The notes under the pieces: model-generated | The model's input: only the letters and a program-made list of their open reading frames with translations | What the model was told of the DNA's origin: nothing | The model's database searches: none | Assembly (NCBI RefSeq): GCF_000337555.1 | Contig: NZ_AOIO01000022.1 | Span: forward strand, 1-64,000 | DNA length: 64,000 nucleotides | Direction of reading: 5' to 3' | DNA from: Natrialba asiatica DSM 12278 | GTDB taxonomy: Archaea > Halobacteriota > Halobacteria > Halobacteriales > Natrialbaceae | Shown: piece by piece, positions 1 to 64,000 of the stretch | Numbering within the stretch: the first letter of the stretch is position 1 | How the letters are laid out: every line of letters begins with the position of its first letter | Position numbers and translations under genes: made by a program

Positions 1-1218
1 GTCAGAACCGCGCTGACGCCGCCGACCGGACCGGTCTTTCTCTCGGTCCCGGTCGACGTCCAGCAGGCCGAGACGGACCAGTCGCCCGAACGGCTCGGCC
101 AGATTCCGACCGCCGGACGCGGCGACGCGGACGCCATCGGCGAGGCCGTCACAGCGCTTGCCACCGCCACGGAACCCGTCATCGTCCTCGGTGACGAGGT
201 CGGCCGCCGGGGCTCCGAAGCGGTCGCAGCCGCGGTCGAACTCGCCGAGGCCGCCGGCGCACGAGTTCACAACGAGATCCTGGCCTACGAGGTGAACTTT
301 CCGACGGCTCACGAGCAGTGGCAGGGCGTCCTCTCGACGAAAGCGCCCGCGACGGCGGCGGCGATGGACACCGATACGCTCGTTTTCGTCGGCTGCTCGA
401 CGAATACGACGGTCACGCGACCGACGAGACGGTTGGTCCCCGACGACGCGAACTGCGTCCACATCGCCGCCGACGCCTGGGAACTCGGCAAGCACGCCCC
501 CGCCGATACGGCGGTGCTCGGCGATCCGGCGGCGATCCTGCCCGAACTCGCTGAGCGGGTCGCGGCGGCCGTCGACGAGGGCGAACGGGAGCGGCGACTC
601 GAAGGTGTCCGCGCGTGGGCCGAGAGCGAGGCGTCCGGTTCGGCGACGCCCGAGACGGTCGACGGGACGCTTACGAAAGCCGGTCTCGCGCGGGCGTTTC
701 GCCGCGCCGCGCCTGACGCGCTTATCGTCAGCGAAGCCATCACCGCGTCGCCGCCGCTCCTCGACGAGTTCCCGTTCGAGGCCACCCAGTTACTGGGGAC
801 GAAGGGCGGCGGACTCGGCTACGGACTGCCCGCGAGCGTCGGCGCTGCCGTCGCCGAACGCGAGGCGGGCGGCGATCGGTCCGTCCTGGGGTACGTCGGC
901 GACGGCTCGTACCTCTACTATCCGCAGACGCTGTACACGGCGACGCGGTACGACCTCGATCTGACCGTCGTCATCCCCGACAACCGGAACTATCGCATCC
1001 TCAAGGAGAACACGGCGGCGCTGATGGGCGGCGATCCGGACGAGTTCGACTACGCCGGCATCGAGTTCGAACCGCCGGTCGATCTGGTCGGGAGCGCCGA
1101 GGCGCACGGGGCAACCGGTATCAGCCTGGAGTCCCCGGGCGAGATCGGCGAGACGATAGGCGAGGCGCTCGAGCACGAGGGGCCGGTCGTCGTCGACGTG
1201 CCGGTCGTCGACCGTTGA
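1..1218 (+). CDS. ThDP-dependent enzyme (benzoylformate decarboxylase / acetolactate synthase-like), 5' truncated
   Basis: The reading frame is open from base 1 and encodes the last 405 residues of a thiamine-diphosphate enzyme; the N-terminal domain lies outside the window. The first residues (TPPTGPVFLSVPVDVQ) are the usual join between the PYR domain and the central domain. The C-terminal ThDP-binding domain carries GDGS at about residues 300-303, followed about 27 residues later by a DNRNY segment, which fits the GDG-X(24-27)-N signature that binds Mg-diphosphate. It also has the glycine-rich GTKGGGLGYGLPASVGAA stretch. Benzoylformate decarboxylase, acetolactate synthase and sulfopyruvate decarboxylase are hard to tell apart without the N-terminus. 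The wording 'benzoylformate decarboxylase-like' is an inference from the C-terminal half. The CDS ends in TGA, about 100 bases before the next gene. Confidence 0.85.
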   Translation, partial: VRTALTPPTGPVFLSVPVDVQQAETDQSPERLGQIPTAGRGDADAIGEAVTALATATEPVIVLGDEVGRRGSEAVAAAVELAEAAGARVHNEILAYEVNFPTAHEQWQGVLSTKAPATAAAMDTDTLVFVGCSTNTTVTRPTRRLVPDDANCVHIAADAWELGKHAPADTAVLGDPAAILPELAERVAAAVDEGERERRLEGVRAWAESEASGSATPETVDGTLTKAGLARAFRRAAPDALIVSEAITASPPLLDEFPFEATQLLGTKGGGLGYGLPASVGAAVAEREAGGDRSVLGYVGDGSYLYYPQTLYTATRYDLDLTVVIPDNRNYRILKENTAALMGGDPDEFDYAGIEFEPPVDLVGSAEAHGATGISLESPGEIGETIGEALEHEGPVVVDVPVVDR

Positions 1219-1265
1219 GGGGCCCCCAGTTTCGGCCGTGTACTCGCGTCGGAAAAATATCTGTT

Positions 1266-1276
1266 CTTTTATATAT
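1266..1276 (+). promoter_or_regulatory. TATA box for the DUF7139-like gene
   Basis: An AT-rich run (tttatatatg) sits in otherwise GC-rich DNA about 43-53 bases before the ATG at 1319. It would place a transcript start near 1297 and leave a short leader. The call rests on base composition and position only. Confidence 0.45.
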
Positions 1277-1318
1277 GTCTGACGTATCGTTTTGTGCTGG
1301 GAGAGCGAACGGGCCAGC

Positions 1319-2326
1319 ATGACAAGCCTGACGGAGGCGTACGAGGGGAACACCCGGGAGGTGACGAGCCGACGGCGGCTGTACGCCGGCACGGGGCTCG
1401 TCCTGGTGGGTGCGATTCTCGCCGTCGTCGCCGTACTCGTCGCCACGACGGACGTCGCCGCCGAGTTCGTGGTCGGGTTCACCGATTGGGGAATGGGCGA
1501 TGGGTACGCGGTCGTCCGCGTCGCCGGCGTCCTCGCGGGGATCGGCGTCCCGGCCGCACTCGTCGGCGTCTTTACGGTTTTGCCGGCGAGCCGCCGCGTT
1601 CGGGCCGCCGCCGCGATCAGCGCGAGTCTCTGCCTCCTCGGGGTCGTGCTCTTCTGGTACGCCTACCCCCATCGCTGGCGCTACGGCAGCGATCAACTCA
1701 CGCTCGAAGTCTCCGCGATCTACCTCCTCGGCCTCTTCATCGCCGTCTGGTGTCTGTTCGTCGCCGTCGTCAACTTCAAAACGCGAAACGACCCCGGCGG
1801 CATGCTCGAGATGAACGTGACGCGGCACAATCAGACGGTCGTCGAAGTCGAGGAGTCGACCGATCCGGGCGGGCTCGGCGGTATCGGATTCCTCGGTGGA
1901 ACCCCCGACGGAGACGTCGAAACGCAGACGAACGGCGACGAAACCGACGGCGGTCTATCCTCCTCCCGATCGACTTCGTCCTCCTCAGCCGCCTCGAAAG
2001 CCGGACAGGCGAGAGAGGGGGCCACGACACAGTCGACAGCCGCCACCGGAGCCGTCACAAGCGACGGGGGCGCAACCGCAACCAAACTCTCCTCGCCGAT
2101 CGAGTCCGAGCCGCTCGGCGACGGCACGGACGCAGAAATCGTCACGGATGCGCCGGACGATGCCACAGCGACCGAACCAGCCGAGCCGACCGATCGCTAC
2201 TGTGGCAACTGCAGGCACTTCGAGTACGTCCGCTCGTCTTCGGGAATGGTTCCGTACTGCGCCTACCACGAACAGGGCATGGACGATATGGACGCTTGTG
2301 AAGAGTGGACGCCGAACCGCCGGTAA
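1319..2326 (+). CDS. Haloarchaeal membrane protein with C-terminal four-cysteine zinc motif (DUF7139-like)
   Basis: This 335-residue protein has four predicted membrane helices in the first 150 residues (starting near TGLVLVGAIL, VRVAGVLAGI, AAAISASLCL and SAIYLLGLFI). A long, low-complexity acidic and Ser/Thr-rich linker follows, then a conserved tail with CGNC, a second Cys in VPYC and a final Cys in DACEEW. That Cys spacing suggests a small zinc-binding knuckle exposed on one face of the membrane. I chose the ATG at 1319 (MTSLTEAYEG) because it follows a TATA-like element; an in-frame GTG lies nine codons upstream. I recall it as DUF7139, a haloarchaea-specific family. Its function is unknown; a scaffold or sensor role would be a guess. 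Confidence 0.8.
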   Translation: MTSLTEAYEGNTREVTSRRRLYAGTGLVLVGAILAVVAVLVATTDVAAEFVVGFTDWGMGDGYAVVRVAGVLAGIGVPAALVGVFTVLPASRRVRAAAAISASLCLLGVVLFWYAYPHRWRYGSDQLTLEVSAIYLLGLFIAVWCLFVAVVNFKTRNDPGGMLEMNVTRHNQTVVEVEESTDPGGLGGIGFLGGTPDGDVETQTNGDETDGGLSSSRSTSSSSAASKAGQAREGATTQSTAATGAVTSDGGATATKLSSPIESEPLGDGTDAEIVTDAPDDATATEPAEPTDRYCGNCRHFEYVRSSSGMVPYCAYHEQGMDDMDACEEWTPNRR

Positions 2327-2348
2327 GTGATAGCAGTCGCGGTACCGA

Positions 2349-2834
2349 TTAGAAGCCGATCGACTGCCGCGCGAGTTCAATTCCTTCCTGCGGGAACCGG
2401 AACACGAGAACCGCCGCCAGTGCGACCTCCGCGGCGGTCACGAGGACCGTCACGAGATCGGCGCGCCGACTGCTGACCGCGACGCCGACCGGCAGGCCGA
2501 ACTCCTGCTTCCAGAGGGGATAGAAGAGCGCGATCCCGCGCTTGCTCCCCGCCACGTCGAGGACGTAGTGCGTCAGAATACCGACCCAGACCCACTCGAG
2601 GTTGCCGAAGAGTTCGGGAAAGACGGCGAAGCCGGCCAGAATCGGCAGGTTGTGCAGCGTCTTTCTGTGCTTGCCGAACGCGGTGTCGACGTCCGGAAAC
2701 AGCGCGCCGAGCGTGATCGGAACGCCGATTGAGACGATGGTCTCGAAGGTCGCCAGATTCCCGGCCGGTTCGAGCAGGTATCCCAGTCCGATACTCAACA
2801 GCGCGGCGTTGAGGACGTGCCCCTTCTTGTTCAT
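2349..2834 (-). CDS. Membrane-bound metal-dependent hydrolase family protein (YdjM/LexA-regulated type)
   Basis: This 161-residue integral membrane protein begins MNKKGHVLNAALLSIGLGYLL, the typical opening of the DUF457/YdjM family (short N-terminus, early His, then a helix). A conserved LFPDVDTAFGKHRKTLHN segment and a later LTHYVLD supply the His and Asp residues normally proposed as metal ligands. Four hydrophobic segments are visible. I chose the ATG at 2834; the codon before it is GTG. The gene runs tail-to-tail with the DUF7139-like gene, with a gap of about 22 bases. A second, more distant member of the family is at 59141-59656. Substrate and reaction are unknown for the family. Confidence 0.85.
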   Translation of the reverse strand: MNKKGHVLNAALLSIGLGYLLEPAGNLATFETIVSIGVPITLGALFPDVDTAFGKHRKTLHNLPILAGFAVFPELFGNLEWVWVGILTHYVLDVAGSKRGIALFYPLWKQEFGLPVGVAVSSRRADLVTVLVTAAEVALAAVLVFRFPQEGIELARQSIGF

Positions 2835-2882
2835 CACCCGATACTCGAAATCCGACCGCCGAATAGCTTTCTTTTGTGACTC

Positions 2883-3488
2883 TCACTCGGCCGTATCAGT
2901 ATCGGTGTCGGTGTCGGTGTCAGTGTCAGCGTTAGTCTCGAGATCGATATCAGTCTCGGCGTCGACCGCCTCGGGATGCTGGCCTTTGACTTCCGCGAGC
3001 AAATCCGCGAGCGCCCGATCGACGGTCTTCGCGCGAACGTCCGCCCGGTCGCCGCTGAACTCGTAGCGCGAGACCGTCGCGTAAGAGGATTCGCTTCCCC
3101 AGGGACCGGCGTAGGCGACGCCGATGAAGACGGTGCCGACCGGCGTCTCCTCGCCCCCGCCGGTGGGCCCGGCGACGCCGGTGGTTGAGACGCCCCAGGT
3201 GACGTTCGTCACGTCGCGGACGCCGCGGGCCATCTCCCGTGCGACCGGTTCGGAGACAGCGCCGTGCTCATCGAGCGGTTCTCGACCGACGCCGAGGTGG
3301 CGGCGTTTGGCGTCGTAGGCGTAGGTCGTCAGCCCGGACTCGAAGTAGTCGCTCGCGCCCGGCACGGCGGTGATCGCCGCCCCGATCAGGCCGCCGGTAC
3401 AGGACTCGGCGACCGAAAGCGTTTCTTCGGTCTCTCGAAGCGCGTCGGCAACGTCCATCGGGAGGGTGCGATCGATGTCGTCGTTCAT
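2883..3488 (-). CDS. CinA C-terminal domain protein, nicotinamide-nucleotide amidase
   Basis: This is a 201-residue stand-alone CinA C-terminal (PncC) domain. It is predicted to deamidate NMN to nicotinate mononucleotide in the cytosol as part of pyridine nucleotide salvage. Visible family motifs are LSVAESCTGGLIGAAIT near the N-terminus, with the catalytic Ser/Cys region, and TTGVAGPTGGGEETPVGTVFIGV in the middle. The COG1058 N-terminal domain of full CinA is absent, as usual for the short form. I prefer the ATG at 3488 (MNDDIDRT) to one 10 codons upstream. The last 20 or so residues are a DT repeat (DTDTDTDT...) encoded by a GTGTCG hexanucleotide microsatellite, so the tail is probably variable and dispensable. 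Confidence 0.88.
   Translation of the reverse strand: MNDDIDRTLPMDVADALRETEETLSVAESCTGGLIGAAITAVPGASDYFESGLTTYAYDAKRRHLGVGREPLDEHGAVSEPVAREMARGVRDVTNVTWGVSTTGVAGPTGGGEETPVGTVFIGVAYAGPWGSESSYATVSRYEFSGDRADVRAKTVDRALADLLAEVKGQHPEAVDAETDIDLETNADTDTDTDTDTDTAE
2893..2930. repeat. GTGTCG/GTATCG hexanucleotide microsatellite in the cinA-like 3' end
   Basis: About six imperfect GTRTCR units in tandem encode the Asp-Thr repeat at the C-terminus of the neighbouring amidase. Units of six bases keep the frame when the copy number changes. Confidence 0.8.
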
Positions 3489-3639
3489 AGCTGTCCGAAG
3501 GGGATCCAGCGTTGTCAAGGCGCGGTTGGCTCACCGTCGGAGGCGACGGACGGAACGGCTACGAGGCCATCGAGAGCGACGGAACGAAGAGAACGGCGGA
3601 ACGGAAAGAACGACGGTACGGGCAGTCCCATACACCCCC

Positions 3640-4740
3640 ATGGAGTACGAGACGCCGCTTTTCTTCCACGTCATGGAGTACGCCGACCGAGCGGAGACAG
3701 ATGTCATCGACATGGTCAGCGGCAACCCCGACTGGAAGCCACCCGAGGCGCTTCGAACCGGCCTCCACGAGTTCGCCGACGCCGACCCGGACCGATTCCA
3801 GTACCCGCCGAGCGACGGACTGATCGAACTCCGCGCGGAAATCGCCGACCGCCGCGGCGTCGACATCGACCAGGTCGTCATCACGAACGGGGCGGGCGAA
3901 GCGAACTACCTCGCGATGGCCCGGGCGATGGAACGCAACCGGGGGAGCGAGATCCTGTTGACCGAACCCGTCTACCCCTACTACCCCGGCAAGACGACGA
4001 TGCTCGGCGGCACACAGCGTTTCGTCTCGACGGACGAGGCGGGCCAACTCGATCCCGCCGACGTGCGCGCCGCCGCGAGCGACGAGACGGCCGCCATCGT
4101 CGTCAACTCGCCGAACAACCCGACGGGCGCGGTATACCCCGAGGAAACCGTTCGCGAACTCGTCGCCGCCGCCGAAGCGTACGACGCGATCCTCATCAGC
4201 GACGAGGTCTACGACCACTTCGATCTCTCGGGCCAGTTCTCGAGCGCCCTCGGCGTCGACTCCGATCACCGAATCGTCACCAACGCCTTCTCGAAATCGC
4301 TCGCGATCACCGGCTTCCGGGTCGGGTACGCCATCTTCCCGCCTGAACTCGTCGCAAACGCGCGGAGTCGGCACATGCTCGTCAACGTCGCCGGGAGCCG
4401 CCCGGCCCAGTACGCGGTGTTACACGCCCTGCGCGAGACGGACCCGGACTACTATCGGCGCAACCGCGAGCTGCTGCGCGAGCGCGTCGAGACGTTCACC
4501 GATGCGCTGGACGCCGCGGGCGCGGCCTATACAACACCACAAGGGGCGTTCTACGTCATGGCTCGGTTCGAAGGGTATCCGGGAACGCTCGCAAACATCG
4601 AGCAATTGATCGACGAAATCGGCGTCGCGGGGATGCCCGGCGACGCGTTCGGGGACTCTCGCAGCGACTGGCTCCGGTTCGCCCTCGTCACCCCGCGCGT
4701 CGAGGAAGCCGCCGAACGGTTGGTGCAGTACTTCGATTGA
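3640..4740 (+). CDS. Class I/II pyridoxal-phosphate-dependent aminotransferase
   Basis: This 366-residue fold-type I aminotransferase, of the aspartate or aromatic aminotransferase kind, moves an amino group between an amino acid and a 2-oxo acid in the cytosol. Visible motifs are VSGNPDW (substrate loop), VVITNGAGEANYLAM (PLP phosphate contacts), NSPNNPTGAVYP with the Asn that binds the PLP O3', ISDEVYD with the Asp paired to the pyridine nitrogen, NAFSKSLAITGFRVGY with the Schiff-base Lys, and a late LRFAL with the Arg that binds the substrate carboxylate. The start at 3640 (MEYETPLFF) is chosen because family members begin there; the upstream open frame is rich in Arg/Ser and looks non-coding. 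Donor specificity cannot be read from sequence. Confidence 0.92.
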   Translation: MEYETPLFFHVMEYADRAETDVIDMVSGNPDWKPPEALRTGLHEFADADPDRFQYPPSDGLIELRAEIADRRGVDIDQVVITNGAGEANYLAMARAMERNRGSEILLTEPVYPYYPGKTTMLGGTQRFVSTDEAGQLDPADVRAAASDETAAIVVNSPNNPTGAVYPEETVRELVAAAEAYDAILISDEVYDHFDLSGQFSSALGVDSDHRIVTNAFSKSLAITGFRVGYAIFPPELVANARSRHMLVNVAGSRPAQYAVLHALRETDPDYYRRNRELLRERVETFTDALDAAGAAYTTPQGAFYVMARFEGYPGTLANIEQLIDEIGVAGMPGDAFGDSRSDWLRFALVTPRVEEAAERLVQYFD

Positions 4741-4895
4741 TCGGCCGTTCCTGCCGACTCGAGTTCGCTCCGCTGTTCGAACGCCGACGACCCTCGAGTT
4801 CGCGCTTTCGAACGCCGCTGAAGCAGCGAGACCGAGCGGGTACCGCTGCCACTGCTAGCTTTATCAGCCGGGTCGATGTCGTCATCCCTATCGCT

Positions 4896-5288
4896 ATGAA
4901 CTACACCGAGTTCATCGGCCAGGTCCAACACGAACTCGAGTTCGCACGGGCCGGCCAGGCCGTTCGGGCGACCCGAGCCGTCCTGACGACGCTGGGAGAA
5001 CGGCTCCAGGGGGGAGAGGCAACCGACCTCGCCAGCCCGCTCCCGATGGAGATCGACCGGTACCTGATCGCGGCCGATCACGGACAGCGCTTCGACTATC
5101 AGGAGTTTCTCGACCGAGTTGCCGAACGGGAAGGCGTCGATCGTTCCGATGCGAACTACCACGCCCAGCAACTGGTTGCTATCGTCGCGTCCGTGGTTCC
5201 CCCGGGAAACATCGAAAAAGTACGGAACGGCCTGCCGGAGGACTTCGATCCGCTGTTCGAACTGATCGACGAGTCCGCTCTCGAATGA
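4896..5288 (+). CDS. DUF2267 domain protein
   Basis: This 130-residue soluble, acidic, helical protein starts MNYTEFIGQVQHELEFARAGQAVRATRAVLTTLGERL, the standard DUF2267 opening, with the usual LxxEIxxYL-like segment (LPMEIDRYLIAADHG) and FxxRVAEREG. The family is widespread, and in haloarchaea it often sits beside stress proteins. The stop overlaps the start of the UspA gene by four bases (ATGA), so the two are probably co-transcribed and translationally coupled. The ATG at 4896 was chosen over an upstream extension that reads like non-coding Arg/Ser-rich sequence. The molecular role of the family is not established. Confidence 0.88.
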   Translation: MNYTEFIGQVQHELEFARAGQAVRATRAVLTTLGERLQGGEATDLASPLPMEIDRYLIAADHGQRFDYQEFLDRVAEREGVDRSDANYHAQQLVAIVASVVPPGNIEKVRNGLPEDFDPLFELIDESALE

Positions 5289-5728
5289 CCCGAGAGCACG
5301 CCGGTGACAGCCGCATACTCGTCCCCTACGATGGCTCGGAACCGGCGACGGCCGCACTCGAGTTCGCGTTCGAAACGTTCCCCGACGCGGCGATCACCGC
5401 CCTCTACGTGATCCCGATCGCAGAAACGACGTTCGAGCCGCTCGAGGGACCGGAACTTCGCCTGCCCGTCACCGAGCGGGCCCGCGAGTACGCGACCGAC
5501 CTCCTCGAGGAGGCGACCGCGCTCGCTGCGAGCGCGGATCGTGAACTCGAAACGGAGGTCGCGGCGGGCAAGCCGGAGCGGCGGATCGTCGATCGGGCGG
5601 CCGATGAGGGTTACGAGACGATCGTTATCGGGAGTCACGGGCGAGACGGCGTGTCTCGCGTGTTGCTCGGGAGCGTCGCGGAGAGCGTCGTTCGGCGGTC
5701 ACCGGTCCCGGTTACGGTCGTCCGATAA
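5285..5728 (+). CDS. Universal stress protein, UspA family
   Basis: This 147-residue cytosolic protein is a single UspA domain. The N-terminal RILVPYDGSEPATAALEFAF forms the first strand and the nucleotide-contacting Asp. The C-terminal GSHGRDGVSRVLLGSVAESVVRRSPVPVTVV matches the ATP-binding G-2X-G-9X-G(S/T) signature, so it is probably of the ATP-binding type. It overlaps the DUF2267 gene by four bases, which suggests both are made in fixed proportion. Such proteins usually dimerise and accumulate under stress. No specific partner can be inferred beyond the neighbouring DUF2267 protein. Confidence 0.93.
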   Translation: MTREHAGDSRILVPYDGSEPATAALEFAFETFPDAAITALYVIPIAETTFEPLEGPELRLPVTERAREYATDLLEEATALAASADRELETEVAAGKPERRIVDRAADEGYETIVIGSHGRDGVSRVLLGSVAESVVRRSPVPVTVVR

Positions 5729-5820
5729 CTCGCGTTTTCCGTTGTACCTCCGTCCTTCGTTCGGCCAGAGACCTACGTTGGACCGACGAATACTCGTGTG
5801 ATCGAATCGAAGCGACTGAC

Positions 5821-7077
5821 ATGAGTGGAATCGACGTTGGAGTCGTCGACGAGGACGAGACGGAGACTGTCGCCGGTGCAGACGGCGGCGAAACCGACAG
5901 CGGCGACTCGAATACGATCGAGGTCACGCCGACGAGTTCACCTGACGAGGAGCCAGCGCGGGAAACGGTCGATGTCGAGCCGTCCGACGAGCCGATCGAC
6001 GGGCCGGAGTACGTCCTCTACGGCGGGAAAGGTGGCGTCGGCAAGACGACGATGGCCGCCGCGACCGCGCTCGATAGCGCCCGGGGCGGGACCAGCACGC
6101 TCGTCGTCTCGACGGACCCCGCCCACTCGCTCTCCGATACGTTCGAGATCGACGTGCCCGCCGAACCGGCCCGACTTCGCGAGGACGTGCCGCTCTACGG
6201 TGCCGAGATCGACCCCGAAGCGGCTGCGGAACGCGGCCAGGCGATTTTCGGTGGCGGCGGTGAGGACGCCGAGTTCGGTGCCGGCGACGGATCCGACGGC
6301 TTCGGCGAGGGCGATCCGTTCGGCGGCTCCGGCGACCAGAGCGGGGCCGGCGGGCTGGGTGATCTCGGGGGCCTCGGCGACATGCTCGGCGGGGAGAATC
6401 CCATGGAAGCGATGCTCGGTGGTGCGATGCCCGGCGCGGACGAGGCCGCGGCGATGCAGTTGTTGCTCGCGTACATGGACGACGAGCGATTCGACCGCGT
6501 CGTCGTCGACACGGCACCGACGGGCCACACCTTGCGATTGCTTCAGTTGCCGGAGGTCATGGACACGATGGTCGGCCGGATGCTCAAACTCCGCCAGCGG
6601 CTAAGCGGCATGTTCGAGGGCATGAAGGGGCTGTTCGGCGGCCAGGACGACGAGGAGCAGACGCAGGATCTGTCCGATCTGAAGGAGTTGCGAACGCGTA
6701 TCGAACGGCTCCGGTCGGCGCTCCAGGATCCCACGCGAACGGACTTTCGGATCGTGATGATCCCCGAGGAGATGAGCGTCTACGAGTCGACGCGGCTGCG
6801 AGAGCAGTTGCGGGAGTTCGAGATCCCCGTCGGCACGGTCGTCGTCAACCGCGTGATGGAGCCGCTTTCGAACGTCACCGACGACGTCGACGGCGAGTTC
6901 TTGCGGCCGAACCTGGACGACTGCGAGTTCTGCCAGCGCCGCTGGGACGTCCAGCAGTCGGCGCTCGCGGAGGCCCAGGACCTCTTTCGGGGACCGGACG
7001 TGCGGCGAGTGCCGCTGTTCGCCGACGAGGTCCGCGGAATCGGGATGCTCGAAGTCGTCGCGGCCTGTCTCCGGTAG
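5821..7077 (+). CDS. ArsA/Get3 (TRC40) family ATPase with acidic N-terminal extension
   Basis: This 418-residue SIMIBI-class ATPase has the deviant Walker A GGKGGVGKTT at residues 68-77, STDPAHSLSDTF (switch I), VVVDTAPTGHTLRLLQLPEVMD (switch II/A-motif) and a late CEFC pair matching the zinc-binding CxxC of Get3. Get3 proteins deliver tail-anchored membrane proteins; ArsA proteins energise arsenite export. The CxxC and the single ATPase half favour the Get3 type. Unusual features are an acidic 60-residue N-terminal extension and a Gly/Met-rich insert (about residues 140-210, with GLGDMLGG and MEAMLGGAMPG repeats) where Get3 has its client-binding helices. No arsenic genes are adjacent. Confidence 0.9.
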   Translation: MSGIDVGVVDEDETETVAGADGGETDSGDSNTIEVTPTSSPDEEPARETVDVEPSDEPIDGPEYVLYGGKGGVGKTTMAAATALDSARGGTSTLVVSTDPAHSLSDTFEIDVPAEPARLREDVPLYGAEIDPEAAAERGQAIFGGGGEDAEFGAGDGSDGFGEGDPFGGSGDQSGAGGLGDLGGLGDMLGGENPMEAMLGGAMPGADEAAAMQLLLAYMDDERFDRVVVDTAPTGHTLRLLQLPEVMDTMVGRMLKLRQRLSGMFEGMKGLFGGQDDEEQTQDLSDLKELRTRIERLRSALQDPTRTDFRIVMIPEEMSVYESTRLREQLREFEIPVGTVVVNRVMEPLSNVTDDVDGEFLRPNLDDCEFCQRRWDVQQSALAEAQDLFRGPDVRRVPLFADEVRGIGMLEVVAACLR

Positions 7078-7320
7078 CCGGCCACTCGATCGTCTCGCGT
7101 CGAAACGCCTCTCGAATCCGTCGCGACAATCCGGTCGTCACGTCGAGAACGGCGTTCACCTGCGCTTACGTCCGATTATTCCTGCTCGTCGACGGGAAGC
7201 AACACGCGATACGTGGGCGATGATTCGATGTGGGCCCGAAAGTGATTTTCCGCTGTCCGTCTCGGCGTGCCGTCACCTGTATCGGCCGCGCCGGTTACGA
7301 TCGCAACGGAAGCACCGCGC
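7078..7320. other. Intergenic, no supported gene
   Basis: This lies between the converging ArsA gene and the 7321-7725 membrane gene. A minus-strand frame reads through it (ending near 7176 with a PTYRVLLPVDEQE tail) but overlaps the 3' half of the membrane gene and lacks a credible start. It could be a decayed gene end. I would not annotate it. Confidence 0.4.
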
Positions 7321-7725
7321 TCAGCGATTCGTCGCGTTGAACTCGTTGCGGTGACGGTAAAGGTATGCTGCAATGAGTCCCGAACCCACGGCGCTACCGA
7401 GCGCTGAGAGGTCACCGGTGGTGATTCCTGCGGCAAGGCCACCGAACGTACTCCCGGTATAGAGGAGAACCATCCAACTCCAGGCCCAGTACAGCCCGCT
7501 CCACAATCCCGCGGCTAAAACGAGCACACCGAGGCCGAACCCGAGTAGCAACGCTGGGACGACGAGCGACAGCAGAGTTCTCGACGCGAGACGTGGCTCA
7601 AGCTCGACGATGGAGAACATGCCGAAACCGGCCACGACGAACGCACAGAGGCCCGTGACGCCCGCAAGAGTTTTTACACCGAGAGCAGGTTCCCCCGAAG
7701 GCGTATCGGTACCGCTGCGTTCCAT
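7321..7725 (-). CDS. Four-helix membrane protein of unknown function
   Basis: This 134-residue protein has four hydrophobic segments (TLAGVTGLCAFVVAGFGMFS, TLLSLVVPALLLGFGLGVLVL, LYWAWSWMVLLYTGSTFGGLA and LSALGSAVGSGLIAAYLY) and ends in a short basic/polar tail. The ATG at 7725 is preferred to a TTG just upstream. It resembles the many small haloarchaeal integral membrane proteins with paired Trp residues between helices 2 and 3. I recognise no enzymatic motif and no operon partner: its neighbours are on the opposite strand. Function unknown. Confidence 0.7.
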   Translation of the reverse strand: MERSGTDTPSGEPALGVKTLAGVTGLCAFVVAGFGMFSIVELEPRLASRTLLSLVVPALLLGFGLGVLVLAAGLWSGLYWAWSWMVLLYTGSTFGGLAAGITTGDLSALGSAVGSGLIAAYLYRHRNEFNATNR

Positions 7726-7876
7726 CAATCGCGTAGACGGGAAGTCGCTATATATCGATACTGATCGGCACCCTTCCTATCCGGCAGGGTTTCCACCGGC
7801 AGGCACCGCTTTGAACTCGTTCGGTACGGCGGCAAAACACGTACGACAAATCGCGTGGTATTCGGTCCAAGCATCG

Positions 7877-7996
7877 ATGATCGAGACACTGATAATCGCG
7901 CTCGTAAGCGTCGTAGCCGTGGTTCTGCTATTCCTTCCAAACTGGGCGATCAACTGGTGGCAGACGCAGAAACGGGATGAGACCGACTCGGAGTAG
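7877..7996 (+). CDS. Possible small single-span membrane protein (39 aa)
   Basis: The short frame MIETLIIALVSVVAVVLLFL continues NWAINWWQTQKRDETDSE, that is, one long hydrophobic helix, an aromatic belt of three Trp and a charged tail on the inside. The composition is what a true single-pass peptide looks like, not that of a shadow frame. It lies between two genes of opposite strand and is too short for routine gene calling. There is no recognised family. Confidence 0.45.
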   Translation: MIETLIIALVSVVAVVLLFLPNWAINWWQTQKRDETDSE

Positions 7997-8198
7997 TCCG
8001 ATCCGTCACAACCGGTCGTGCTTCGCGATTGTGCTGCTGTGACGACGGTGAGTGGAACTCCGTCCACCTCCAGACGACCGGTGGCTGAACGTCTGTGGTA
8101 CCGCCCAGGTCCGTCGCAAAGACGGGAATCGACACTGCTCCCGGTTGCGACACCACCCAACGCCATCGCCTTCGGAAGCGGCTACATCCCGCCCCCAG

Positions 8199-8336
8199 AT
8201 GGCCCGCGTCGGCGTCGGACTCAACGTCATCGAGATCGTATTGATCACATTCGTCGCACTGCTGTGGCTCCCGATGGCGCGGGGTATCGACCTGGGAACA
8301 CTCCCCACCGAGGTCGTCGAGTCCTGGGGCGGCTAA
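8199..8336 (+). CDS. Possible small single-span membrane protein (45 aa)
   Basis: The ATG at 8199 opens MARVGVGLNVIEIVLITFVA, then LLWLPMARGIDLGTLPTEVVESWGG. One membrane helix is followed by a short acidic tail. The upstream in-frame sequence is His/Arg-rich and looks untranslated. With the 39-residue ORF at 7877 it forms a pair of candidate microproteins in one intergenic interval. Function unknown. Confidence 0.45.
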   Translation: MARVGVGLNVIEIVLITFVALLWLPMARGIDLGTLPTEVVESWGG

Positions 8337-8563
8337 CCCCCTCGAGCCGGCGTTTTCCCGCGATACCGGACCGTTCCCATCAACTGAGAATCAGCGCGCC
8401 GCTTGATTGGGAAACTCGCCAACGATAGGCACGGGCACGATGACCACGACGCGACGACGCAGCCGAGTTCAGCTGACGCCCGACCTGTCCCCAGGCGAAA
8501 CGCCACACTCGGATACCGCGCTCCCATAGCATCGCACTCGTCATCCTTCGGCCCTTCTGTCCC

Positions 8564-8791
8564 ATGACATCGCTTTCAGCCCAGGAACGTTCGATTCTCG
8601 CCGTTCTCGAGACGACGCAAGCGATAACCGTCGCGGAGATCGCGACTGCACTCGAGATAACGATCCACCCGATGACGGTCGACCGACACTGTCGAGCGCT
8701 GCAGCGGGCGGGCTACGTGAATAGACGACCGGGTGGCGCGTACACGTTGACCTGTTCTGGAGCGTCAGTACGGCAGGCGGCTGCAGATTGA
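8564..8791 (+). CDS. Small winged-helix (wHTH) DNA-binding protein
   Basis: This 75-residue protein is essentially one winged helix-turn-helix. The helices are LSAQERSILAVLETTQAITVAEIATAL and PMTVDRHCRALQRAGYVNRR, the second being the recognition helix, and the wing is formed by PGGAYTLT. It lacks any ligand-binding domain, so it may act as a dimeric stand-alone repressor or with a partner. Its 3' end overlaps by 27 bases the annotated end of the convergent membrane gene; that overlap disappears if the neighbour's frame is corrected (see that entry). No target can be inferred. Confidence 0.75.
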   Translation: MTSLSAQERSILAVLETTQAITVAEIATALEITIHPMTVDRHCRALQRAGYVNRRPGGAYTLTCSGASVRQAAAD

Positions 8792-9415
8792 CCTGTCGCC
8801 GATCACGGCGCGACTAGTCGCGCGTGGTGAATGCAGCGGGGTTGGTCGTGTCCCTGTCGGTGTCCTTGCCGGCCTTGCCGTCGAGTTCCGTACGTCTCTG
8901 TCGTCGAAACCCGCTCCCTCCGGAGCCGAACGCCCGCTCCCTGCTGGAAACACTTCGTCGAGTGCACACTCGAAGCAGTAGTGGTTGCGTCCCTCGGAAC
9001 CGGTGTAGACGGGAATACCGGCGACTGTGAACTCGGCTCGATACCGTCGCACCAGGCCCTTCTCAATCCGGGAGCGACAGCTCGCACAGCGTTCGGCACA
9101 CTCCGCTTCCGGGCGGATGACACGACTGTCGACGGAGTGGGCGTATCCGAACTGCGACAATGCGCCTCGTCGATTCAGTCGGCGTCGGAACCCGGGCGTC
9201 ACGAAGATACCGAGAGCGACGAGGCCGAGCATGACGGCAAGGACAATCGCCGGCGGCAGTAGCTCACCATCTGTGAGTCCTTCGTTCGCGAACTTTAGAG
9301 CGACTGTGAGCGTCCCGAGAAGTCCAACGGCGATCGAGAGCCAACCGGCGATACTGTAGAGGACGTTCGAAACCGCGTCCGCGAGTTCAACGGTATCGAG
9401 TTCCGAGTTCGACAT
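8765..9415 (-). CDS. Two-helix membrane protein with cysteine cluster (DUF8108-like), probable 3' frameshift
   Basis: As read, 216 residues. Two membrane helices (GWLSIAVGLLGTLTVALKF and LPPAIVLAVMLGLVALGIFV) precede a cytosolic part with CAERCASCRSRIEKG and HYCFEC, a likely zinc-binding cluster. After about residue 165 the sequence turns Arg/Thr/Pro-rich with poor codon third positions. In the next frame the same DNA reads ELDGKAGKDTDRDTTNPAAF and then TTRD followed by TAG at 8814-8816. That tail is acidic, haloarchaeal in style and uses G/C third positions almost throughout. The true gene probably spans 8814-9415 with a one-base indel between about 8890 and 8960, whether a sequencing error or a real mutation. 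I recall the family as DUF8108. Confidence 0.7.
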   Translation of the reverse strand: MSNSELDTVELADAVSNVLYSIAGWLSIAVGLLGTLTVALKFANEGLTDGELLPPAIVLAVMLGLVALGIFVTPGFRRRLNRRGALSQFGYAHSVDSRVIRPEAECAERCASCRSRIEKGLVRRYRAEFTVAGIPVYTGSEGRNHYCFECALDEVFPAGSGRSAPEGAGFDDRDVRNSTARPARTPTGTRPTPLHSPRATSRAVIGDRSICSRLPY

Positions 9416-9480
9416 GATCGGTAACCGTCGCTTTCTATTCGGGGAATCGTGAATAGAGTTGCTGTCGTGACACGACAGCG

Positions 9481-10503
9481 TCAGGCGAGTTTCCGAAGGA
9501 GTCCGTAGGCCGCATCCCGCAGCCGATCCGGCAGGAATCGGGCGTAGACGCCGTACTGGGCCAGCGGACCGACGGGATACCGCGCCGGCGGCTCCGGCGT
9601 CGAAGCCGCATCGAGAATCGCCGCCGCAACGTCGTCGGCTTCGGACGCGAAGGGGCCACCTGCCCCACCGCCGATCAACTGCGCCTCGTCGTAGAGTTCG
9701 TACAGCGACTCGTAGGCCGGGGTCCGCTCGTCGTCGGGCAGTTCCTCGTCGACGCGGTCCGTGAAGTTCGTCTCGACCGGGCCGGGTTCGATCAGGGTTA
9801 CGTCGATACCGAACTCGTCGACTTCGGCGCGCAGCGAGTCGGTCATCGCCTCGAGTGCGTGTTTCGATCCGGCGTAGGTGCCGGAGCCGGGAATCGAGAT
9901 GCGACCGACCACGCTCGAGACGTTGATGATTCGCCCCTCACCCTGGGCGCGCATGTGCGGCAGTGCGGCGCGGATGAGTCGGTGGGGGCCGTAGACGTTG
10001 ACATCGAACTGGCGGTGGAGATCTGCCGTCGAGATGTCTTCGAGCGGACCCATCTGGGCGTAGCCGGCGTTATTGACGAGACAGTCGATCGCGCCGGTGA
10101 GATCGACGGTTCGTTCGACGACGGACGCGATCTGGTCGGGATCGGTCACGTCGAGTTCAAGTGTTGTACAGCCGGCTTCCTCGAGATCGGTGATGTCGTC
10201 CGCGTTGCGGGCCGTTGCGATGACTTGCCAGTCTCGCCGGAGAAATGCCTCGGCAGTGGCGCGCCCGATACCGGACGAACAGCCGGTGATCAGGACGGAT
10301 TGTTTTCGGGTGTACCGGTCGTCGCCGTCGTCCGTGTTCGACGACGTGCGGTCGTCACGGTCGGACTGGGATGGTGTCGTTCCGGTTCCGGTTGCGGTCG
10401 CGGTCTCGGGATCGGTCGATTCCCGGGATCGGTCAGTGTCGGTGCCGTCGGCCCCGACCTCGTCGGATTCCGCGGGACTCTCGGCTTCCTCAGCGGTGGC
10501 CAT
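9481..10503 (-). CDS. Short-chain dehydrogenase/reductase with acidic N-terminal extension
   Basis: This 340-residue classical SDR oxidoreductase carries the NAD(P)-binding TGCSSGIGRAT (about residues 73-83), the VNNAGYAQMG motif, the catalytic Ser in NVSSVVG and the YAGSK active-site Tyr/Lys pair. The end of strand 2 (TARNADD) has Arg, which favours NADP. Residues 1-65 are a disordered, Asp/Ser/Thr-rich extension unusual for the family; the domain itself starts at QSVLITGC. Substrate is unknown; members with this C-terminal half are often annotated as retinol/sterol-type or fatty-acyl reductases. The ATG at 10503 is followed by continuous acidic coding sequence, but a later start cannot be excluded. 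Confidence 0.88.
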   Translation of the reverse strand: MATAEEAESPAESDEVGADGTDTDRSRESTDPETATATGTGTTPSQSDRDDRTSSNTDDGDDRYTRKQSVLITGCSSGIGRATAEAFLRRDWQVIATARNADDITDLEEAGCTTLELDVTDPDQIASVVERTVDLTGAIDCLVNNAGYAQMGPLEDISTADLHRQFDVNVYGPHRLIRAALPHMRAQGEGRIINVSSVVGRISIPGSGTYAGSKHALEAMTDSLRAEVDEFGIDVTLIEPGPVETNFTDRVDEELPDDERTPAYESLYELYDEAQLIGGGAGGPFASEADDVAAAILDAASTPEPPARYPVGPLAQYGVYARFLPDRLRDAAYGLLRKLA

Positions 10504-10620
10504 GTGTGACCCGTTCGTGAGACGATACCTAAGTATCGACGGTTTGTCGCGCTCGGTGGAAGTTCTATCAGCGACGACGGTCAGTCGTGCGATCGGGACT
10601 GGGATCGGTGCAGCGACATC

Positions 10621-11991
10621 TCACTCCGAGAGGTTTCGCCGTTCGTCCATGAGTGCTGCTGCCGTGTCGGCCCAGTCGCTCCAGAGGAAGCCCGCCGTGA
10701 CGACGACCGTCCACCAGGCGTAGCTGAGGACGAGACCGGCGTACACGCCGGGAAGGCCGTAGTCGAGCGTGATCCCCGCGAGGTAAGACACGCCGAGCAT
10801 GAATCCGAACGTGCCGGTAAAGCGGGCGTAAAACGGCGTCCGCGTGTCACCTGCGCCCCGAAGGCTTCCGGAGATGGGAAAGAAGATGCCGAAGAACAGC
10901 ATCGAGACGCCGAAGACGCGGGTGAACGTGGCGGCGTGGGTGAGCGTCTCGGCGTCGTTCGTGAACACGCGGGCAATCGGCGTTGCACCGACGACCAGAA
11001 CGACACCGGCAATTCCGAGCGTCAGGACGCTGAGCGCGGTCATTGCGAGCCCCGAAAACCGTGCATCATCCGGTCTGCCGTCACCCAGGGTTTGCCCGAC
11101 GACGATGCTCGCGGCGACGTTGAACGATCGGTACAGCGGTCCGGCGAGTTGCTGGTAGATTCGGCGGCCGATGTGATAGGCGGCGTTTACCTCCGTACCG
11201 AACGTGAGCAACAGCGCATTGAACGGAAAGTTCGCGAGCGACGTGCTCATTCCCTCCGCGAAGTTCGGGAGGCTGACGGCGACCAACTGGCGCGTGATCG
11301 TCAGCGATTGCGGCCGGGCGAACGAGAGTTCAGTCCAGGCGCTCGCGATTGCGGCGGTTATCATGATGGCCTCGATCGTTCGACTGACCGCCGTCGCCAG
11401 CCCGACGCCGACGATGCCGAGTTCGGGAAAGACGCCGATCCCCAGACCGAGCCCGACCGTCACGACGATGTTGACCCCGTTCGCGACGACGTTGACGGCC
11501 ATCGGCGTCCGCGTGTCGCCGGTTCCCTGGAACGACCGCGCGCCGACGAGGCCGACGATGCGCATGGGCGCTGCGACGAAGACGAGCGCGAGGTACTGGC
11601 CGCCCATTCGGACGACCTCGGGTTCGGCGCCGAGGACGGCGATCAGGGAGTCCGAGATAGCGAGGCCGACGGCGATCATCGGGAGGCCGGCCAGGAGCCC
11701 GATGAGGATCGCCTGGGTGATCGCCCGGTCGCGCGTCGTCGTCGCCTCCCTGCCGGTATCCTGACTGGAAAGCGTGATTGCGCCGGTCCCGAGTCCGAGT
11801 CCGATTCGAAGCGGAATCTGCGCGTAGAGGTCCGCGAGCCCGATTGCGGCGACAGCGGCCGGCGAGAAGAGTCCGGTGACGACGATGTCGACCGTCCGCA
11901 TCAGCGTGTTGAACGTCTGCTGGAGCGCGATCGGCCAGGACAGTGAAATCGTCCGTCGCCAGACTGAGAGCACGCGCGATCGGTCGACCAT
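10621..11991 (-). CDS. MATE family efflux transporter
   Basis: This 456-residue polytopic membrane protein has about 12 helices in two six-helix repeats, the MATE layout. Each half begins with similar segments: SWPIALQQTFNTLMRTVDIVVTG in the first, SLPNFAEGMSTSLANFPFNALLL in the second. Conserved RSFQGTGDTRTP and SLRGAGDTRTP loops occur at equivalent places in both halves, which is strong internal evidence for the family. MATE proteins export organic cations or drugs in exchange for Na+ or H+; Na+ coupling would fit a haloarchaeon but is not shown by the sequence. The gene stands alone on the minus strand. Confidence 0.93.
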   Translation of the reverse strand: MVDRSRVLSVWRRTISLSWPIALQQTFNTLMRTVDIVVTGLFSPAAVAAIGLADLYAQIPLRIGLGLGTGAITLSSQDTGREATTTRDRAITQAILIGLLAGLPMIAVGLAISDSLIAVLGAEPEVVRMGGQYLALVFVAAPMRIVGLVGARSFQGTGDTRTPMAVNVVANGVNIVVTVGLGLGIGVFPELGIVGVGLATAVSRTIEAIMITAAIASAWTELSFARPQSLTITRQLVAVSLPNFAEGMSTSLANFPFNALLLTFGTEVNAAYHIGRRIYQQLAGPLYRSFNVAASIVVGQTLGDGRPDDARFSGLAMTALSVLTLGIAGVVLVVGATPIARVFTNDAETLTHAATFTRVFGVSMLFFGIFFPISGSLRGAGDTRTPFYARFTGTFGFMLGVSYLAGITLDYGLPGVYAGLVLSYAWWTVVVTAGFLWSDWADTAAALMDERRNLSE

Positions 11992-12107
11992 CTGTCTCTA
12001 CGTTGGCAAGAGGTGGATCCGTCATATCAGGCTGCCGATAGCGGAATCCCGGTGCCGTCTGCGTATCGAACACCGCGTTCGGCGGGACACGAATGCGGAT
12101 TCAAAAT

Positions 12108-12911
12108 TCAGGAGTCCACGTAGTCGCGCTTGGCCTCGGTGGCGTAGCTATCGGCGAGGCGGACCGGCTCCGGCAGCTTGTAGGAAGACGCGAGCGCGAG
12201 CGCGATATCGGCGGCCGTCTCGGGACCGACGCGGTGACCGGGGCTGACGTACAGCGGGTTGATGTACCGGTTCGGCGAGTCGTACTGGCGCGTCTGGACG
12301 GCGTAGCCGAGCAGCGTCCCCTCCGGTGCGTCGACCTTCGCGTTCGCCTCGATGCCGACGCGCGTTCCGGTCGACAGGTTCGCCGTCTCCTCGCGAGGCG
12401 TGCCGCAGAGGAGACTCTTCGCGACGCCGATGCTCGGCACGTCGCGAACGACGCCGATGTGGGTCGCGATGCCCGCCTGGCGGAAGTGAATGCGGCCGCT
12501 TCCATCGAACAAAAAGAGGTCGGGCTCGACCGAGAGTTCGGCGAGCGCCGCGAGGATGGCACCGCCCTCGCGGAAGGACAGCAACCCCGGGATGTAGGGC
12601 GTTTCGAGGTCGGTAACGGCGGCGACGCGCTCGATTACTTCGCCGCCGCGCACGGCGACGACGGCGCTCAGTGCTCGGTCCTGGTCGCCCGCCTCGTTCG
12701 TGAGGAACGATTGGTCGATGCCGACGACGGTCGGCGGATCGCCATCGGCCGTGGCACTCGCGGCCAGCGGGTTCGTCAGCGGCTCGCGGTCGAACGTGAA
12801 CTCGTCGACGAAGACGGCGGCGGCGGCGATTTCGCGCTGGAGGGCTTCCATTGCCGCGCGATCGAGTTCGGGATCGGGTGCGAGGTCGGGGCGGGGCGGA
12901 GGTGCACACAT
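12108..12911 (-). CDS. nfi: Endonuclease V (deoxyinosine 3'-endonuclease)
   Basis: This 267-residue repair nuclease cuts the second phosphodiester 3' of deoxyinosine, so it acts on deaminated adenine in DNA (and inosine in RNA in some lineages). Family motifs visible are VVGIDQSF with the first catalytic Asp, PYIPGLLSFREGGAIL (substrate wedge PYxP plus the catalytic Glu), DGSGRIHFRQAGIATHIGV with the second Asp and the His, and IGVAKSLLCG with the conserved Lys. Length is near that of bacterial Nfi plus an N-terminal extension. It sits in a region also holding PolX (14659) and, further on, a MutS-like ATPase, but it is not in an operon with them. Confidence 0.93.
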   Translation of the reverse strand: MCAPPPRPDLAPDPELDRAAMEALQREIAAAAVFVDEFTFDREPLTNPLAASATADGDPPTVVGIDQSFLTNEAGDQDRALSAVVAVRGGEVIERVAAVTDLETPYIPGLLSFREGGAILAALAELSVEPDLFLFDGSGRIHFRQAGIATHIGVVRDVPSIGVAKSLLCGTPREETANLSTGTRVGIEANAKVDAPEGTLLGYAVQTRQYDSPNRYINPLYVSPGHRVGPETAADIALALASSYKLPEPVRLADSYATEAKRDYVDS

Positions 12912-13148
12912 TGGTCGTGGTAGTGGGTGTTGTGACCGGGAGAAAATAGGCGTTGAGGATGATGGAGCGCGGTGGCGGTTAGCGGTTGGGATGTGGGAAA
13001 AACGGATGGCGGTGTGTAGGGGATGATTCTGCGAAGACGTGCCGAAGCGCTGCGTAGCCGATGATACGGTGTGGAAAACTGCGGACGTGAGAAGGACCGT
13101 GTGACAAACTCCCCGGGTGCGGGCGTGGAAAGAAGACGGAGAGATCCG
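12912..13148. other. Intergenic, nothing recognised
   Basis: The gap lies between the start of nfi and the end of the rhomboid gene, both on the minus strand. It must hold the nfi promoter, but I see no clear TATA box, repeat or small gene. Confidence 0.4.
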
Positions 13149-14096
13149 TTAGAAGCGCCGACGGCCGCCGGGTCCGCCCGGACCGCCCGGGCCACCCGGT
13201 CCGCCGCCGCCGAGTCTGAACTGCCCCGACGTGCGGACGGTTTTGGTCCGTTTGACGTACTCGCCGTAGGCGAGGCCGACGAGGAGACCGACGAGGTGGG
13301 CGGCATGGGCGACGTTTCCGCCGCCACCGGTGCCGATGAGGACGACGCTAATGACCGCGGTCCCGGCCGTGAGGAGCCAGATAGGGACCGGGACGAGCCC
13401 GTAGAGGTAGACGGTGAGTTTCGGGTTCAGGACGGTGAGCACGCCCATGATCGCGAGGGCTGCGCCGCTGGCACCGAGGACGCCGCCAACGCCCGGGATG
13501 ACCGGCCCCTGATAGATTTGGATGGCAACCTGGCTGAGTCCGGCCAGGGCACCGCTGACGATGAACAGCGCCGCGAACTTCCGCGACCCGACGTAGCGCT
13601 CGACGAGCGGGCCGAAGAAGAATATCACGATGCTGTTGAACACGATGTGTAATATATCACCTGGATTGTGTGAGAATACCGAGGTTACCCAGGTCCAGAC
13701 GTATTCAGGATGTTGGGGAGTCAGAATGAATAGCGTTCGGTGGAGGGCCCCACCCCCGATAAGAAGCGTGAGCCACTGCGCGAGGAACGTGAGCCATATC
13801 AACGCGAGGAACGTATACGTCATGTTCCCGCGGAAGTAGGCAAGCGGCCCGCCCGGTCCGGTATCGATCGGGAGGGCGTCGAGAACGCGCGAACTCGCGC
13901 TCTTTGACGTGTTTGTCCCGCCGTTAACGCTCTCGTCGAAGCCGCTGTCGAAGACGCTGTTCGGATCGTTCCAGTTTTGCAGGCCGGAACAATTGTGGTT
14001 CTCTGGCAGCCGGTGGTCGGCACAGTAGGTGCCGCCACAGTGCCGACAGTTGTACGGCATGTTTTCGTCTTTCCCACACACGTCGCACGTAGCCAT
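13149..14096 (-). CDS. Rhomboid intramembrane serine protease with N-terminal AN1-type zinc finger
   Basis: This 315-residue protein starts at ATG 14096 with a compact Cys/His finger (CDVCGKDENMPYNCRHCGG, then YCADHRLPENHNC), an AN1-like zinc fold facing the cytosol. After a linker come six or seven membrane helices. The rhomboid catalytic Ser is in LGASGAALAIMG (GxSG) and the catalytic His in HAAHLVGLLVGLAYG; HIVFNSIVIFFFG supplies the helix-2 His/Asn region. Rhomboids cleave transmembrane substrates within the bilayer. The C-terminus is a GGPGGPGGPGG repeat ending RRRF. The AN1-rhomboid fusion is common in haloarchaea, so it is not novel, but its substrates are unknown. Confidence 0.92.
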   Translation of the reverse strand: MATCDVCGKDENMPYNCRHCGGTYCADHRLPENHNCSGLQNWNDPNSVFDSGFDESVNGGTNTSKSASSRVLDALPIDTGPGGPLAYFRGNMTYTFLALIWLTFLAQWLTLLIGGGALHRTLFILTPQHPEYVWTWVTSVFSHNPGDILHIVFNSIVIFFFGPLVERYVGSRKFAALFIVSGALAGLSQVAIQIYQGPVIPGVGGVLGASGAALAIMGVLTVLNPKLTVYLYGLVPVPIWLLTAGTAVISVVLIGTGGGGNVAHAAHLVGLLVGLAYGEYVKRTKTVRTSGQFRLGGGGPGGPGGPGGPGGRRRF

Positions 14097-14212
14097 TGGT
14101 GGGGGTATGCACGGCGTCGCTAAGGGGTTTGGGGTTCGTGTGACTGACGAAAGCAGTGTTCGAGTTCTGGCCGGACTGTACATTTTTAGCGACGCGAGCC
14201 CCATACTGAGAC

Positions 14213-14653
14213 GTGCAAGAGTTCGAGCGCAAGCAACTGCTCGAGCGCGTCGAGCGCGAGGGCGCGACCGTCGGCGCGGACATTCCGGAGACGATCACGG
14301 TCCAGGGCGAGGAGATCGACCTCCGAACGTTCGTCTTCGAGATCAAACGCCGCGAGACCGTGCCAGCCGGCGAGCGCGACCGCGTCGAGCAGGCGAAACG
14401 CAACCTCCGACGGGAACGCGTCGAGCGCATCGAGGCGATCGAGGAGGGCGACATCACCCGCGAGGAGGGCGAGGAACTGGCACAGAGCATCATCGGTATC
14501 GACCGGGGTCTGAACGCCCTCGAGAACCTCGGCCCGACGGATCTCGAGCGCGAGCAGCAAGCCAAGCAGGCCGCCGACACGAAACGCTGGATGTCGTTCC
14601 TGAAACAGGCGCTCGGCCGCGAGGACGACGCGAGTTCACGGAGGGGGCGCTGA
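14213..14653 (+). CDS. DUF5788 family protein
   Basis: This 146-residue, highly charged, helical cytosolic protein starts with GTG at 14213 (MQEFERKQLLERVEREGATVG). It contains the conserved IPETITVQGEEIDLRTFVFEIKRRETVP segment that I associate with DUF5788, followed by a long helix with Glu/Arg heptads that may form a coiled coil. The gene is five bases before polX and on the same strand, so the two are very likely co-transcribed. This pairing suggests, but does not prove, a link to DNA repair. No catalytic motif is visible. Confidence 0.85.
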   Translation: MQEFERKQLLERVEREGATVGADIPETITVQGEEIDLRTFVFEIKRRETVPAGERDRVEQAKRNLRRERVERIEAIEEGDITREEGEELAQSIIGIDRGLNALENLGPTDLEREQQAKQAADTKRWMSFLKQALGREDDASSRRGR

Positions 14654-14658
14654 TCGCG

Positions 14659-16443
14659 ATGGCGACCAACGCCGAAATCGCCGGCCGCTTCGAGGAGTTC
14701 GCCGACCTGCTCGAGGCCGACGACGTGGAGTACAAACCGCGCGCGTACCGCCGCGCGGCTGAAAACGTCCGTGCGCACCCGTCACCGATCGCCGACTACG
14801 TCGAGGCGGGCGACCGCGACGCCATCGAAGACATCGACGGCGTCGGCGATGCGATCGCCACCAAAATCGTCGAGTACGTCGAAACGGGTTCGATCGATGA
14901 ACTCGAGGAACTGCAGACTGAACTCCCGATCGACATCGCCGACATCACCCGGATCGAGGGCGTCGGCCCGAAGACGGCCGGGAAGCTGTACCACGAGTTG
15001 GGTATCGAAACCCTGGACGATCTCGAGGCGGCCGCCGAAGCGAACGAGATACAGGCGGTCTCGGGTTTCGGCCCGAAAACCGAGCAGAACATCCGCGACA
15101 ACATCGAGTTCGCCCGCGAGGTCGGGACGCGCCAGTTGCTCGGCGAGGCGCGCCCGCTCGCCGACGACGTGCTCGCGTTTCTCGAGGGGATCGAGGAAGT
15201 CGAACGCTGCGAGGTCGCCGGCTCGATCCGGCGGTGGCGCGAGACGATCGGCGACGTCGACGTCCTCGTCGGAACGAACGACAACGAGGCCGTCATCGAG
15301 CAGTTCGTCGAGTGGGGGTCCGTCGACAGCGAGATCGAGTCGGGGCCGGCGAAGGCGAGCGTCCGCGTCGGCGAGATTCGCGTGGATCTTCGCGTCGTCG
15401 TCCCCGACGAGTTCGGCGCGGCGCTGCAGTACTTTACGGGGAACAAGGACCACAACGTCAGCCTGCGAAATTACGCGATCGATCGAGGGCTGAAGGTAAA
15501 CGAGTACGGCGTGTTCGACGTTAGCGAAGTCGACGCCGGCCCTGACGGTAGCGCGGAGTCGGGCTCGGCGACGGGCGGCAGTCAACGCATCGGCGATCGA
15601 CTCGCGGGCGAGACGGAGGAGGGAATGTACGAGGCGCTCGGGTTGTCCTGGATGCCGCCCGAGTTGCGGACGGATCGGGGCGAGATCGCGGCGGCCGAAT
15701 CCGGAACGCTCCCTGACCTGCTTACCCGCGAGGACATCCGCGGCGACTTCCACAGCCACACGGAGTGGTCGGACGGCAACAACACCATCGAGGAGATGGT
15801 CGGGGCCGCCGACGGGCGCGGTTACGATTACTTCGGACTCGCCGACCACGCCGAGGGACCGGGTATCGTCGGCGGAATGGGACTGTCGGACACCGAAATC
15901 CTAGAGCAGGTCGAGCAGATTCGCGAAGTCGACGCCGCGAGCGATATCGACGTCTTCGCCGGCATCGAGGCGAACGTCGACGCCGACGGCGAGATCGGCC
16001 TCTCCGAGGCGGCCATCGACGCCCTCGACGTGATCGTCGCTTCGACGCACAGCGCCCTCGACCAGGACACCGAGCGGGCGACGAACCGGCTCGTTCGCGC
16101 GGTCGAAAACCCCGCGGTCGACGTACTGGGCCATCCGAGCGGCCGACTGCTGAACGAACGCTCCGGACTCGACTTCGACGCGACCGCCCTCGCCGAGGCG
16201 GCCGCCGCACACGACACCGCACTCGAGGTAAACAGCAACCCGCGACGCCTGGACCTGTGGGGTAGCACCGTCCAGGCCGCCATCGACGCGGGCGCGAAGA
16301 TCGCCATCAACACGGACGCCCACCAGCCGTCGACGCTCGAGTTCATGCGCTGGGGCGTTCACACGGCCCGCCGCGGGTGGGCCGAGCCGGGAGACGTGAT
16401 CAACACCTGGGAACCCGAGGAGGTACGCGAGTTCTTACACTGA
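14659..16443 (+). CDS. polX: DNA polymerase X with C-terminal PHP domain
   Basis: This 594-residue family X polymerase is for short-gap base-excision synthesis. Order of domains: an N-terminal 8-kDa-like region with two helix-hairpin-helix motifs (EDIDGVGDAIATKI, RIEGVGPKTAGKL, and a third GxG at SGFGPKTEQNI); a palm with GSIRRWRETIGDVDVLV (the Gly-Ser motif and the DxD metal pair) and EIRVDLRVV (third Asp); then a PHP phosphoesterase domain with DFHSHTEWSDG, ADHAEG, GIEANVD, STHSALD, GHPSG and NTDAHQP. All expected PHP metal ligands are present, so 3'-5' exonuclease or AP endonuclease activity is likely. The start at 14659 follows DUF5788 by five bases. Confidence 0.95.
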   Translation: MATNAEIAGRFEEFADLLEADDVEYKPRAYRRAAENVRAHPSPIADYVEAGDRDAIEDIDGVGDAIATKIVEYVETGSIDELEELQTELPIDIADITRIEGVGPKTAGKLYHELGIETLDDLEAAAEANEIQAVSGFGPKTEQNIRDNIEFAREVGTRQLLGEARPLADDVLAFLEGIEEVERCEVAGSIRRWRETIGDVDVLVGTNDNEAVIEQFVEWGSVDSEIESGPAKASVRVGEIRVDLRVVVPDEFGAALQYFTGNKDHNVSLRNYAIDRGLKVNEYGVFDVSEVDAGPDGSAESGSATGGSQRIGDRLAGETEEGMYEALGLSWMPPELRTDRGEIAAAESGTLPDLLTREDIRGDFHSHTEWSDGNNTIEEMVGAADGRGYDYFGLADHAEGPGIVGGMGLSDTEILEQVEQIREVDAASDIDVFAGIEANVDADGEIGLSEAAIDALDVIVASTHSALDQDTERATNRLVRAVENPAVDVLGHPSGRLLNERSGLDFDATALAEAAAAHDTALEVNSNPRRLDLWGSTVQAAIDAGAKIAINTDAHQPSTLEFMRWGVHTARRGWAEPGDVINTWEPEEVREFLH

Positions 16444-16470
16444 TCGGCTGTGCCCGTTTTCGAACGGTCC

Positions 16471-16977
16471 ATGCAATTTCTCCTCGACACCATGTGCGGC
16501 GGCCTCGTCTCGTACCTCCGAATGTGCAACTACGACACCGTCTACGCCGGCGACCGGAATCTGGAGGCGGACGACGACGTGATCGCCGCCGCTCGCGCCG
16601 ACAACCGAACGATCGTGACGCGCGATAGTGAACTCGCGAACCGTGCCGCGGACGCGATTCTCCTGACGGCACACGAGGTCGACGAGCAACTCGCGCAACT
16701 GCACGAGGCCGGCGTTGAACTCGAACTCCCGCCGGAGCCGGCCGTTTGCGGGCGGTGTAACGGACGGCTCGAACGGGTCGATCCGTCAGAATCGACGCCG
16801 GGGTACGCGCCAGAACCCGGCGCGTTCGAGAGCGAAACGCCGGCCGCCGGTCGGGACGACGGATCGTCGCGGTCGTCGACGGGGCCCACCCCGGTCTGGC
16901 GCTGTCAGTCGTGCGGGCAGTACTTCTGGCGCGGCAGTCACTGGGACCAGGTTAGCGAGACGCTACCCGGTTGTTGA
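16471..16977 (+). CDS. Mut7-C RNase domain protein with zinc ribbon
   Basis: This 168-residue protein starts MQFLLDTMCGGLVSYLRMCNYDT, the signature opening of the Mut7-C domain (PIN-like fold). The acidic residues are in LLDTMCGGL, EADDDVIAAARADNRTIVTRDSEL and the TRD motif. The second half holds four Cys, CGRCNGRL and CQSCGQYFWRGSHWDQV, a zinc ribbon typical of the archaeal members. It is predicted to be an RNase, as inferred from the PIN relationship. I chose the ATG at 16471; a GTG lies seven codons upstream. It starts 27 bases after polX and may share its transcript. Confidence 0.9.
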   Translation: MQFLLDTMCGGLVSYLRMCNYDTVYAGDRNLEADDDVIAAARADNRTIVTRDSELANRAADAILLTAHEVDEQLAQLHEAGVELELPPEPAVCGRCNGRLERVDPSESTPGYAPEPGAFESETPAAGRDDGSSRSSTGPTPVWRCQSCGQYFWRGSHWDQVSETLPGC

Positions 16978-17057
16978 CCGATGCTTTGGATTACAGCGCA
17001 GGGGAGCAGAGGGAGCGGAGGGGACGATGCTATGACGCGATAAGAAACGATCTATCA

Positions 17058-17831
17058 TCAGTAAACGGCCGCATCGTCGAACCGGCCGTCGTATGCGATG
17101 TGGTCCGGGTGCGTCGGCTCCGTGCCGGAGAGAAACAGGCGGTCGGCCTTCTCCCAGGTGTTCTCATAGCCCAGATGGAGCAACTCGTTCGCCGTCGTTC
17201 GCCACCGTCGCAGGCCGTTTTTATAGACGACGCGCCGCGAGACACCGTCGTCGAATGCATCGAGGAGGTCCTGTTCCGTTTCGATCGCCCGCTCGAAGAC
17301 GGTGTAGGCGCTCCCGATCGAACGCGGGAGATGGGCGTAGGACGACGTAAACGGCGGATACTCGAGTTCAGTTGCGAGTTCCCGAGCTTGCCGGTTGTGG
17401 TGGGGCAGATGTTTCGGGTTGAAAATCTCGATCGAGTCAATCGTCCCCTCGTATCGGTACAGATCGGCGGCTGTGAGACTGACGGTGGCGAACTCGGGAT
17501 GCGGAACGAGGACCGTTGCGTCCTGGCGGTCGAACTCGGCCATCGCCGCTTCGAGCGAGATGAAATCGGGAACTGGCTCCTCGAGACCCAGCGCGAGGAC
17601 GTGTTTCCGGTCCGTCCAGGTGCCGGTAAACACCTCGCGGGCGGGGATTACCAACAGCTCTTCGGTCGAATACCGGGCTGCAATCTCGCGAATCTCCGGT
17701 AGCCGCCGGAAATGCGGTGCATAGACTATCGCGTCGAGCCCTGCCTCGGTCGCCCGTTCGATTACAGCCTCGTTGAGGACCTTCGTGTGACAGTCGACTC
17801 GAGACGCCACTCCGTCGCTCACGTCACTCAC
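17058..17831 (-). CDS. PHP domain protein with PHP-associated C-terminal region
   Basis: This 257-residue predicted metal-dependent phosphoesterase starts with GTG. PHP motifs are VDCHTKVLNEAVIERATEAGLDAIVYAPH at the N-terminus, a central PAREVFTG Glu, VPHPEF and SYAHLPRSIG. The first motif reads DCHTK where most PHP proteins have DxHxH, so one of the usual metal-binding His residues is replaced. The last 80 residues (ETEQDLLDAFDDGVSRRVVY onwards) resemble the PHP-associated region of haloarchaeal proteins. Substrate is unknown. It converges with the Mut7-C gene. Confidence 0.85.
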   Translation of the reverse strand: MSDVSDGVASRVDCHTKVLNEAVIERATEAGLDAIVYAPHFRRLPEIREIAARYSTEELLVIPAREVFTGTWTDRKHVLALGLEEPVPDFISLEAAMAEFDRQDATVLVPHPEFATVSLTAADLYRYEGTIDSIEIFNPKHLPHHNRQARELATELEYPPFTSSYAHLPRSIGSAYTVFERAIETEQDLLDAFDDGVSRRVVYKNGLRRWRTTANELLHLGYENTWEKADRLFLSGTEPTHPDHIAYDGRFDDAAVY

Positions 17832-18096
17832 GTGCCCTCGTTTCGGGACCGAAAAGTTATGAATTCTGATTCTGAACTCGATTAACTGTTAGATCTGGGC
17901 CGGAGTAGTGTATGGCCGTCACTATCAGACCCGGCGTTTTACGATGACTTCTTGTCATTTTTACGTCTGTCGCTACCGATTCTATGGTCACGATTACCAT
18001 CTCACTCCGTGGAGGTGCCATTTCTACGTCTGTTTGCGGTCACACATACTGCGAAAAGACCATTAGGACGGCCTCTCGAGTTCACCGTGAAGACGA
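17832..18096. other. Intergenic between divergent genes, with an imperfect direct repeat
   Basis: Upstream regions of the PHP gene (minus) and the zinc-finger gene (plus). It holds two copies of CATTTYTACGTCTGT, at 17956-17970 and 18019-18033, differing at one base. The rest shows nothing I can name. Confidence 0.5.
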
Positions 18097-18384
18097 ATGG
18101 CATGGGAATGTGGAATCGATGGCTGTGGCGAGGTCTTCGCGGATGTCGAATCGGCCGTCGTCCATCAGGCGACCGAACACGACCAGTGTGAGTGCAAAGT
18201 CTGTGGGACGGTCGTTCCGGACGGCTACCTCGCGATTCGGCACGCCTTTACGGAACATAGTCGTGCGGAGTTCGTCCGTGCGTACGGCGCGAGTTCAGCC
18301 GAGGTTCGCGAGCGCGAGGAACTGCTTTCGGCGATTGAGGATGCGGCGGACACCGAAGCGATTGCAACTGAGTTAGATCGGTAG
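18097..18384 (+). CDS. Small zinc-finger protein (DUF7565-like)
   Basis: This 95-residue protein carries two potential zinc sites: CGIDGCGEVFADVESAVVHQATEH (C2H2-like CX4C...HX5H) and CECKVCGTVVPDGYLAIRHAFTEH. An acidic helical tail follows (SSAEVREREELLSAIEDAADTE). The spacing of C/H pairs resembles tandem degenerate C2H2 fingers, which haloarchaea use in many small regulatory or RNA-binding proteins. I recall it as DUF7565. Nothing in the neighbourhood (secE-spt5 on the other strand) defines its role. Confidence 0.8.
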   Translation: MAWECGIDGCGEVFADVESAVVHQATEHDQCECKVCGTVVPDGYLAIRHAFTEHSRAEFVRAYGASSAEVREREELLSAIEDAADTEAIATELDR

Positions 18385-18472
18385 CGAGTTAGCGCGACAG
18401 CGCCGGTCGAGAGAAAAGCGGTGCTGGTAATTGTTCTCAATTCGAGACGAGATGCGTCAGACAGTGGTCGTC

Positions 18473-18910
18473 TTAGCGCTCGTCGCTGTCCAGCACGCGA
18501 ATCTGGTCGCCGCGGACCGTCACCGGAATCGGAACCGTCGCCTCGTAGAGTTCGACCGTCACCTGATCTTTGCCCTCATCGATGCGCTGGACCTGGGCCT
18601 TCTCGCCCTTGAACGGGCCGGCGATGAGTTCGACGATGTCGCCCTCGGCGATCCCTTCGACGTCCGGCTTCGGCGAGAGGAAGTGCTCGACTTCGGAGAT
18701 ATCCGACTCACCCGGGACGATGTTGCGGGCGTGGGGAATGTCCTCGAGGACGCGGTTCAGGGCGGCGTCACCGTCAGCCTCGACCATCACGTAGGAGGTG
18801 AGCGAGTCCGGCGCGAGTGCGGCGTGAATCTCGGGTTCCTCGCGGTTGATGATCATGTCCGCGACGGTGCGCTCCTGACTTGCCGTCGTTTTGACAGCGA
18901 AGATGCCCAT
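18473..18910 (-). CDS. spt5: Transcription elongation factor Spt5 (NusG family)
   Basis: This 145-residue cytosolic factor binds the RNA polymerase clamp as Spt4/5 and keeps it processive. The N-terminal NGN domain begins [20 protein letters not shown] and includes [29 protein letters not shown]-terminal KOW domain follows ([40 protein letters not shown]). Length and domain order are standard for archaeal Spt5. Its ATG overlaps the stop of secE (TGATG), so the pair is translationally coupled, the classic archaeal secE-spt5 arrangement. Confidence 0.96.
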
Positions 18911-19086
18911 CAGAGACCACCGCCCGGCAACAGGAGCATGATCCCTCCAATGATGAATCCGAGCAATCCGACCAGGAGGATTCCTGCACCGGCGATTTTC
19001 GATACCTGGAAGAACTCCTGACTGGTGGGTGTCGTCGCCATTTTCAACACCCGAACGTACGAGGTGAGGTCGTAGGGAACGTCCAT
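18910..19086 (-). CDS. secE: Protein translocase subunit SecE (Sec61 gamma)
   Basis: A 58-residue protein, too short for standard ORF listing but unambiguous: [20 protein letters not shown], then [20 protein letters not shown] and [18 protein letters not shown]. It has an amphipathic N-terminal helix with the conserved region around TxxEF and a single C-terminal membrane helix, as in archaeal SecE/Sec61gamma. It clamps the two halves of SecY in the translocon. It precedes spt5 with a one-base stop/start overlap and follows a clear TATA box. Confidence 0.95.
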
Positions 19087-19110
19087 ATTTGTCTATTCAC
19101 AGCGCGGGGT

Positions 19111-19120
19111 CTTTTATTTG
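19111..19120 (-). promoter_or_regulatory. TATA box for secE-spt5
   Basis: The minus strand reads CAAATAAAAG here, 25-34 bases before the secE ATG at 19086. That spacing gives a transcript with almost no leader, typical for haloarchaea. Confidence 0.65.
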
Positions 19121-19186
19121 TCTTTCGTGTCCCACGTTGCACTCGACGGCCTGTCGTCCAAACCGTTCGGCAACGAAGCCTGACAC

Positions 19187-19423
19187 ATGGCAGAAGACGA
19201 TACCGACCGCGCGGACGAGTACGAAGCCGAACGCGAGGCAGAGATCGAAGACGAACTCGAACGGATCGACCGCGACCGCGACGAAGCCGACGAAGGGAGC
19301 ACCGAAGTCGGCTCACAGAGCGCCCCACGGCGTGACGACCGCGGCGGGACTGCCGACGATGAACTCGAAGAAACGAGCGAGGAAGAAGAGGACGAGGACG
19401 ACCAAGCGGAGACAACCGGCTAA
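19187..19423 (+). CDS. Small highly acidic protein of unknown function
   Basis: This 78-residue protein has more than 40% Asp plus Glu (MAEDDTDRADEYEAEREAEI ...), probably disordered or a charged helix. It starts at ATG 19187, divergent from secE across about 100 bases. The opposite strand also has open frames, but those are Arg-rich and non-haloarchaeal in composition, so the plus-strand reading is preferred. No domain is recognised. Confidence 0.6.
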   Translation: MAEDDTDRADEYEAEREAEIEDELERIDRDRDEADEGSTEVGSQSAPRRDDRGGTADDELEETSEEEEDEDDQAETTG

Positions 19424-19433
19424 CACACGGTAC

Positions 19434-20390
19434 TCATTCGATCGCCGGTATCACTTCGTTCTCGTAGAACTCGACGAACTCGGCCTGGTTCGGCCCGATC
19501 TGGTGGATCGTGACGTGGTCGAAGCCGGCGTCGATGTACTCCTGGATCGCCGAGATGTGCGCTTCGGGATCCGGCCCGCAGACGACCAGCTCCGCGATTT
19601 CGTCCTCCGTAACCGTTTCAGTCGCCTGTTCGAAGTGAGCGGGCGTCGCGAGTTCCCACATGAGTTTCCCCGGCAGTGCCGCTTGCGGCCAGATCTCGTG
19701 AGCCGTCTCGATCGCCTCCTGTTTGTCTTTGGCGTAGCAGACGTCGAGTTCAGCGTATCGGGGTGCGTCTGCGGTGCTGTCCGTCTCGAAGGAGTCGACG
19801 AGGGTGTCGTCGGGACGGACGGCGACGAGGCCGTCGCCGATGTCGCCGGCGGCTCGCGCGGTTTTCGGGCCGTCGGCGGCGACGTGGATCGGCGGGAGGT
19901 CATCCGGGAGCGTGTAGATGCGAGCGTTCTCGACGGTGTAGTAGTCGCCGTGATAGCTCGTGGTGGTCCCGTCCCAGAGGGAACGGATGACGTCGACGGC
20001 CTCGCGGAGCATCTCGAGTCGGACCTCGTGTTCCGGCCACCGGTCGCCGAGGATGTGTTCGCTCAGTTGCTCGCCGGTGCCGACGCCGAGGAAGAACCGG
20101 CCGGGGAGCTGGACGCCGGCCGTTGCGGCCGCCTGGGCGATGATCGCCGGATGGTAGCGGATAATCGGGCACGTGATCGCGGTGCCGAGTCGGAGGTCGG
20201 TCGTCGCCTGTGCGATCGCGCCGATCACGTTCCAGGCGAACGGGCTCTCGCCCTGCGTCGAGGTCCACGGATGGAAGTGATCCGAGATCATCGCGAACTC
20301 GAAGGCGGACTGTTCGGCCAGGGTAGCGTAGTCGACGAGTTCGCTCGGGCCGTGTTCCTCGCAGATGAGTTTGTAGCCGATGTCGGTCAT
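19434..20390 (-). CDS. F420-dependent LLM-class oxidoreductase, TIGR03557 family (glucose-6-phosphate dehydrogenase-like)
   Basis: This 318-residue TIM-barrel enzyme of the luciferase-like monooxygenase class starts MTDIGYKLICEEHGPSELV. The family motifs MISDHFHPWTSTQGESPFAWNVIGAIAQAT, LGTAITCPIIRYHPAIIAQAAAT and FFLGVGTGEQLSEHILG match the coenzyme F420-binding members related to mycobacterial FGD. The reaction would be hydride transfer to or from F420. The true substrate is unknown; glucose 6-phosphate should not be assumed, though a sugar-catabolism cluster begins about 1.4 kb away. It converges with the acidic-protein gene. Confidence 0.92.
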   Translation of the reverse strand: MTDIGYKLICEEHGPSELVDYATLAEQSAFEFAMISDHFHPWTSTQGESPFAWNVIGAIAQATTDLRLGTAITCPIIRYHPAIIAQAAATAGVQLPGRFFLGVGTGEQLSEHILGDRWPEHEVRLEMLREAVDVIRSLWDGTTTSYHGDYYTVENARIYTLPDDLPPIHVAADGPKTARAAGDIGDGLVAVRPDDTLVDSFETDSTADAPRYAELDVCYAKDKQEAIETAHEIWPQAALPGKLMWELATPAHFEQATETVTEDEIAELVVCGPDPEAHISAIQEYIDAGFDHVTIHQIGPNQAEFVEFYENEVIPAIE

Positions 20391-20468
20391 GGGTCTGGTG
20401 ATCGGTCACTCCATATCCGACGCCGACAATTGCGCGCTTGCAACTGCCGCGTCTCGGCGAGCGGCTGC

Positions 20469-21626
20469 TCAGGGCGGTTCGGGCGGCGTTTGGGTCCGAG
20501 CCTCTTGTTCGGGTCGCTCTTCGAGTGTGAGCTCGACCGTCTGGTGGTCTCCGTCGCGGATGATCTCGATTTCGATCGTGTCTCCGGGAGAGGTATCGAG
20601 CGCCAGGACGGTCGAAAGGCGGTCCTCGTTCGGGATCGGTTCGCCTTCGATGGCGACGATTACGTCGCCGCCGGCGGGGACGGCCGTTCCGTCGACGGTC
20701 GTCTCCCCGGAGACCGGTTCGAGAACACCGTCGGCGGGAGAATCGGGGACGGTTTCCGCGACGAGTACGCCGCGCGGCTCGTCGAGGTCGTTCGCCTCGG
20801 CGATCTGTGGCCCGACCGGGAGGACGCCGACGCCCATGTAGGCGTGTTCGTACGTTCCGGTGTCGATCAGTTGCGGGACGACTCGTTCCGCGAGGAGGGC
20901 GGAGATGGCAAAGCCGATCGTCTGGCTGGCACCGGCGAAGACGATGCCGAGCACGTCGCCGTCGAGGGTGACGAGCGGGCCGCCGCTGTTGCCGGGGTTG
21001 ACTGGCGCATCGGTCTGGATCGCGGCGGGGATGGCGAAGCCGGTCGGGCTCGGAAGCGAGCGGTCGATCCCGCTGACGATTCCCTGTGAGGCGGAGGCGT
21101 CGAATCCGAGCGGGTTGCCGAGGGCGAGCACCTCCTGGCCGATCACGGGATCGTCGTCGGCAAACGAGAGTCCGTTGACGATGTCGGGGAAGTCATCGAC
21201 CTCGATAACGGCAATGTCGCTGTGCGGATCGGCGCCGACGACCGAGCCGGTTCGCCATTGCTCGTCGCGAAACTGGAGTTCAACGTCGCTCGCCTCGCCG
21301 ACGACGTGGGCGTTGGTGATGACGTGGTCGTCGACGACGAATCCGGACCCGAGCCCGCCCTGCTGGTTTTCGGTCTCGGTGCCGTCACCGGTACCACCAA
21401 CAACGACGAGAACGACATCGTCGATGCTCTCGTCGTAGATTTCGGTGTACGGGCTTTCGGATTCGGTTCCGGAGTTGGATGCAGTCTCGGACCCGGATTC
21501 GTTCTCGGAGTCCTGTGCCAGTACAGTCGTGGTCCCGCCGCCGATCAGGGCAACTGTGCCGACCAGGCCAGCCTGTGTTCGAAGGAACTGCCGTCGCGGA
21601 AGCGCTCGCTCTCGTTGTCGTTGCAT
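20469..21626 (-). CDS. Tat-exported HtrA/DegP-like serine protease with PDZ domain
   Basis: This 385-residue secreted protease has an N-terminus from ATG 21626 that reads RALPRRQFLRTQAGLVGTVA, a twin-arginine signal. A Ser/Glu/Thr-rich linker follows. The S1C domain carries the triad His in VITNAHVVGEAS, Asp in HSDIAVIEVDD and Ser in PVNPGNSGGPLV. The C-terminal PDZ domain includes GVLVAETVPDSPADGVLEP and EGEPIPNEDRLSTVLALDTSPGD. It probably acts at the cell surface in quality control of exported proteins. An upstream start at 21665 is possible but would place 13 residues before the Tat motif. Confidence 0.93.
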   Translation of the reverse strand: MQRQRERALPRRQFLRTQAGLVGTVALIGGGTTTVLAQDSENESGSETASNSGTESESPYTEIYDESIDDVVLVVVGGTGDGTETENQQGGLGSGFVVDDHVITNAHVVGEASDVELQFRDEQWRTGSVVGADPHSDIAVIEVDDFPDIVNGLSFADDDPVIGQEVLALGNPLGFDASASQGIVSGIDRSLPSPTGFAIPAAIQTDAPVNPGNSGGPLVTLDGDVLGIVFAGASQTIGFAISALLAERVVPQLIDTGTYEHAYMGVGVLPVGPQIAEANDLDEPRGVLVAETVPDSPADGVLEPVSGETTVDGTAVPAGGDVIVAIEGEPIPNEDRLSTVLALDTSPGDTIEIEIIRDGDHQTVELTLEERPEQEARTQTPPEPP

Positions 21627-21793
21627 CGTCGTGGGGGTCCCACCCCGACGAACGCTATAAAACACGCCCCAGCACGGGCGCGGAAATGGAGATCAGACGG
21701 TGGCGTGCGTCTCATACGGACTCCTATCAGTCAGTGCCGGCGCACCCCTGACCCGTCCGCGGTTGCGCCGGGAAATCGCTACACCAGACCGTC

Positions 21794-23032
21794 TCAGGCC
21801 TCGTCGAAGAGTTCGTCGCCGTCGATCATGTGCTCCTCGACGGCGTCCATATCGAGCGTCACGCCGAGCCCCGGTTTCTCGGGGATTTCGATGTAGCCGT
21901 CCTCGATGACGTCTTCTTCGACCAGGTCCGCCCACCAGTCGAGTTCGTAGGAGTGGTACTCGACGGCGAGCGAGTTCGGAATCGCCGCGCCGACGTGGGC
22001 GCTCGCCATCGTCGCGACGGGTGAGGAAACGTTGTGCATCGCAACGGGCACGTAATAGAGGTCGGCGAGGTCGGCGATCTTCTGCGTTTCACGCATGCCG
22101 CCGACCTTGGGCATGTCGGGGGCGATGATGTCGACGGCCTGCTCTTCGAGCAGGCGGCGCTGGCCGTGTTTGCGGTAGACGTTTTCGCCGACGGTGATCG
22201 GCGTCGTGGTCCCCTGCGTGACCTCCCGCTGGACGTCGTGGTTCTCCGGCGGGACGGGGTCTTCGAGCCACCAGACGTCGTACGCTTCGAGGCGTTCCGC
22301 GAGACGCTTGGCGGAGCCGCCGGAGAACGTCCAGTGGCAGTCGAAAGCCACGTCGGCGCGGTCGCCGACGCGTTCGGTGACGGCTTCGACGATCGAGGCC
22401 TTGTGTTCGATCTCGGGTTCGCGAAGGTGGCGGTTCGCGCGGTCCTTTTCGTGGCCCGAGGGGACGTCGAGGTCGAACTTCAGGGCGTCGTAGCCGAGCT
22501 CTTCGACGACGCGCTCGGCTTCGTCGGCGCAGGCGTCGGGGTCGGCCTCTTCCTCGGTGTGACAATCGCAGTAGACGCGGACCTCGTCGCGGTACTTGCC
22601 GCCGAGCAGCTGGTAGGCCGGCACGTCGAGGATTTTCCCCGCGAGGTCGTGGAGCGCGACCTCGATTCCCGCGATTGCGGTCACGGTGACGCCGCCGATC
22701 GAGCCCTCGCCGGACATCTTCTGGACGAGGTGTTCCGTGAGTCGATCGATATCGAGCGGGTTCTCGCCCTGCAGGAACGGCGTCATGCGCTGGATCAGCT
22801 CCGGAACGCCCGCGCCCCAGTACGCCTCACCGGTACCGACGGTCCCCGCGTCCGTGTAGATTCGCACGAGCGTCCACGGGAAGTTGCCGTCGATCATCGT
22901 CGTCTGGATGTCCGTGATCTCGACATCGCGGCCGCCCCCGCGTTCTCGTGTAACGCCCATCGTCTCCGCCGAGAGTTCGCGCATCGTGTACTCGGCGTTC
23001 GGGTCGTGAAGCTGCGAGTAATCGATTCCCAT
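21794..23032 (-). CDS. gad: Gluconate dehydratase (mandelate racemase/enolase superfamily sugar-acid dehydratase)
   Basis: This 412-residue enolase-superfamily enzyme is predicted to dehydrate D-gluconate (possibly also D-galactonate) to 2-keto-3-deoxygluconate. The barrel shows the metal ligands Asp in VAFDCHW, Glu in WLEDPVPPEN and Glu in TVGENVY, an active-site Lys region in ALKFDLDVPSGHEKDR, and the His in AMHNVSSPVATMASAHVGAAIPN. The start MGIDYSQLHDPNAEYTMRELSAETMGV is what I recall for haloarchaeal gluconate dehydratases. It lies 64 bases downstream of glucose dehydrogenase on the same strand, giving consecutive steps of the semi-phosphorylative Entner-Doudoroff pathway. Xylonate or galactonate dehydratase is the alternative. 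Confidence 0.88.
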   Translation of the reverse strand: MGIDYSQLHDPNAEYTMRELSAETMGVTRERGGGRDVEITDIQTTMIDGNFPWTLVRIYTDAGTVGTGEAYWGAGVPELIQRMTPFLQGENPLDIDRLTEHLVQKMSGEGSIGGVTVTAIAGIEVALHDLAGKILDVPAYQLLGGKYRDEVRVYCDCHTEEEADPDACADEAERVVEELGYDALKFDLDVPSGHEKDRANRHLREPEIEHKASIVEAVTERVGDRADVAFDCHWTFSGGSAKRLAERLEAYDVWWLEDPVPPENHDVQREVTQGTTTPITVGENVYRKHGQRRLLEEQAVDIIAPDMPKVGGMRETQKIADLADLYYVPVAMHNVSSPVATMASAHVGAAIPNSLAVEYHSYELDWWADLVEEDVIEDGYIEIPEKPGLGVTLDMDAVEEHMIDGDELFDEA

Positions 23033-23043
23033 AGAAACCTCAC

Positions 23044-23061
23044 TTACACCTATGGTAGTAA
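23044..23061 (-). promoter_or_regulatory. Putative TrmB-type operator before gluconate dehydratase
   Basis: TTACACCTATGGTAGTAA is an interrupted palindrome (TTAC-N10-GTAA) 12-29 bases before the ATG, so it covers the expected TATA region. It matches the glucose dehydrogenase site at 12 of 18 bases and fits TAYN-N7-KAGTA. Binding there should repress. Confidence 0.5.
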
Positions 23062-23096
23062 TTGTTTTGAATCCGTGGTGAGTTCACGAGTCTCAC

Positions 23097-24176
23097 TCAG
23101 AAGCCGCCCGCCGGCGCGTCGAACTCGACCGCAGTTTTGACGACATCGTCGCCGTCCTTGAATGCTTCCGTGTACTCGTCGAGATCGTAGACGCCCGTCA
23201 CGAGTTCGTCGGTGAACCACTCGGGGAGTTGCGAGAGCGTGTCGATGGCGGCCTCGAAGTGGCCGCGGTGGGAGTTGACGGTGCCGAGCAGCGCCTTGTT
23301 GTGCAAGACGAGTTCGCGGTGGAGGCGGCCGCCGTCGACCTCGAACTCCCAGGGTTCGGGGACGCCGAGCAGGACGCCGACGCCGTTGGGTGCGAGCGCG
23401 TCGACCGTCTCGAAGGCGTGTTTGGCGTGGCCGGTCGCCTCGTAGACCAGATCGACGGCTTCGTGGGCGTCCGGAATTTCCGAAACCGACGTCTCGCGGG
23501 AGTCGACGTAGGTCGCGCCGAGATCCTCGACGAGTTCGACGGTCGGATGCGAGCGATCCCGCCGACCGAGACAGTAGGTGCGGTCGATGTCGAGGACCGA
23601 TTCGAACATCGCGAGCGTGAGCAGCCCGAGCGGACCGTTACCGAGGACGAGCGCTGTCTCGGGGGTCCAGTCGAACGCAGAGCGCGTCGCGACGGCGTGC
23701 TCGATGGCCTTTTCGGAGATACTGATCGGTTCCACGAGAAAGCCGAGTTCGGCGAGTTCGGGCGGGATCGACACGAGATACTCGGCGGGGCTGGTGACGT
23801 ACTCCGCCATGAATCCGTGGGCACCCACGATCCCGCGCTCGAGGTACTCGCCCTCGGGTGCCATATCCGGCTCGCCCCGCTCGAAGAACTCGTTGGAGCG
23901 ACCCGGCGGGCGACGGACGGTCGGCACGACGAACTCGCCGGCTTCGAGTTCGGTGCCGTTTGGCTCTTCGACGACGCCGACGGCCTCGTGGCCGAGGACG
24001 AGTCGGTCCGCACCCGCGGGCAGGTTTCCGTGGTGGCCCGCGATTACCTCGTGGTCGGTCCCGTCGATCCCGACGCGAAGCGTGCGCACGAGCGCTTCAC
24101 CCGGTTCGGGTTCGGGACGGGGCCGCTCGACGAGCGCGGGTTCCCCGGCACCCGGTTCGACAGCGATCGCTTTCAT
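23097..24176 (-). CDS. gdh: Glucose 1-dehydrogenase (zinc-dependent MDR)
   Basis: This 359-residue medium-chain dehydrogenase oxidises D-glucose to gluconolactone with NAD(P)+. The N-terminus (MKAIAV, then RPEPEPGEALVRTLRVGIDGTD) closely follows the Haloferax mediterranei enzyme. Catalytic-zinc residues fall where they do in that enzyme: Asp38, His63 and Glu64 (LGHEAVGV), with Glu149 in ELGFLVEPISIS. The Rossmann motif is LVLGNGPLGLLTLAMF. Arg-Arg in GRRDRSHP after strand 2 favours NADP+. It is the first step of the semi-phosphorylative Entner-Doudoroff route, between KDPG aldolase and gluconate dehydratase on the same strand. Confidence 0.94.
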   Translation of the reverse strand: MKAIAVEPGAGEPALVERPRPEPEPGEALVRTLRVGIDGTDHEVIAGHHGNLPAGADRLVLGHEAVGVVEEPNGTELEAGEFVVPTVRRPPGRSNEFFERGEPDMAPEGEYLERGIVGAHGFMAEYVTSPAEYLVSIPPELAELGFLVEPISISEKAIEHAVATRSAFDWTPETALVLGNGPLGLLTLAMFESVLDIDRTYCLGRRDRSHPTVELVEDLGATYVDSRETSVSEIPDAHEAVDLVYEATGHAKHAFETVDALAPNGVGVLLGVPEPWEFEVDGGRLHRELVLHNKALLGTVNSHRGHFEAAIDTLSQLPEWFTDELVTGVYDLDEYTEAFKDGDDVVKTAVEFDAPAGGF

Positions 24177-24686
24177 ACCCGGATCTGGGAACCGACGAAA
24201 TAAAAATTTACCTCTCCAGTAGTAAATATCTGAACGCGGGTCGACCGTCAGCAGTACCTATAATAGTTATTACAGTAGCGGGCGACCGATTCAGCGTCAA
24301 TCACTTACTAGATACGGCGAGTGACGGGCTGTGAGGCGTTCGTTCGGCCGAGCGCGATCGGAGTCCGGCGACTGGCCACACTATCTTCGGCGACACATTC
24401 TGTATATCGTGACTCTCCGGATTGGTAACCGGTGTTCGATGCGGATCGGTGCGTTCGGAATGTGGTTGTTTTCCGTTATATATCGGCACTAGCTGCCGGA
24501 CAGCAGTTATTTTTGAATGGTTGTCCCGGACCATCAGTAACGAATTGGGAGAACGGTTGAGATAACGACGATCCAGGGGGAGGTTGCTATTCGACGGGTT
24601 ATCATCGACTCCGAGCGCGAACGAGAGGCGAAACGGGTATCTCGGAAGGGGAAAACGAGTTCAGAACGGCGGGGAGGCCTCGACCG
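24177..24686. promoter_or_regulatory. 510-base intergenic region before glucose dehydrogenase
   Basis: The first 100 bases beyond the gdh start are unusually AT-rich. They hold a TATA-like ATAAAAATTT (24200-24209) 24-33 bases before the ATG and the operator-like site at 24208-24225. The remainder shows no convincing gene; the open frames there lack the acidic composition of haloarchaeal proteins. The length suggests room for more regulatory sites or an untranslated RNA, for which I have no direct evidence. Confidence 0.5.
24208..24225 (-). promoter_or_regulatory. Putative TrmB-type operator before glucose dehydrogenase
   Basis: TTACCTCTCCAGTAGTAA is an interrupted palindrome TTAC-N10-GTAA, with its edge touching the TATA-like box on the upstream side. 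It shares TTAC, the central CT and GTAGTAA with the site before gluconate dehydratase. Confidence 0.5.
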
Positions 24687-25340
24687 TCAGTTGTCGCGGG
24701 CGTCCTCGACGGCGGCGACGAACGATTCGGCGGTCGCTCGGACCCCGTCCATATCGCCGCGGTCGATGGCTTCCTTGTCGAGGATCGCGCCGCCCGCGCC
24801 GACCGCAACCGCACCGGCGTCGAAGAACGCGTCGACGTTGTCCGCCGAGACGCCGCCGGTCGGAATGATGTCGACATCGCCGAGCGGGCCGCTGAGCGCG
24901 CTGATGTGTCCGGGACCGACCGTCGAGGCGGGGAACATCTTGAGCACGTCCGCGCCGGCCTCCATCGCGGTGACGGCTTCGGTGGGCGTCATGACGCCCG
25001 GTGCCGCGAGGACGCCGTGGCGGTTGCAGGTGCGAACGACCTCGGGACTGGTGGAGGGCGAGACGACGAACGTCGCGCCGGCGTCGATCACGGACTGGGC
25101 CGTCGCGGCGTCGAGTACGGTTCCGGCACCGATTATCGCGTCGGTGTCCGCGAGTTCGCGGTCGACGGCGGCGATCATCTCGGCGGCGCGGGTGCCGTCG
25201 GCCGTGATTTCGAGGGCCTCGACGCCGGCCTCGTAGAGCGCGCGCGAGACGGGAACGACTTGCTCCTCGTCGACGCCGCGAACGACGGCGATGACGCCGC
25301 TTTCGACGATTCGGTCCGTGATGGTTCGCGTGTCGGTCAT
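24687..25340 (-). CDS. kdgA: 2-dehydro-3-deoxy-phosphogluconate (KDPG) aldolase
   Basis: This 217-residue class I aldolase of the bacterial Eda type cleaves KDPG to pyruvate and glyceraldehyde 3-phosphate. The barrel shows VIAVVRG, the catalytic Glu in GVEALEITADGT, GAGTVLDAATAQ, and the Schiff-base Lys in VLKMFPASTVGP followed by IIPTGGV. Start ATG 25340 (MTDTRTITDRIV) is preferred; upstream in-frame sequence is atypical. It lies between the TrmB-type regulator and glucose dehydrogenase, all on the minus strand. The kinase step (KDG to KDPG) is not in this window. Confidence 0.93.
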   Translation of the reverse strand: MTDTRTITDRIVESGVIAVVRGVDEEQVVPVSRALYEAGVEALEITADGTRAAEMIAAVDRELADTDAIIGAGTVLDAATAQSVIDAGATFVVSPSTSPEVVRTCNRHGVLAAPGVMTPTEAVTAMEAGADVLKMFPASTVGPGHISALSGPLGDVDIIPTGGVSADNVDAFFDAGAVAVGAGGAILDKEAIDRGDMDGVRATAESFVAAVEDARDN

Positions 25341-25439
25341 CGGTTTCCTCCACGTGTGCGTGACGGATAGTTCCCACCGCATGGGTCGGCGTGGTTCGAA
25401 GGCATCGTGTCCGCGTTCTCCCGGGAACGCAAAGAAATT

Positions 25440-25455
25440 TACTCACAGCTGACTC
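25440..25455 (-). promoter_or_regulatory. Possible TrmB half-site before KDPG aldolase
   Basis: The minus strand reads GAGT-CAGCTGT-GAGTA, with a perfect GAGTA arm and a poor left arm, about 100 bases before the aldolase ATG. It is weaker than the other three sites and the assignment is tentative. Confidence 0.3.
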
Positions 25456-25476
25456 TATCGGTGGAAGCGACGGTGG

Positions 25477-26562
25477 CTATTCTCCAGTGGCTTCCGCGTC
25501 GGCGAGCGGCCGAAGCGTCACCGAGTCCGCCTCGAAGTCTTCGAGGAACGCGCCGGTGCCGCCGACGACGTACTGCGCGCCGTCGACGTCGATCGTGAAC
25601 GAGTTCTCGATCGGCAGCGATGAAGTTACCGGGCGAACGAGGCTCTGTCGAACGTCGACGATCGCTCCCGAGAGGGTCGACGGGAGCGCGTCGTCCTCGT
25701 CGGCGACCGGTGCGCCCGTCACCGTCGCTTCGAGGTTCGTCTCCGTCGCCCGATGCAGCGCGATCTGGAAGACCGCGTTCCGGAACCCGTCGTAGGTCTG
25801 CGGGAGGTCCTGTGGCGTCGTCACGTACCGTTCCTCGGCGGTCGGCCAGTAGTTCGCCAGGAACGACCCCGCGAGCACCGGGACGAGCTGGTCCTGCGAG
25901 AGCGTGATGGCGCGCGTATCGCTCGTCGAACTCGTAAGCAGTTGGCTCGGCGCGAGCAGCCCGTGCTGTCGGTCGACCGTGAGCATCGTCGGGACGAGCG
26001 CGTCCCACGTCCGAACCGTACTCGCAGCGTCCGCGAGGGAGGCGATGTCCTGCTCGTCGTCGCCGGTCGCACCGAGCAGGAGGAGGACGAGAACGCCGCG
26101 GTCGACGGTTTCTTCGAGCGTCGAGCGGATCTGGGGGAGCACGTCGATCGGGAGCGAGAGCGTCACTTCGGTTTCGGCGCGTGCGAGCAGTTCTTCGAGT
26201 CGCTTGATGACCGTCTGGCGCGACTTGACGACCTCGAACTGTTCGCCGGACCGCTCGGTCGCGGTGTAGCGTTCGCGCAATTCGGGTTCGATCTCCTCGA
26301 CGCTTTTCGTGAGCCGATCGACGACCGTCTCGGGATCGACGGGCCGGATCACGGTCGGGACAGCGTGATCGTCGACCTCGACGAAACCGCGATCCTCGAG
26401 TTCTTCGCTGATGCTGTAGACGTAACGTTTCGAGACGTCGGCGGCGTCGGCGATCGTACTCGCTTTCGACGCGCCGCGGTCGAGAATCGCGAGGTACGTG
26501 TCGATCTCCTTCCCGGAGAGACCGAACCGATCGAGGCGGTCTGCGATACCGTCGGTATCCAT
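25477..26562 (-). CDS. trmB: TrmB-type sugar-sensing transcriptional regulator
   Basis: This 361-residue regulator has an N-terminal winged helix (LSGKEIDTYLAILDRGASKASTIADAADVSKRYVYSISEELEDRGFVEV). A dimerising helix follows (TVVDRLTKSVEEIEPELRERYTATER), then the TrmB effector domain through to the end (SLPIDVLPQIRSTLEETVDRGVLVLLLLG ... GTGAFLEDFEADSVTLRPL). In Halobacterium, TrmB controls sugar breakdown versus gluconeogenesis and binds TACT-N7/8-GAGTA (from memory). It heads the cluster of KDPG aldolase, glucose dehydrogenase and gluconate dehydratase, which makes it their likely local regulator. Its start codon is only 26 bases from a divergent small ORF. Confidence 0.9.
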   Translation of the reverse strand: MDTDGIADRLDRFGLSGKEIDTYLAILDRGASKASTIADAADVSKRYVYSISEELEDRGFVEVDDHAVPTVIRPVDPETVVDRLTKSVEEIEPELRERYTATERSGEQFEVVKSRQTVIKRLEELLARAETEVTLSLPIDVLPQIRSTLEETVDRGVLVLLLLGATGDDEQDIASLADAASTVRTWDALVPTMLTVDRQHGLLAPSQLLTSSTSDTRAITLSQDQLVPVLAGSFLANYWPTAEERYVTTPQDLPQTYDGFRNAVFQIALHRATETNLEATVTGAPVADEDDALPSTLSGAIVDVRQSLVRPVTSSLPIENSFTIDVDGAQYVVGGTGAFLEDFEADSVTLRPLADAEATGE

Positions 26563-26588
26563 GAATATTCAGTACGTCGCGGATTGCG

Positions 26589-26885
26589 GTGGGGCGGCAA
26601 AAAGATTCGCGGTCACGCCGTCGTCGCGAGCGCCGCGACACGCTCGCCGCGTCGACCGAACTCGCGGTCTGGAACGAGTTCATCGTCGCCCGGACGCTGC
26701 TTCGTCCCGAGAACTACACCCCCTCGGTTGAACTCTACGCGCTCGCGACGGCCGGCCAGTACGATACGCCGCGGACGCAGTTCTCGGCGTTTGCAATGTC
26801 GTTTGCGATGTCGGTAGCGTTGATCTACTTCTTCGCCCAGAGTTACGTCGAGAGCGGGCTCTCGTCCGGCGGCATGGAAGGATAA
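26589..26885 (+). CDS. Small one-helix membrane protein, divergent from trmB
   Basis: A 98-residue frame from GTG 26589; there is no other plausible start and an in-frame stop lies at 26562. After a basic N-terminus it has an ordinary soluble segment (ELAVWNEFIVARTLLRPENYTPSVELYALATAGQYDTPR). One membrane helix follows (FSAFAMSFAMSVALIYFFAQ), then a short polar tail. Codon third positions are mostly G/C, which supports translation. Family not recognised. The 26-base spacing to the trmB start means the two promoters overlap each other's coding sequence. Confidence 0.55.
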   Translation: MGRQKDSRSRRRRERRDTLAASTELAVWNEFIVARTLLRPENYTPSVELYALATAGQYDTPRTQFSAFAMSFAMSVALIYFFAQSYVESGLSSGGMEG

Positions 26886-27065
26886 TCTCGTTCTCGCCGT
26901 TCCCGGTGTTTCCGTTCGAAGTGCAAATCAAGGACGGGAGGCCTCAGTAGCGGTGTCCGACGAGCAACCCGGCTTCGAATGCTGCTTGTCGAGCCGATCC
27001 GTTGAACTCGCAAGGAGAGTCCGCGTTAGTGATCGCTGGTCGCCGATCGCCGGTCGCTGTGACGA

Positions 27066-28511
27066 TCAGGCCAGCGGGAGGACCGACGCGACGGAGACGA
27101 TCATGACGAACGCCGTCACCGAAACGATGGTCGTCAGCGCCGTCCAGATTTTGAGCGTCTCGGTCTGCGTGAGGCCGCCGATTTCTTTGACCAGCCAGAA
27201 TCCGCTGTCATTGAACCACGAGCAGATGTTTCCGCCGGCGCCGATGATGAGCGCCAGGTAGACCGGATGGACTGCCAGCTCTGGAACCTGCGGTGCCATG
27301 ATGCCCGCAGTCGTAATCATCGCGACGGTCGCCGATCCCTGCGCGATGCGAATAGCGGCGGCGATGACCCACGCCGAGACGAGCACCATGACGCCGTTTC
27401 CGCCGCCGACGGAGACGAGGTCAGTGATGTAGTCGCCGATGCCGGATGTCGCGAGGAGGCCGCCGAACGCGCCGCCGGCGGAGGTGATGGCGGCGATGTG
27501 TGCGCCGCTTTTGAGCGCCTCGACGAGTTCGTCGGTCCAGATATCGCGGTCGAGTTGGCGAACGCGCAGGTACGTAAGCGCTGCTGCGAGGGCGGCCGCG
27601 GTGAGTGCGAAGTTCGGGTCGCCGAGGAAGGCCGTTGCCGGTTGCACCGCCTCCAGCGGGCCTTCGAACGCGGCAAAGTTGAGCGTGCCCAGCGGTCCCA
27701 GGGGGACGCTAACGCCCGTCGAAGCCATCTCGAAAAGGTAATTGGCGGTCGTACTGAGTGCGACGAGGACGACGGCGAGCAGGATCGGGAGCGTTGCCTC
27801 GAACAGTCCCGGCAGTTCGCTATCGGGGAGTTCCGCCAGTTCCTCGACTTCGCGGGCGTTCGACCCCATCGTCTCGCGGAGCGGGATGTCGTCGAGGCGG
27901 TCGTTGATCCACCGACCGTAGAGGATGCCGGCGACGACGGTCGTCGGAATGGCGACCAGAACGCCGGCGATCATCGTGGTGCCGAGATCGACGCCGAGTT
28001 CGAGCGCGATCGCGAGCGGGCCGGGCGTCGGCGGGACGAACACGTGCGTCGTCGACGCGCCCGCGCCGACGACACAGAGGAAGAGCGCGTAGTCGCGGCC
28101 GGTGCGGGCTCGCATGGAGCGAGCGAGCGGTGCCATCAGGTAGAAGACGTTGTCGAAAAACACCGGAATCGAAAGCGCGCTGCTGCTCCCCCAGAGCGCG
28201 AGGTAGGATCGTTCTTCGCCGGTCACCGACTGGAACGACCGAACGATGCGCTCTGCAGCGCCGCTTTCCATCATTCCCTTGCCGATGAGTGCGGCCATCA
28301 GGATGGGGATCCCGACCCCGGTCATCGTCTCGCCGAACCCGGAAGCGATTTCGGCGGGAACTTCACCGAGTGGCACCGCCGCCGTTGCAGCACCGACGAT
28401 CAGCGATGCGATAACGAGTCCGAGAAACGCCGGTAGTTTCAGCCAGACGAGTAGTGCGATGACTGCGATCAATCCGATCGCAAAGACGATCAGGGGGTTA
28501 CCGATTGCCAT
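27066..28511 (-). CDS. gntP: Gluconate permease, GntP family
   Basis: This 481-residue transporter has about 12-14 helices. Family features are the N-terminal KLPAFLGLVIASLIVGAA, SGFGETMTGVGIPILMAALIGKGMMESGAAERI, SIPVFFDNVFYLMAPLAR, THVFVPPTPGPLAIA and, near the end, GAGGNICSWFNDSGFWLV, all GntP hallmarks. It imports gluconate or a related sugar acid with H+ (or Na+) and so feeds the gluconate dehydratase downstream in the cluster. Start ATG 28511 is chosen because a TATA box lies about 30 bases upstream. It belongs to the same minus-strand sugar cluster but is separated from trmB by the small divergent ORF. Confidence 0.93.
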   Translation of the reverse strand: MAIGNPLIVFAIGLIAVIALLVWLKLPAFLGLVIASLIVGAATAAVPLGEVPAEIASGFGETMTGVGIPILMAALIGKGMMESGAAERIVRSFQSVTGEERSYLALWGSSSALSIPVFFDNVFYLMAPLARSMRARTGRDYALFLCVVGAGASTTHVFVPPTPGPLAIALELGVDLGTTMIAGVLVAIPTTVVAGILYGRWINDRLDDIPLRETMGSNAREVEELAELPDSELPGLFEATLPILLAVVLVALSTTANYLFEMASTGVSVPLGPLGTLNFAAFEGPLEAVQPATAFLGDPNFALTAAALAAALTYLRVRQLDRDIWTDELVEALKSGAHIAAITSAGGAFGGLLATSGIGDYITDLVSVGGGNGVMVLVSAWVIAAAIRIAQGSATVAMITTAGIMAPQVPELAVHPVYLALIIGAGGNICSWFNDSGFWLVKEIGGLTQTETLKIWTALTTIVSVTAFVMIVSVASVLPLA

Positions 28512-28867
28512 GGCTGATTCGCACACGCTGACCCGTATTATATTTCACCATATAGAACGAGTACCAAAAGCACCCAATCATCCATGATTGTTATTTATTA
28601 ATGGACGAGTAAAGAATAGCTATCGAGATTCGAGGAAAGGATTTAACAATTCTTATCAGATATGTGTGTGCGTACACTCGGTTCGAGCACTCCTTGAAAT
28701 TGTTATATATTCGGGGTCTACGCGGCAAATCGCTGACTGGACGGTCCGCCACCGGACCGCAATACTCAGTGGGCGAACATATCTTCGAACGGTCGCACTC
28801 GAGAACGAAGCGTCGTATCGCGGGACATCTCTGCAGTCGGTACAGACGAAATGCGGAGTCTGTGCAG
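28512..28867. promoter_or_regulatory. Upstream region of gntP
   Basis: This 356-base interval is AT-rich between about 28530 and 28740. The minus strand has AAATATAAT (28537-28545), a TATA box 26-34 bases before the gntP ATG. TTATTAATGGACGAGTAA (28595-28612) resembles the sites before gdh and gad and fits TAYN-N7-GAGTA. A second GAGTA lies nearby (28559-28563). I see no gene here; a plus-strand open frame has a composition unlike haloarchaeal protein. Confidence 0.5.
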
Positions 28868-29359
28868 TCAGCCCACGGGATCGTCGATCAGCATCAGCAG
28901 TTCGCGAACCGACGGCCGATCGAACGAGTTCGTCCCCTGGTAGCTGGTCGTGACCGTCGGCTCGCCGTTCCGGAACTCGAGGACGATCGTCATCGGCGCT
29001 CGACCGATCGCTTGGGCCATCCGCCCGAGCTTTCCGTATCTGGTTTGCTGTGCAAAGGCCGCCGCGAGCGCCGTCTCGCTGTCCGCCAGGACCGGAAACG
29101 GCGGATCGACGAGTCGCCGCCAAGAGCGCACCTTCGGATACGAGCCCGGCACGACTACTGCCACGGCGACGTCCCGCCGTCGAAAGCGATCGTACGAGTC
29201 AGCGACCTCGCGAGCCTGCTGTCGACACGCGCCGCTCTGATTGCTCTGCATCAGCAGCAAGACGACAGCCGACGAGTTCGATCCGAGTGCGGCGACCGAG
29301 ACCGGATCGGGCCCCGCTCCCACGTTTGGGAACTCGAGCGAGGCGATCTCGGGGTCCAT
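28868..29359 (-). CDS. Peroxiredoxin-like (AhpC/TSA, redoxin) protein
   Basis: This 163-residue cytosolic protein with a thioredoxin-like fold starts MDPEIASLEFPNVGAGPDPVSVAALG. The strand VVLLLMQSNQSGACRQQAREVADSYDRFRRRDVAVAVVVPG corresponds to the peroxiredoxin active-site helix. The usual TxxC peroxidatic Cys is replaced by a shifted Cys in SGAC, so peroxidase activity is uncertain. Later PFPVLADSETALAAAFAQQ and APMTIVLEFRNGEPTVTTSYQG match redoxin strands and the helix before the C-terminus. It could be a quencher or reductase rather than a true peroxidase. Monocistronic on the minus strand. Confidence 0.75.
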   Translation of the reverse strand: MDPEIASLEFPNVGAGPDPVSVAALGSNSSAVVLLLMQSNQSGACRQQAREVADSYDRFRRRDVAVAVVVPGSYPKVRSWRRLVDPPFPVLADSETALAAAFAQQTRYGKLGRMAQAIGRAPMTIVLEFRNGEPTVTTSYQGTNSFDRPSVRELLMLIDDPVG

Positions 29360-29565
29360 ACGCAGCGTACGAGATGGAGACCGAAAGCGGTGGTCCCGGC
29401 AGTTGTCGGCGCGGTCGCGGTCGTAACCGATATTGAGACGCGTGGTCTCCGTCGCGGTAACCGCGGCGGTCGGACCCGCGGCTTGAACTGGCTTCGGAGC
29501 ACCCGGTGCTCGACTGCCGTATCCCGAGCACCTCACATTACAGCCCCACATTACAGCCTGAGACG

Positions 29566-30858
29566 TCAAGGCTCCAGTTCCGCAGTGATCTCCGCCGGGG
29601 TCGCATCGAACCCGCCAGCCTGCGCCAGGGTAGCCGAGCCGCCACCGCCACCGCCGAACGCGTCGGTTACCTCCGCGACCACCGCCTCGGCGGAGCGCGA
29701 CGACGTAGCGTCGGTAGCGACGACGGCGTAGGCGGTGTCGGTGCCGCCGACGATCACGACGACATCCGCAACCTCGCCCGCCGCTTCGCGCGCGAGTTCT
29801 CCCGCGTCGTTCGTGTCCATCTCCATCTCCGCGACCGTCGTCGTCACCCACTCGAGTTCATCCCGCTCGAACGGCTCGCTCCCCTCCAGTTTCGTCTCCA
29901 CGAGTTCGCGCTCGAGCGACCGCGCTCGCTCGGTAGCCGCTTCGCGCTCGTCCCGAAGCCGCGCCAATTCGTCGCCGACATCCGACAGCGGCACGCCGAG
30001 CGTTCGGCGAGCGGTCAGTGCCGCCGCCTTCTCCACGCGGCGACGGTCGATCGCGTCCGGGCCGACGCTGAACTCGATCCGGGTGAGGCCCTCGCCCGGG
30101 TTCGAGCGGTCGAGGACGGTAACGGGGCCGATCTCTCGCGTGTTCCGGACGTGTGTACCGCCGCAGGCGGCGACGTCCCACGGTTCGGCCGAGCCGTCGG
30201 TGCTCGTGGTTACGGTGGGGCCGCCGGACGGGGCTCGTGCTCGCGTCCCGCTCCCGCCCCCGTTCTCGTCCGCGCCGCCGATCGTGACGATGCGAACGCG
30301 GCCCTGCTGGAACGCGCCGTCTTCGGTCGCCTCGTTGAACGCGATGCGGTCCCGTTCGCGCGCATTCGCGACCGGCGCGTCTTCCCAGGAAACGGGACGT
30401 GACTCCCAGACGGCACGGTTGACGAGCGACTCGAGTTCGAGGAGCGTTTCGTCGTCGATTTCGGAACTCGTCTCGAGGTCGACGCGGATCTTCTCCTCGC
30501 CGATGTCGAAGCCGCCGTAGCCGAGGTCTTCGAGAACGCGGCGGCCGGCGCCGTAGAGTGCGTGGCTGGCGGTGTGTGCGCGCATACAGTACATGCGGAA
30601 GGTCCAGTCGATCGAACAGAGGACGCGCTGGCCGGAACGAAACGACGGGTCGTCGGCCAGCACGTGGATGTGCTCGCCGTCCTCGAGTCGGACATCGTCG
30701 ACCGCGATGCCGCCGATCGTGCCGCGGTCGGCCGGTTGGCCGCCGCTTTCGCCGTAGAAGTAGCTCGTATCGAGCCGGACTCGTCGGCCGTCGATCGCCG
30801 TCACTTCGGTCTCGAACCGCGTGGCGTACGGCTCCGCTGCCGCCCGTTGCCCACTCAT
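29566..30858 (-). CDS. Alanyl-tRNA editing protein, AlaX-L type (with DHHA1 domain)
   Basis: This 430-residue trans-editing enzyme hydrolyses mischarged Ser- or Gly-tRNA(Ala). The AlaRS-related N-terminal segment shows SYFYGESGGQPADRGTI. The editing domain has the zinc motifs RAHTASHAL (HxxxH) and AACGGTHVRNT (CxxxH), and the GLTRIEFSVG strand. A coiled-coil region (ARLRDEREAATERARSLERELVETK) leads to a DHHA1 domain with a GGGGGGSATLAQAGG loop. The aminoacylation domain is absent, so it is a free-standing editor and not AlaRS. An insert with GTRARAPSGGP and Ser/Thr residues lies between the zinc motifs. The ATG at 30858 is chosen. Confidence 0.93.
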   Translation of the reverse strand: MSGQRAAAEPYATRFETEVTAIDGRRVRLDTSYFYGESGGQPADRGTIGGIAVDDVRLEDGEHIHVLADDPSFRSGQRVLCSIDWTFRMYCMRAHTASHALYGAGRRVLEDLGYGGFDIGEEKIRVDLETSSEIDDETLLELESLVNRAVWESRPVSWEDAPVANARERDRIAFNEATEDGAFQQGRVRIVTIGGADENGGGSGTRARAPSGGPTVTTSTDGSAEPWDVAACGGTHVRNTREIGPVTVLDRSNPGEGLTRIEFSVGPDAIDRRRVEKAAALTARRTLGVPLSDVGDELARLRDEREAATERARSLERELVETKLEGSEPFERDELEWVTTTVAEMEMDTNDAGELAREAAGEVADVVVIVGGTDTAYAVVATDATSSRSAEAVVAEVTDAFGGGGGGSATLAQAGGFDATPAEITAELEP

Positions 30859-30964
30859 CGGTCTCACTCCGTTGCCCGGTACCAAAAAGCTGCTCGCCGA
30901 TCTGCGGTCGGTCGTTGTTCGATTGATTTCGTCGTTCGGTCGTTGATCGATCGATTTCGATCCG

Positions 30965-31483
30965 TTACTCGGAAAGTGTCACACCGAGTCGATCCTCGAG
31001 CGCCTCGATCAGGCCGCCGCCGATACCGGCCTGCGTCGCCCGACCCTGCTCGACAGCGAGCAGGTCCTTCTCGGGAACGTCGAGTTCGTCCGCGAGTTCG
31101 GATCGCTGGAGGCCGGCATCGCGGCGGGAATCGACGAGCGTCTCGCCGTAATCCGAGACGAGGTATGGAAGCGGGTCGTCGTCGTAGTTGGTGCCGTCTT
31201 GCTCCCAGTGCTCTGAGTCGTCGTCCCAAACGGGATTTGCTTTGGCGACGTTCTGGGCGGCTTTTTGTTTGCGGCTGGGTTCGTCATGGGAGTCGTCGGA
31301 GTCGCGGGTTGAACGCTGCTGGCGCTGTGTTTGTTGGGCGTCGTCGTGCGGTGCGCAGTCCGGACAGACTTCGAGTTCAGCGCCGGCGACCGATGCACGT
31401 CGGAGCGAATCGCTTTCGGCCCCGCAGAGTTCGCAGTTCGTCCCGCCACCGCTGCCGGACGAGCCGGTCGAGTACTTAGCCAT
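30965..31483 (-). CDS. Multiprotein bridging factor 1 (aMBF1)
   Basis: This 172-residue factor starts from ATG 31483 as MAKYSTGSSGSGGG. It has an N-terminal zinc ribbon (NCELCGAE ... EVCPDCAP), a long polar linker rich in Gln, Ser and Asp (TQRQQRSTRDSDDSHDEPSRKQK) and a C-terminal Cro-type HTH (ETLVDSRRDAGLQRSELADELDVPEKDLLAVEQGRATQAGIGGGLIEALEDRLGV). That domain order is the archaeal MBF1. It contacts the 30S ribosome and perhaps TBP. An ATG eight codons upstream (MAQLPKNT) is possible. It is divergent from tRNA-Leu, and the AT-rich element around 31571-31580 could serve both. Confidence 0.92.
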   Translation of the reverse strand: MAKYSTGSSGSGGGTNCELCGAESDSLRRASVAGAELEVCPDCAPHDDAQQTQRQQRSTRDSDDSHDEPSRKQKAAQNVAKANPVWDDDSEHWEQDGTNYDDDPLPYLVSDYGETLVDSRRDAGLQRSELADELDVPEKDLLAVEQGRATQAGIGGGLIEALEDRLGVTLSE

Positions 31484-31570
31484 GGTATTCTTTGGCAACT
31501 GTGCCATTTGAAATCTCCGTTCCGGTCGGTCCCATGTGACCTCGCCGCAGACGCAAGCACAAAGGAAAGG

Positions 31571-31580
31571 GCTTTTATAA
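31571..31580. promoter_or_regulatory. TATA element between aMBF1 and tRNA-Leu
   Basis: GCTTTTATAA is a near-symmetric TATA box. On the plus strand it is about 50 bases before the tRNA, allowing a short trimmed leader; on the minus strand it is about 90 bases before the aMBF1 ATG. Confidence 0.5.
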
Positions 31581-31626
31581 CCACACTGGATACGATTGAG
31601 TGCAGACAAAGAGAACGCAAGTGCGA

Positions 31627-31711
<85 letters not shown>

Positions 31712-31716
31712 TCGCC

Positions 31717-31756
31717 TGGTGGGAGTCGTTCACTGCACGTGAACGATTGTCCACCA
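31717..31756 (+). other. Strong hairpin immediately 3' of tRNA-Leu
   Basis: TGGTGG pairs with CCACCA at the base and, after a small internal loop (GAG opposite TTGT), TCGTTCAC pairs perfectly with GTGAACGA around a five-base loop TGCAC. It begins six bases after the tRNA discriminator. It could be a terminator, a processing signal or a small RNA. The remaining 31757-31981 interval shows no gene. Confidence 0.6.
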
Positions 31757-31981
31757 CTAACGATGCAGGTGATTTCCCTTCGTGGACATCACCCACGCAT
31801 AATTCCTTTCGGTGCTACTGATCGAGAGCAACAGGTTTCGGTTTGGATTTCCGGTTTCACACCGGTCCCGACCGGAGCGCGGGCTCTCGAGGCGTCACCG
31901 TCGTCGCGACACCGCTTTTACGGTACACACGGTCTGACCCGAAGTCGATACGCACTTCGTCCTGCTAGCCGACGATCACGT

Positions 31982-32551
31982 ATGGACACGGAGTTCGTTC
32001 CCCGCGAACGCGTCAGGTTGCTTACGGCCGTTCTGAGCGTGGTCTCACTCGCGGTCGTCTTTTCGGCGGCGGGCGGTCGCGTTCCGCAATCGGCCGTGCC
32101 GGCCCCCTCAGCGTGGGTTCTCGATTTGATCCCGCACGTCAATGTCGCGCTCAGCGCGACCGCGATCGTCACAATTACGATCGGCTGGCGGGCGATTCGC
32201 CGCGGAGCCGTCGTGACACACCGTCGGGCGATGCTCGGCTCGTTCGCCCTCTTCGTGACGTTCCTCGGGCTCTATCTCTACCGGCTCGTCGCGATCGGCG
32301 GCCCGGCGTCCTTTCCCGGACCCGAACGGGTCTATCTGTACGTGTACCTCCCGATACTTGCGATTCACATCTTCCTCGCAGTCGTCTGTATTCCGCTGCT
32401 GTACTACGTCCTCCTCCTGGCGCTCTCTCGACCGATTGTGGCACTCCGCCGGACGGCCCACGCTCGGATCGGCCGGTTCGCCGCGACGCTCTGGCTGATC
32501 TCGTTCTCGCTCGGAATCGTCGTCTACCTGCTCGGCTACGTCATCTACTGA
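31982..32551 (+). CDS. DUF420 membrane protein
   Basis: This 189-residue integral membrane protein has five helices, the DUF420 layout. Helices begin near LLTAVLSVVSLAVVFSA, LIPHVNVALSATAIVTITIG, MLGSFALFVTFLGLYLYRL, YLYVYLPILAIHIFLAVVCIPLLYYVLLLAL and FAATLWLISFSLGIVVYLLGY. Conserved His residues in IPHVN, VTHRRAML and LAIHIFLA match the family, which is associated with haem-copper oxidase assembly in bacteria (CtaM). No oxidase genes are adjacent, so the role here is an inference. The start at 31982 is preceded by a non-coding-looking extension. Confidence 0.88.
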   Translation: MDTEFVPRERVRLLTAVLSVVSLAVVFSAAGGRVPQSAVPAPSAWVLDLIPHVNVALSATAIVTITIGWRAIRRGAVVTHRRAMLGSFALFVTFLGLYLYRLVAIGGPASFPGPERVYLYVYLPILAIHIFLAVVCIPLLYYVLLLALSRPIVALRRTAHARIGRFAATLWLISFSLGIVVYLLGYVIY

Positions 32552-32580
32552 TACCGAGTCACCGAACCCGAGACGACGGG

Positions 32581-32724
32581 CTATGAAATGAGCTGCTGGA
32601 AGAAGTCGCTGAAGAGGATCAGGATCAACGCCGAAACGATGATCAACAGCAGGAAGGTAAAGAAGATAACCACTGCTTGCCTTCCGGTCAGTGAACTCCC
32701 CTCGAGGAACTCGTTTATGTCCAT
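32581..32724 (-). CDS. Small single-span membrane protein (47 aa)
   Basis: Too short for standard ORF listing. It reads MDINEFLEGSSLTGRQAVVI, then FFTFLLLIIVSALILILFSD and FFQQLIS. A charged N-terminus is followed by one long, clean hydrophobic helix and a short polar end. The ATG at 32724 and TAG at 32581 leave tidy gaps on both sides (30 bases to the DUF420 stop). The composition is that of a real microprotein. Convergent with DUF420. Function unknown. Confidence 0.7.
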   Translation of the reverse strand: MDINEFLEGSSLTGRQAVVIFFTFLLLIIVSALILILFSDFFQQLIS

Positions 32725-32875
32725 AGCTGGGTGTTCACGCGTCTCTATTTTAAAATTAGCGCAAACGGGCGAGCGGTCATCCGAGCGGCCCGTTCGTCCG
32801 AACTCCTGTCAGTCATGTTCGGGGCAACCGCAAACCGTCCTGCGGTTGCGCCGATAAATCGGCACACCAGCCCGC

Positions 32876-34387
32876 TCAGTCGTCGGCCGACAGCGTCGGT
32901 CCGTCGAGCGACGGTCGCTGTACGTCGCGATCCGTCTCTTCGCCCTCGATATCGTAGGGGTACTCGCCGGTCACACAGCCCAGACAGAGATCGATGCGGC
33001 CCTTTCCGAGGACTTCAGCAACGGCGTCCGTCGAGAGGTACGCGAGGCTGTCGGCAGCGATCGAATCCCGAATCTCGCCGACCGACTTGTCCGAAGCGAT
33101 GAGTTCCTCGCGGGTCGCCATGTCGATTCCCATGTAACACGGCGCGACGATCTCCGGCGCGCCGATGCGCATGTGGACCTCCTCGGCACCGCAGTCTTTG
33201 AGCAACTGGACGAGTTGCGTCGAGGTCGTTCCCCGCACGATCGAGTCGTCGATGAGCGTGACGGTCTTGCCCTCGACGGTCGATTTGATCGGGTTGAGCT
33301 TCAGGCGAACGGCGCGCTCGCGCTCGTCCTGGGTCGGCATGATGAACGTCCGGCCGACGTAGCGGTTTTTCATCAGTCCCTCGGCGAACTCGACGCCGTC
33401 GTCGTCCTGGTCGCGCGCTTCACCGTCGGCCGTCGTCTCGGTCGCCGCGTCGGCGTAGCCCGACGCGAAGGCGCGTCCCGAGTCGGGAACGGGCATCACG
33501 ACGTCGGTTTCGACGCCGCTTTCCGCCCAGAGCTTGCGGCCCAGATTCCGCCGAGCCTCGTAAACCAGCGTGTCGTCGATGATGCTGTCCGGACGCGCGA
33601 AGTAGACGTGTTCGAAGAAGCAGTGGGCGGTATTGTCCGCCTCGACGAGTTGGTAGGAATCGAATCCGCTGCCGTCCTCACCGAGGACGACGAGTTCACC
33701 GGGCCGAACGTCTCGGACGAGGTCGCCGTCTAAGGTGTCGATCGCGGCGGATTCGGAGGCGAGGATGTAGCCGTCCTCGAGTTCGCCGATACAGAGCGGG
33801 CGATTGCCCTGGGGGTCGCGGACGCCGAGGACGGTGTCGTCGTGGCTGATCGTCAGCGCGTAGGAGCCGTGGATGCGTCCCATCGTGCGTTTGACGGCAC
33901 GAACGAGGTCTTCCTCGAGGAGGTTGCGCGCGAGGTCGTGTGCGATGACCTCGGTGTCGCCGTCGCTCGTGAAGGCGTGGCCGAGGGCGGCGAGTTCGTC
34001 GCGGATCTCGTCGGCGTTGACGAGGTTGCCATTGTGCGAGAGGCCGAGCGAGCCGCTTTTGAACGAGACGGAGAACGGTTGTGCACACGAGGAGTCGACG
34101 GAGCCGGCGGTCGGGTACCGGACGTGGCCGATGCCGGCCGAGCCCGCGAGCGGGTCGAGGTCGTCCTCCCCGAAAACGTCCCCGACGAGGCCCATGTCGA
34201 CGTGGCTGTGTTGCTGGAAGCCGTCGTGGGTGACGATCCCGGCGGACTCCTGGCCGCGGTGCTGGAGTGCGTAGAGCGCGTAGTACAACGGTCGTGCCGC
34301 GTCTCGACCGTCCAGTGAGACGCCGACGACGCCGCACTTTTCGGTCATTCCTGTTCGCCGGGGAGTCTCGCCCCGCCCATCAGTCAT
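32876..34387 (-). CDS. purF: Amidophosphoribosyltransferase
   Basis: This 503-residue enzyme makes 5-phosphoribosylamine from PRPP and glutamine, the first committed step of purine synthesis. An internal MTEKCGVVGVSLDG supplies the catalytic Cys after removal of a short propeptide; the start at 34387 (MTDGRGE) includes that propeptide, while 34348 is the alternative. The glutaminase domain shows LQHRGQESAGI, GHVRYPTAGS and LSHNGNLVNA. The PRT domain has VTLIDDSIVRGTTS. Four Cys (AHCFFEH, APCYMG, and two in LCLGC) match the [4Fe-4S] ligands of Bacillus-type PurF, so it is probably oxygen-sensitive. Divergent from the MutS-like gene. Confidence 0.96.
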   Translation of the reverse strand: MTDGRGETPRRTGMTEKCGVVGVSLDGRDAARPLYYALYALQHRGQESAGIVTHDGFQQHSHVDMGLVGDVFGEDDLDPLAGSAGIGHVRYPTAGSVDSSCAQPFSVSFKSGSLGLSHNGNLVNADEIRDELAALGHAFTSDGDTEVIAHDLARNLLEEDLVRAVKRTMGRIHGSYALTISHDDTVLGVRDPQGNRPLCIGELEDGYILASESAAIDTLDGDLVRDVRPGELVVLGEDGSGFDSYQLVEADNTAHCFFEHVYFARPDSIIDDTLVYEARRNLGRKLWAESGVETDVVMPVPDSGRAFASGYADAATETTADGEARDQDDDGVEFAEGLMKNRYVGRTFIMPTQDERERAVRLKLNPIKSTVEGKTVTLIDDSIVRGTTSTQLVQLLKDCGAEEVHMRIGAPEIVAPCYMGIDMATREELIASDKSVGEIRDSIAADSLAYLSTDAVAEVLGKGRIDLCLGCVTGEYPYDIEGEETDRDVQRPSLDGPTLSADD

Positions 34388-34555
34388 GGTCGTCCATAGG
34401 ACCTCGACCCGATAAAAATCCCCGTGTTTGTGCCTCCCTTCTGGCTGATGGAACGAACATCTATCCATGTATGTGAATATATTGTGAGCACAACGCGGCC
34501 GGTCGGCGCGACCGATGACACAGTATTCAAGCGTATTGACCCGAACACCTTGCGT

Positions 34556-36376
34556 ATGCGACTCGAGGAGTACTGGGGAGTCGGCCCGAAGACGAGGGAG
34601 ACGTTGGTCACGCACTTGGGACGGGAACGCGCGGTCCGCGCGATCGAGAGCGGCGACGTTCGCGAACTCGCGACCGCCGGCCTCGCCCGCGGGCGAGCGA
34701 CCCGCATCCTGCGACGGGCGACCGGCGGCGACGGCATGGACGTTCTGGCGACGAGCGACGCCCGAGCGGCGTACAAGGACCTGCTCGATCTGGCCGTCGA
34801 TCACGCCGTCACGCAGCGTGCGGCCGATCGAATCCGCGTTCTCACGCCGCTTTCCACCCGCGAAGAGATGGAATCGCGACTCGACGACGTGCTCGCGGCC
34901 CGGGACGCCTGGGCCGCCCTCGACGAGGGAGACCGGGACGCCGTCCTCGCGGCCTACGAGCGCTACGACGACCGCGACGAGAGCGAGCGCGCCGCCGTCG
35001 AAACCGCACTCGCGCTGCTCGAGGCCGGCGTCGACTCCGGCCCGTTCGCAACGATCGCCGAACTCGACAGCGAAACGCTCGCGGCGGCCGCCGACGCGCT
35101 TTCGGCCTTCGAGGACGACGGCGGCCGCGGTCGGCTTCGCCGCGGTGCCGACGACGAACTCGATCGGCTCCGCGACGCGCTCGGAACGGTGGAGGACATG
35201 GACGCGAACGCGCTCGAACTGATCGAGGAGTTGCGCTCGGACGGCGTCCGCGACGTGAGCCAGTTCCGCGAGGCCTTCGAGGACCACCTGCTCTCGGAGA
35301 CGGCGGTCACGGTCGAGCAGGTTCGCGACGCGATGCCCACCGACGCGACCGACGCGACGGACTTCGTCGGCGGGACGCTGCGCACGCTGCGCGGCGACCT
35401 CACCGCGGCGATCGACGAACGTGAAGAGCGGGTCGCCGGCGAGTTCAGAGACGCGCTCGAGGACTCCCGGGCGGCCATCGACCAGGCCGTCGAGGCGGTC
35501 GACGACATCGCCTTGCACCTCTCGCTCGCGCGCTTTGCGCTCGCGTACGACTGCACCCGGCCGACGTTCGTCGAGGGCGAATCGGCCGCGGTATCGGTCG
35601 TCGAAGCGCGGAACCTGACGCTCGCGTCGCCAGCGACCGACGCGAACGCCGCACGAACCGAGGGCGAAGAACCGGTTCAGCCGATCACTTACGCGCTCGG
35701 CGACCACGGCGTCACCGATCCGGCTGCCGTCCCCGGGAGCACCGACGCGGCTCCCGACCGCCAGCGCGTCTCCGTCCTCACGGGCGCGAACAGCGGCGGG
35801 AAGACGACCCTGCTCGAAACGCTCTGTCAGGTCGTCCTGCTCGCGTCGATGGGGCTTCCCGTCCCCGCCAAAGGGGCCGAGGTAACGCCCGTCGACTCGC
35901 TCGTCTTCCACCGCCGCCACGCCAGTTTCAACGCCGGCGTGCTCGAGTCGACGCTCCGCTCGATCGTGCCACCGTTGTCCGCCGACGGCCGCACGCTGAT
36001 GCTCGTCGACGAGTTCGAAGCGATCACGGAACCCGGCAGCGCAGCCGACCTGTTACACGGCCTCGTAACGCTGACCGTCGACCGCGACGCCCTCGGCGTG
36101 TTCGTCACGCACCTCGCCGATGACCTGGAGCCGCTGCCGCCCGAAGCCCGCGTCGACGGCATCTTCGCCGAAGGGCTCAATCCCGAACTCGAGTTGCTGG
36201 TCGACTACCAGCCGCGGTTCGATACGGTCGGGCGGTCGACGCCGGAGTTCATCGTCTCGCGTCTGGTTGCGAACGCGGACGACCGCGGGGAGCGAGCGGG
36301 CTTTGAAACGTTGGGTGAGGCGGTCGGGAACGACGTGGTCCAGCGGACGCTGGCCGATGCGCGCTGGAGCGAGTAG
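34556..36376 (+). CDS. MutS-like ATPase with N-terminal helix-hairpin-helix
   Basis: This 606-residue protein has an N-terminal HhH (WGVGPKTRETLVTHLGRERAVRAIESGD). A long helical lever region with many Glu/Arg/Ala follows (residues about 100-350). The MutS-type ABC ATPase has Walker A LTGANSGGKTTLLETLCQ (about residue 410), ASFNAGVLESTLRSIV (signature region) and Walker B LMLVDEFEAITEPGSAADLL followed by the switch His in FVTHLADD. The mismatch-recognition domain I, with its Phe-x-Glu, is absent. This is the archaeal MutS-homologue type seen widely in haloarchaea, probably for recombination or branched DNA rather than mismatch repair. Confidence 0.88.
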   Translation: MRLEEYWGVGPKTRETLVTHLGRERAVRAIESGDVRELATAGLARGRATRILRRATGGDGMDVLATSDARAAYKDLLDLAVDHAVTQRAADRIRVLTPLSTREEMESRLDDVLAARDAWAALDEGDRDAVLAAYERYDDRDESERAAVETALALLEAGVDSGPFATIAELDSETLAAAADALSAFEDDGGRGRLRRGADDELDRLRDALGTVEDMDANALELIEELRSDGVRDVSQFREAFEDHLLSETAVTVEQVRDAMPTDATDATDFVGGTLRTLRGDLTAAIDEREERVAGEFRDALEDSRAAIDQAVEAVDDIALHLSLARFALAYDCTRPTFVEGESAAVSVVEARNLTLASPATDANAARTEGEEPVQPITYALGDHGVTDPAAVPGSTDAAPDRQRVSVLTGANSGGKTTLLETLCQVVLLASMGLPVPAKGAEVTPVDSLVFHRRHASFNAGVLESTLRSIVPPLSADGRTLMLVDEFEAITEPGSAADLLHGLVTLTVDRDALGVFVTHLADDLEPLPPEARVDGIFAEGLNPELELLVDYQPRFDTVGRSTPEFIVSRLVANADDRGERAGFETLGEAVGNDVVQRTLADARWSE

Positions 36377-36422
36377 GGCGGCCGGCGTACGTGATTATCG
36401 AGACCGCGGACCGCAGCGGCCG

Positions 36423-37073
36423 TCAGGGCTCTCGGTCGTCGCCGGCGTCGAACCGAGACGTTCGTTCCGAGGGCCAGTTGTCGGTGTCGAACGCATCCGT
36501 CGTATCTGTCGTATCCGTCGTATCCGTCGTGCTCGATGCGGCGACGCTGCCCGACGGTGCTCGAGCGTCGTGACTGGCCTGTTGCTCGCTTCCGAGATGG
36601 GTGTAGACGATGCCGCCGTACTCCTCGCAAACCCGCGCTTCGAGGTACGCCTGTGCGGCAGGGCGCGCGAGAACACCCATCTCGATGATATCCGTAAGCG
36701 TCGTCTTCGTTGCGCGAAACCAGGTCCTGATCGCAGTGCCGTCGTGCGGGTCGGGTTCGACAATCGCGCCGCGTTCGTCGCCGTGACCATCCCCCCACTC
36801 GAGCCAGCAAACGTGATACGATGAGACGGTATAGCCGGTGGCGGGGTCGGCGAGAAACAGCGCCTCGTGAACGCACGGATCGAGATGAGCGGTCAGAATT
36901 CGGTCGCGGGCGATCGAGTCCGCGAGCAACTCCGACGAGACGGTACCATCGGCGAGTGGCGTCTCAGCGGTAATCTCGTCTGCAAGCGTGAGATCGGTCC
37001 CGCCCCAGTGGCTGTATCGGAGGTCGTAGAGGCGGTCGGGCCGACGGTACGCGACGAGCGCTCTATGCCCCAT
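36423..37073 (-). CDS. DUF6735-like haloarchaeal protein
   Basis: This 216-residue soluble protein starts MGHRALVAYRRPDRLYDLRYSHWGG, which I associate with DUF6735, followed by conserved LDPCVHEALFLADP and YTVSSYHVCWLEWGDG. The C-terminal 50 residues are low complexity, with a TDTTDTTDTT run encoded by four 9-base repeats (36493-36528). No catalytic signature is evident. It converges with the MutS-like gene. Function unknown. Confidence 0.82.
   Translation of the reverse strand: MGHRALVAYRRPDRLYDLRYSHWGGTDLTLADEITAETPLADGTVSSELLADSIARDRILTAHLDPCVHEALFLADPATGYTVSSYHVCWLEWGDGHGDERGAIVEPDPHDGTAIRTWFRATKTTLTDIIEMGVLARPAAQAYLEARVCEEYGGIVYTHLGSEQQASHDARAPSGSVAASSTTDTTDTTDTTDAFDTDNWPSERTSRFDAGDDREP
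36493..36528. repeat. Four tandem copies of a 9-base unit
   Basis: Units GCATCCGTC, GTATCTGTC, GTATCCGTC and GTATCCGTC lie in the DUF6735-like gene. They keep frame and encode the Thr-Asp-Thr repeats near its C-terminus. Confidence 0.8.
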
Positions 37074-37341
37074 TCGATCCCTCCGAACGGGATGGCATGC
37101 TCGCGTCGTTCGCTCCGGTCACCGCATCAACGTTCGTTCCGCACAGATCCGCGCCTTCGCGCTCACGCCAGTGGTCCGGCAGCCGACGGCCACTCGGTTC
37201 GAGATCCATTGCTGGTTCTGGTTCCGTCCCGGTATTTGAACCTCGGGGCGAAAGCCGGGAGTGAACTGATGCGAGAGTCCGCGTGGAACGAGTTCGAAAC
37301 AGCGAGCGACTCCCGGTAGCGGGATCGATTCTATCTGGTTC

Positions 37342-37473
37342 CTATCCGGTTCGGCTCGGCAGCTCCTGAAGGCAGTTCCGACAGAACGTATAGAAATAGT
37401 CGTTCTCCGTCGAGCAGTACGGGCACGGCCCCTGCGGGGCTGGCTCGGTCGATAGACCGGTGGACTCGCGCAT
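37342..37473 (-). CDS. Small zinc-ribbon protein (43 aa)
   Basis: From ATG 37473: MRESTGLSTEPAPQGPCPYC, then STENDYFYTFCRNCLQELPS. The pair CPYC...CRNC, spaced by 11 residues, forms a minimal zinc ribbon or knuckle of the type found in haloarchaeal DUF7577-like proteins. The frame continues upstream to 37548 but that part is less protein-like. Interval 37074-37341 holds no other gene I can support. Such microproteins are abundant in haloarchaea and several affect growth or biofilm, but this one has no known role. Confidence 0.65.
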   Translation of the reverse strand: MRESTGLSTEPAPQGPCPYCSTENDYFYTFCRNCLQELPSRTG

Positions 37474-37646
37474 ATGCGAGCGTCGGTTCGGCCGGCGAAA
37501 AGGATAGCTCCGGCATTCGAAGGGACCGTCAGTAGCAGGGCGTGGCATTCATGAGCGATATCGCCGTCCGTGTAATTCCGTAACAGGAATTCCGTCTCCG
37601 AGTTCACGGAAGCTGCTCCAAGAACTGCAGGAGACCGCGGGAGGAT

Positions 37647-38132
37647 TCAGGACGTTTCAGGGTTGTTGTCGGTATCGTTGGGGCCGTTCGTCGGAGACTG
37701 AACTCGCTCCTCAGCCCGCGCTTTGAGCGCCTCGTTCATCGCCCTGAACCCCCGTTCGAGTTGCTGTTCATCGAACAGGAACGGAACGAGCACCCCACGG
37801 AACGTCTCGCGGTGGAGCAACCTGGTTCGTTCGCCCCCGTCGATCGAATCGAGGTGGAACTCGTGATAGCCGTCGAAGATGAATGGGACTCCGAGTCGGC
37901 CGAGCCAGGCTAACCGGCGGTTCTCCTCGGCAGCGACGACGACCGGCGTAAACGTCATCCCCCGCGATCCGGGCGGCTTAATTCGGACCTCCAACTCTGC
38001 TTCCACCGTCGGGTCTCCTTCGATCGACCGGACGAACGGATTCCACTCGGGGTAGCTGTCGAACTCGAGGAGTACGTCCCAGACGACGGCTGGTGGGGCG
38101 TCGATATCCTCGAATACTTCGATTACGTTCAT
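37647..38132 (-). CDS. SRPBCC (START/Bet v1-like) domain protein
   Basis: This 161-residue protein has a hydrophobic ligand cavity fold: MNVIEVFEDIDAPPAVVWDVLLEFDSYPEWNPFVRSIEGD is the canonical SRPBCC opening (IxAPpevVWxvl, YpeWnP). LAWLGRLGVPFIFDGYHEFHLD and a C-terminal long helix (LERGFRAMNEALKARAEERV) close the fold. An acidic disordered tail ends the protein. The ligand is unknown; similar haloarchaeal proteins are annotated as polyketide cyclase-like. The gene is monocistronic. Confidence 0.88.
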   Translation of the reverse strand: MNVIEVFEDIDAPPAVVWDVLLEFDSYPEWNPFVRSIEGDPTVEAELEVRIKPPGSRGMTFTPVVVAAEENRRLAWLGRLGVPFIFDGYHEFHLDSIDGGERTRLLHRETFRGVLVPFLFDEQQLERGFRAMNEALKARAEERVQSPTNGPNDTDNNPETS

Positions 38133-38526
38133 GGTGGTTGTTACCGTTCCGATTACGTTTCGCGTATCCGATCGTTACTCCGTGAGTATCGGCGCGAGGG
38201 CGTGTCAGTATTCGTCTCGAGCCCGTTCGTAGACTGCCATAACACGCCACTTAGCTATTTGCGTCTGTTAGAGCTATTATAAAACTCCGGGAGACACTCT
38301 CTACAGCCGTCCCAGGGGGAGGATAATCTGTGAAACGTCTCGGAAAAGCTACGAAAAGGATCGATGGCGTCCCGGCGTGATCGAGAGAAGACGGATCCGC
38401 AGTTACGGTCCGTATTGGCGCGGAACGGAGCGTTCGGGAACTGTCTCACCAAGGACACTGCAACCGGGAATCGTCCCGGAACGCGCCGGGCCGACCTATT
38501 TCCCCGCAGTTCGTGTCTATGCTCCT
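38133..38526. other. 394-base intergenic region between divergent genes
   Basis: It lies between the SRPBCC gene (minus) and the SDR gene (plus). A TATA-like TATTATAAAA lies at 38275-38284, far from either start (about 140 and 240 bases), so it may serve an untranslated leader or a small transcript. The open frames here are Arg/Ser-rich and not convincing. Confidence 0.45.
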
Positions 38527-39297
38527 ATGACGAACGTCGCGATCACCGGTGCATCCGGCCGGGTCGGGAGAGAAGCTATCGAGGCGTTTGCAGACCGGGA
38601 AGAGACGCTTACGCTGTTCTCACACAGTGAGTCGGAGGATCTCGAGACGACACCGATCGAAATCTCCGACCGCGAGGCGGTCGCGAACGCACTCGAAGGC
38701 CAGGACGTACTGATCCACCTCGCCGCCAATCCGGACCCGCGCGCCGACTGGGACGCCGTCATGGAGCCAAATATCGAGGGCGTCTACAATATCTATGCCG
38801 CGGCCGTCGAGAACGATCTACGGCGCGTCGTCTTCGCGAGTTCGAATCACGCGGTCAACATGGCGAACACCGTCTCCCCGACGCGACCGGAGTCGACAGT
38901 TGGAAGTCCCGACATCGTTCGGCCCGACGATACCCTCGATCCGGACACCTACTACGGGGTGACTAAGGTGTTCGGCGAAGCGATGGGATCGTACTACGCC
39001 AAGCGTCACGGCCTGGACGTGCTCAACCTCCGGATCGGCTGGCTCCTCACGCGGGATGAACTGCGAGCGGAGGTCGCCGACCGAGACGGTGCCGGCGAAC
39101 GATTCGCCCGCGCGATGTGGCTCAGCCCCGCGGACTGCCGACAACTCATGCGCGTCTCCGTGACGGCCTCGCTCTCGGAAACGCCCCTAACTGCTCACGG
39201 TATTTCGGACAACGCAGAACGATTCCTCTCGCTCTCGGAAACGCTTCTCGAACTGGGTTACCGACCGCAGGACGACTCGGCAGCCGTTCTCGAGTGA
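38527..39297 (+). CDS. NAD-dependent extended SDR, Azf/uronate dehydrogenase-like
   Basis: This 256-residue extended SDR has VAITGASGRVGREAIEAF (NAD-binding), HLAANPDPRADWDAVMEPNIEGVYNIYAAA, the Ser/Asn active-site region in RRVVFASSNHAV, and YYGVTKVFGEAM (YxxxK). The size and the NHAV...YYGVTK layout match uronate dehydrogenases and the archaeal NAD-dependent glucose-6-phosphate dehydrogenase Azf of Haloferax. Azf would feed the oxidative pentose phosphate pathway, a natural partner to the sugar cluster 10 kb away, but specificity cannot be decided by eye. Start ATG 38527. Confidence 0.82.
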   Translation: MTNVAITGASGRVGREAIEAFADREETLTLFSHSESEDLETTPIEISDREAVANALEGQDVLIHLAANPDPRADWDAVMEPNIEGVYNIYAAAVENDLRRVVFASSNHAVNMANTVSPTRPESTVGSPDIVRPDDTLDPDTYYGVTKVFGEAMGSYYAKRHGLDVLNLRIGWLLTRDELRAEVADRDGAGERFARAMWLSPADCRQLMRVSVTASLSETPLTAHGISDNAERFLSLSETLLELGYRPQDDSAAVLE

Positions 39298-39449
39298 GAC
39301 GGTCCCTTGTACCGATTTCTCGTCGCAATCGCAGGGACGGGTCGCGGGTGCTTCGGAACTGCCTGACAGCAGTCCGGGTGAGCCAGTCGCCCCACGGGCA
39401 CCCGCTCCACACGTACGTTTTTATATCGATACGCGAATGTCTTTGCGTG

Positions 39450-39875
39450 ATGGGAAGAGGGAGACGGTCGCTTCCACGGCTCATCGACTACGCACTCGCC
39501 GTCGTCGTGGTGGCCGTTGCAGTGTGTACGTTCACCGGCGTGCCAGAGCCCTACCCAGCATGGCCGACGCTCGGTCCCGTCCCGGTAAATCCCGAACTCG
39601 TGTTCCCGGGGCTGCTGAGCCTGGTCGTGCTGTTACGGCTTCTTACCGACGAGTTCAGTGGCGCAACGCCGATCGTCGGTGTCCTCGGCTCCCTGACGCT
39701 GTTTCTCGCGACGATGAGCGTGTACATTTTGTACGCCGCCGAGGCCGGCGGCGTCTTCGTCGGTGGCGCGTTTACGCTCCTGAGCGGAATCGTCCTCGCG
39801 GCGGTCGTACTCTTGCAGGGAGCCGTTCGCACGGGTCGTCGCTGGCAGCGAACGGCGGACGTTTCCGTCCAGTGA
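39450..39875 (+). CDS. Four-helix membrane protein of unknown function
   Basis: This 141-residue protein has hydrophobic segments LIDYALAVVVVAVAVCTFTG, LVFPGLLSLVVLLRLLT, GVLGSLTLFLATMSVYILYAAE and GGAFTLLSGIVLAAVVLLQGAV, with a basic N-terminus (MGRGRRSLPR) that should stay inside. The ATG at 39450 follows an AT-rich stretch (TTTTTATATCG near 39418-39428), consistent with a leaderless promoter. No motif is recognised. The upstream open frame from 39117 is discarded because it overlaps the SDR gene. Confidence 0.68.
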   Translation: MGRGRRSLPRLIDYALAVVVVAVAVCTFTGVPEPYPAWPTLGPVPVNPELVFPGLLSLVVLLRLLTDEFSGATPIVGVLGSLTLFLATMSVYILYAAEAGGVFVGGAFTLLSGIVLAAVVLLQGAVRTGRRWQRTADVSVQ

Positions 39876-39974
39876 GAAACGCCGGACTCAGCCGGTGTTA
39901 GGCGACGTTGCAACCGTCTTGGGCGTCCCTTTCGGATCGAAAGACCGAATATCGGGACGTTCGTACCGTCTCGT

Positions 39975-40184
39975 ATGTCCACGAAGGTGTCCGACTCCAC
40001 GGGCTACGTGCCGAATCCCCAGATGTCGGCGTTCGGCTACGTGATGGCGGCGGTGCTCGCGGTGTTGCTCTTGCCCGCGCTGCCGATCATCGTTCTGGCG
40101 TGGATCCTCTGGCGCGTCTTCTTCGCGGAGGAGCCCGTCGAGTCGAGCTACAAGGACTGGCGCACAGAGACGCAGAATCAGTAG
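39975..40184 (+). CDS. Small membrane protein (DUF7535-like)
   Basis: This 69-residue protein reads VPNPQMSAFGYVMAAVLAVL, then LLPALPIIVLAWILWRVFFA. A polar N-terminus is followed by two short helices or one re-entrant hairpin separated by Pro, and a charged tail (EEPVESSYKDWRTETQNQ). I recall it as DUF7535, a conserved haloarchaeal family without known function. It stands alone, and its 3' side faces a 29-base tandem repeat. Confidence 0.8.
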   Translation: MSTKVSDSTGYVPNPQMSAFGYVMAAVLAVLLLPALPIIVLAWILWRVFFAEEPVESSYKDWRTETQNQ

Positions 40185-40209
40185 CTGTAGCGGTCCATCC
40201 TCTCTGCTT

Positions 40210-40282
40210 TTACTGGTCACCGCTCACTCGGCCACCGCTTACTGGTCACCGCTCACTCGGCCACCGCTTACTGGTCACCGCT
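40210..40282. repeat. 29-base tandem repeat, about 2.5 copies
   Basis: Two exact copies (40210-40238 and 40239-40267) of a unit starting TTACTGGTCACCGCTCACTC are followed by a partial third. It fills the gap between convergent genes. The copies abut with no spacers, so it is not a CRISPR array. Confidence 0.85.
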
Positions 40283-40288
40283 TGCCGC

Positions 40289-41293
40289 TCACTCGGACAC
40301 CAACGACTCGAGTTCATCCGGCGGCCCGCCCGAAAGTTCATCCCGCTCGTGAGGCGCATCGAACGCCAGATCTGGTCCGCGAGCGACGATCCGGCTCGGG
40401 TTGACGTCCGGATGCGTCGTGTAATAGTGTTCGTTGATGTGGGCCATATTCACCGTCTCGGCGACCCCCGGCGTCTGGTAGAGATCCCGCAGGTACGGCC
40501 AGAGCGCGCTGAACTCGTGGATGGCTTTGACGTTACACATGAAGTGAGTGTGGTAGACCTGGTCGAATCGAATCAGCGTCGTAAACATCGCGATATCGGC
40601 CTCCGTGAGTCGGTCTCCGGCGAGGTATCGCTGCCCTTCGAGCACGTCGTTCCAGTGCTCGAGCGCCGAGAACAGGTCGTCGATGGCCTCGTCGTAGGGC
40701 TCTTGCTCCGTGGCGAAACCGGCGCGATAGACGCCGTTGTTGATCGGATCGTAGATCTCGTCGATGATTCGGTCGACTTCGTCACGGTAGCCGTCGGGGT
40801 AGAGGTCGACATCGCGTGGAGCCAGGTCGTCGAACGCGGTATCGAGCATCCGCATGATCTCCGCGGACTCGTTGTTGACGATGGTGTCTTCCTGTGTGTC
40901 CCAGAGAACCGGCACCGTCACTCGGCAGGTCGCGTTCGGATCGGCCCGCACGTACAGTTCGCGCAAGTAATCGGCATCGTGGACGTGATCGCGCGTACAG
41001 CCGTCCTTGTCGGGTGTGAACTGCCAGCCGCCCGCCTCGCGGTAGGGATCGACAACGGAGACCGAGATGGCATCTTCGAGTCCCTTCAGTGCGCGTGTCA
41101 CGAGCGTTCGGTGCGCCCACGGGCACGCGTAGGAGACGTACAAATGGTAGCGGTCAGCCGCCGGCTGAAATCGCGCGTCGGGATCGTCGCGAACCCGGTC
41201 CCGGAACGTGGTCTCGTGGCGAGTAAACGCTCCCTCGTCGTCGGTCGATTCGGACGCATCGGTTCGCCACTCGCCGTCGACGAGCATGTTCAT
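40289..41293 (-). CDS. Glutathionyl-hydroquinone reductase-like (Xi-class glutathione S-transferase)
   Basis: This 334-residue protein has the ECM4/YqjG layout. The N-terminal thioredoxin-like domain carries the catalytic Cys in LYVSYACPWAHRTL, followed by VPVLWDTQEDTIVNNESAEIMRML (the cis-Pro and ligand-binding Glu-Ser pair). An all-helical C-terminal domain then has YLAGDRLTEADIAMFTTLIRFDQVYHTHFMCN. Such enzymes reduce glutathionyl-hydroquinones. Haloarchaea usually make gamma-glutamylcysteine rather than glutathione, so the thiol partner probably differs. Start ATG 41293. Confidence 0.92.
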   Translation of the reverse strand: MNMLVDGEWRTDASESTDDEGAFTRHETTFRDRVRDDPDARFQPAADRYHLYVSYACPWAHRTLVTRALKGLEDAISVSVVDPYREAGGWQFTPDKDGCTRDHVHDADYLRELYVRADPNATCRVTVPVLWDTQEDTIVNNESAEIMRMLDTAFDDLAPRDVDLYPDGYRDEVDRIIDEIYDPINNGVYRAGFATEQEPYDEAIDDLFSALEHWNDVLEGQRYLAGDRLTEADIAMFTTLIRFDQVYHTHFMCNVKAIHEFSALWPYLRDLYQTPGVAETVNMAHINEHYYTTHPDVNPSRIVARGPDLAFDAPHERDELSGGPPDELESLVSE

Positions 41294-41349
41294 GGGGGCT
41301 GTACTCGGGCGAGCCCTAAAGGGGACTCGCCGAGACGGCAGACCGGCGA

Positions 41350-42456
41350 TCAGATGATCGCACTCCCGACCCAGTATCCCACGCCGACGGCGAGAAGGAG
41401 GACGCCTTCGAGTCGGTTTACCCGTCGTCCGGTCGCGAGCAGCACCGTTGCGACGAGCGTCACGACGAGCAGCCACGCCAGCCCGGGGAGGACGGCGGGA
41501 TCGACGGCCAGTGGTCGGATAGTCGCGGCGAGTCCGAGAACGCCGAAGAGGTTGAACACGTTCGAACCGATGACGTTTCCCGCGGCGATCGAAACGTCGC
41601 CGCGGCGGGCTGCAACGACGGCCGTGACGAGTTCAGGAAGCGATGTGCCGGCGGCGACGACCGTGACGCCGATGAGCCACGTGGAGAGCCCGATCGAGAG
41701 GGCGATCGTCGTCGCGGAATCGACGAGTAAGCGACTACTCCCGATGACGAGGAGGAGGCCGACGAGAAAGCGGGCGCTTTCGTAGCTGCGGTGCAGGGAT
41801 TGTGGGTGTTCCCGGTCAGCGGCCCGTGGTGATCCCCGTCGGCTGGTCGGCCGCTGTCGGTCGCGCAGGTCGTCGTTCGTGGTGTCGGTGTTCGAATCGC
41901 TGCTCGCACCGCGTACCGACTCGGCGGCGTCAGCAGTGTTGTCTCGGGTCTGTGAGGGCACACCGTTCGTAGCGGGTGCTGTAGTCGTTTCGTCCGCGGT
42001 TGTTCGCCGAATTTCGATGCCGATTGCTCCGAGATACGCGATCAGCAGCACGAGCAGGAGAGCGCCTTCCGGGCGCGAGACGACGCGGTTTGCGAGAACG
42101 CCCGCCGCGATTACCGTCGCTGCAGCCAGCGCGAGGGCATCGCGGCGAATCATCGTTTCGGTAACGCGAAACGGCGCGAGGATCGCGACGATGCCGAGGA
42201 TCACACCCAGGTTGAACACGTTCGATCCGACGACGTTTCCGACGGCAACGTCGCCGGTTCCTTCGAATGCGGCGACCGTCGAGACGGCCAGCTCCGGGGC
42301 GGAAGTCCCGAACGCAACGACGGTCAGACCGATCACGAGCGGGGAGATGCCGGCTGCGCTCGCGATGCTGGTTGCTGCAGCGACGAGCCATCGTGCGCCG
42401 AGCCAGAGGCCGATCGTGGCGCCAAGCAGTGCAACGACAGTGAGGAGCGTCGACAC
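41350..42456 (-). CDS. CaCA-family sodium/calcium exchanger
   Basis: This membrane antiporter of about 368 residues has ten helices in two inverted halves. The alpha repeats are GLTVVAFGTSAPELAVSTVAAFEGTGDVAVGNVVGSNVFNLGVILG and GVTVVAAGTSLPELVTAVVAARRGDVSIAAGNVIGSNVFNLFGVLG, both with the ion-binding GTSxPE and GSNxFN. It expels Ca2+ in exchange for Na+. A disordered hydrophilic loop of about 80 residues separates the halves. I prefer GTG 42456 because the first helix starts at once and a T-rich promoter-like element lies about 25-32 bases before it; an ATG at 42519 would add 21 odd residues. Confidence 0.92.
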   Translation of the reverse strand: MSTLLTVVALLGATIGLWLGARWLVAAATSIASAAGISPLVIGLTVVAFGTSAPELAVSTVAAFEGTGDVAVGNVVGSNVFNLGVILGIVAILAPFRVTETMIRRDALALAAATVIAAGVLANRVVSRPEGALLLVLLIAYLGAIGIEIRRTTADETTTAPATNGVPSQTRDNTADAAESVRGASSDSNTDTTNDDLRDRQRPTSRRGSPRAADREHPQSLHRSYESARFLVGLLLVIGSSRLLVDSATTIALSIGLSTWLIGVTVVAAGTSLPELVTAVVAARRGDVSIAAGNVIGSNVFNLFGVLGLAATIRPLAVDPAVLPGLAWLLVVTLVATVLLATGRRVNRLEGVLLLAVGVGYWVGSAII

Positions 42457-42598
42457 GAGTCGAACAATCGTGCGGCTGCGACAAAAACCCGTTTCACCGC
42501 TGCAGGACTGATATCTCATAGCCCGGGGGAGCGGGTGAGGTCGCCACCATTCGACAACACTTATCTGCCGAGTTTGATAACGAGTCGCGTGTGTTACG

Positions 42599-44170
42599 AT
42601 GAGTACTGATAATAGTGACTCACCCGACGCGGACCCGAGTGAGTCATTCGTCCAGGATACCGGCGAAGAGGGGCCACGAATCGATTTCTACGGTGGCCGG
42701 GGAATGAGCGCGTTTCCGATCGTGTTCTTCATCCTCTGGGCGATTGCCCAGACGGCCTTCTGGCGAATCTCGGATGAAGGTGGACTCGTCGTCGGTATTC
42801 TGGTCGGCCTGATCGGGGGGATGTTCTTCGTTCGGGGAGATTGGAAGACCTATGCGAATACGATTTTCGAGGGAATGACCCAGCCGGTCGCCGTGACGGC
42901 GATCGTCGCGTGGATCTGGGCCGGGATGTTCGCCCAGTTGCTCCAGGACGGCGGCTTCGTCGACGGTCTAGTCTGGTTCGCCAACACCGCCGGGATCGGT
43001 GGTGCGCTGTTCCCGGCGGCGACGTTCGTCCTCGCCGCGGTGTTCACGACGGGGATCGGCACGGGCTACGGCGCGTCGATCGCGTTCGTCACGCTGTTTT
43101 TCCCGGCCGGACTCCTGTTGGGAGCCAACCCGATTTTGCTGTTCGGCGCGATCCTCTCGGGGGCGATCTTCGGTGACAACCTCGCACCCGTCAGCGACAC
43201 GACGATCGTCAGCGCCGTCACGCAGGACTCGGACATCGGCGGCGTCGTCGCCTCCCGATTCAAATACGTCATCGTCGCCGCGATCGTGGCGTTCGCCGGC
43301 TACCTCGTCGCCGGTCAGTTCATGGGCGGCCTCGGGATCGGCGGCAACGCGCAGGAACTTCTCGTCGCCGAAAGCGAACCGATCGGGCTCGTTCACCTCC
43401 TCTCGATGGGCGTCGTGATCGGCACGGCCGTCGCCGGCCGCCACATCGTCGAGGCGATCTCGTGGGGCATCGTCGTCGCGGCGGCCTCCAGTCTCGCGCT
43501 CGGCCTGCTGTCGCTCGGGGACATCGTCTCCTTTAACGCGCCGGCGGACGCGCCGCTTTCCCAACCGCTCGAGTTCTTGCCGATCCTGACGGTTGTCGAG
43601 AACCCAGACGACGTCGGCGTCGGCGGCAGCCTCATCCAGGGGGCGGCCGGCTTCTTCGAACTCGCGATCCTCGTGTTGTTGATCATCGCGGCGGCGCAGA
43701 TCATGATCCGCGGCGGGGCCTTCGAGGCGATTCTGGACTGGTCGATCGAGAACCTCGCGACGAACGTTCGCAACGCCGAACTGACGATGGTCGGCTCGGC
43801 GGCGCTAATCAACGCGGTCATCACGATCAACACGGCCGCGGAGGTCGCGATCGGGCCGTACATCTCGAAGATCGGCGAGCGGTTCAACCTGAACGGCTAC
43901 CGGCGAGCGAACATTCTGGACGCACAGACCGCCGCGCTTGGCTACATCTTCCCGTGGTCCGGCGGCGTGCTCGCCGGCTATTCGGCGATGCAGGAGCTGC
44001 CCGGCGAGTTCGAGTGGTTCGACACCGGCATGCTCGTGACGCCGATCGACGTCGTGCCGTTCGTCTTCCAGGGCTGGTTACTCGTCGCCGTCTTCATCAT
44101 CGCAGCGCTGACCGGTTTCGGCCGGGAGTACATTATCGATCGCGAAAGCGAGGAGGTGGCACGGCTATGA
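42599..44170 (+). CDS. nhaC: Na+/H+ antiporter, NhaC family
   Basis: This 523-residue antiporter has about 12 helices after an acidic soluble N-terminus (MSTDNSDSPDADPSESFVQD). Family motifs include GIGTGYGASIAFVTLFFPAGLLLGANPILLFGAILSGAIFGDNLAPVSDTT and, in the second half, INAVITINTAAEVAIGPYI and FPWSGGVLAGYSAMQELPG. It exports Na+ for H+. The stop overlaps by four bases the ATG of a small TRAM-like gene, so the pair is coupled. A second, different NhaC lies at 53963. Confidence 0.93.
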   Translation: MSTDNSDSPDADPSESFVQDTGEEGPRIDFYGGRGMSAFPIVFFILWAIAQTAFWRISDEGGLVVGILVGLIGGMFFVRGDWKTYANTIFEGMTQPVAVTAIVAWIWAGMFAQLLQDGGFVDGLVWFANTAGIGGALFPAATFVLAAVFTTGIGTGYGASIAFVTLFFPAGLLLGANPILLFGAILSGAIFGDNLAPVSDTTIVSAVTQDSDIGGVVASRFKYVIVAAIVAFAGYLVAGQFMGGLGIGGNAQELLVAESEPIGLVHLLSMGVVIGTAVAGRHIVEAISWGIVVAAASSLALGLLSLGDIVSFNAPADAPLSQPLEFLPILTVVENPDDVGVGGSLIQGAAGFFELAILVLLIIAAAQIMIRGGAFEAILDWSIENLATNVRNAELTMVGSAALINAVITINTAAEVAIGPYISKIGERFNLNGYRRANILDAQTAALGYIFPWSGGVLAGYSAMQELPGEFEWFDTGMLVTPIDVVPFVFQGWLLVAVFIIAALTGFGREYIIDRESEEVARL

Positions 44171-44442
44171 GCGTCTTCACAAAATTCCTTCGTGGCTGGC
44201 AGTTCCGTGACTCGAGTCCGTCGCTCACCGTGGGCGAGGAATGTAGCGTCTTCGTCGCCGAGGCGAACGGCGATGGCAACGGTCACGTCTACATCGGCGA
44301 TACGCACCTGCTCGTTGAGGGCGCTGGTCCGGAGACAGTCGAACGGCGCGTTCGCGTCGAAGTCACCGAGTTCAACGAGACGAACGCAACCGGTCGTGCC
44401 GAGTTCATCGAGATCGTCGGCGAGAGTTCGTACACGAACTAG
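44167..44442 (+). CDS. Small TRAM-like protein (DUF7513-like) coupled to NhaC
   Basis: This 91-residue beta-rich protein contains SLTVGEECSVFVAEANGDGNGHVYIGDTHLLVEGAGPETVERRVRVEVTEFNETNATGRAEFIEIV. The pattern of a Gly-rich turn, IGDTxLLVEGA, V-rich strand and a closing alanine strand resembles the TRAM (OB-fold) RNA-binding domain. I recall DUF7513. The ATG overlaps the nhaC stop (ATGA), indicating translational coupling to a Na+/H+ antiporter, an odd partnership for an OB-fold protein. Function unknown. Confidence 0.82.
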   Translation: MSVFTKFLRGWQFRDSSPSLTVGEECSVFVAEANGDGNGHVYIGDTHLLVEGAGPETVERRVRVEVTEFNETNATGRAEFIEIVGESSYTN

Positions 44443-44572
44443 CGTTGCCTGCGATCCCGATGGAGTCGTTTTCGCTCCGCTGCGCGTTTTGTCGGAACGG
44501 TGTGCGTGCAGACTGGAATCAAGTCTTTAAGGCGGGTGCGTGTGCATCCACTGGATATAGGTGGTCCCGAGC

Positions 44573-45685
44573 ATGCCAGACGAGGGCGAAGCAGCCGACG
44601 AAGGGCGACACCGACAGAGTCGACTCGTCACCGACGACGACGGCCAGTTCGATGCCGAGCGCGCCCGCACCGAATCCCTCCCGATCGAAGACGGCGAAGT
44701 CATCGACACGGACGAACTCGCCGACCACCAGCACTACGTCGAGGGGAGAGGGATCTACGACGACCGAAACCGGATCAACGACCTCACCGGCAAGGAGTGG
44801 AAGTACGCGACCAAATCGGTGATCGCGGAGGGGTATCCGCCCGACGTGCAACACGACCTACGCAGCGAACACGGCGGGCAGAAACCGCCCCGACTCTGTG
44901 CGGCTCTCATCGACCGGTTCAGCAAGGCCGGCGACACGGTCCTCGATCCGTTCGCCGGCGTCGGCGGCACCCTCCTCGGCGCGAGTTTCTGCGAACACGA
45001 GGGGACCGGTCTCCGGGAGGCTATCGGCTTCGAGCGCACCAAGCGGTGGGTCGAAATCTACGACGACGTCCTCGAGCGCGAGAACGACGCCCGCAGCGCA
45101 CGCGGCGAGCCCGAACTCGCCGCACAGGAGCTCCGCCACGGCGACTGTCGCGAGCTGATCGAGGACGTGTCCGACGACAGCGTCGACCTCCTGCTGACCG
45201 ACGTTCCCTACTGGCACATGGACGAACTCGAACAGACGCGAAACGAACGCGAGACGCGGGAAAGCAAACTGGGATCGTTCGAGGCCGACGCAGCAGGCGC
45301 AGCGGATGCAAACAGTGAGGGGACGGCCGAGACCGGAACTGAGTCCGCGTCCGCGTCCGAATCAACAACCGCAACGAAAGCAGACTGGCTCGACGACATG
45401 GCCACGAAATTCGACCGCTTCACCGACGCCGTCGCCCCCGACGGCCACATCGTCGTCTTCATCGGCGACATGTACCGCGACCAGTCCTACGAGTTCCTCT
45501 CGGCTGAACTCGCACGCGCGATCGAGTCGACTGCGCCGGTGACGCTCGCGGCGAATTTGATCTGGTACGATCCGACGAAGGACTTGCACGTCTACGGTTA
45601 TCCGTTCTCGTTCGTGCCGTCGATGGTCCACCAGAACGTGCTCGTGTTTCGGCCGGACGGAGAATCCACGTCTGACCGGGCATAG
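44573..45685 (+). CDS. Solitary DNA methyltransferase, candidate CTAG-specific type
   Basis: This 370-residue SAM-dependent amino-methyltransferase has motif I in TVLDPFAGVGGTLLGASF and motif IV in VDLLLTDVPYWHM, a DPPY-type catalytic motif for N4-cytosine or N6-adenine. Motif I precedes motif IV. After motif IV a Ser/Ala/Thr-rich acidic linker (about residues 235-265) leads to the C-terminal strands (HIVVFIGDMYRDQSYEFLSAEL). No restriction endonuclease is adjacent. Haloarchaea carry a conserved orphan methylase (Zim, HVO_0794) for CTAG; this gene is a reasonable candidate for that family, which would need a search to settle. Start ATG 44573; GTG 44561 is possible. Confidence 0.85.
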   Translation: MPDEGEAADEGRHRQSRLVTDDDGQFDAERARTESLPIEDGEVIDTDELADHQHYVEGRGIYDDRNRINDLTGKEWKYATKSVIAEGYPPDVQHDLRSEHGGQKPPRLCAALIDRFSKAGDTVLDPFAGVGGTLLGASFCEHEGTGLREAIGFERTKRWVEIYDDVLERENDARSARGEPELAAQELRHGDCRELIEDVSDDSVDLLLTDVPYWHMDELEQTRNERETRESKLGSFEADAAGAADANSEGTAETGTESASASESTTATKADWLDDMATKFDRFTDAVAPDGHIVVFIGDMYRDQSYEFLSAELARAIESTAPVTLAANLIWYDPTKDLHVYGYPFSFVPSMVHQNVLVFRPDGESTSDRA

Positions 45686-45688
45686 CGG

Positions 45689-46339
45689 CTACTGGAGCGC
45701 CGCTCGGACTTCGTCTGCACTGCTGGTTTCCGTCACAACGGCGACTTCGTCGCCGGCCTCGAGTTCGGTGCCGGGAAGCGGGATAGTAAGCGATTCGCGC
45801 GCGCGACCGTGAGCGTAGATTCGGGCGGATTCCGGCAGGTTGAGTTCGCTCATTCGTTTACCGATAGCGGCTGACTCGTCCGGGATCTTGAGGACCGTGA
45901 GCTGGAGGGTCGCCGCCAGGTCGGTGACGACGTTGAAGTCGCCGCCGAGCATGGCGGTCTTCGCGCCGGCGGCACCGAGGCGTTCGGGGTAGATGATTTC
46001 GTCGACTTCGTCTGCGTACTGCTCGTAGATGTCCTCGCGGTAGTCCTCGTCGATCCGGAGTGCGGTCCGACAGCCGTGGTGGTTGCCGACCATGCAGGCG
46101 GCGAAGTTGGCGTTGAGGTCGGGCGTAAACGCGCCGATGGCGTCGGCGGTTGCGATTCCGGCGTCGGTGAGAACCGCCTCGTCAGCGCCGTCGCCGTGGG
46201 TCGTCTCGAAGCCCTCGTCCGCGGCTCGATCGATCCGATCGTGGTCGTTGTCGACGATGACGACCTCGTGGCCCTCCTCCGCGAGGATGCGGGCTGTTCG
46301 CGAGCCGACTCTCCCATACCCCACGATGACGAATCTCAT
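45689..46339 (-). CDS. TrkA-N / RCK potassium-channel regulatory protein
   Basis: This 216-residue cytosolic protein starts MRFVIVGYGRVGSRTARILAEEGHEVVIVDNDHDRIDRA, a Rossmann RCK_N domain with GxGxxG and the acidic end of strand 2 (Asp) for NAD or ATP. GIATADAIGAFTPDLNANFAACM and TALRIDEDYREDIYEQYADEVDEIIYPERLGAAG continue it. The C-terminal RCK_C domain follows (GKRMSELNLPESARIYAHGRARESLTIPLPGTELEAGDEVAVVTE). It gates a Trk-type K+ transporter; no channel subunit is adjacent. K+ is the main compatible solute in haloarchaea. The ATG at 46339 is chosen. It is three bases from the methyltransferase stop, tail to tail. Confidence 0.93.
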   Translation of the reverse strand: MRFVIVGYGRVGSRTARILAEEGHEVVIVDNDHDRIDRAADEGFETTHGDGADEAVLTDAGIATADAIGAFTPDLNANFAACMVGNHHGCRTALRIDEDYREDIYEQYADEVDEIIYPERLGAAGAKTAMLGGDFNVVTDLAATLQLTVLKIPDESAAIGKRMSELNLPESARIYAHGRARESLTIPLPGTELEAGDEVAVVTETSSADEVRAALQ

Positions 46340-46485
46340 GGTATCACAGTACGTAGCCGGGGCTAAAATACGTTGGTCTCGATAGAACCTCGGTCGCAGT
46401 CGTTCAACGGTGTGCGGACGGCACTCCACGTCGCCGACTGTGTATGCACGAACGTGTAGGATATGGGTGGGAGGCCAGACAAGAA

Positions 46486-46494
46486 CTTTTAACT
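46486..46494 (+). promoter_or_regulatory. TATA-like element before the purine permease
   Basis: CTTTTAACT lies 31-39 bases before the ATG at 46525, which implies a leader of only a few bases. Confidence 0.4.
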
Positions 46495-46524
46495 AAGGTC
46501 TGTGGTTATGCTTGACCATCCAAC

Positions 46525-47970
46525 ATGGGGGTTACCGAAACGATCGCGGATTACTTCGGATTCGACGAGTACGAGACGGACCTCTCGACCGAACTGATCG
46601 CGGGACTGACGACGTTTCTGGCGATGTCGTACATCATCGTCGTCAATCCGCTTATCCTGGGAGAAGCAATCGAGATCGAGGGCTACTCCGGAGCGCAGGT
46701 GACGCAAATGATCGCCGTCGCGACCATCCTCGCGTCGGTCGTCGGGACCACGGTCATGGCGCTGTGGGCGAATCGCCCGTTCGGACTCGCACCTGGCATG
46801 GGACTGAACGCGTTCTTCGCGTACACCGTCGTCCTCGGTCTCGGCGTACCCTGGCAAGTCGCCCTCGCCGCCGTCTTCGTCGAGGGGATCATTTTCATCC
46901 TCCTGACGGTGATCGGCGCACGCCGCTACATCATCGAACTGTTCCCCGAACCCGTCAAGTTCGCCGTCGGTGCAGGGATCGGGATCTTCCTGCTCTTTCT
47001 CGGCTTGCAGGAAATGGAACTCGTCGTCTCCGACCCCGAAACGGCTGTCACCCTCGGCAACGCCGCGACCAGCCCCATCGCCGCCCTCTCGGTCGTCGGC
47101 CTCGCCCTGACGCTCGTCCTCTACGCCCGCGGCACCCGCGGTGCAATCGTCATCGGGATCATCTTCACCGCCCTCGCCGGCTGGCTGGTGACCCTCCTCG
47201 GCGTCGTCTCACCGAGTGAACTCGCACTCGAAAGAGAGTATAACTTGGTCACGAACGACGGGCTAAGCGGTATCATCGAGTTGATTCTGAACGTCCAGTA
47301 CGACTTCACGCCGCTCATCGCCGGCTTCGTCGACGGCCTCGGGATGATCGCCGAAGACCCGTTTGTCTTCGCACTCGTCGTCTTCACCTTCTTCTTCGTC
47401 GATTTCTTCGATACGGCGGGTGCGCTCATCGGCGTCTCCCAGATCGGTGGCCTCCTCGACGACGAGGGGAATCTCCCAGAAATCGAAAAGCCGCTGCTGG
47501 CCGACGCCGTCGGCACCACCGTCGGCGCGATGATCGGCACGTCGACCGTCACGACGTTCGTCGAGTCCTCCGCCGGACTCGAGGAGGGCGGCCGAACCGG
47601 CTTCACCGCGCTCGTCGTCAGCGGATTCTTCGTCCTCTCGTTGCTCGTCGTCCCCCTGGTAGCCATCATCCCGCAGTACGCGATCTACGTCGCCCTCGTC
47701 GTCGTCGGCATCATCATGCTCCAGGGCGCAGCCGATATCGACTGGCAGCAATCGACCTGGCTCATCCCCAGCGGCCTGACGATCACGGTCATGCCGCTTA
47801 CCACCTCGATCGCGAACGGGCTCGCCGCCGGGATCATGAGCTACCCCCTCGTCAAGGCTGCCGCCGGCGAACGAGCCGACGTTTCGCCCGGTCAGTGGGC
47901 GCTCGCCCTCGCGTTCGTCCTCTACTTTGGCGCGTACTTCGCCACGGACGCCGGATTCCTGACGTTCTAA
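46525..47970 (+). CDS. NCS2 family purine permease (AzgA-like)
   Basis: This 481-residue transporter has about 13-14 helices. It opens TDLSTELIAGLTTFLAMSYIIVVNPLIL, the classic start of the AzgA branch, followed by ATILASVVGTTVMALWANRPFGLAPGMGLNAFFAYTVVLG (the NxFF substrate region). Helix 8 carries FTFFFVDFFDTAGALIGVS, and helix 10 has VGAMIGTSTVTTFVESSAGLEEGGRTGFTAL, both AzgA-type. It imports adenine, guanine or hypoxanthine with H+ (or Na+). No purine-salvage gene is adjacent. The interval 47971-48216 downstream shows no gene. Confidence 0.93.
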   Translation: MGVTETIADYFGFDEYETDLSTELIAGLTTFLAMSYIIVVNPLILGEAIEIEGYSGAQVTQMIAVATILASVVGTTVMALWANRPFGLAPGMGLNAFFAYTVVLGLGVPWQVALAAVFVEGIIFILLTVIGARRYIIELFPEPVKFAVGAGIGIFLLFLGLQEMELVVSDPETAVTLGNAATSPIAALSVVGLALTLVLYARGTRGAIVIGIIFTALAGWLVTLLGVVSPSELALEREYNLVTNDGLSGIIELILNVQYDFTPLIAGFVDGLGMIAEDPFVFALVVFTFFFVDFFDTAGALIGVSQIGGLLDDEGNLPEIEKPLLADAVGTTVGAMIGTSTVTTFVESSAGLEEGGRTGFTALVVSGFFVLSLLVVPLVAIIPQYAIYVALVVVGIIMLQGAADIDWQQSTWLIPSGLTITVMPLTTSIANGLAAGIMSYPLVKAAAGERADVSPGQWALALAFVLYFGAYFATDAGFLTF

Positions 47971-48216
47971 CTCTCTCCCACTCCGTCCCGTTCCCTGATC
48001 CGCCTACTCCACCGTGTTCCGCTGCCGTTCCACTCTCCGCCACTCCGCCCCTGCACACTCACTCCGCCCCCGCAGAGTCAGTGACACGAGATTCGGTCGC
48101 CAAATGTCGGGACCCCGTACACTGACTATCGAACGCAGAACCCCAACTACTCGAACTCACGGCCGATACCCGCCGCGACCGGTGCGCTCATACGTCCCGC
48201 GTCATTATCTTGCACT

Positions 48217-48462
48217 ATGGCTGCCATTACCATGTACGAACTCCCCGGCTGCCCGTACTGTGCGAAAGTCCGCTCGAAACTCGACGAACTCGAACTCGAG
48301 TACGACACCATCGAGGTACCGCGCTCACACGGCGAGCGGACCGAAGTCGAGGAGGTAAGCGGCCAGACCGGCGTGCCCGTCATCACCGACGAGGACAACG
48401 GTATCGATGGAATGCACGAAAGCGACGACATCGTCGAATACTTAGAAGAAACCTACGCATAG
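48217..48462 (+). CDS. Glutaredoxin-family protein
   Basis: This 81-residue protein is one thioredoxin-fold domain: MAAITMYELPGCPYCAKVRSKLDELELEYDTIEV with the dithiol CPYC active site, then GVPVITDEDNGIDGMHESDDIVEYLEETYA with the cis-Pro (VPV) and the Gly-Met-His-Glu-Ser region that binds the thiol. It is a free-standing dithiol reductase acting in the cytosol. The partner thiol may be gamma-glutamylcysteine. Compare the glutaredoxin domain fused to thioredoxin reductase at 62079. Confidence 0.92.
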   Translation: MAAITMYELPGCPYCAKVRSKLDELELEYDTIEVPRSHGERTEVEEVSGQTGVPVITDEDNGIDGMHESDDIVEYLEETYA

Positions 48463-48601
48463 AACCGAGCGTCGGGCGAGCGAGCGGCTATTCGTCGGTT
48501 ACTGAGATTTCTGACGTTCACCAGAACTGACGATCAGCCGTCGGTTTACGCGATACCGGTACTACTAGTGAACTCGCGCCAGAAATCCGCCGTCGCAGAA
48601 C

Positions 48602-49567
48602 TCAAGCCGCCTCCTCGTGCTCGGCTCGCTCCCGAATCACGTCCCGAAGTTCGTCCGTGTCGTGTAGATCCGCGAGTTCATCGCGCTCGACGAGCGCGGT
48701 GCCGTCGACGGCGTCGCGTTTCGCCCGGTCGACGACGTAGACGGAGCGCGTGCGAGTAACGCGGCCGATCGAACTCATGATTCGGGCGCGTTTCTCGGCG
48801 GCTTTGGTGAACTCGGAGTGACCGGTGAGGACGACTTCGCTGTCGTCTTCGTCCTTGCTGACGGCCTTGAACGGCGAGCGGATCGTCGGGTGGACGCTGT
48901 AGCCGGCCCGCGTGAGGACGGCGACGACCTGTTCGTCGCCAGGGTCCGCCTCGGGATCGTCCGGCGTCGACTCCGTCTCGTGGACATCGTCGGTTCCATC
49001 GAGGACGTCGACGGGACTGGTCAGCGGTGCCTCGAAGAGGTCTTCGAGCGCCATGGCGACCTCGACGGAGGCGTTCATCCCGTCCTCGTACTTCGAGACG
49101 GTCCGGCGGGAGACGCCGAGTTCGCTCGCGAGTTGGCCGAGACTCCAGTCGCGGTCCTCGCGTTCGTCGGCGAGCAAGTCGCCGTCGATGTTGACGTAGA
49201 GGCCGCCCGGTGCGGCGTAGATCAGCGGCGGGACGCCTTCGATGAACAGGTTGTACGCGGTATCGGGGCTGAAGACCGGAACGCCGTGTCGGAAGTAGAC
49301 GACGTCCGGTTTGAGATCCTCGTCGCGACTGCGCAAGCCGATCACGACCGGCGTCGCCTGCAGGTAGGTACCGAGACGACGCATCTCGTGGCCGGTTGCC
49401 TCGTTGAAGGCGTCGATGTTGCCGAGAATCTTGACGAGTAACAGATCCTCGCCGCGACGCGCAGCGATATCGAAACTCTTCGGTCGGATCGCACACCGAT
49501 CGCTCACCACGAATCCCGCGTCCTCTAACATCGCGGTCACGTTGCCGACCAGTGCGGAGCGGGACAT
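48602..49567 (-). CDS. HTH-type transcriptional regulator with N-terminal nuclease-like domain
   Basis: This 321-residue archaeal regulator starts at ATG 49567 [25 protein letters not shown]. It has an N-terminal region resembling a restriction-endonuclease-like fold ([55 protein letters not shown]). A Cro/XRE HTH follows at about residues 145-185 ([37 protein letters not shown]). A C-terminal domain of the same protein family ([30 protein letters not shown]) then repeats the nuclease-like sheet pattern. It is a conserved euryarchaeal 'putative HTH-type regulator' of unknown target. A 20-base palindrome about 80 bases upstream is a candidate operator. Confidence 0.88.
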
Positions 49568-49587
49568 AGGGGGATGTAAGCTATTCC

Positions 49588-49595
49588 TCATATAA
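49588..49595 (-). promoter_or_regulatory. TATA box for the HTH regulator
   Basis: The minus strand reads CTTATATG, 21-28 bases before the ATG at 49567, which fits a leaderless transcript. Confidence 0.55.
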
Positions 49596-49647
49596 GAGCG
49601 TTTCCCCGAGAGGCCCGTCTGCGGTGTCGCGATTGCGGGGTGTATCA

Positions 49648-49667
49648 GCAGTATACTTATATACTGC
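49648..49667. promoter_or_regulatory. Perfect 8-4-8 inverted repeat, candidate operator
   Basis: GCAGTATACTTATATACTGC: arms GCAGTATA and TATACTGC match exactly around CTTA. It lies between the divergent HTH regulator (start 49567) and tiaS (start 49804). Because it is itself AT-rich it could also act as a TATA region. Confidence 0.6.
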
Positions 49668-49803
49668 TTCTATTGCATTGTGATAATTGTTCGTTCCGGC
49701 TGACGCTACACCGCCGCCGTCCTCGCGGCACCTGTCCTCGTCCCAGGTGAAACGCGTCGCTCGCATCGAAAGGCGTTACTCGCCGCCGGCACAACCACCG
49801 TCG

Positions 49804-51192
49804 ATGACCGTCGTCGGGATCGACGATACGGACTCCCGCGAACGCGGCATGTGTACGACCTACGCCGCCGCGACGATCGCCGAGCGGCTGCGCCGCGATG
49901 CCGGCGCTTCGATCGATCGCGTTCTCCTCGTCCGGCTCAATCCCGCCGTCGAGTTCAAGACGCGCGGGAACGCGGCGCTTGCGATTCACACCGACTGCGA
50001 CCCCGACCGCGCGTTCGAACTCGCGCGCGCTGAACTCGAGTCGCTCGCGGAAACGGGAGACGAACGAACGAACCCGGGGTTGGTCGTCGCCGACGTCCGC
50101 CCGGACGCCGACGACCTGCCGGCTGAACTCGGCCGGTTCGCGATGCGAGCGATTCGAGAGCACCTTTCCCTCGAGGAGGCACGGGCTGTAATCGACGGCT
50201 ACGGGTACCGGTCGTGGCACGCCGGTAACGGCCGCGGGCGGATCGGCGCGCTGGCCGCGATCGGTGCCTGGCGCGCGCTCTCCGCGTGGACGTACGAGTT
50301 CATTACCTACCGCGAGTCGGATCGCTGGGGGACGACGCGGACGGTCGATCCCGAGAGCGTCTTCGTCGCGGCGGAGCGAGGCTATCCTGCAGTCTGGGAC
50401 ACCGTCGACCGCGACGAGAACGAGACCGTTTGCGTGCCACACACGCCGGGGCCGATTCTGCACGGCATCCGCGGGGACGATCCCGATCGGGTCCGCCGGG
50501 TCGCCGAACGGATCGAGAGCGAGCCGGTGCGGACGAGCCAGTTGTTCGTCACGAACCAGGGAACGGACGTGCATCTGCGGGATCTGACCGCGGACGAAGC
50601 GGCGAAACAAACGCGGAAATCGGAGACGGACGCGGCGCACCCGCCGGCCGAACTGCGGGACGGTCGTTCCTATCGGCTCGACGCGCGCGTCGCCGAACCG
50701 CCCGAAACGCGGCGCGGAGGACACGTGTTCGTGGAGGTAGCTACGGGCGCGAACGGAACTCGAGCGACGGCCAGCGACGTCGACGCCGCATCCACCACGC
50801 CGTCACGCCACACACTCACCTGCGCCGCCTTCGAACCCACCAAACGCTTTCGCGACCGCATCCGCGCCCTTCGCCCCGGGGACGAACTCACCGTCTGCGG
50901 CGAACTCGCGGGCGGCACCCTCAAACTCGAGAAGTTCGCCCTCCGCGACCTCGTGACCACCGAACTCGCCACGCCCACCTGTCCGGACTGCGAGCGAACG
51001 ATGGAAAGCGCCGGGCGAAATCAGGGGTATCGCTGTCGCGACTGCAAGACGAGTGCAGCCGGAAAAGAGCGGGTGCCAATCGAGCGGTCGCTCGAGCGCG
51101 GCTGGTACGAGGTGCCGCCGTGCGCGCGACGACACATCGCGAAGCCGCTGGTCCGGGGCGGATTCGACGGCCCGATTCACCCGGAGCGCTGA
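49804..51192 (+). CDS. tiaS: tRNA(Ile2) 2-agmatinylcytidine synthetase
   Basis: This 462-residue enzyme attaches agmatine to C34 of tRNA-Ile(CAU) so that it reads AUA, an archaea-specific essential step. The N-terminus MTVVGIDDTDSRERGMCTTYAAATIAERL is the TiaS kinase-like active site (DDTD). HAGNGRGRIGALAAIGAW and VCVPHTPGPILHGIRGDDPD are further conserved blocks. An OB-fold follows (about residues 280-380), then a zinc ribbon (CPDCERTMESAGRNQGYRCRDC) that binds the tRNA acceptor. A haloarchaeal Ala/Ser/Thr insert lies within the OB region. Start ATG 49804. Confidence 0.96.
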   Translation: MTVVGIDDTDSRERGMCTTYAAATIAERLRRDAGASIDRVLLVRLNPAVEFKTRGNAALAIHTDCDPDRAFELARAELESLAETGDERTNPGLVVADVRPDADDLPAELGRFAMRAIREHLSLEEARAVIDGYGYRSWHAGNGRGRIGALAAIGAWRALSAWTYEFITYRESDRWGTTRTVDPESVFVAAERGYPAVWDTVDRDENETVCVPHTPGPILHGIRGDDPDRVRRVAERIESEPVRTSQLFVTNQGTDVHLRDLTADEAAKQTRKSETDAAHPPAELRDGRSYRLDARVAEPPETRRGGHVFVEVATGANGTRATASDVDAASTTPSRHTLTCAAFEPTKRFRDRIRALRPGDELTVCGELAGGTLKLEKFALRDLVTTELATPTCPDCERTMESAGRNQGYRCRDCKTSAAGKERVPIERSLERGWYEVPPCARRHIAKPLVRGGFDGPIHPER

Positions 51193-51227
51193 TCGCCGGG
51201 CTCTCCAGCCGGGACGATCAGGGACAG

Positions 51228-51431
51228 TCAGGGCATACTGACGCCGCGGCGCACGAGAAACTCGCTCGCGTCCTTGATCTCGACCGGACTGCCGATGATC
51301 CGATAGTAGCGCTCGCCCTCCGGAACGATCGTCACGACGAACTCGTCGTCGAGCCGCGGCTCGAGGTTCTCGAGCGTCTCCCGAGGGAGCACGATCTGCG
51401 TACTCTCGCGCAACTGCGACGGATCCGACAT
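51228..51431 (-). CDS. Small VNG_1110C-like protein
   Basis: This 67-residue beta-rich protein reads MSDPSQLRESTQIVLPRETL, then ENLEPRLDDEFVVTIVPEGERYYRIIGSPVEIKDASEFLVRRGVSMP. The RIIGSPVEIKxASxFLxRxGV ending is what I recall for the VNG_1110C family of haloarchaea. The last part resembles a KH-like or SpoVT-like half, but I cannot assign a fold with confidence. Start ATG 51431; convergent with tiaS. Function unknown. Confidence 0.75.
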   Translation of the reverse strand: MSDPSQLRESTQIVLPRETLENLEPRLDDEFVVTIVPEGERYYRIIGSPVEIKDASEFLVRRGVSMP

Positions 51432-51640
51432 TCGTCTAGGCGATCTTCTATTCGCACCTCGTTTATGTGTGTCGATGTATATTTGTATTGGTGATTGGAG
51501 TTCGCACGCCACTGCAATCGAGACGATCCGCAAGCGACAGCTGATGCTCGCTGGGGGCGATCGTCACCGCGTTGCGGCCCCCGCCGCTCGTTCCGTCGCA
51601 TGGAAAGGGTTTTTCGGGACGACCGGCTGGGTATAGACAA

Positions 51641-52753
51641 ATGGGGCTCGAGGAGGATATCGAGGAGATCGAAGACGAAATCGCCAACACCCCCTACAAC
51701 AAGTCGACCGAGGCCCACATCGGTCGCCTCAAGTCCAAGCTCGCGGAGAAAAAGGAAAAATTCGAGAACCAGCAATCCGGCTCCGGCGGCGGCGGCGGCT
51801 ACTCCGTCGAAAAGCACGGCGACGCGACGGTCGCCCTCGTCGGCTTCCCGAGCGTCGGGAAGTCCTCGATGCTGAACTCGTTGACCAACGCCGAGAGCGA
51901 GACGGGGTCCTACGAGTTCACGACGCTCGACGTCAACCCGGGGATGCTCAGCCACCGCGGGGCGAACATCCAGATGCTCGACGTGCCCGGACTGATCGAG
52001 GGGGCGGCGTCGGGCCGCGGCGACGGCAAGCAGGTGCTCGCGGTCGTCCGGAACGCCGACCTGATCATGTTCGTGCTGTCGGTGTTCGAGATCGAGCAGT
52101 ACGACCGGTTACGGGAGGAGCTGTACGACATTAACATCCGCGTCGACCGAGAGCCGCCGCGGGTGACGGTGCGACCGAAGATCAAAGACGGGATCAAGAT
52201 CACCTCGAGCACCGAGCAGGACCTCGACGAGGAGACGATTTCGGACGTATTGCGCGATCAGGGCTACGTCAACGCCGATCTCAACTTACAGGAGAACGTC
52301 ACGATCGACCGGCTGATCGACGGCCTGATGGAGAACCGGGAGTACATCCCGTCGATCACCTGCGTCAACAAGGTCGATCTGATCGAACCGTCCTACAAGG
52401 AAACGGTCGACGAGCAACTTCGCGAGCGCGACCTCGATCCCGAGGAGGTGACGTTCATCAGCGCCGAGAAGGAGAAGGGACTCGACGCGCTCAAGGATCG
52501 AATCTGGAACAACCTCGATCTGATCCGCATCTACATGGACAAGCCGAGCCGCGGCATCGACTGGGAGGAACCGCTCGTGATCGAACGCGGTTCGACCGTC
52601 GGTGAGGCGGTCGAGAAACTCGGCGGCGAGATGGAAGAGCGCTTCCGATTCGCCCGCGTGAGCGGCCCCAGTGCGACCCACGACGAGCAGCAGGTCGGCG
52701 AGGGCCACGTGCTCGAGGACGAGGACGTGTTGAAGCTCATTTTACGGCGGTAG
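51641..52753 (+). CDS. DRG-family (Rbg/Obg-HflX class) GTPase
   Basis: This 370-residue TRAFAC GTPase has an N-terminal helical hairpin (MGLEEDIEEIEDEIANTPYNKSTEAHIGRLKSKLAEKKEKFE) characteristic of DRG, then a Gly-rich loop. The G domain has G1 GFPSVGKSS, the DRG-type FTTLDVNPGML (G2), DVPGLIEGAASGRGDGKQ (G3), CVNKVDLI (G4) and SAEKEKG (G5). The S5D2L insert lies after G3 (RVDREPPRVTVRPKIKDGIKI). A C-terminal TGS domain follows (GEAVEKLGGEMEERFRFARVSGP ... LKLILRR). It is thought to act on ribosomes. Start ATG 51641. Confidence 0.96.
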   Translation: MGLEEDIEEIEDEIANTPYNKSTEAHIGRLKSKLAEKKEKFENQQSGSGGGGGYSVEKHGDATVALVGFPSVGKSSMLNSLTNAESETGSYEFTTLDVNPGMLSHRGANIQMLDVPGLIEGAASGRGDGKQVLAVVRNADLIMFVLSVFEIEQYDRLREELYDINIRVDREPPRVTVRPKIKDGIKITSSTEQDLDEETISDVLRDQGYVNADLNLQENVTIDRLIDGLMENREYIPSITCVNKVDLIEPSYKETVDEQLRERDLDPEEVTFISAEKEKGLDALKDRIWNNLDLIRIYMDKPSRGIDWEEPLVIERGSTVGEAVEKLGGEMEERFRFARVSGPSATHDEQQVGEGHVLEDEDVLKLILRR

Positions 52754-52855
52754 AGATCGACCGAGCGGTGTCTGGTCTGGTGCGACAGTTCCCGGGGCGA
52801 TGAACAGTCGTTCGCCGGCACGAGACTTACCGGCCGTGCCGTTCTACGACCACCG

Positions 52856-53863
52856 ATGTCGAAACGCCCGACCGGAACGATGGACGTGGACCGGCTCCTC
52901 GAACTCCGCGTGGCAGATGCCGTGCTCCCGGCCGAGACGGATTCGGATCCACTCCCGGCCGCCGCAGATCAGCGCCGCACCGAGAGCGGAGACGAGCGAA
53001 CGTACGTCGTGAACATAACCGATCTCGTCGAGCGTACGGAGCTTCCACCCGACCCCATCATCGACTGGAGCACCGACGACCGGGATGCCGACCCGATGCT
53101 CGTCTTCGCACCCCTCCCGCCGGACGAGATCGACGACGCGGCCTTCCCGCGGCGAGTCATCGAGACCGACGACGGGACGTACGCACCTGTCCCCGACGAC
53201 CTGCTACGGATCGATCCGAGCAGCGGACTCGGTATCGACCTGGCGGCCTACGACGACGACAACCCGCTCCTGTTCGAAGCCGTCGCGACCGACGAGACGA
53301 TCGGCCTCCTCCCGGCCAGGTTCGCCGACGGAACGCCGTTCGACGCCGAGCCGCTTCCCGAAACGCCGTCCGAAAGCGATCCCGTCGCCGAGGAAACCCT
53401 CGCTCACGAGTTCGGGGCCGATACTGACGCCGAAGCCGGAACCAGGGCGACGCCGCGCCTCGAAACCGTCGACGCACCGATCGATGCGGAGATCATCGCA
53501 ACAGTCGTCGACGAAACCGAAACCGCCGAGAGCGAACTCGCCGACGCACTCGAGAGGATCCACCAGTACGACCTCCTGAGCATCGAGGATATCGTTCCCG
53601 GTCGAGAACCGCTCTCGGTCGACGGCCGCGTCATCTTTCCCGTCCCCGCGGACGCCTGGACGGTCGAGGTCGGCGCTGAACTCGACGCCGACGAGGGCGT
53701 TCTCGAGGCCGCTCGAACGGCCCACGAGAGACAGGCAAACCGACTGCTCGAGCGCGCGGAGGCGACGGACTACCGAGACGAACTCGCGGACGACGAGTTC
53801 GCAGTTGCGGTGACGGTCGAACTGGATACTACCGAATGGAGCAATACTGGCGAAAGCGGATGA
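52856..53863 (+). CDS. Acidic haloarchaeal protein of unknown function
   Basis: This 335-residue, very acidic, soluble protein has no recognised domain. It starts MSKRPTGTMDVDRLLELRVADAV. There are two lobes separated by an Asp/Glu/Thr-rich linker around residue 185. Both contain VDxxI/VF/PxP-like strands (VVNITDLVERTELP and RVIFPVPADAW), and the second ends in helices (DEGVLEAARTAHERQANRLLERAEATDYRDELADDE). A later Met (MDVDRLLEL) is an alternative start. The gene follows the DRG gene by about 100 bases on the same strand. No prediction is offered. Confidence 0.72.
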   Translation: MSKRPTGTMDVDRLLELRVADAVLPAETDSDPLPAAADQRRTESGDERTYVVNITDLVERTELPPDPIIDWSTDDRDADPMLVFAPLPPDEIDDAAFPRRVIETDDGTYAPVPDDLLRIDPSSGLGIDLAAYDDDNPLLFEAVATDETIGLLPARFADGTPFDAEPLPETPSESDPVAEETLAHEFGADTDAEAGTRATPRLETVDAPIDAEIIATVVDETETAESELADALERIHQYDLLSIEDIVPGREPLSVDGRVIFPVPADAWTVEVGAELDADEGVLEAARTAHERQANRLLERAEATDYRDELADDEFAVAVTVELDTTEWSNTGESG

Positions 53864-53930
53864 GCATGTCTGATACTACACAGTTCTCCGATACTTGAGT
53901 CAGAGACACGGCGACTTCGGATGCCGATCC

Positions 53931-53938
53931 TATTTATA
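53931..53938 (+). promoter_or_regulatory. TATA box of the second nhaC gene
   Basis: TATTTATA lies 25-32 bases before the ATG at 53963, typical for a leaderless start, and supports that start over the upstream ATG at 53921. Confidence 0.6.
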
Positions 53939-53962
53939 CCGCGACTCGCTGAGTATGAGCAT

Positions 53963-55699
53963 ATGGCGGAAGCGCTCTCACTCGTGCCACCGTTGCTCGC
54001 GATTATGCTCGCGATCGTGACGCGTCGGCCGATCCTGTCGTTGTTCGTCGGGATCTGGTCGGGTGGCGTCATCGCAACTGGGAGTATCGGACTCGGACGG
54101 GCGTTCGGTTGGATCGCCGGTTCGATGGCGGATATGTTCCACGCTCAGATCCTCATCTTCACGCTGTTGCTCGGATCGGGCGTTGCACTCATCTGGCGAC
54201 TCGGCGGTGCGACTGCGGTTCGAAACTGGGCGACCGCACGGCTCAAGACCCAGCGAAAGGCCGGTCTCGCGGCCTGGCTTCTCGGAATGCTCCTATTTTT
54301 CGACGACTACGCAAATACTGCCATCGTCGGGAATACGATGCGCGAGATTTCCGATCAGATGCGGATCTCCCGCGAGAAACTGTCGTACATCGTCGACTCG
54401 ACATCCGCACCGGTTGCGACGCTCGGCCTCTCGAGTTGGGTCGCCTTCCAGCTCTCGATGATCGAGGACGGGTATGCGAGCCTCGTCGACAGCGAGGAGG
54501 TAAACGTGGCTGCAGCGGAGACACCGGATGCGTTCGACACGTTCGCCGCCTCGATCCCCTTTAACACCTACTCGCTGCTCGCGATCGTGATGGTCGGTAT
54601 CATCATCATCTCGCGTCGCGACTACGGGGAGATGCTCGGTGCCGAACACCGCGCCTGGCAGACCGGGAAAGTCAATCGCGATGATGCACAGCCGTTACAG
54701 GAGGCCGAGGACGACCTCCGCGCGCCGATCGAGAAACGGCCGATGCTGCGGACGTTCTTCGCCCCGATCGGCGTGTTGATCGCGGTCGCGCTCTCGGGTG
54801 CGTTCTGGACCGGGTACCAGACGTGGCTCACCGACCAGGCCGACGCGGGCGAGCCAACGGCCCTACTTGAAGCAATCGGCGGCGGCAATCTCACCGACTG
54901 GGCAGGGAGTGCCATCCAGGTCTTCGTCGACATCGTCGGCAACGGCGACTTCGCCGCCGCCCTCATCTGGGGCTCGTTCGCGATGGTCGCAACGGCGGTC
55001 ACTATCGGCATCGTCTACGACCTCTTCGACCTCGACGACGGTATCGAGACCGTACTCGAAGGATTCCACCTCATGCTCACCGCCGTCACCGTGCTCGTCC
55101 TCGCCTGGGCCATCAGCGCCGTCGCCGAGGACCTCGGCACCGGTGACTACGTCGCAACCGTCGCGGAGGGCGTCGTCTCGCCCGAACTCCTCCCGATCGC
55201 CATCCTGTTCGTCTCCGCGTTCGTCTCGTTCACCATGGGCTCGTCGTGGGCGACCATGGGCATCGTCACGCCGACCGCTATCACGGTCGCCTACAACCTC
55301 ACCGGGAACTTCGAACTGATGCCGATCGTCGTCGGCGCAGTGTTCTCCGGGGCAATCTTCGGCGATCACACCTCGCCGATCTCGGACACCTCCGTACTCT
55401 CTTCGACGTTCACCGGCGCGGACCTCATCGACCACATCCGTACGCAACTGTACTACGCAAGCACTGTCGCTCTCGTCGTCGTAGTCTGTTACCTCCTCAA
55501 CGGCTACCTCGGCGTCCCGCCCACCGTCTTCCTTCCACTGGGCGTCATCCTCCTCGTCGGACTCGTCTACGCGTTCTCCGAACTCCACGGACTCATCGCG
55601 GGCATCGATCCGAAACCCTCGACCGTCTCGACCGACGCCTCCCGCGATGGCCGCGCCATCGAGACATCCCCCAGCCCCGACCCGGAAGACGCCGAGTGA
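53963..55699 (+). CDS. Na+/H+ antiporter NhaC family protein (second copy)
   Basis: This antiporter of about 578 residues has 12 or so helices, distinct from the one at 42599. It opens MAEALSLVPPLLAIMLAIVTRRPILSLFVGIWSGGVI. GMLLFFDDYANTAIVGNTMREISDQMRISREKLSYIVDSTSAPVATLGLSSWVAFQLSMI holds the acidic pair in helix 4/5. The second half has FVSFTMGSSWATMGIVTPTAITVAYNLTG and GAVFSGAIFGDHTSPISDTSVLSSTFTGADLIDHIRTQLYYA, characteristic of the NhaC (MleN-like) family. It may exchange Na+ or carry malate/lactate as MleN does. Acidic C-terminal tail. Confidence 0.92.
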   Translation: MAEALSLVPPLLAIMLAIVTRRPILSLFVGIWSGGVIATGSIGLGRAFGWIAGSMADMFHAQILIFTLLLGSGVALIWRLGGATAVRNWATARLKTQRKAGLAAWLLGMLLFFDDYANTAIVGNTMREISDQMRISREKLSYIVDSTSAPVATLGLSSWVAFQLSMIEDGYASLVDSEEVNVAAAETPDAFDTFAASIPFNTYSLLAIVMVGIIIISRRDYGEMLGAEHRAWQTGKVNRDDAQPLQEAEDDLRAPIEKRPMLRTFFAPIGVLIAVALSGAFWTGYQTWLTDQADAGEPTALLEAIGGGNLTDWAGSAIQVFVDIVGNGDFAAALIWGSFAMVATAVTIGIVYDLFDLDDGIETVLEGFHLMLTAVTVLVLAWAISAVAEDLGTGDYVATVAEGVVSPELLPIAILFVSAFVSFTMGSSWATMGIVTPTAITVAYNLTGNFELMPIVVGAVFSGAIFGDHTSPISDTSVLSSTFTGADLIDHIRTQLYYASTVALVVVVCYLLNGYLGVPPTVFLPLGVILLVGLVYAFSELHGLIAGIDPKPSTVSTDASRDGRAIETSPSPDPEDAE

Positions 55700-55747
55700 A
55701 CCGCCGCCTTCGCCACGCTTTTTGTACCGCCGAGCGTGATCCCGCGT

Positions 55748-56539
55748 ATGGACGGCACGCTCGACCACGTAATGCTTCGTGTCGCAGACCTGAACGACTC
55801 CCTCGAGTGGTACGAAACCCACCTCGATTACGAGGAGAAAGACCGCCACGAAGGCGACGGCTTCACCATCGTCTACCTCGGCCCCGAGGACATGCACGAA
55901 GACGGCGCGATGCTCGAACTCACCCACAACGAGGGCGACGACGACCTCGACGTCGGCGACGGCTGGGGCCACATCGCCGTCCGCGTTCCCGAAGGTGAAC
56001 TCGAGGACGCCTACCAGCAACTCATGGACGACGGCGTCGAGGACTACCGCGACCCCGAATCCTGCGGCGGTCGCTACGCGTTCGTCAAGGACCCCGACGG
56101 CCACGAGATCGAAATCGTCCAGCGCGACCAGGGCGCACGCTGGTCGCTCGACCACACGATGATCCGAATCGAGGACGCCGACGAGGCACTCGGGTTCTGG
56201 ACCCGCAAGTTCGAGTACGAACACACCAGTCGCTGGGAAGCCGACTCGTTCTCGAACTACTTCATGAAACCCGCGGACGCCGCGCCCGAAGAGATGTCCG
56301 TCGAACTCACCTACAACTACGACGGACGAAGTTACGACATGGGCGACGCATGGGGCCACCTCTGCGTTCGCGTCGACGACCTCGAAGAGGACTGGGACCA
56401 GTTGCTGACCCGCGAGGCGGCCGACTACCGCGACCCGGAGAGCAACGACAACATGTACGCCTTTACGGAAGACCAGGACGGCCACGAGATCGAACTCCTC
56501 GAACGCGATCCAAGCGCCGACTCGCTGTTCCCGTTCTAG
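55748..56539 (+). CDS. Double VOC-domain (glyoxalase-like) protein
   Basis: This 263-residue protein is two tandem VOC (glyoxalase I/dioxygenase) domains of about 125 residues each. The first starts DHVMLRVADLNDSLEWYETHLDYEEKDRHEGDGFTIVYLG, the second DHTMIRIEDADEALGFWTRKFEYEHTSRWEADSFSNYFMKP. Each holds the expected His/Glu metal ligands (first His of the strand, a central Glu, the WGHIAVRV or WGHLCVRV His, and the DPDGHEIEIV or DQDGHEIELL Glu). Glyoxalase I usually acts as a dimer of such units, so this is a fused dimer in one chain. Ligand unknown. Confidence 0.92.
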   Translation: MDGTLDHVMLRVADLNDSLEWYETHLDYEEKDRHEGDGFTIVYLGPEDMHEDGAMLELTHNEGDDDLDVGDGWGHIAVRVPEGELEDAYQQLMDDGVEDYRDPESCGGRYAFVKDPDGHEIEIVQRDQGARWSLDHTMIRIEDADEALGFWTRKFEYEHTSRWEADSFSNYFMKPADAAPEEMSVELTYNYDGRSYDMGDAWGHLCVRVDDLEEDWDQLLTREAADYRDPESNDNMYAFTEDQDGHEIELLERDPSADSLFPF

Positions 56540-56701
56540 GGGCGCTCCGCGCGGAACGGTTCGCTGCTCGAATCGATTTTCTCGCTCCGATCACTACCGC
56601 TACCCGAGGCCGTCAGTTGAGATATTCGTCCATATCTGATATTGCCAGAAGGTGATACCTTCAACAACTTTATGCCGACGGCCATCCGTTCCTCGGAACG
56701 A

Positions 56702-58441
56702 ATGGTAACCGGGTGGCGATTTCGAATCGGGAGCGTTCTCGGAGTCATATCGCTGACAGTTTTTGCTGTTACCATCGCCAACCACCCAGTTTCACAATCA
56801 CTGTTTACGAGCGCGGTTCCGCTATTCAATCGGCTCGAAGTCACCGTCTTGACCGGCGAATCGTTCTTCTGGGCGATCCTGTTGAGGGTCCTCGCTGTAA
56901 CCGGCTGTCTGCTTCCGCTCTATAAACCGCGTCCCCGACGAACGCTCGATACGGCCCTGTTCGCCCAGAAACGAGTGCTGGTCGCAACGTTCGTTCTCGC
57001 AACGCTTGGCTACTTCAAGTGGTCACATCGTCTTCCGCGGGCAACGCTCGTGATGCTGACCGCGATTTTGCTCGTGACGATCCCCGCATTGTTTCTGGCC
57101 ATCAGACGGCGACCCGCCGGGTCGACCGGCCGAACGCTTATCGTCGGGGACGATCTCTCCCAGATCGAAGACATCTCCCCTGCCGTCGATGCGCCGCTCG
57201 TCGGCTATCTCTGTCCCTCAACCGCGACGACGCTTTCGTTCGACGAGGACCGATTCTATGACGAGTCACTGACGGCCGACGGCGGCGTTGCTATCGGTGG
57301 TTCGGAACCGAAACCGGACCCAAGTGCCGACGCGGACACAGCACAGCAACAGCAGTCTCACAACCGCGTACAGGAACAGCGTTCGAACGCTGCTGTGAGC
57401 GACTCCAGCACCCAGACCCAACAGGTCACGGCCCGGAATCAGGCTCAGAGCGACACCCAAACTCACCCCCAAACCACCACGCAACCCCGAAGCCGAACTC
57501 GGACCCAGGATCACACTCGCACCCAAAATCACACTCACGCTCACACTCACGCACACGCTCACACTCGAAACCGTCGTCCCCATCCACACCCAACCCACTC
57601 ACAGCGCGCCGACTCCCACCAGACTGAACTCGATACGCTACCCAGACGCGGTGGCCTGTCGAGACTCGAGACCGTTCTCGTCGAAGACGACATCGACACG
57701 GTCGTTCTTGCCTTCCACCAGCCGGATCGCGCAGAGTTCTTTGGTGCGCTCGATACATGCCAGGAACACGGCGTCAGTGTGAAGGTGCATCGCCAGTACG
57801 CCGACAGCGTCCTCGTCTCGGCCGGAGCCGTGGACAAGCTCGTCGATGTTGACCTCGAACCGTGGGATCCGTTCGATCACTTCTTCAAACGCGTCTTCGA
57901 CGTGATCTTTGCGGTGATCGGACTCATCGTGTTCGCACCGATTATGGTCGCAATTGCGGCCGCGATCAAACTCGATAGTCCGGGACCGGTGCTCTACAGC
58001 CAGGCGCGCACCGCCGGCTTCGGCGAAACGTTTCCCATCTACAAGTTCCGGACGATGATTCCGGAGGGTGAAACGGCGGTGCCGTCGACCGACGAGGAAA
58101 ACGACCGGATCACGCGCGTGGGACACGTTCTCCGACGGACGCATCTCGATGAACTCCCCCAGCTCTGGTCGATTCTACTCGGGGAGATGAGCGTTGTCGG
58201 TCCGCGGGCAGTCTGGACCGACGAGGAACCGCTACTCGAACGGGATGCGCCTGCCTGGCGAAAACGTTGGTTTGTCAAGCCGGGGCTAACGGGACTTGCA
58301 CAGATCAAGGGGGCAAAGAGTACCGATCCGAACATGAAACTCCGGTACGATCTCGAGTACATTCGAACGCAATCGATCTGGGTCGATTGCCTGATCGTCA
58401 TCCGGCAAGTCTGGACGGTCATCGACGAGTTCAGGAGCTGA
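56702..58441 (+). CDS. Polyprenyl-phosphate hexose-1-phosphate transferase (bacterial sugar transferase) with a His/Thr/Gln-rich insert
   Basis: This 579-residue membrane enzyme starts glycan assembly on a lipid carrier. Start ATG 56702 (MVTGWRFR) is chosen over 56672. Four membrane helices lie in the first 150 residues, then a Rossmann-like domain (RTLIVGDDLSQIEDI ... VETVLVEDDIDTVVLAFHQ), then the catalytic domain with FDHFFKRVFDVIFAVIGLIVFAPIMVAIAAAIKLDSPGPVLYSQARTAGFGETFPIYKFRTM and RRTHLDELPQLWSILLGEMSVVGPR, the WbaP/PglC family core. Residues about 203-310 are an extreme low-complexity insert (Gln, Thr, His, Arg; THTHAHTHAHAH) with weaker codon bias, splitting the Rossmann-like part. 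Confidence 0.92.
   Translation: MVTGWRFRIGSVLGVISLTVFAVTIANHPVSQSLFTSAVPLFNRLEVTVLTGESFFWAILLRVLAVTGCLLPLYKPRPRRTLDTALFAQKRVLVATFVLATLGYFKWSHRLPRATLVMLTAILLVTIPALFLAIRRRPAGSTGRTLIVGDDLSQIEDISPAVDAPLVGYLCPSTATTLSFDEDRFYDESLTADGGVAIGGSEPKPDPSADADTAQQQQSHNRVQEQRSNAAVSDSSTQTQQVTARNQAQSDTQTHPQTTTQPRSRTRTQDHTRTQNHTHAHTHAHAHTRNRRPHPHPTHSQRADSHQTELDTLPRRGGLSRLETVLVEDDIDTVVLAFHQPDRAEFFGALDTCQEHGVSVKVHRQYADSVLVSAGAVDKLVDVDLEPWDPFDHFFKRVFDVIFAVIGLIVFAPIMVAIAAAIKLDSPGPVLYSQARTAGFGETFPIYKFRTMIPEGETAVPSTDEENDRITRVGHVLRRTHLDELPQLWSILLGEMSVVGPRAVWTDEEPLLERDAPAWRKRWFVKPGLTGLAQIKGAKSTDPNMKLRYDLEYIRTQSIWVDCLIVIRQVWTVIDEFRS
57511..57567. repeat. CACTCR/CACAC low-complexity tract in the sugar transferase gene
   Basis: An imperfect repeat of CACACTCRC and CACGCACAC units encodes the His/Thr/Ala run of the sugar transferase insert. 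The surrounding 57309-57630 has the same skewed composition. Confidence 0.75.
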
Positions 58442-58533
58442 GGTGGCGGGGGTGCAGCGAAAGCGAGTCGTTGGCAACTGAATCGGAACACCTATTCCGA
58501 CGGTTCCGTTCGCTTCTAACGAGTAACGGCTGC

Positions 58534-59148
58534 ATGAGGGGACCGGGAACGGGATGGACTCGCGTAGTCACAATCGTCGCGCTAGTTGCTGTTCTCGGCG
58601 GGCTGTTCATCTGGGCGGGAACGATGCCGACCGATCCGCTGGAGCAACCCGCGTCCGACGAGACGGAGGTCCCCGGGGACCGAGGTGCTTACGTCGGATC
58701 GACGGTGACGCTCGGCGGGCAGGTCGTCGAGACCGATCCGGTCGTGATCGCGACGAGGGCGAGCGGATACGGGCAGTTCACCGTTATCGGCGCGACCGAA
58801 GCGCTACAGAATACGGACGGGCCACTCGAGCGCGGCGATCACGTCACCGCGTACGGCACGCTCGAAGACGAGTCCACGCTCGTCGCCGAACGAACGCTGA
58901 CGCGCGAGTCAAGTGAGGCGGGGTACATGTATCTCGTCTCGTTCCTCGGCGGAGTGTGGGTGGTCGGTCGGTTCGTTCGTGGCTGGCGGTTCGACTGGGA
59001 GACACGCGCGTTCGTCCCGCGAGAGCGCCCCTGGAGTCTCTCGCGTCTGCTCGGCAACAACGAGCAGCCTCGCCGGTCACGGCGCGGTTCTCGTGGCGAT
59101 CGATCGCCGACTCAGTCAGACCGGACCGGCGGTGATCGGCGTGCCTGA
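58534..59148 (+). CDS. Membrane protein with an OB-fold-like domain, function unknown
   Basis: This 204-residue protein is anchored by an N-terminal helix (RVVTIVALVAVLGGLFIWAG) and a second helix (YMYLVSFLGGVWVVGRFVRG). Between them lies a soluble domain with YVGSTVTLGGQVVETDPVVIATRASGYGQFTVIGATEALQNTDGPLERGDHVTAYGTLED, whose strand pattern resembles the OB folds of stomatin/NfeD or BOF-type modules (inference). A basic Arg/Ser-rich tail ends it. The stop overlaps by eight bases the start of the next gene, so the two are likely an operon. It follows the sugar transferase by about 90 bases. Confidence 0.72.
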   Translation: MRGPGTGWTRVVTIVALVAVLGGLFIWAGTMPTDPLEQPASDETEVPGDRGAYVGSTVTLGGQVVETDPVVIATRASGYGQFTVIGATEALQNTDGPLERGDHVTAYGTLEDESTLVAERTLTRESSEAGYMYLVSFLGGVWVVGRFVRGWRFDWETRAFVPRERPWSLSRLLGNNEQPRRSRRGSRGDRSPTQSDRTGGDRRA

Positions 59149-59656
59149 CGTGCTGACGCACGTCCTCGTCGGGTACAGCATCGGGACCCTGCTCTCGTTT
59201 CGATATGCGTGGCTCCGACCGGCACACGTAACGCTGGTTATGATCGGGGCACTCTCGCCGGATTTCATGAAAATCGATTTGCTCGTTCCGGACGGTCTCG
59301 TCGGGTTTCTCCTCGGCATCCCGTTTTCGTGGGCACCGCTGCATACACTCGTCGGGTCGCTACTCGTCGCGCTCTTCCTCGGAACGCTGCTCATCGCACC
59401 TGCGCTTCGCTGGCGTGCGTTCGGTCTCTTTGTGATCGGCGCACTCTCTCACCACGTCCTTGACGTTGCGCTCGTGACGGCAACGGGGTATTCCTACGCC
59501 GTCTTCTGGCCGCTGACGACGTACCGGTTCCCGGCCGCCGACCTCTTCCTGAGTAGTGACCGCTGGCCGGCACTGGTGGCCGGTGGACTCGCGCTTACAA
59601 TCTGGCTGGTCGGGCAACGGATCACGACTGCCGGGGACGATCCCTCGCGGCTATAG
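59141..59656 (+). CDS. Membrane-bound metal-dependent hydrolase family protein
   Basis: This 171-residue membrane protein probably starts with GTG 59141 as MPDVLTHVLVGYSIGTLLSFRYAWL, the family's usual opening with the metal-binding His in LTHV. MIGALSPDFMKIDLLVPD supplies an Asp pair, and IGALSHHVLDVALV the His-His-Asp of the last helix. Four or five membrane segments. It overlaps the previous gene by eight bases. A GTG three codons upstream (59132) is also possible. The reaction is unknown for the family; compare 2349-2834. Confidence 0.82.
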   Translation: MPDVLTHVLVGYSIGTLLSFRYAWLRPAHVTLVMIGALSPDFMKIDLLVPDGLVGFLLGIPFSWAPLHTLVGSLLVALFLGTLLIAPALRWRAFGLFVIGALSHHVLDVALVTATGYSYAVFWPLTTYRFPAADLFLSSDRWPALVAGGLALTIWLVGQRITTAGDDPSRL

Positions 59657-59672
59657 AGACAGAACGAGAGAT

Positions 59673-60101
59673 CTACTCGAGAAACCGCTGTTGAACGTTT
59701 CCGGTCGGCACCAGGCACCGATCTTTCTTCCCGAACAACCGGTACCGGTTAGCTGCGACGAGTTCGTAAACGCGATCGCGAATCAAGCGTGGCACGAACC
59801 GAAACGGAGCGAGGAGTCGATAGATGCCGCCCAGAAGTGTCGCAATTCGGAGGACGGCATCGGACTTCACGTAACACTCGTCACCCTCGATCAGGACGAT
59901 CGACTCGAGTTCGTCGGTGGGCAGTCCGTGTTCGGCGAGGAGTTCCTGACCGGTAGCCGACTGGAGGGAGGCGAAGTAAAACTGTTCGTCGGTGTCTCTC
60001 GGGACGAGAAACTGGACGAACCCGTTACAGAGGTTACAAACGCCGTCGAAGAGGACGATGGGGTCGTCATCGGGAATCGCCGGCTCTGAACTCGCGCTCA
60101 T
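59673..60101 (-). CDS. DCC-family thiol-disulfide oxidoreductase (DUF393)
   Basis: This 142-residue protein has a thioredoxin-like fold named for its D-C-C motif: IVLFDGVCNLCNGFVQFLVPRD with the CNLC pair. FASLQSATGQELLAEHGLPTDELESIVLIEGDECYVKSDAVLRIATLLGG and LRLIRDRVYELVAANRYRLFGKKDRCLVP-like segments follow, with a third Cys near the end, all standard. It is predicted to exchange disulfides, probably on the inner membrane surface. It is divergent from an HTTM membrane protein across 240 bases, and the two families are often adjacent or fused in other genomes. Confidence 0.92.
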   Translation of the reverse strand: MSASSEPAIPDDDPIVLFDGVCNLCNGFVQFLVPRDTDEQFYFASLQSATGQELLAEHGLPTDELESIVLIEGDECYVKSDAVLRIATLLGGIYRLLAPFRFVPRLIRDRVYELVAANRYRLFGKKDRCLVPTGNVQQRFLE

Positions 60102-60341
60102 TCGGGGCTGAAAGTTGGCTCGCGTGGTAGTTCAGCGTTTCGGTCCAATGGGAGGCGAAGTTACGGATCCTCGGTCTGCGGTCTGTCCGGTGGTTGTTCG
60201 GTTACTGCGAACGCGTATCGATGGCTAGTCGATGCGTCGACAGCGAATTCAGGAGCGTCTCGAAGCTGAGAAAGCGACTGTACCGTGCAACAAACTTATG
60301 CCAGTCTAGGCGAGACTCGGGATAGACGAACGGTCACGACG
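60102..60341. other. Intergenic between DCC and HTTM genes
   Basis: This divergent promoter region has an AT-rich CAAACTTATG around 60290-60299 before the HTTM gene. No repeat or small gene seen. Confidence 0.45.
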
Positions 60342-62024
60342 ATGTCACAGGAACCGTCCGGCCCCTCCACCATGCGGAAGCGACTCGGCAAGAGTACCGA
60401 CTGGTTCGGGCGTGCGATTCGGCGGCGGGTCGCCATCGACCGGCGCGCTCTCGCCGCCTTTCGAATTTCGATCGCCGCCCTCCTCATCGCCGACCTGGTG
60501 GGTCGAACGCGGCTCCTCGAGATGTTCTATACGGATGCGGGCGTGCTCCCGCGCGAAGCGCTGCTTTCGGACTACTCGTCGTTGACTGCGTACTCGTTGC
60601 ACACGCTTTCGGGAGAAGCGTGGGCGCAGTGGCTATTGTTCCTCGTCGCCGGGCTCATCGCGCTGGCGCTGCTCGTCGGGTATCGAACGCGGATCGCGAC
60701 GATCGTTTCGTGGCTCCTGCTCGTCTCGCTCCACGTTCGCAATCCGATGGTGCTCAACGCGGGCGACGTGTTGCTCCGAATGTTGTTGTTCTGGAGCATC
60801 TTCCTGCCGCTCGGTTCCCAGTGGTCGATAGACGCCCGCCGACGCGAGTCGGCGCAGTCGACGGGGGACGCCGCGCCGACGGTCGCGACGATCGGAACGA
60901 TAGCCATTCTGCTCCAGGTGTTGTTGATGTACCTGACCAACGCCGTCCACAAGACCAGAAGCGACATGTGGACGAGCGGCGAGGCGGTCGTGCACATCTT
61001 CCAGGCCGACCACCTGACGGTGCTGCTCGGGAACGTCCTTCCGGAGTACGCCGCCCTGCTCGAGGTCTTTACGTACGCGTGGATGGTGCTTATCGTCCTC
61101 TCGCCCCTCTTGCTCTTGCTCACCGGAATCCCCCGAGCGGTGCTCGCGACCTGTTTCGCCGGGATGCACCTCGGCATGCTCGTGACGCTTCGGATCGGTC
61201 TGTTTCCGCTGATCGTCGTCGCCGGCCTCCTCCTGTTTTACCCGCCCGGCGTCTGGGACACCGCGAGTTCACTCGCAGCCCGCGTCGGTATCGCCGGCCC
61301 GCTCCGGCGCACGCTCGACGAACTGCAGTCTCGTGCACCCGTGCTCGCGCGGTCGGCCCCCGGGTCGTGGCTGCACTCGATCGCGTTCGCATCGAACGAG
61401 AACTCGGAAGCCGAGAACGCGACGGATAATCGCAGGGGCGACGATACAAGCTCGCTCACGGCCGTCGCGAGCCAGGGGCGCGTGTTCGTCACGACGCTCA
61501 TCCCCTGGCTCCTGCTCGTTCTCGTCGTCCTCTCGAACGCCGAGGCGGTCGGCTACACCGAGGTCCCCGACGCCGGAAACGAGGCGCTCGACACCCTGCA
61601 GGCCAGCCAGAGCTGGCGGATGTTCGCCCCGAACCCGACGTCGACGGCCCAGTGGTTCGTCGTTCCCGGTGAACTCGAAAACGGGACGACCGTCGACGCC
61701 CTCCACGGATCAGGGGTCGACTGGGATAGACCGCCGAACGTCGATCAAACCTACGAGACGGCTCGCGAGCGCAAGTACCTCTCGAACATGCGCTTTGCCG
61801 GCAACGAGAACCATCACTCGTACTACGCAAACTACCTCTGTGATCGCTGGAACCGCGAGCACGACACGACCCTCGAGAATCTGACTGTCTACGGCATGTC
61901 GGATCGCTCCGGGCCGTACGCGGACGAATCCGACGTGTCGAAATCCGAGGTCATCGAGTACGACTGCTCGGGCGAGTTCATCCAGGAGGAAGAATCGGAC
62001 GCAATCGTCGTCACGCCCGAGTGA
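60342..62024 (+). CDS. HTTM domain protein (vitamin K-dependent gamma-carboxylase-like)
   Basis: This 560-residue polytopic membrane protein has about 10 helices. HTTM hallmarks are FRISIAALLIADLVGRTRLLEMFYTDAGVLPREA (the conserved FYTDxGVLPRxA), DVLLRMLLFWSIFLPLGSQWSIDARR and YLTNAVHKTRSDMWTSGEAVVHIFQADHLT. A late soluble part includes SQSWRMFAPNPTSTAQWFVV, another family signature, and CDRWNREHD. HTTM proteins relate to gamma-glutamyl carboxylase; activity is untested in archaea. The ATG at 60342 (MSQEPSG) is preferred, with 60372 possible. Divergent from the DCC gene. Confidence 0.92.
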   Translation: MSQEPSGPSTMRKRLGKSTDWFGRAIRRRVAIDRRALAAFRISIAALLIADLVGRTRLLEMFYTDAGVLPREALLSDYSSLTAYSLHTLSGEAWAQWLLFLVAGLIALALLVGYRTRIATIVSWLLLVSLHVRNPMVLNAGDVLLRMLLFWSIFLPLGSQWSIDARRRESAQSTGDAAPTVATIGTIAILLQVLLMYLTNAVHKTRSDMWTSGEAVVHIFQADHLTVLLGNVLPEYAALLEVFTYAWMVLIVLSPLLLLLTGIPRAVLATCFAGMHLGMLVTLRIGLFPLIVVAGLLLFYPPGVWDTASSLAARVGIAGPLRRTLDELQSRAPVLARSAPGSWLHSIAFASNENSEAENATDNRRGDDTSSLTAVASQGRVFVTTLIPWLLLVLVVLSNAEAVGYTEVPDAGNEALDTLQASQSWRMFAPNPTSTAQWFVVPGELENGTTVDALHGSGVDWDRPPNVDQTYETARERKYLSNMRFAGNENHHSYYANYLCDRWNREHDTTLENLTVYGMSDRSGPYADESDVSKSEVIEYDCSGEFIQEEESDAIVVTPE

Positions 62025-62078
62025 CTCACTCTCGAGGAGGAACCGGTCGGGAACCAGTCGAGAGCCGCGAGTAACGTC

Positions 62079-63398
62079 TTAGTCGTCTGCTGCAGCCGTT
62101 TCCGTCCCGGCGGTCGACTCCGCGCGTTCGAGATTATCGAGGTACTCGTCGGCGTCGAGTGCCGCCTTCGAGCCCATGCCGGCCGCCGTCACCGCCTGCT
62201 GGTAGTGGTAGTCGACGACGTCGCCAGCGCCGAAGAGGCCGGGCACGTCGGTTTCGGTCTGGCCACCACCGACACCGCCCTGGGTGCGGAGGTAGCCTTC
62301 GTCGTTCAGTTTGACGCCGGTACCGCCGAGATACTCGGTGTTCGGCGTGTGGCCGATCGCGAGGAAGACTGCACCGACATCGAACTCGAACTCGTTCGTC
62401 TCGGGGTCGTCGAGTCGGTCGGTCGGGTGGCCCTGCTCGTTCTCGACGAGCGTGACGTTGTCGACGCCCTCGTCCTGGGAGCCGTGAATCTCGAGGAGTT
62501 CGGTGTTTTTCATGATCTCCATCTCGCCGTCCTCGACCTTCTCCTCGACGCGGTCGATCCAGTAGTCCTCCGCGCGGAACTCCTCGCGCCGGTGGACGAG
62601 GTAGACGGTGTCCGCGAACTTGGTGAGGAAGGTCGCTTCCTCCATGGCGGCGTCGCCGCCGCCGACGACGAGCATGTCCTCGCCGCGGAAGAACGCGCCG
62701 TCGCAGGTGGCACACGTCGAAAGTCCGTAGCCCATGAGTTCGTCCTCGCCGGGGATACCGAGCGTGCGTGCGCTCGCACCCGAGGCAACGATGACGGCGT
62801 CTGCGGTGTAGCTGTCGCCGTTAGCGAGGTCAACGCGGAACGGGCGCGTATCGGCGTCGACGGATTCGACGATGCCGTTTTTCAGTTCGGCACCGAACTG
62901 GCGAGCCTGCTCTTTCATGTTGTTGACGAGTTCGGGGCCGCCGATCCCGTCGGGGAAGCCGGGGTAGTTTGCAACGTCGGTGGTCAGGGTGAGTTGCCCG
63001 CCGGGTTCGTCGCCCTCGATGACGAGGGGATCGTTGTTCGCGCGGCCGGCGTAGATGGCGGCGGTCAGGCCGGCGATGCCGGTGCCGGTAATGATGAGTT
63101 TGCGGTGTTCGACGCCGTCGCTCTCGTCGTCTTCGATACCGAGTTTCTCGTCGAGGTCGCCGGTTTCGTTGAGCGCGCTGGTCTCGTCCCAGCCGCCGAT
63201 CAGTTCGTCGTCGATGAAGACTTCCGGCGCGGTCTGGCGGCCGTCGGCGCGTTCGACCATCTCCTCGAACAGCTCGTCGTCACCGGTCACGTTGTACTCT
63301 TCGTACTCGACTCCCTTGCTGTCGAAGAGGTCCTTTGCCTTCTCACAGTAGGGACAATCCGTTTTGGTATAAATCTCGACTCGAGGCTGCTCGCTCAT
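62079..63398 (-). CDS. trxB: Glutaredoxin-thioredoxin reductase fusion
   Basis: This 439-residue flavoprotein is longer than usual. Residues 1-90 are a glutaredoxin domain (VEIYTKTDCPYCEKAKDLFDSKGVEYEEYNV with CPYC; TAPEVFIDDELIGGWDE with the cis-Pro). Residues about 100-425 are thioredoxin reductase: KLIITGTGIAGLTAAIYAGRA (FAD), DEPGGQLTLTTDVANYPGFP, the redox CATC in GYGLSTCATCDGAFF, the second Rossmann fold LVVGGGDAAMEEATFLTKFA, and GLFGAGDVVDYHYQQAVTAAGMG near the end. The first Rossmann motif has Thr where GxG is followed by Pro in most enzymes. The fusion suggests electrons pass from NAD(P)H through FAD and CATC directly to the CPYC domain. Confidence 0.93.
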   Translation of the reverse strand: MSEQPRVEIYTKTDCPYCEKAKDLFDSKGVEYEEYNVTGDDELFEEMVERADGRQTAPEVFIDDELIGGWDETSALNETGDLDEKLGIEDDESDGVEHRKLIITGTGIAGLTAAIYAGRANNDPLVIEGDEPGGQLTLTTDVANYPGFPDGIGGPELVNNMKEQARQFGAELKNGIVESVDADTRPFRVDLANGDSYTADAVIVASGASARTLGIPGEDELMGYGLSTCATCDGAFFRGEDMLVVGGGDAAMEEATFLTKFADTVYLVHRREEFRAEDYWIDRVEEKVEDGEMEIMKNTELLEIHGSQDEGVDNVTLVENEQGHPTDRLDDPETNEFEFDVGAVFLAIGHTPNTEYLGGTGVKLNDEGYLRTQGGVGGGQTETDVPGLFGAGDVVDYHYQQAVTAAGMGSKAALDADEYLDNLERAESTAGTETAAADD

Positions 63399-63530
63399 GT
63401 ACAGTACTTGGGAAACAGGGCGTAAACCCCTTGCGTTCCCAGCAACTGCCCTGTTGTACCTGTTATCGTCTCACTCACTACCGTCCACTCACCGCTGCTC
63501 TCCCAGGCACGCTATGTGCAACTCAACCGG

Positions 63531-64000
63531 TCAATCGCTCGCCTCCGAATCCGCCGGCGCACGAGTTCGTTCGGTGAACTCGACGGTGACTGAAAGGGGG
63601 CGGTCCACCCGCTCTTCGAGCGCCCGCTCGAGATCCGATGGCAGCGCCGGATACGCGGTATCGGCGGGGCGTCGTACCACGACCGTCACCTCCGTTTCGT
63701 CGCTGACCGCGCCGCCGTCCTCGAACTCGGTTCGAACCTCGGTGAGTTCGAGTTCAGCGTACGAGTCCTCGGCAAGAACTGTCCGGACCTCGTCGTTGAC
63801 CGCGTTCTGGAACGCCACGTGCTGAGTGAGTACCATACCAGCACCGCCGAGGACGGCGATTCCGACGACGAACATGATCGCGAGCGTCGCGGTTCGATCG
63901 CTCGAGAGGTTCGCCCGGAGCGAGCCGGGTTCCCACCCCGCCGGCCGGTAGCCGAGATACCAGAAAACGGTGAGTCCGGCAAGGAGAATCGACGTCGCAT
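63531..64000 (-). CDS. DUF389/TIGR00341-like membrane protein, 5' truncated
   Basis: The reading frame runs off the right edge; 156 residues are visible, the C-terminus of a membrane protein. The first part (ATSILLAGLTVFWYLGYRPAGWEPGS) and FVVGIAVLGGAGMVLTQHV form two helices. A soluble domain follows (AFQNAVNDEVRTVLAEDSYAELELTEVRTEFEDGGAVSDETEVTVVVRRPADTAYPALPSDLERALEERVDRPLSVTVEFTERTRAP), whose alternating strand pattern resembles the conserved C-terminal domain of TIGR00341/DUF389 proteins. The assignment is from memory and moderately uncertain. It is 132 bases upstream of trxB on the same strand. Confidence 0.68.
   Translation of the reverse strand, partial: ATSILLAGLTVFWYLGYRPAGWEPGSLRANLSSDRTATLAIMFVVGIAVLGGAGMVLTQHVAFQNAVNDEVRTVLAEDSYAELELTEVRTEFEDGGAVSDETEVTVVVRRPADTAYPALPSDLERALEERVDRPLSVTVEFTERTRAPADSEASD

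Follow-up and report, generated by a model that had tools for sequence, protein, structure and literature searches.

A gene of Natrialba asiatica DSM 12278 raises the question of how a conserved membrane enzyme came to carry a 108-residue low-complexity insert, and whether the histidines of that insert serve a purpose of their own. The gene lies in the 64,000-nucleotide stretch analysed here (positions 1 to 64,000 of contig NZ_AOIO01000022.1; hereafter the window). The initial annotation had noticed about 107 such residues at 57309–57630, and our analysis confirms the insert within slightly different bounds (Table 1). Our preferred reading, with a probability of about 0.68, is that the insert is an intrinsically disordered loop of a large monotopic phosphoglycosyl transferase (Lg-PGT), grown by slippage and either tolerated or mildly useful. 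The expansion is probably of the ordinary low-complexity kind and represents one variant of a phenomenon already known.

Table 1. Features of the N. asiatica phosphoglycosyl transferase (PGT) gene; positions are those of the window
Feature	Residues	Positions	Strand	Basis
Lg-PGT gene (WbaP/EpsZ-type sugar transferase), 579 aa		56702–58441	+	Profile matches; start set by alignment of 59 homologues
N-terminal transmembrane helices	5–27, 53–74, 81–104, 113–135	56714–57106	+	AlphaFold model
Rossmann-like regulatory domain, first half	beta1 145–149, alpha1 152–161, beta2 166–170	57134–57211	+	AlphaFold model, homologue alignment
Thr/Gln/His-rich low-complexity insert, 108 aa	201–308	57302–57625	+	Composition, codon use, 6-nt periodicity; block pLDDT 32–51
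HTHAHTHAHAHT, six alternating His, encoded by a CACNCN tract		57530–57565	+	Sequence
Rossmann-like domain, second half	alpha2 319–328, beta3 333–337, alpha3 344–355, beta4 359–363, beta5 380–383	57650–57850	+	AlphaFold model
Catalytic PF02397 domain with D400-x12-P413 and D483-E484 dyad	396–574	57887–58423	+	Profile match; invariant columns

The gene product is a predicted Lg-PGT

Judged from its sequence, the product is a large monotopic phosphoglycosyl transferase, because it matches the PF02397 (Bac_transf) profile (E 4.4e-58, 196 bits against a cut-off of 27) as well as WbaP and PglC, and contains the DX12P motif and the D483-E484 dyad. The DX12P motif of the re-entrant helix and the Asp-Glu catalytic dyad belong to the Lg-PGTs as defined in PMC12802240. 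Among 59 aligned homologues D400, D483 and E484 are invariant, and P413 is at least 90% conserved. The best fold matches among solved structures are S. enterica WbaP (8T53) and C. concisus PglC, and a profile search returns the same proteins; 8T53 is the top match (E 1.2e-14), but with a low TM-score of 0.26–0.37. Profile search at E 0.001 gives no match to PF13727, the Rossmann-like DUF that in Lg-PGTs lies between the membrane bundle and the catalytic domain. The score for TIGR03022 (WbaP subfamily) is 169.8 bits against a curated cut-off of 403, and the match to TIGR03025 is likewise under its curated cut-off. The enzyme is WbaP-like, as had been proposed, and the TIGR03022 score gives no ground for inferring the sugar substrate. 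Transfer of a sugar-1-phosphate to polyprenyl phosphate would be the predicted activity of the class.

Similar to S. enterica WbaP, the protein combines a transmembrane bundle, seen in the AlphaFold model as four N-terminal helices, with a putative Rossmann-like regulatory domain and a re-entrant catalytic domain bearing the DX12P motif and DE dyad. In contrast to WbaP, it is haloarchaeal, has a very long disordered loop between beta2 and alpha2, and shows no C-terminal dimerising beta-hairpin in the model. Absence of this hairpin is shared with the Lg-PGT EpsZ of Myxococcus xanthus, which differs in being activated by the response regulator EpsW and for which the available text of PMC12802240 describes no comparable insert. 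The N. asiatica genome contains a second PF02397 gene (contig C23, 107068–110604), which is without the first 104 residues (the membrane helices) of its N. taiwanensis counterpart and is 97% identical to it over the remainder; from its sequence this gene looks truncated.

The insert is a predicted disordered loop in the putative regulatory domain

The AlphaFold model, made with 59 homologues, has a mean pLDDT of 75.5 and shows an alternating beta/alpha domain at residues 145–383. Block pLDDT is 32–51 over residues 181–310 and mostly 82–96 in the folded flanks, and residues 176–306, which lie between beta2 and alpha2, are almost throughout below 50. The insert is thereby predicted to be a disordered surface loop of the Rossmann-like regulatory domain, in agreement with the earlier placement in the Rossmann-like half of the enzyme, and by homology it would be cytosolic. 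In WbaP the corresponding domain has been proposed to be a nucleotide sensor, and UMP inhibits the full enzyme (PMC10942596). Any effect of the insert on nucleotide sensing is our inference.

Composition of the insert is strongly biased (T18, Q18, H13, S11, A11, R11, P8, D7, N5, V3, E2 and K1), with 12 basic and 9 acidic residues and without any Leu, Ile, Met, Phe, Trp, Tyr, Cys or Gly. Comparison of all open frames of at least 100 aa places in it the most His-rich 30-residue stretch of the window (10 of 30). When the residues of the insert are permuted, a fraction of only 6.5e-5 of the permutations contain a row of six alternating His. The DNA is periodic at 6 nt (lag-6 identity 0.50, against 0.27–0.29 in the flanks). 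Codon use departs from the rest of the gene, as had been noticed: ACT accounts for 7 of 18 Thr codons in the insert and 0 of 36 outside, and GC3 is 0.62 and 0.70, respectively. A search of the 4.4-Mb genome for four CACNCN units followed by CAC, with one mismatch allowed, found no second copy of the tract. The highest-scoring tandem repeat of the window lies elsewhere, at 40210–40292, and is a perfect 29-nt repeat of 2.5 copies (TTACTGGTCACCGCTCACTCGGCCACCGC).

HDHDH-type in-frame runs are present at the ends of two other proteins of the same genome, a pyridine-nucleotide-disulphide oxidoreductase and an AAA ATPase, so alternating His is not confined to the PGT gene. The oxidoreductase (L165 345–1958, contig C7) has a long HDHDHDHDH-rich tail, which is closer to a typical metal-type His region than the PGT insert is. 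An Orc1/Cdc6-type protein (L174 1219–3291, contig C40) has acidic and Gln/Ser-rich low-complexity stretches (TRTQAQSQSQSSPQSRP) ahead of its ATPase domain and another insert inside that domain.

The loop expanded once and in 6-nt units

Among 125 genomes of the family, full-length matches to the PGT were found only in two of the same genus (G042 and G047), which correspond to N. aegyptia and N. taiwanensis. Both species carry the gene in a matching neighbourhood, and their inserts are about 105 aa long. In about 100 further haloarchaeal homologues the loop at the insert site is short. Homologues were aligned for variation in insert length, a check already suggested with the initial annotation. 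Measured as the span between conserved anchors in 52 proteins, the loop has 144 residues in N. asiatica and 141 in both N. taiwanensis and N. aegyptia, against 69–71 in N. chahannaoensis, N. magadii, N. hulunbeirensis and strain SSL1 and 32–64 in the remaining proteins. A similar stretch has a median of 46 across 106 distinct homologues and gives the same picture. In a tree built without the loop, the three long-loop species form a clade (support 100/100) that is sister to the four shorter-loop Natrialba, and all seven form a clade (100/99). This topology indicates a single expansion, on the branch leading to the three-species clade. Together, the lengths and the tree make growth in two steps most likely, with a modest gain in Natrialba followed by a second one to about 140 residues.

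The gene order NhaC, glyoxalase, PGT is kept in all six other Natrialba, and two downstream genes are also conserved in five of the six, the N. magadii stretch being too short to tell. The neighbourhood differs in Natronorubrum texcoconense. Other members of each Natrialba clade share the pH preference of N. asiatica or N. magadii, respectively. Growth is at neutral pH in N. asiatica, compared with pH 9.5 in N. magadii (PMC3403918).

Exactly three indels separate the insert of N. taiwanensis from that of N. aegyptia, the two closest of the species: GAACCG, CAAACGCAGACC and CACAAC. They measure 6, 12 and 6 nt, and since each one adjoins like units they point to slippage in two-codon units. Together with the 6-nt periodicity, they bear out the earlier suspicion of a repeat expansion. 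Its description as recent fits only in part, because the insert itself is older than the divergence of the three species, with units gained and lost later. The dN/dS of 0.27–0.29 over the insert is unreliable, because dS is 0.86 in the insert and only 0.15–0.19 in the flanks, which suggests that repeat units are misaligned. Between N. taiwanensis and N. aegyptia, synonymous divergence of the PGT gene (L004 and L005, both 1501–3228) is 0.195 in the N-terminal part and 0.05–0.06 in the insert and C-terminal part, an unevenness that suggests recombination within the gene.

Tracts of five CACNNN units number 11–189 per genome in the seven Natrialba. Most of the remaining 118 genomes of the family have a few, though some other genera match the lower Natrialba counts. 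A reversed-pattern control is uninformative for this motif since the pattern is its own reverse. The 189 tracts of N. magadii amount to a genome-wide wealth of 6-nt repeats. N. magadii ranks first among the surveyed archaea in its number of low-complexity regions, 39% of which are acidic (PMC6821194). Literature searches for hexanucleotide slippage in haloarchaea and for His-rich haloarchaeal inserts found nothing of use.

Hydrophilic character is kept but charge is not

N. asiatica differs from N. taiwanensis and N. aegyptia at 39–40 aligned insert residues, and only one of these replacements is to a hydrophobic residue or glycine, where random point changes would be expected to give 34% (P about 1e-6, an optimistic value as the test assumes independent point mutations, an assumption violated by indels and repeat misalignment). 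Net charge is not maintained, being +3 in N. asiatica and −9 in both relatives, whose inserts start with EP/ET/DT repeats. The initial description of the insert as nearly uncharged or basic thus applies to N. asiatica and not to the insert in general. Acidic low-complexity regions are known from Natrialba and other halobacteria (PMC6821194), and the negatively charged inserts of both relatives resemble these, whereas the slightly basic, Thr/Gln/His-rich insert of N. asiatica is, as had been remarked, an exception to the acidic rule.

His is steady in number across the three species (13, 13 and 14), with 9–10 of 13 retained in the alignment, and alternating runs of 6, 4 and 5 His are present. 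This would fit selection for His. However, Gln is retained equally well (14–15 of 18), so the retention signal, as read from these alignments, is not specific to His. Loops of the four sister species in the N. magadii clade are about half as long, acidic and mostly with HxH: HDHD, HSHD or HGHD is found in three of them and HDQD in N. magadii, although pairing such motifs with the long His run is arbitrary in low-complexity sequence.

Alternative explanations

It is possible, though we regard it as unlikely, that the loop binds Ni, Co, Zn or Cu as a sensor or buffer, its alternating His altering the regulatory domain or dimer and coupling initiation of surface polysaccharide to metal supply. 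Prokaryotic His-rich low-complexity regions, which the insert resembles in low complexity and alternating His, are strongly enriched in nickel and cobalt proteins (PMC6821194). The alternating runs are kept in three species despite different intervening residues (T/A or D/N), and the HxH motifs of three of the four sister species point the same way. However, cobalamin-type regions average 53% His and about 32% Asp/Glu (PMC6821194), whereas the insert has 12% His and 8% Asp/Glu and is not of this His-dominated, acidic type. Gln and Thr outnumber His, Gln is retained to the same degree, and HDQD takes the place of HxH in N. magadii. In addition, no metal transport gene adjoins the PGT gene, and codons for His, Gln and Thr arise anyway from CA/AC-rich slippage units. 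A metal-binding role is therefore not favoured, and there is a modest chance of any His-dependent function. The combined proposal, that slippage gave one Natrialba lineage a His-rich metal-responsive arm on the PGT regulatory domain and with it metal-dependent control of cell-surface polysaccharide, appears distinctly unlikely.

Very unlikely, in our opinion, is that the loop docks a partner protein controlling dimerisation, in the way that EpsZ is controlled by the response regulator EpsW. The model is without the C-terminal beta-hairpin of the type that dimerises WbaP, and EpsZ, likewise without a hairpin, uses a protein activator (PMC12802240); but the loop varies too much in sequence to contain an obvious conserved docking motif, and no response regulator adjoins the gene.

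A minus-strand ORF of 110 aa (57266–57598) overlaps the insert, so that the conserved element could be the DNA or an antisense gene and the protein insert a by-product. This is highly improbable, as the indels add or remove complete codons of the PGT frame, hydrophobic residues are avoided in that frame, and the ORF translates as VSVSV-type low complexity. Insertion of a mobile element was rejected, there being no terminal repeats and a sole inverted pair of 10 nt with 90% match.

An assembly or sequencing artefact, a concern raised initially for this repeat in a draft of 49 contigs, is ruled out as the source of the insert by its presence at the same place, with different sequences, in three species, and is barely conceivable overall, although the exact number of units could still be wrong.

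A slippage-grown loop and its implications

The preferred reading, a slippage-grown disordered loop, is directly supported by the gene location, the single origin, the 6-nt-unit indels, the avoidance of hydrophobic residues and the predicted disorder. The starting point would have been the beta2-alpha2 loop of variable length present in all haloarchaeal PGT homologues examined. In the ancestor of the three neutrophilic Natrialba, the already longer Natrialba loop may have roughly doubled, mainly by replication slippage of 6-nt units that added dipeptides such as EP, QT/QA and HN/HT/HA. Later point changes would have left the loop hydrophilic, and further units were gained and lost after the three species diverged. 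The insert may be tolerated because it projects into the cytoplasm, as we infer. Its main effect would be steric or entropic, nucleotide sensing or dimer contacts would be modulated modestly at most, and a dedicated role for His would not be required.

If this reading is true, the gene would be a clear case of 6-nt slippage producing a long disordered loop inside a conserved membrane enzyme, and it belongs to the same genus as N. magadii, the richest in low-complexity regions among the archaea surveyed. If instead the metal-binding explanation is true, metal supply would be linked to the initiating step in the synthesis of surface polysaccharide. The nested loop lengths of about 40, 70 and 140 residues in related species make the effect of the loop directly testable.
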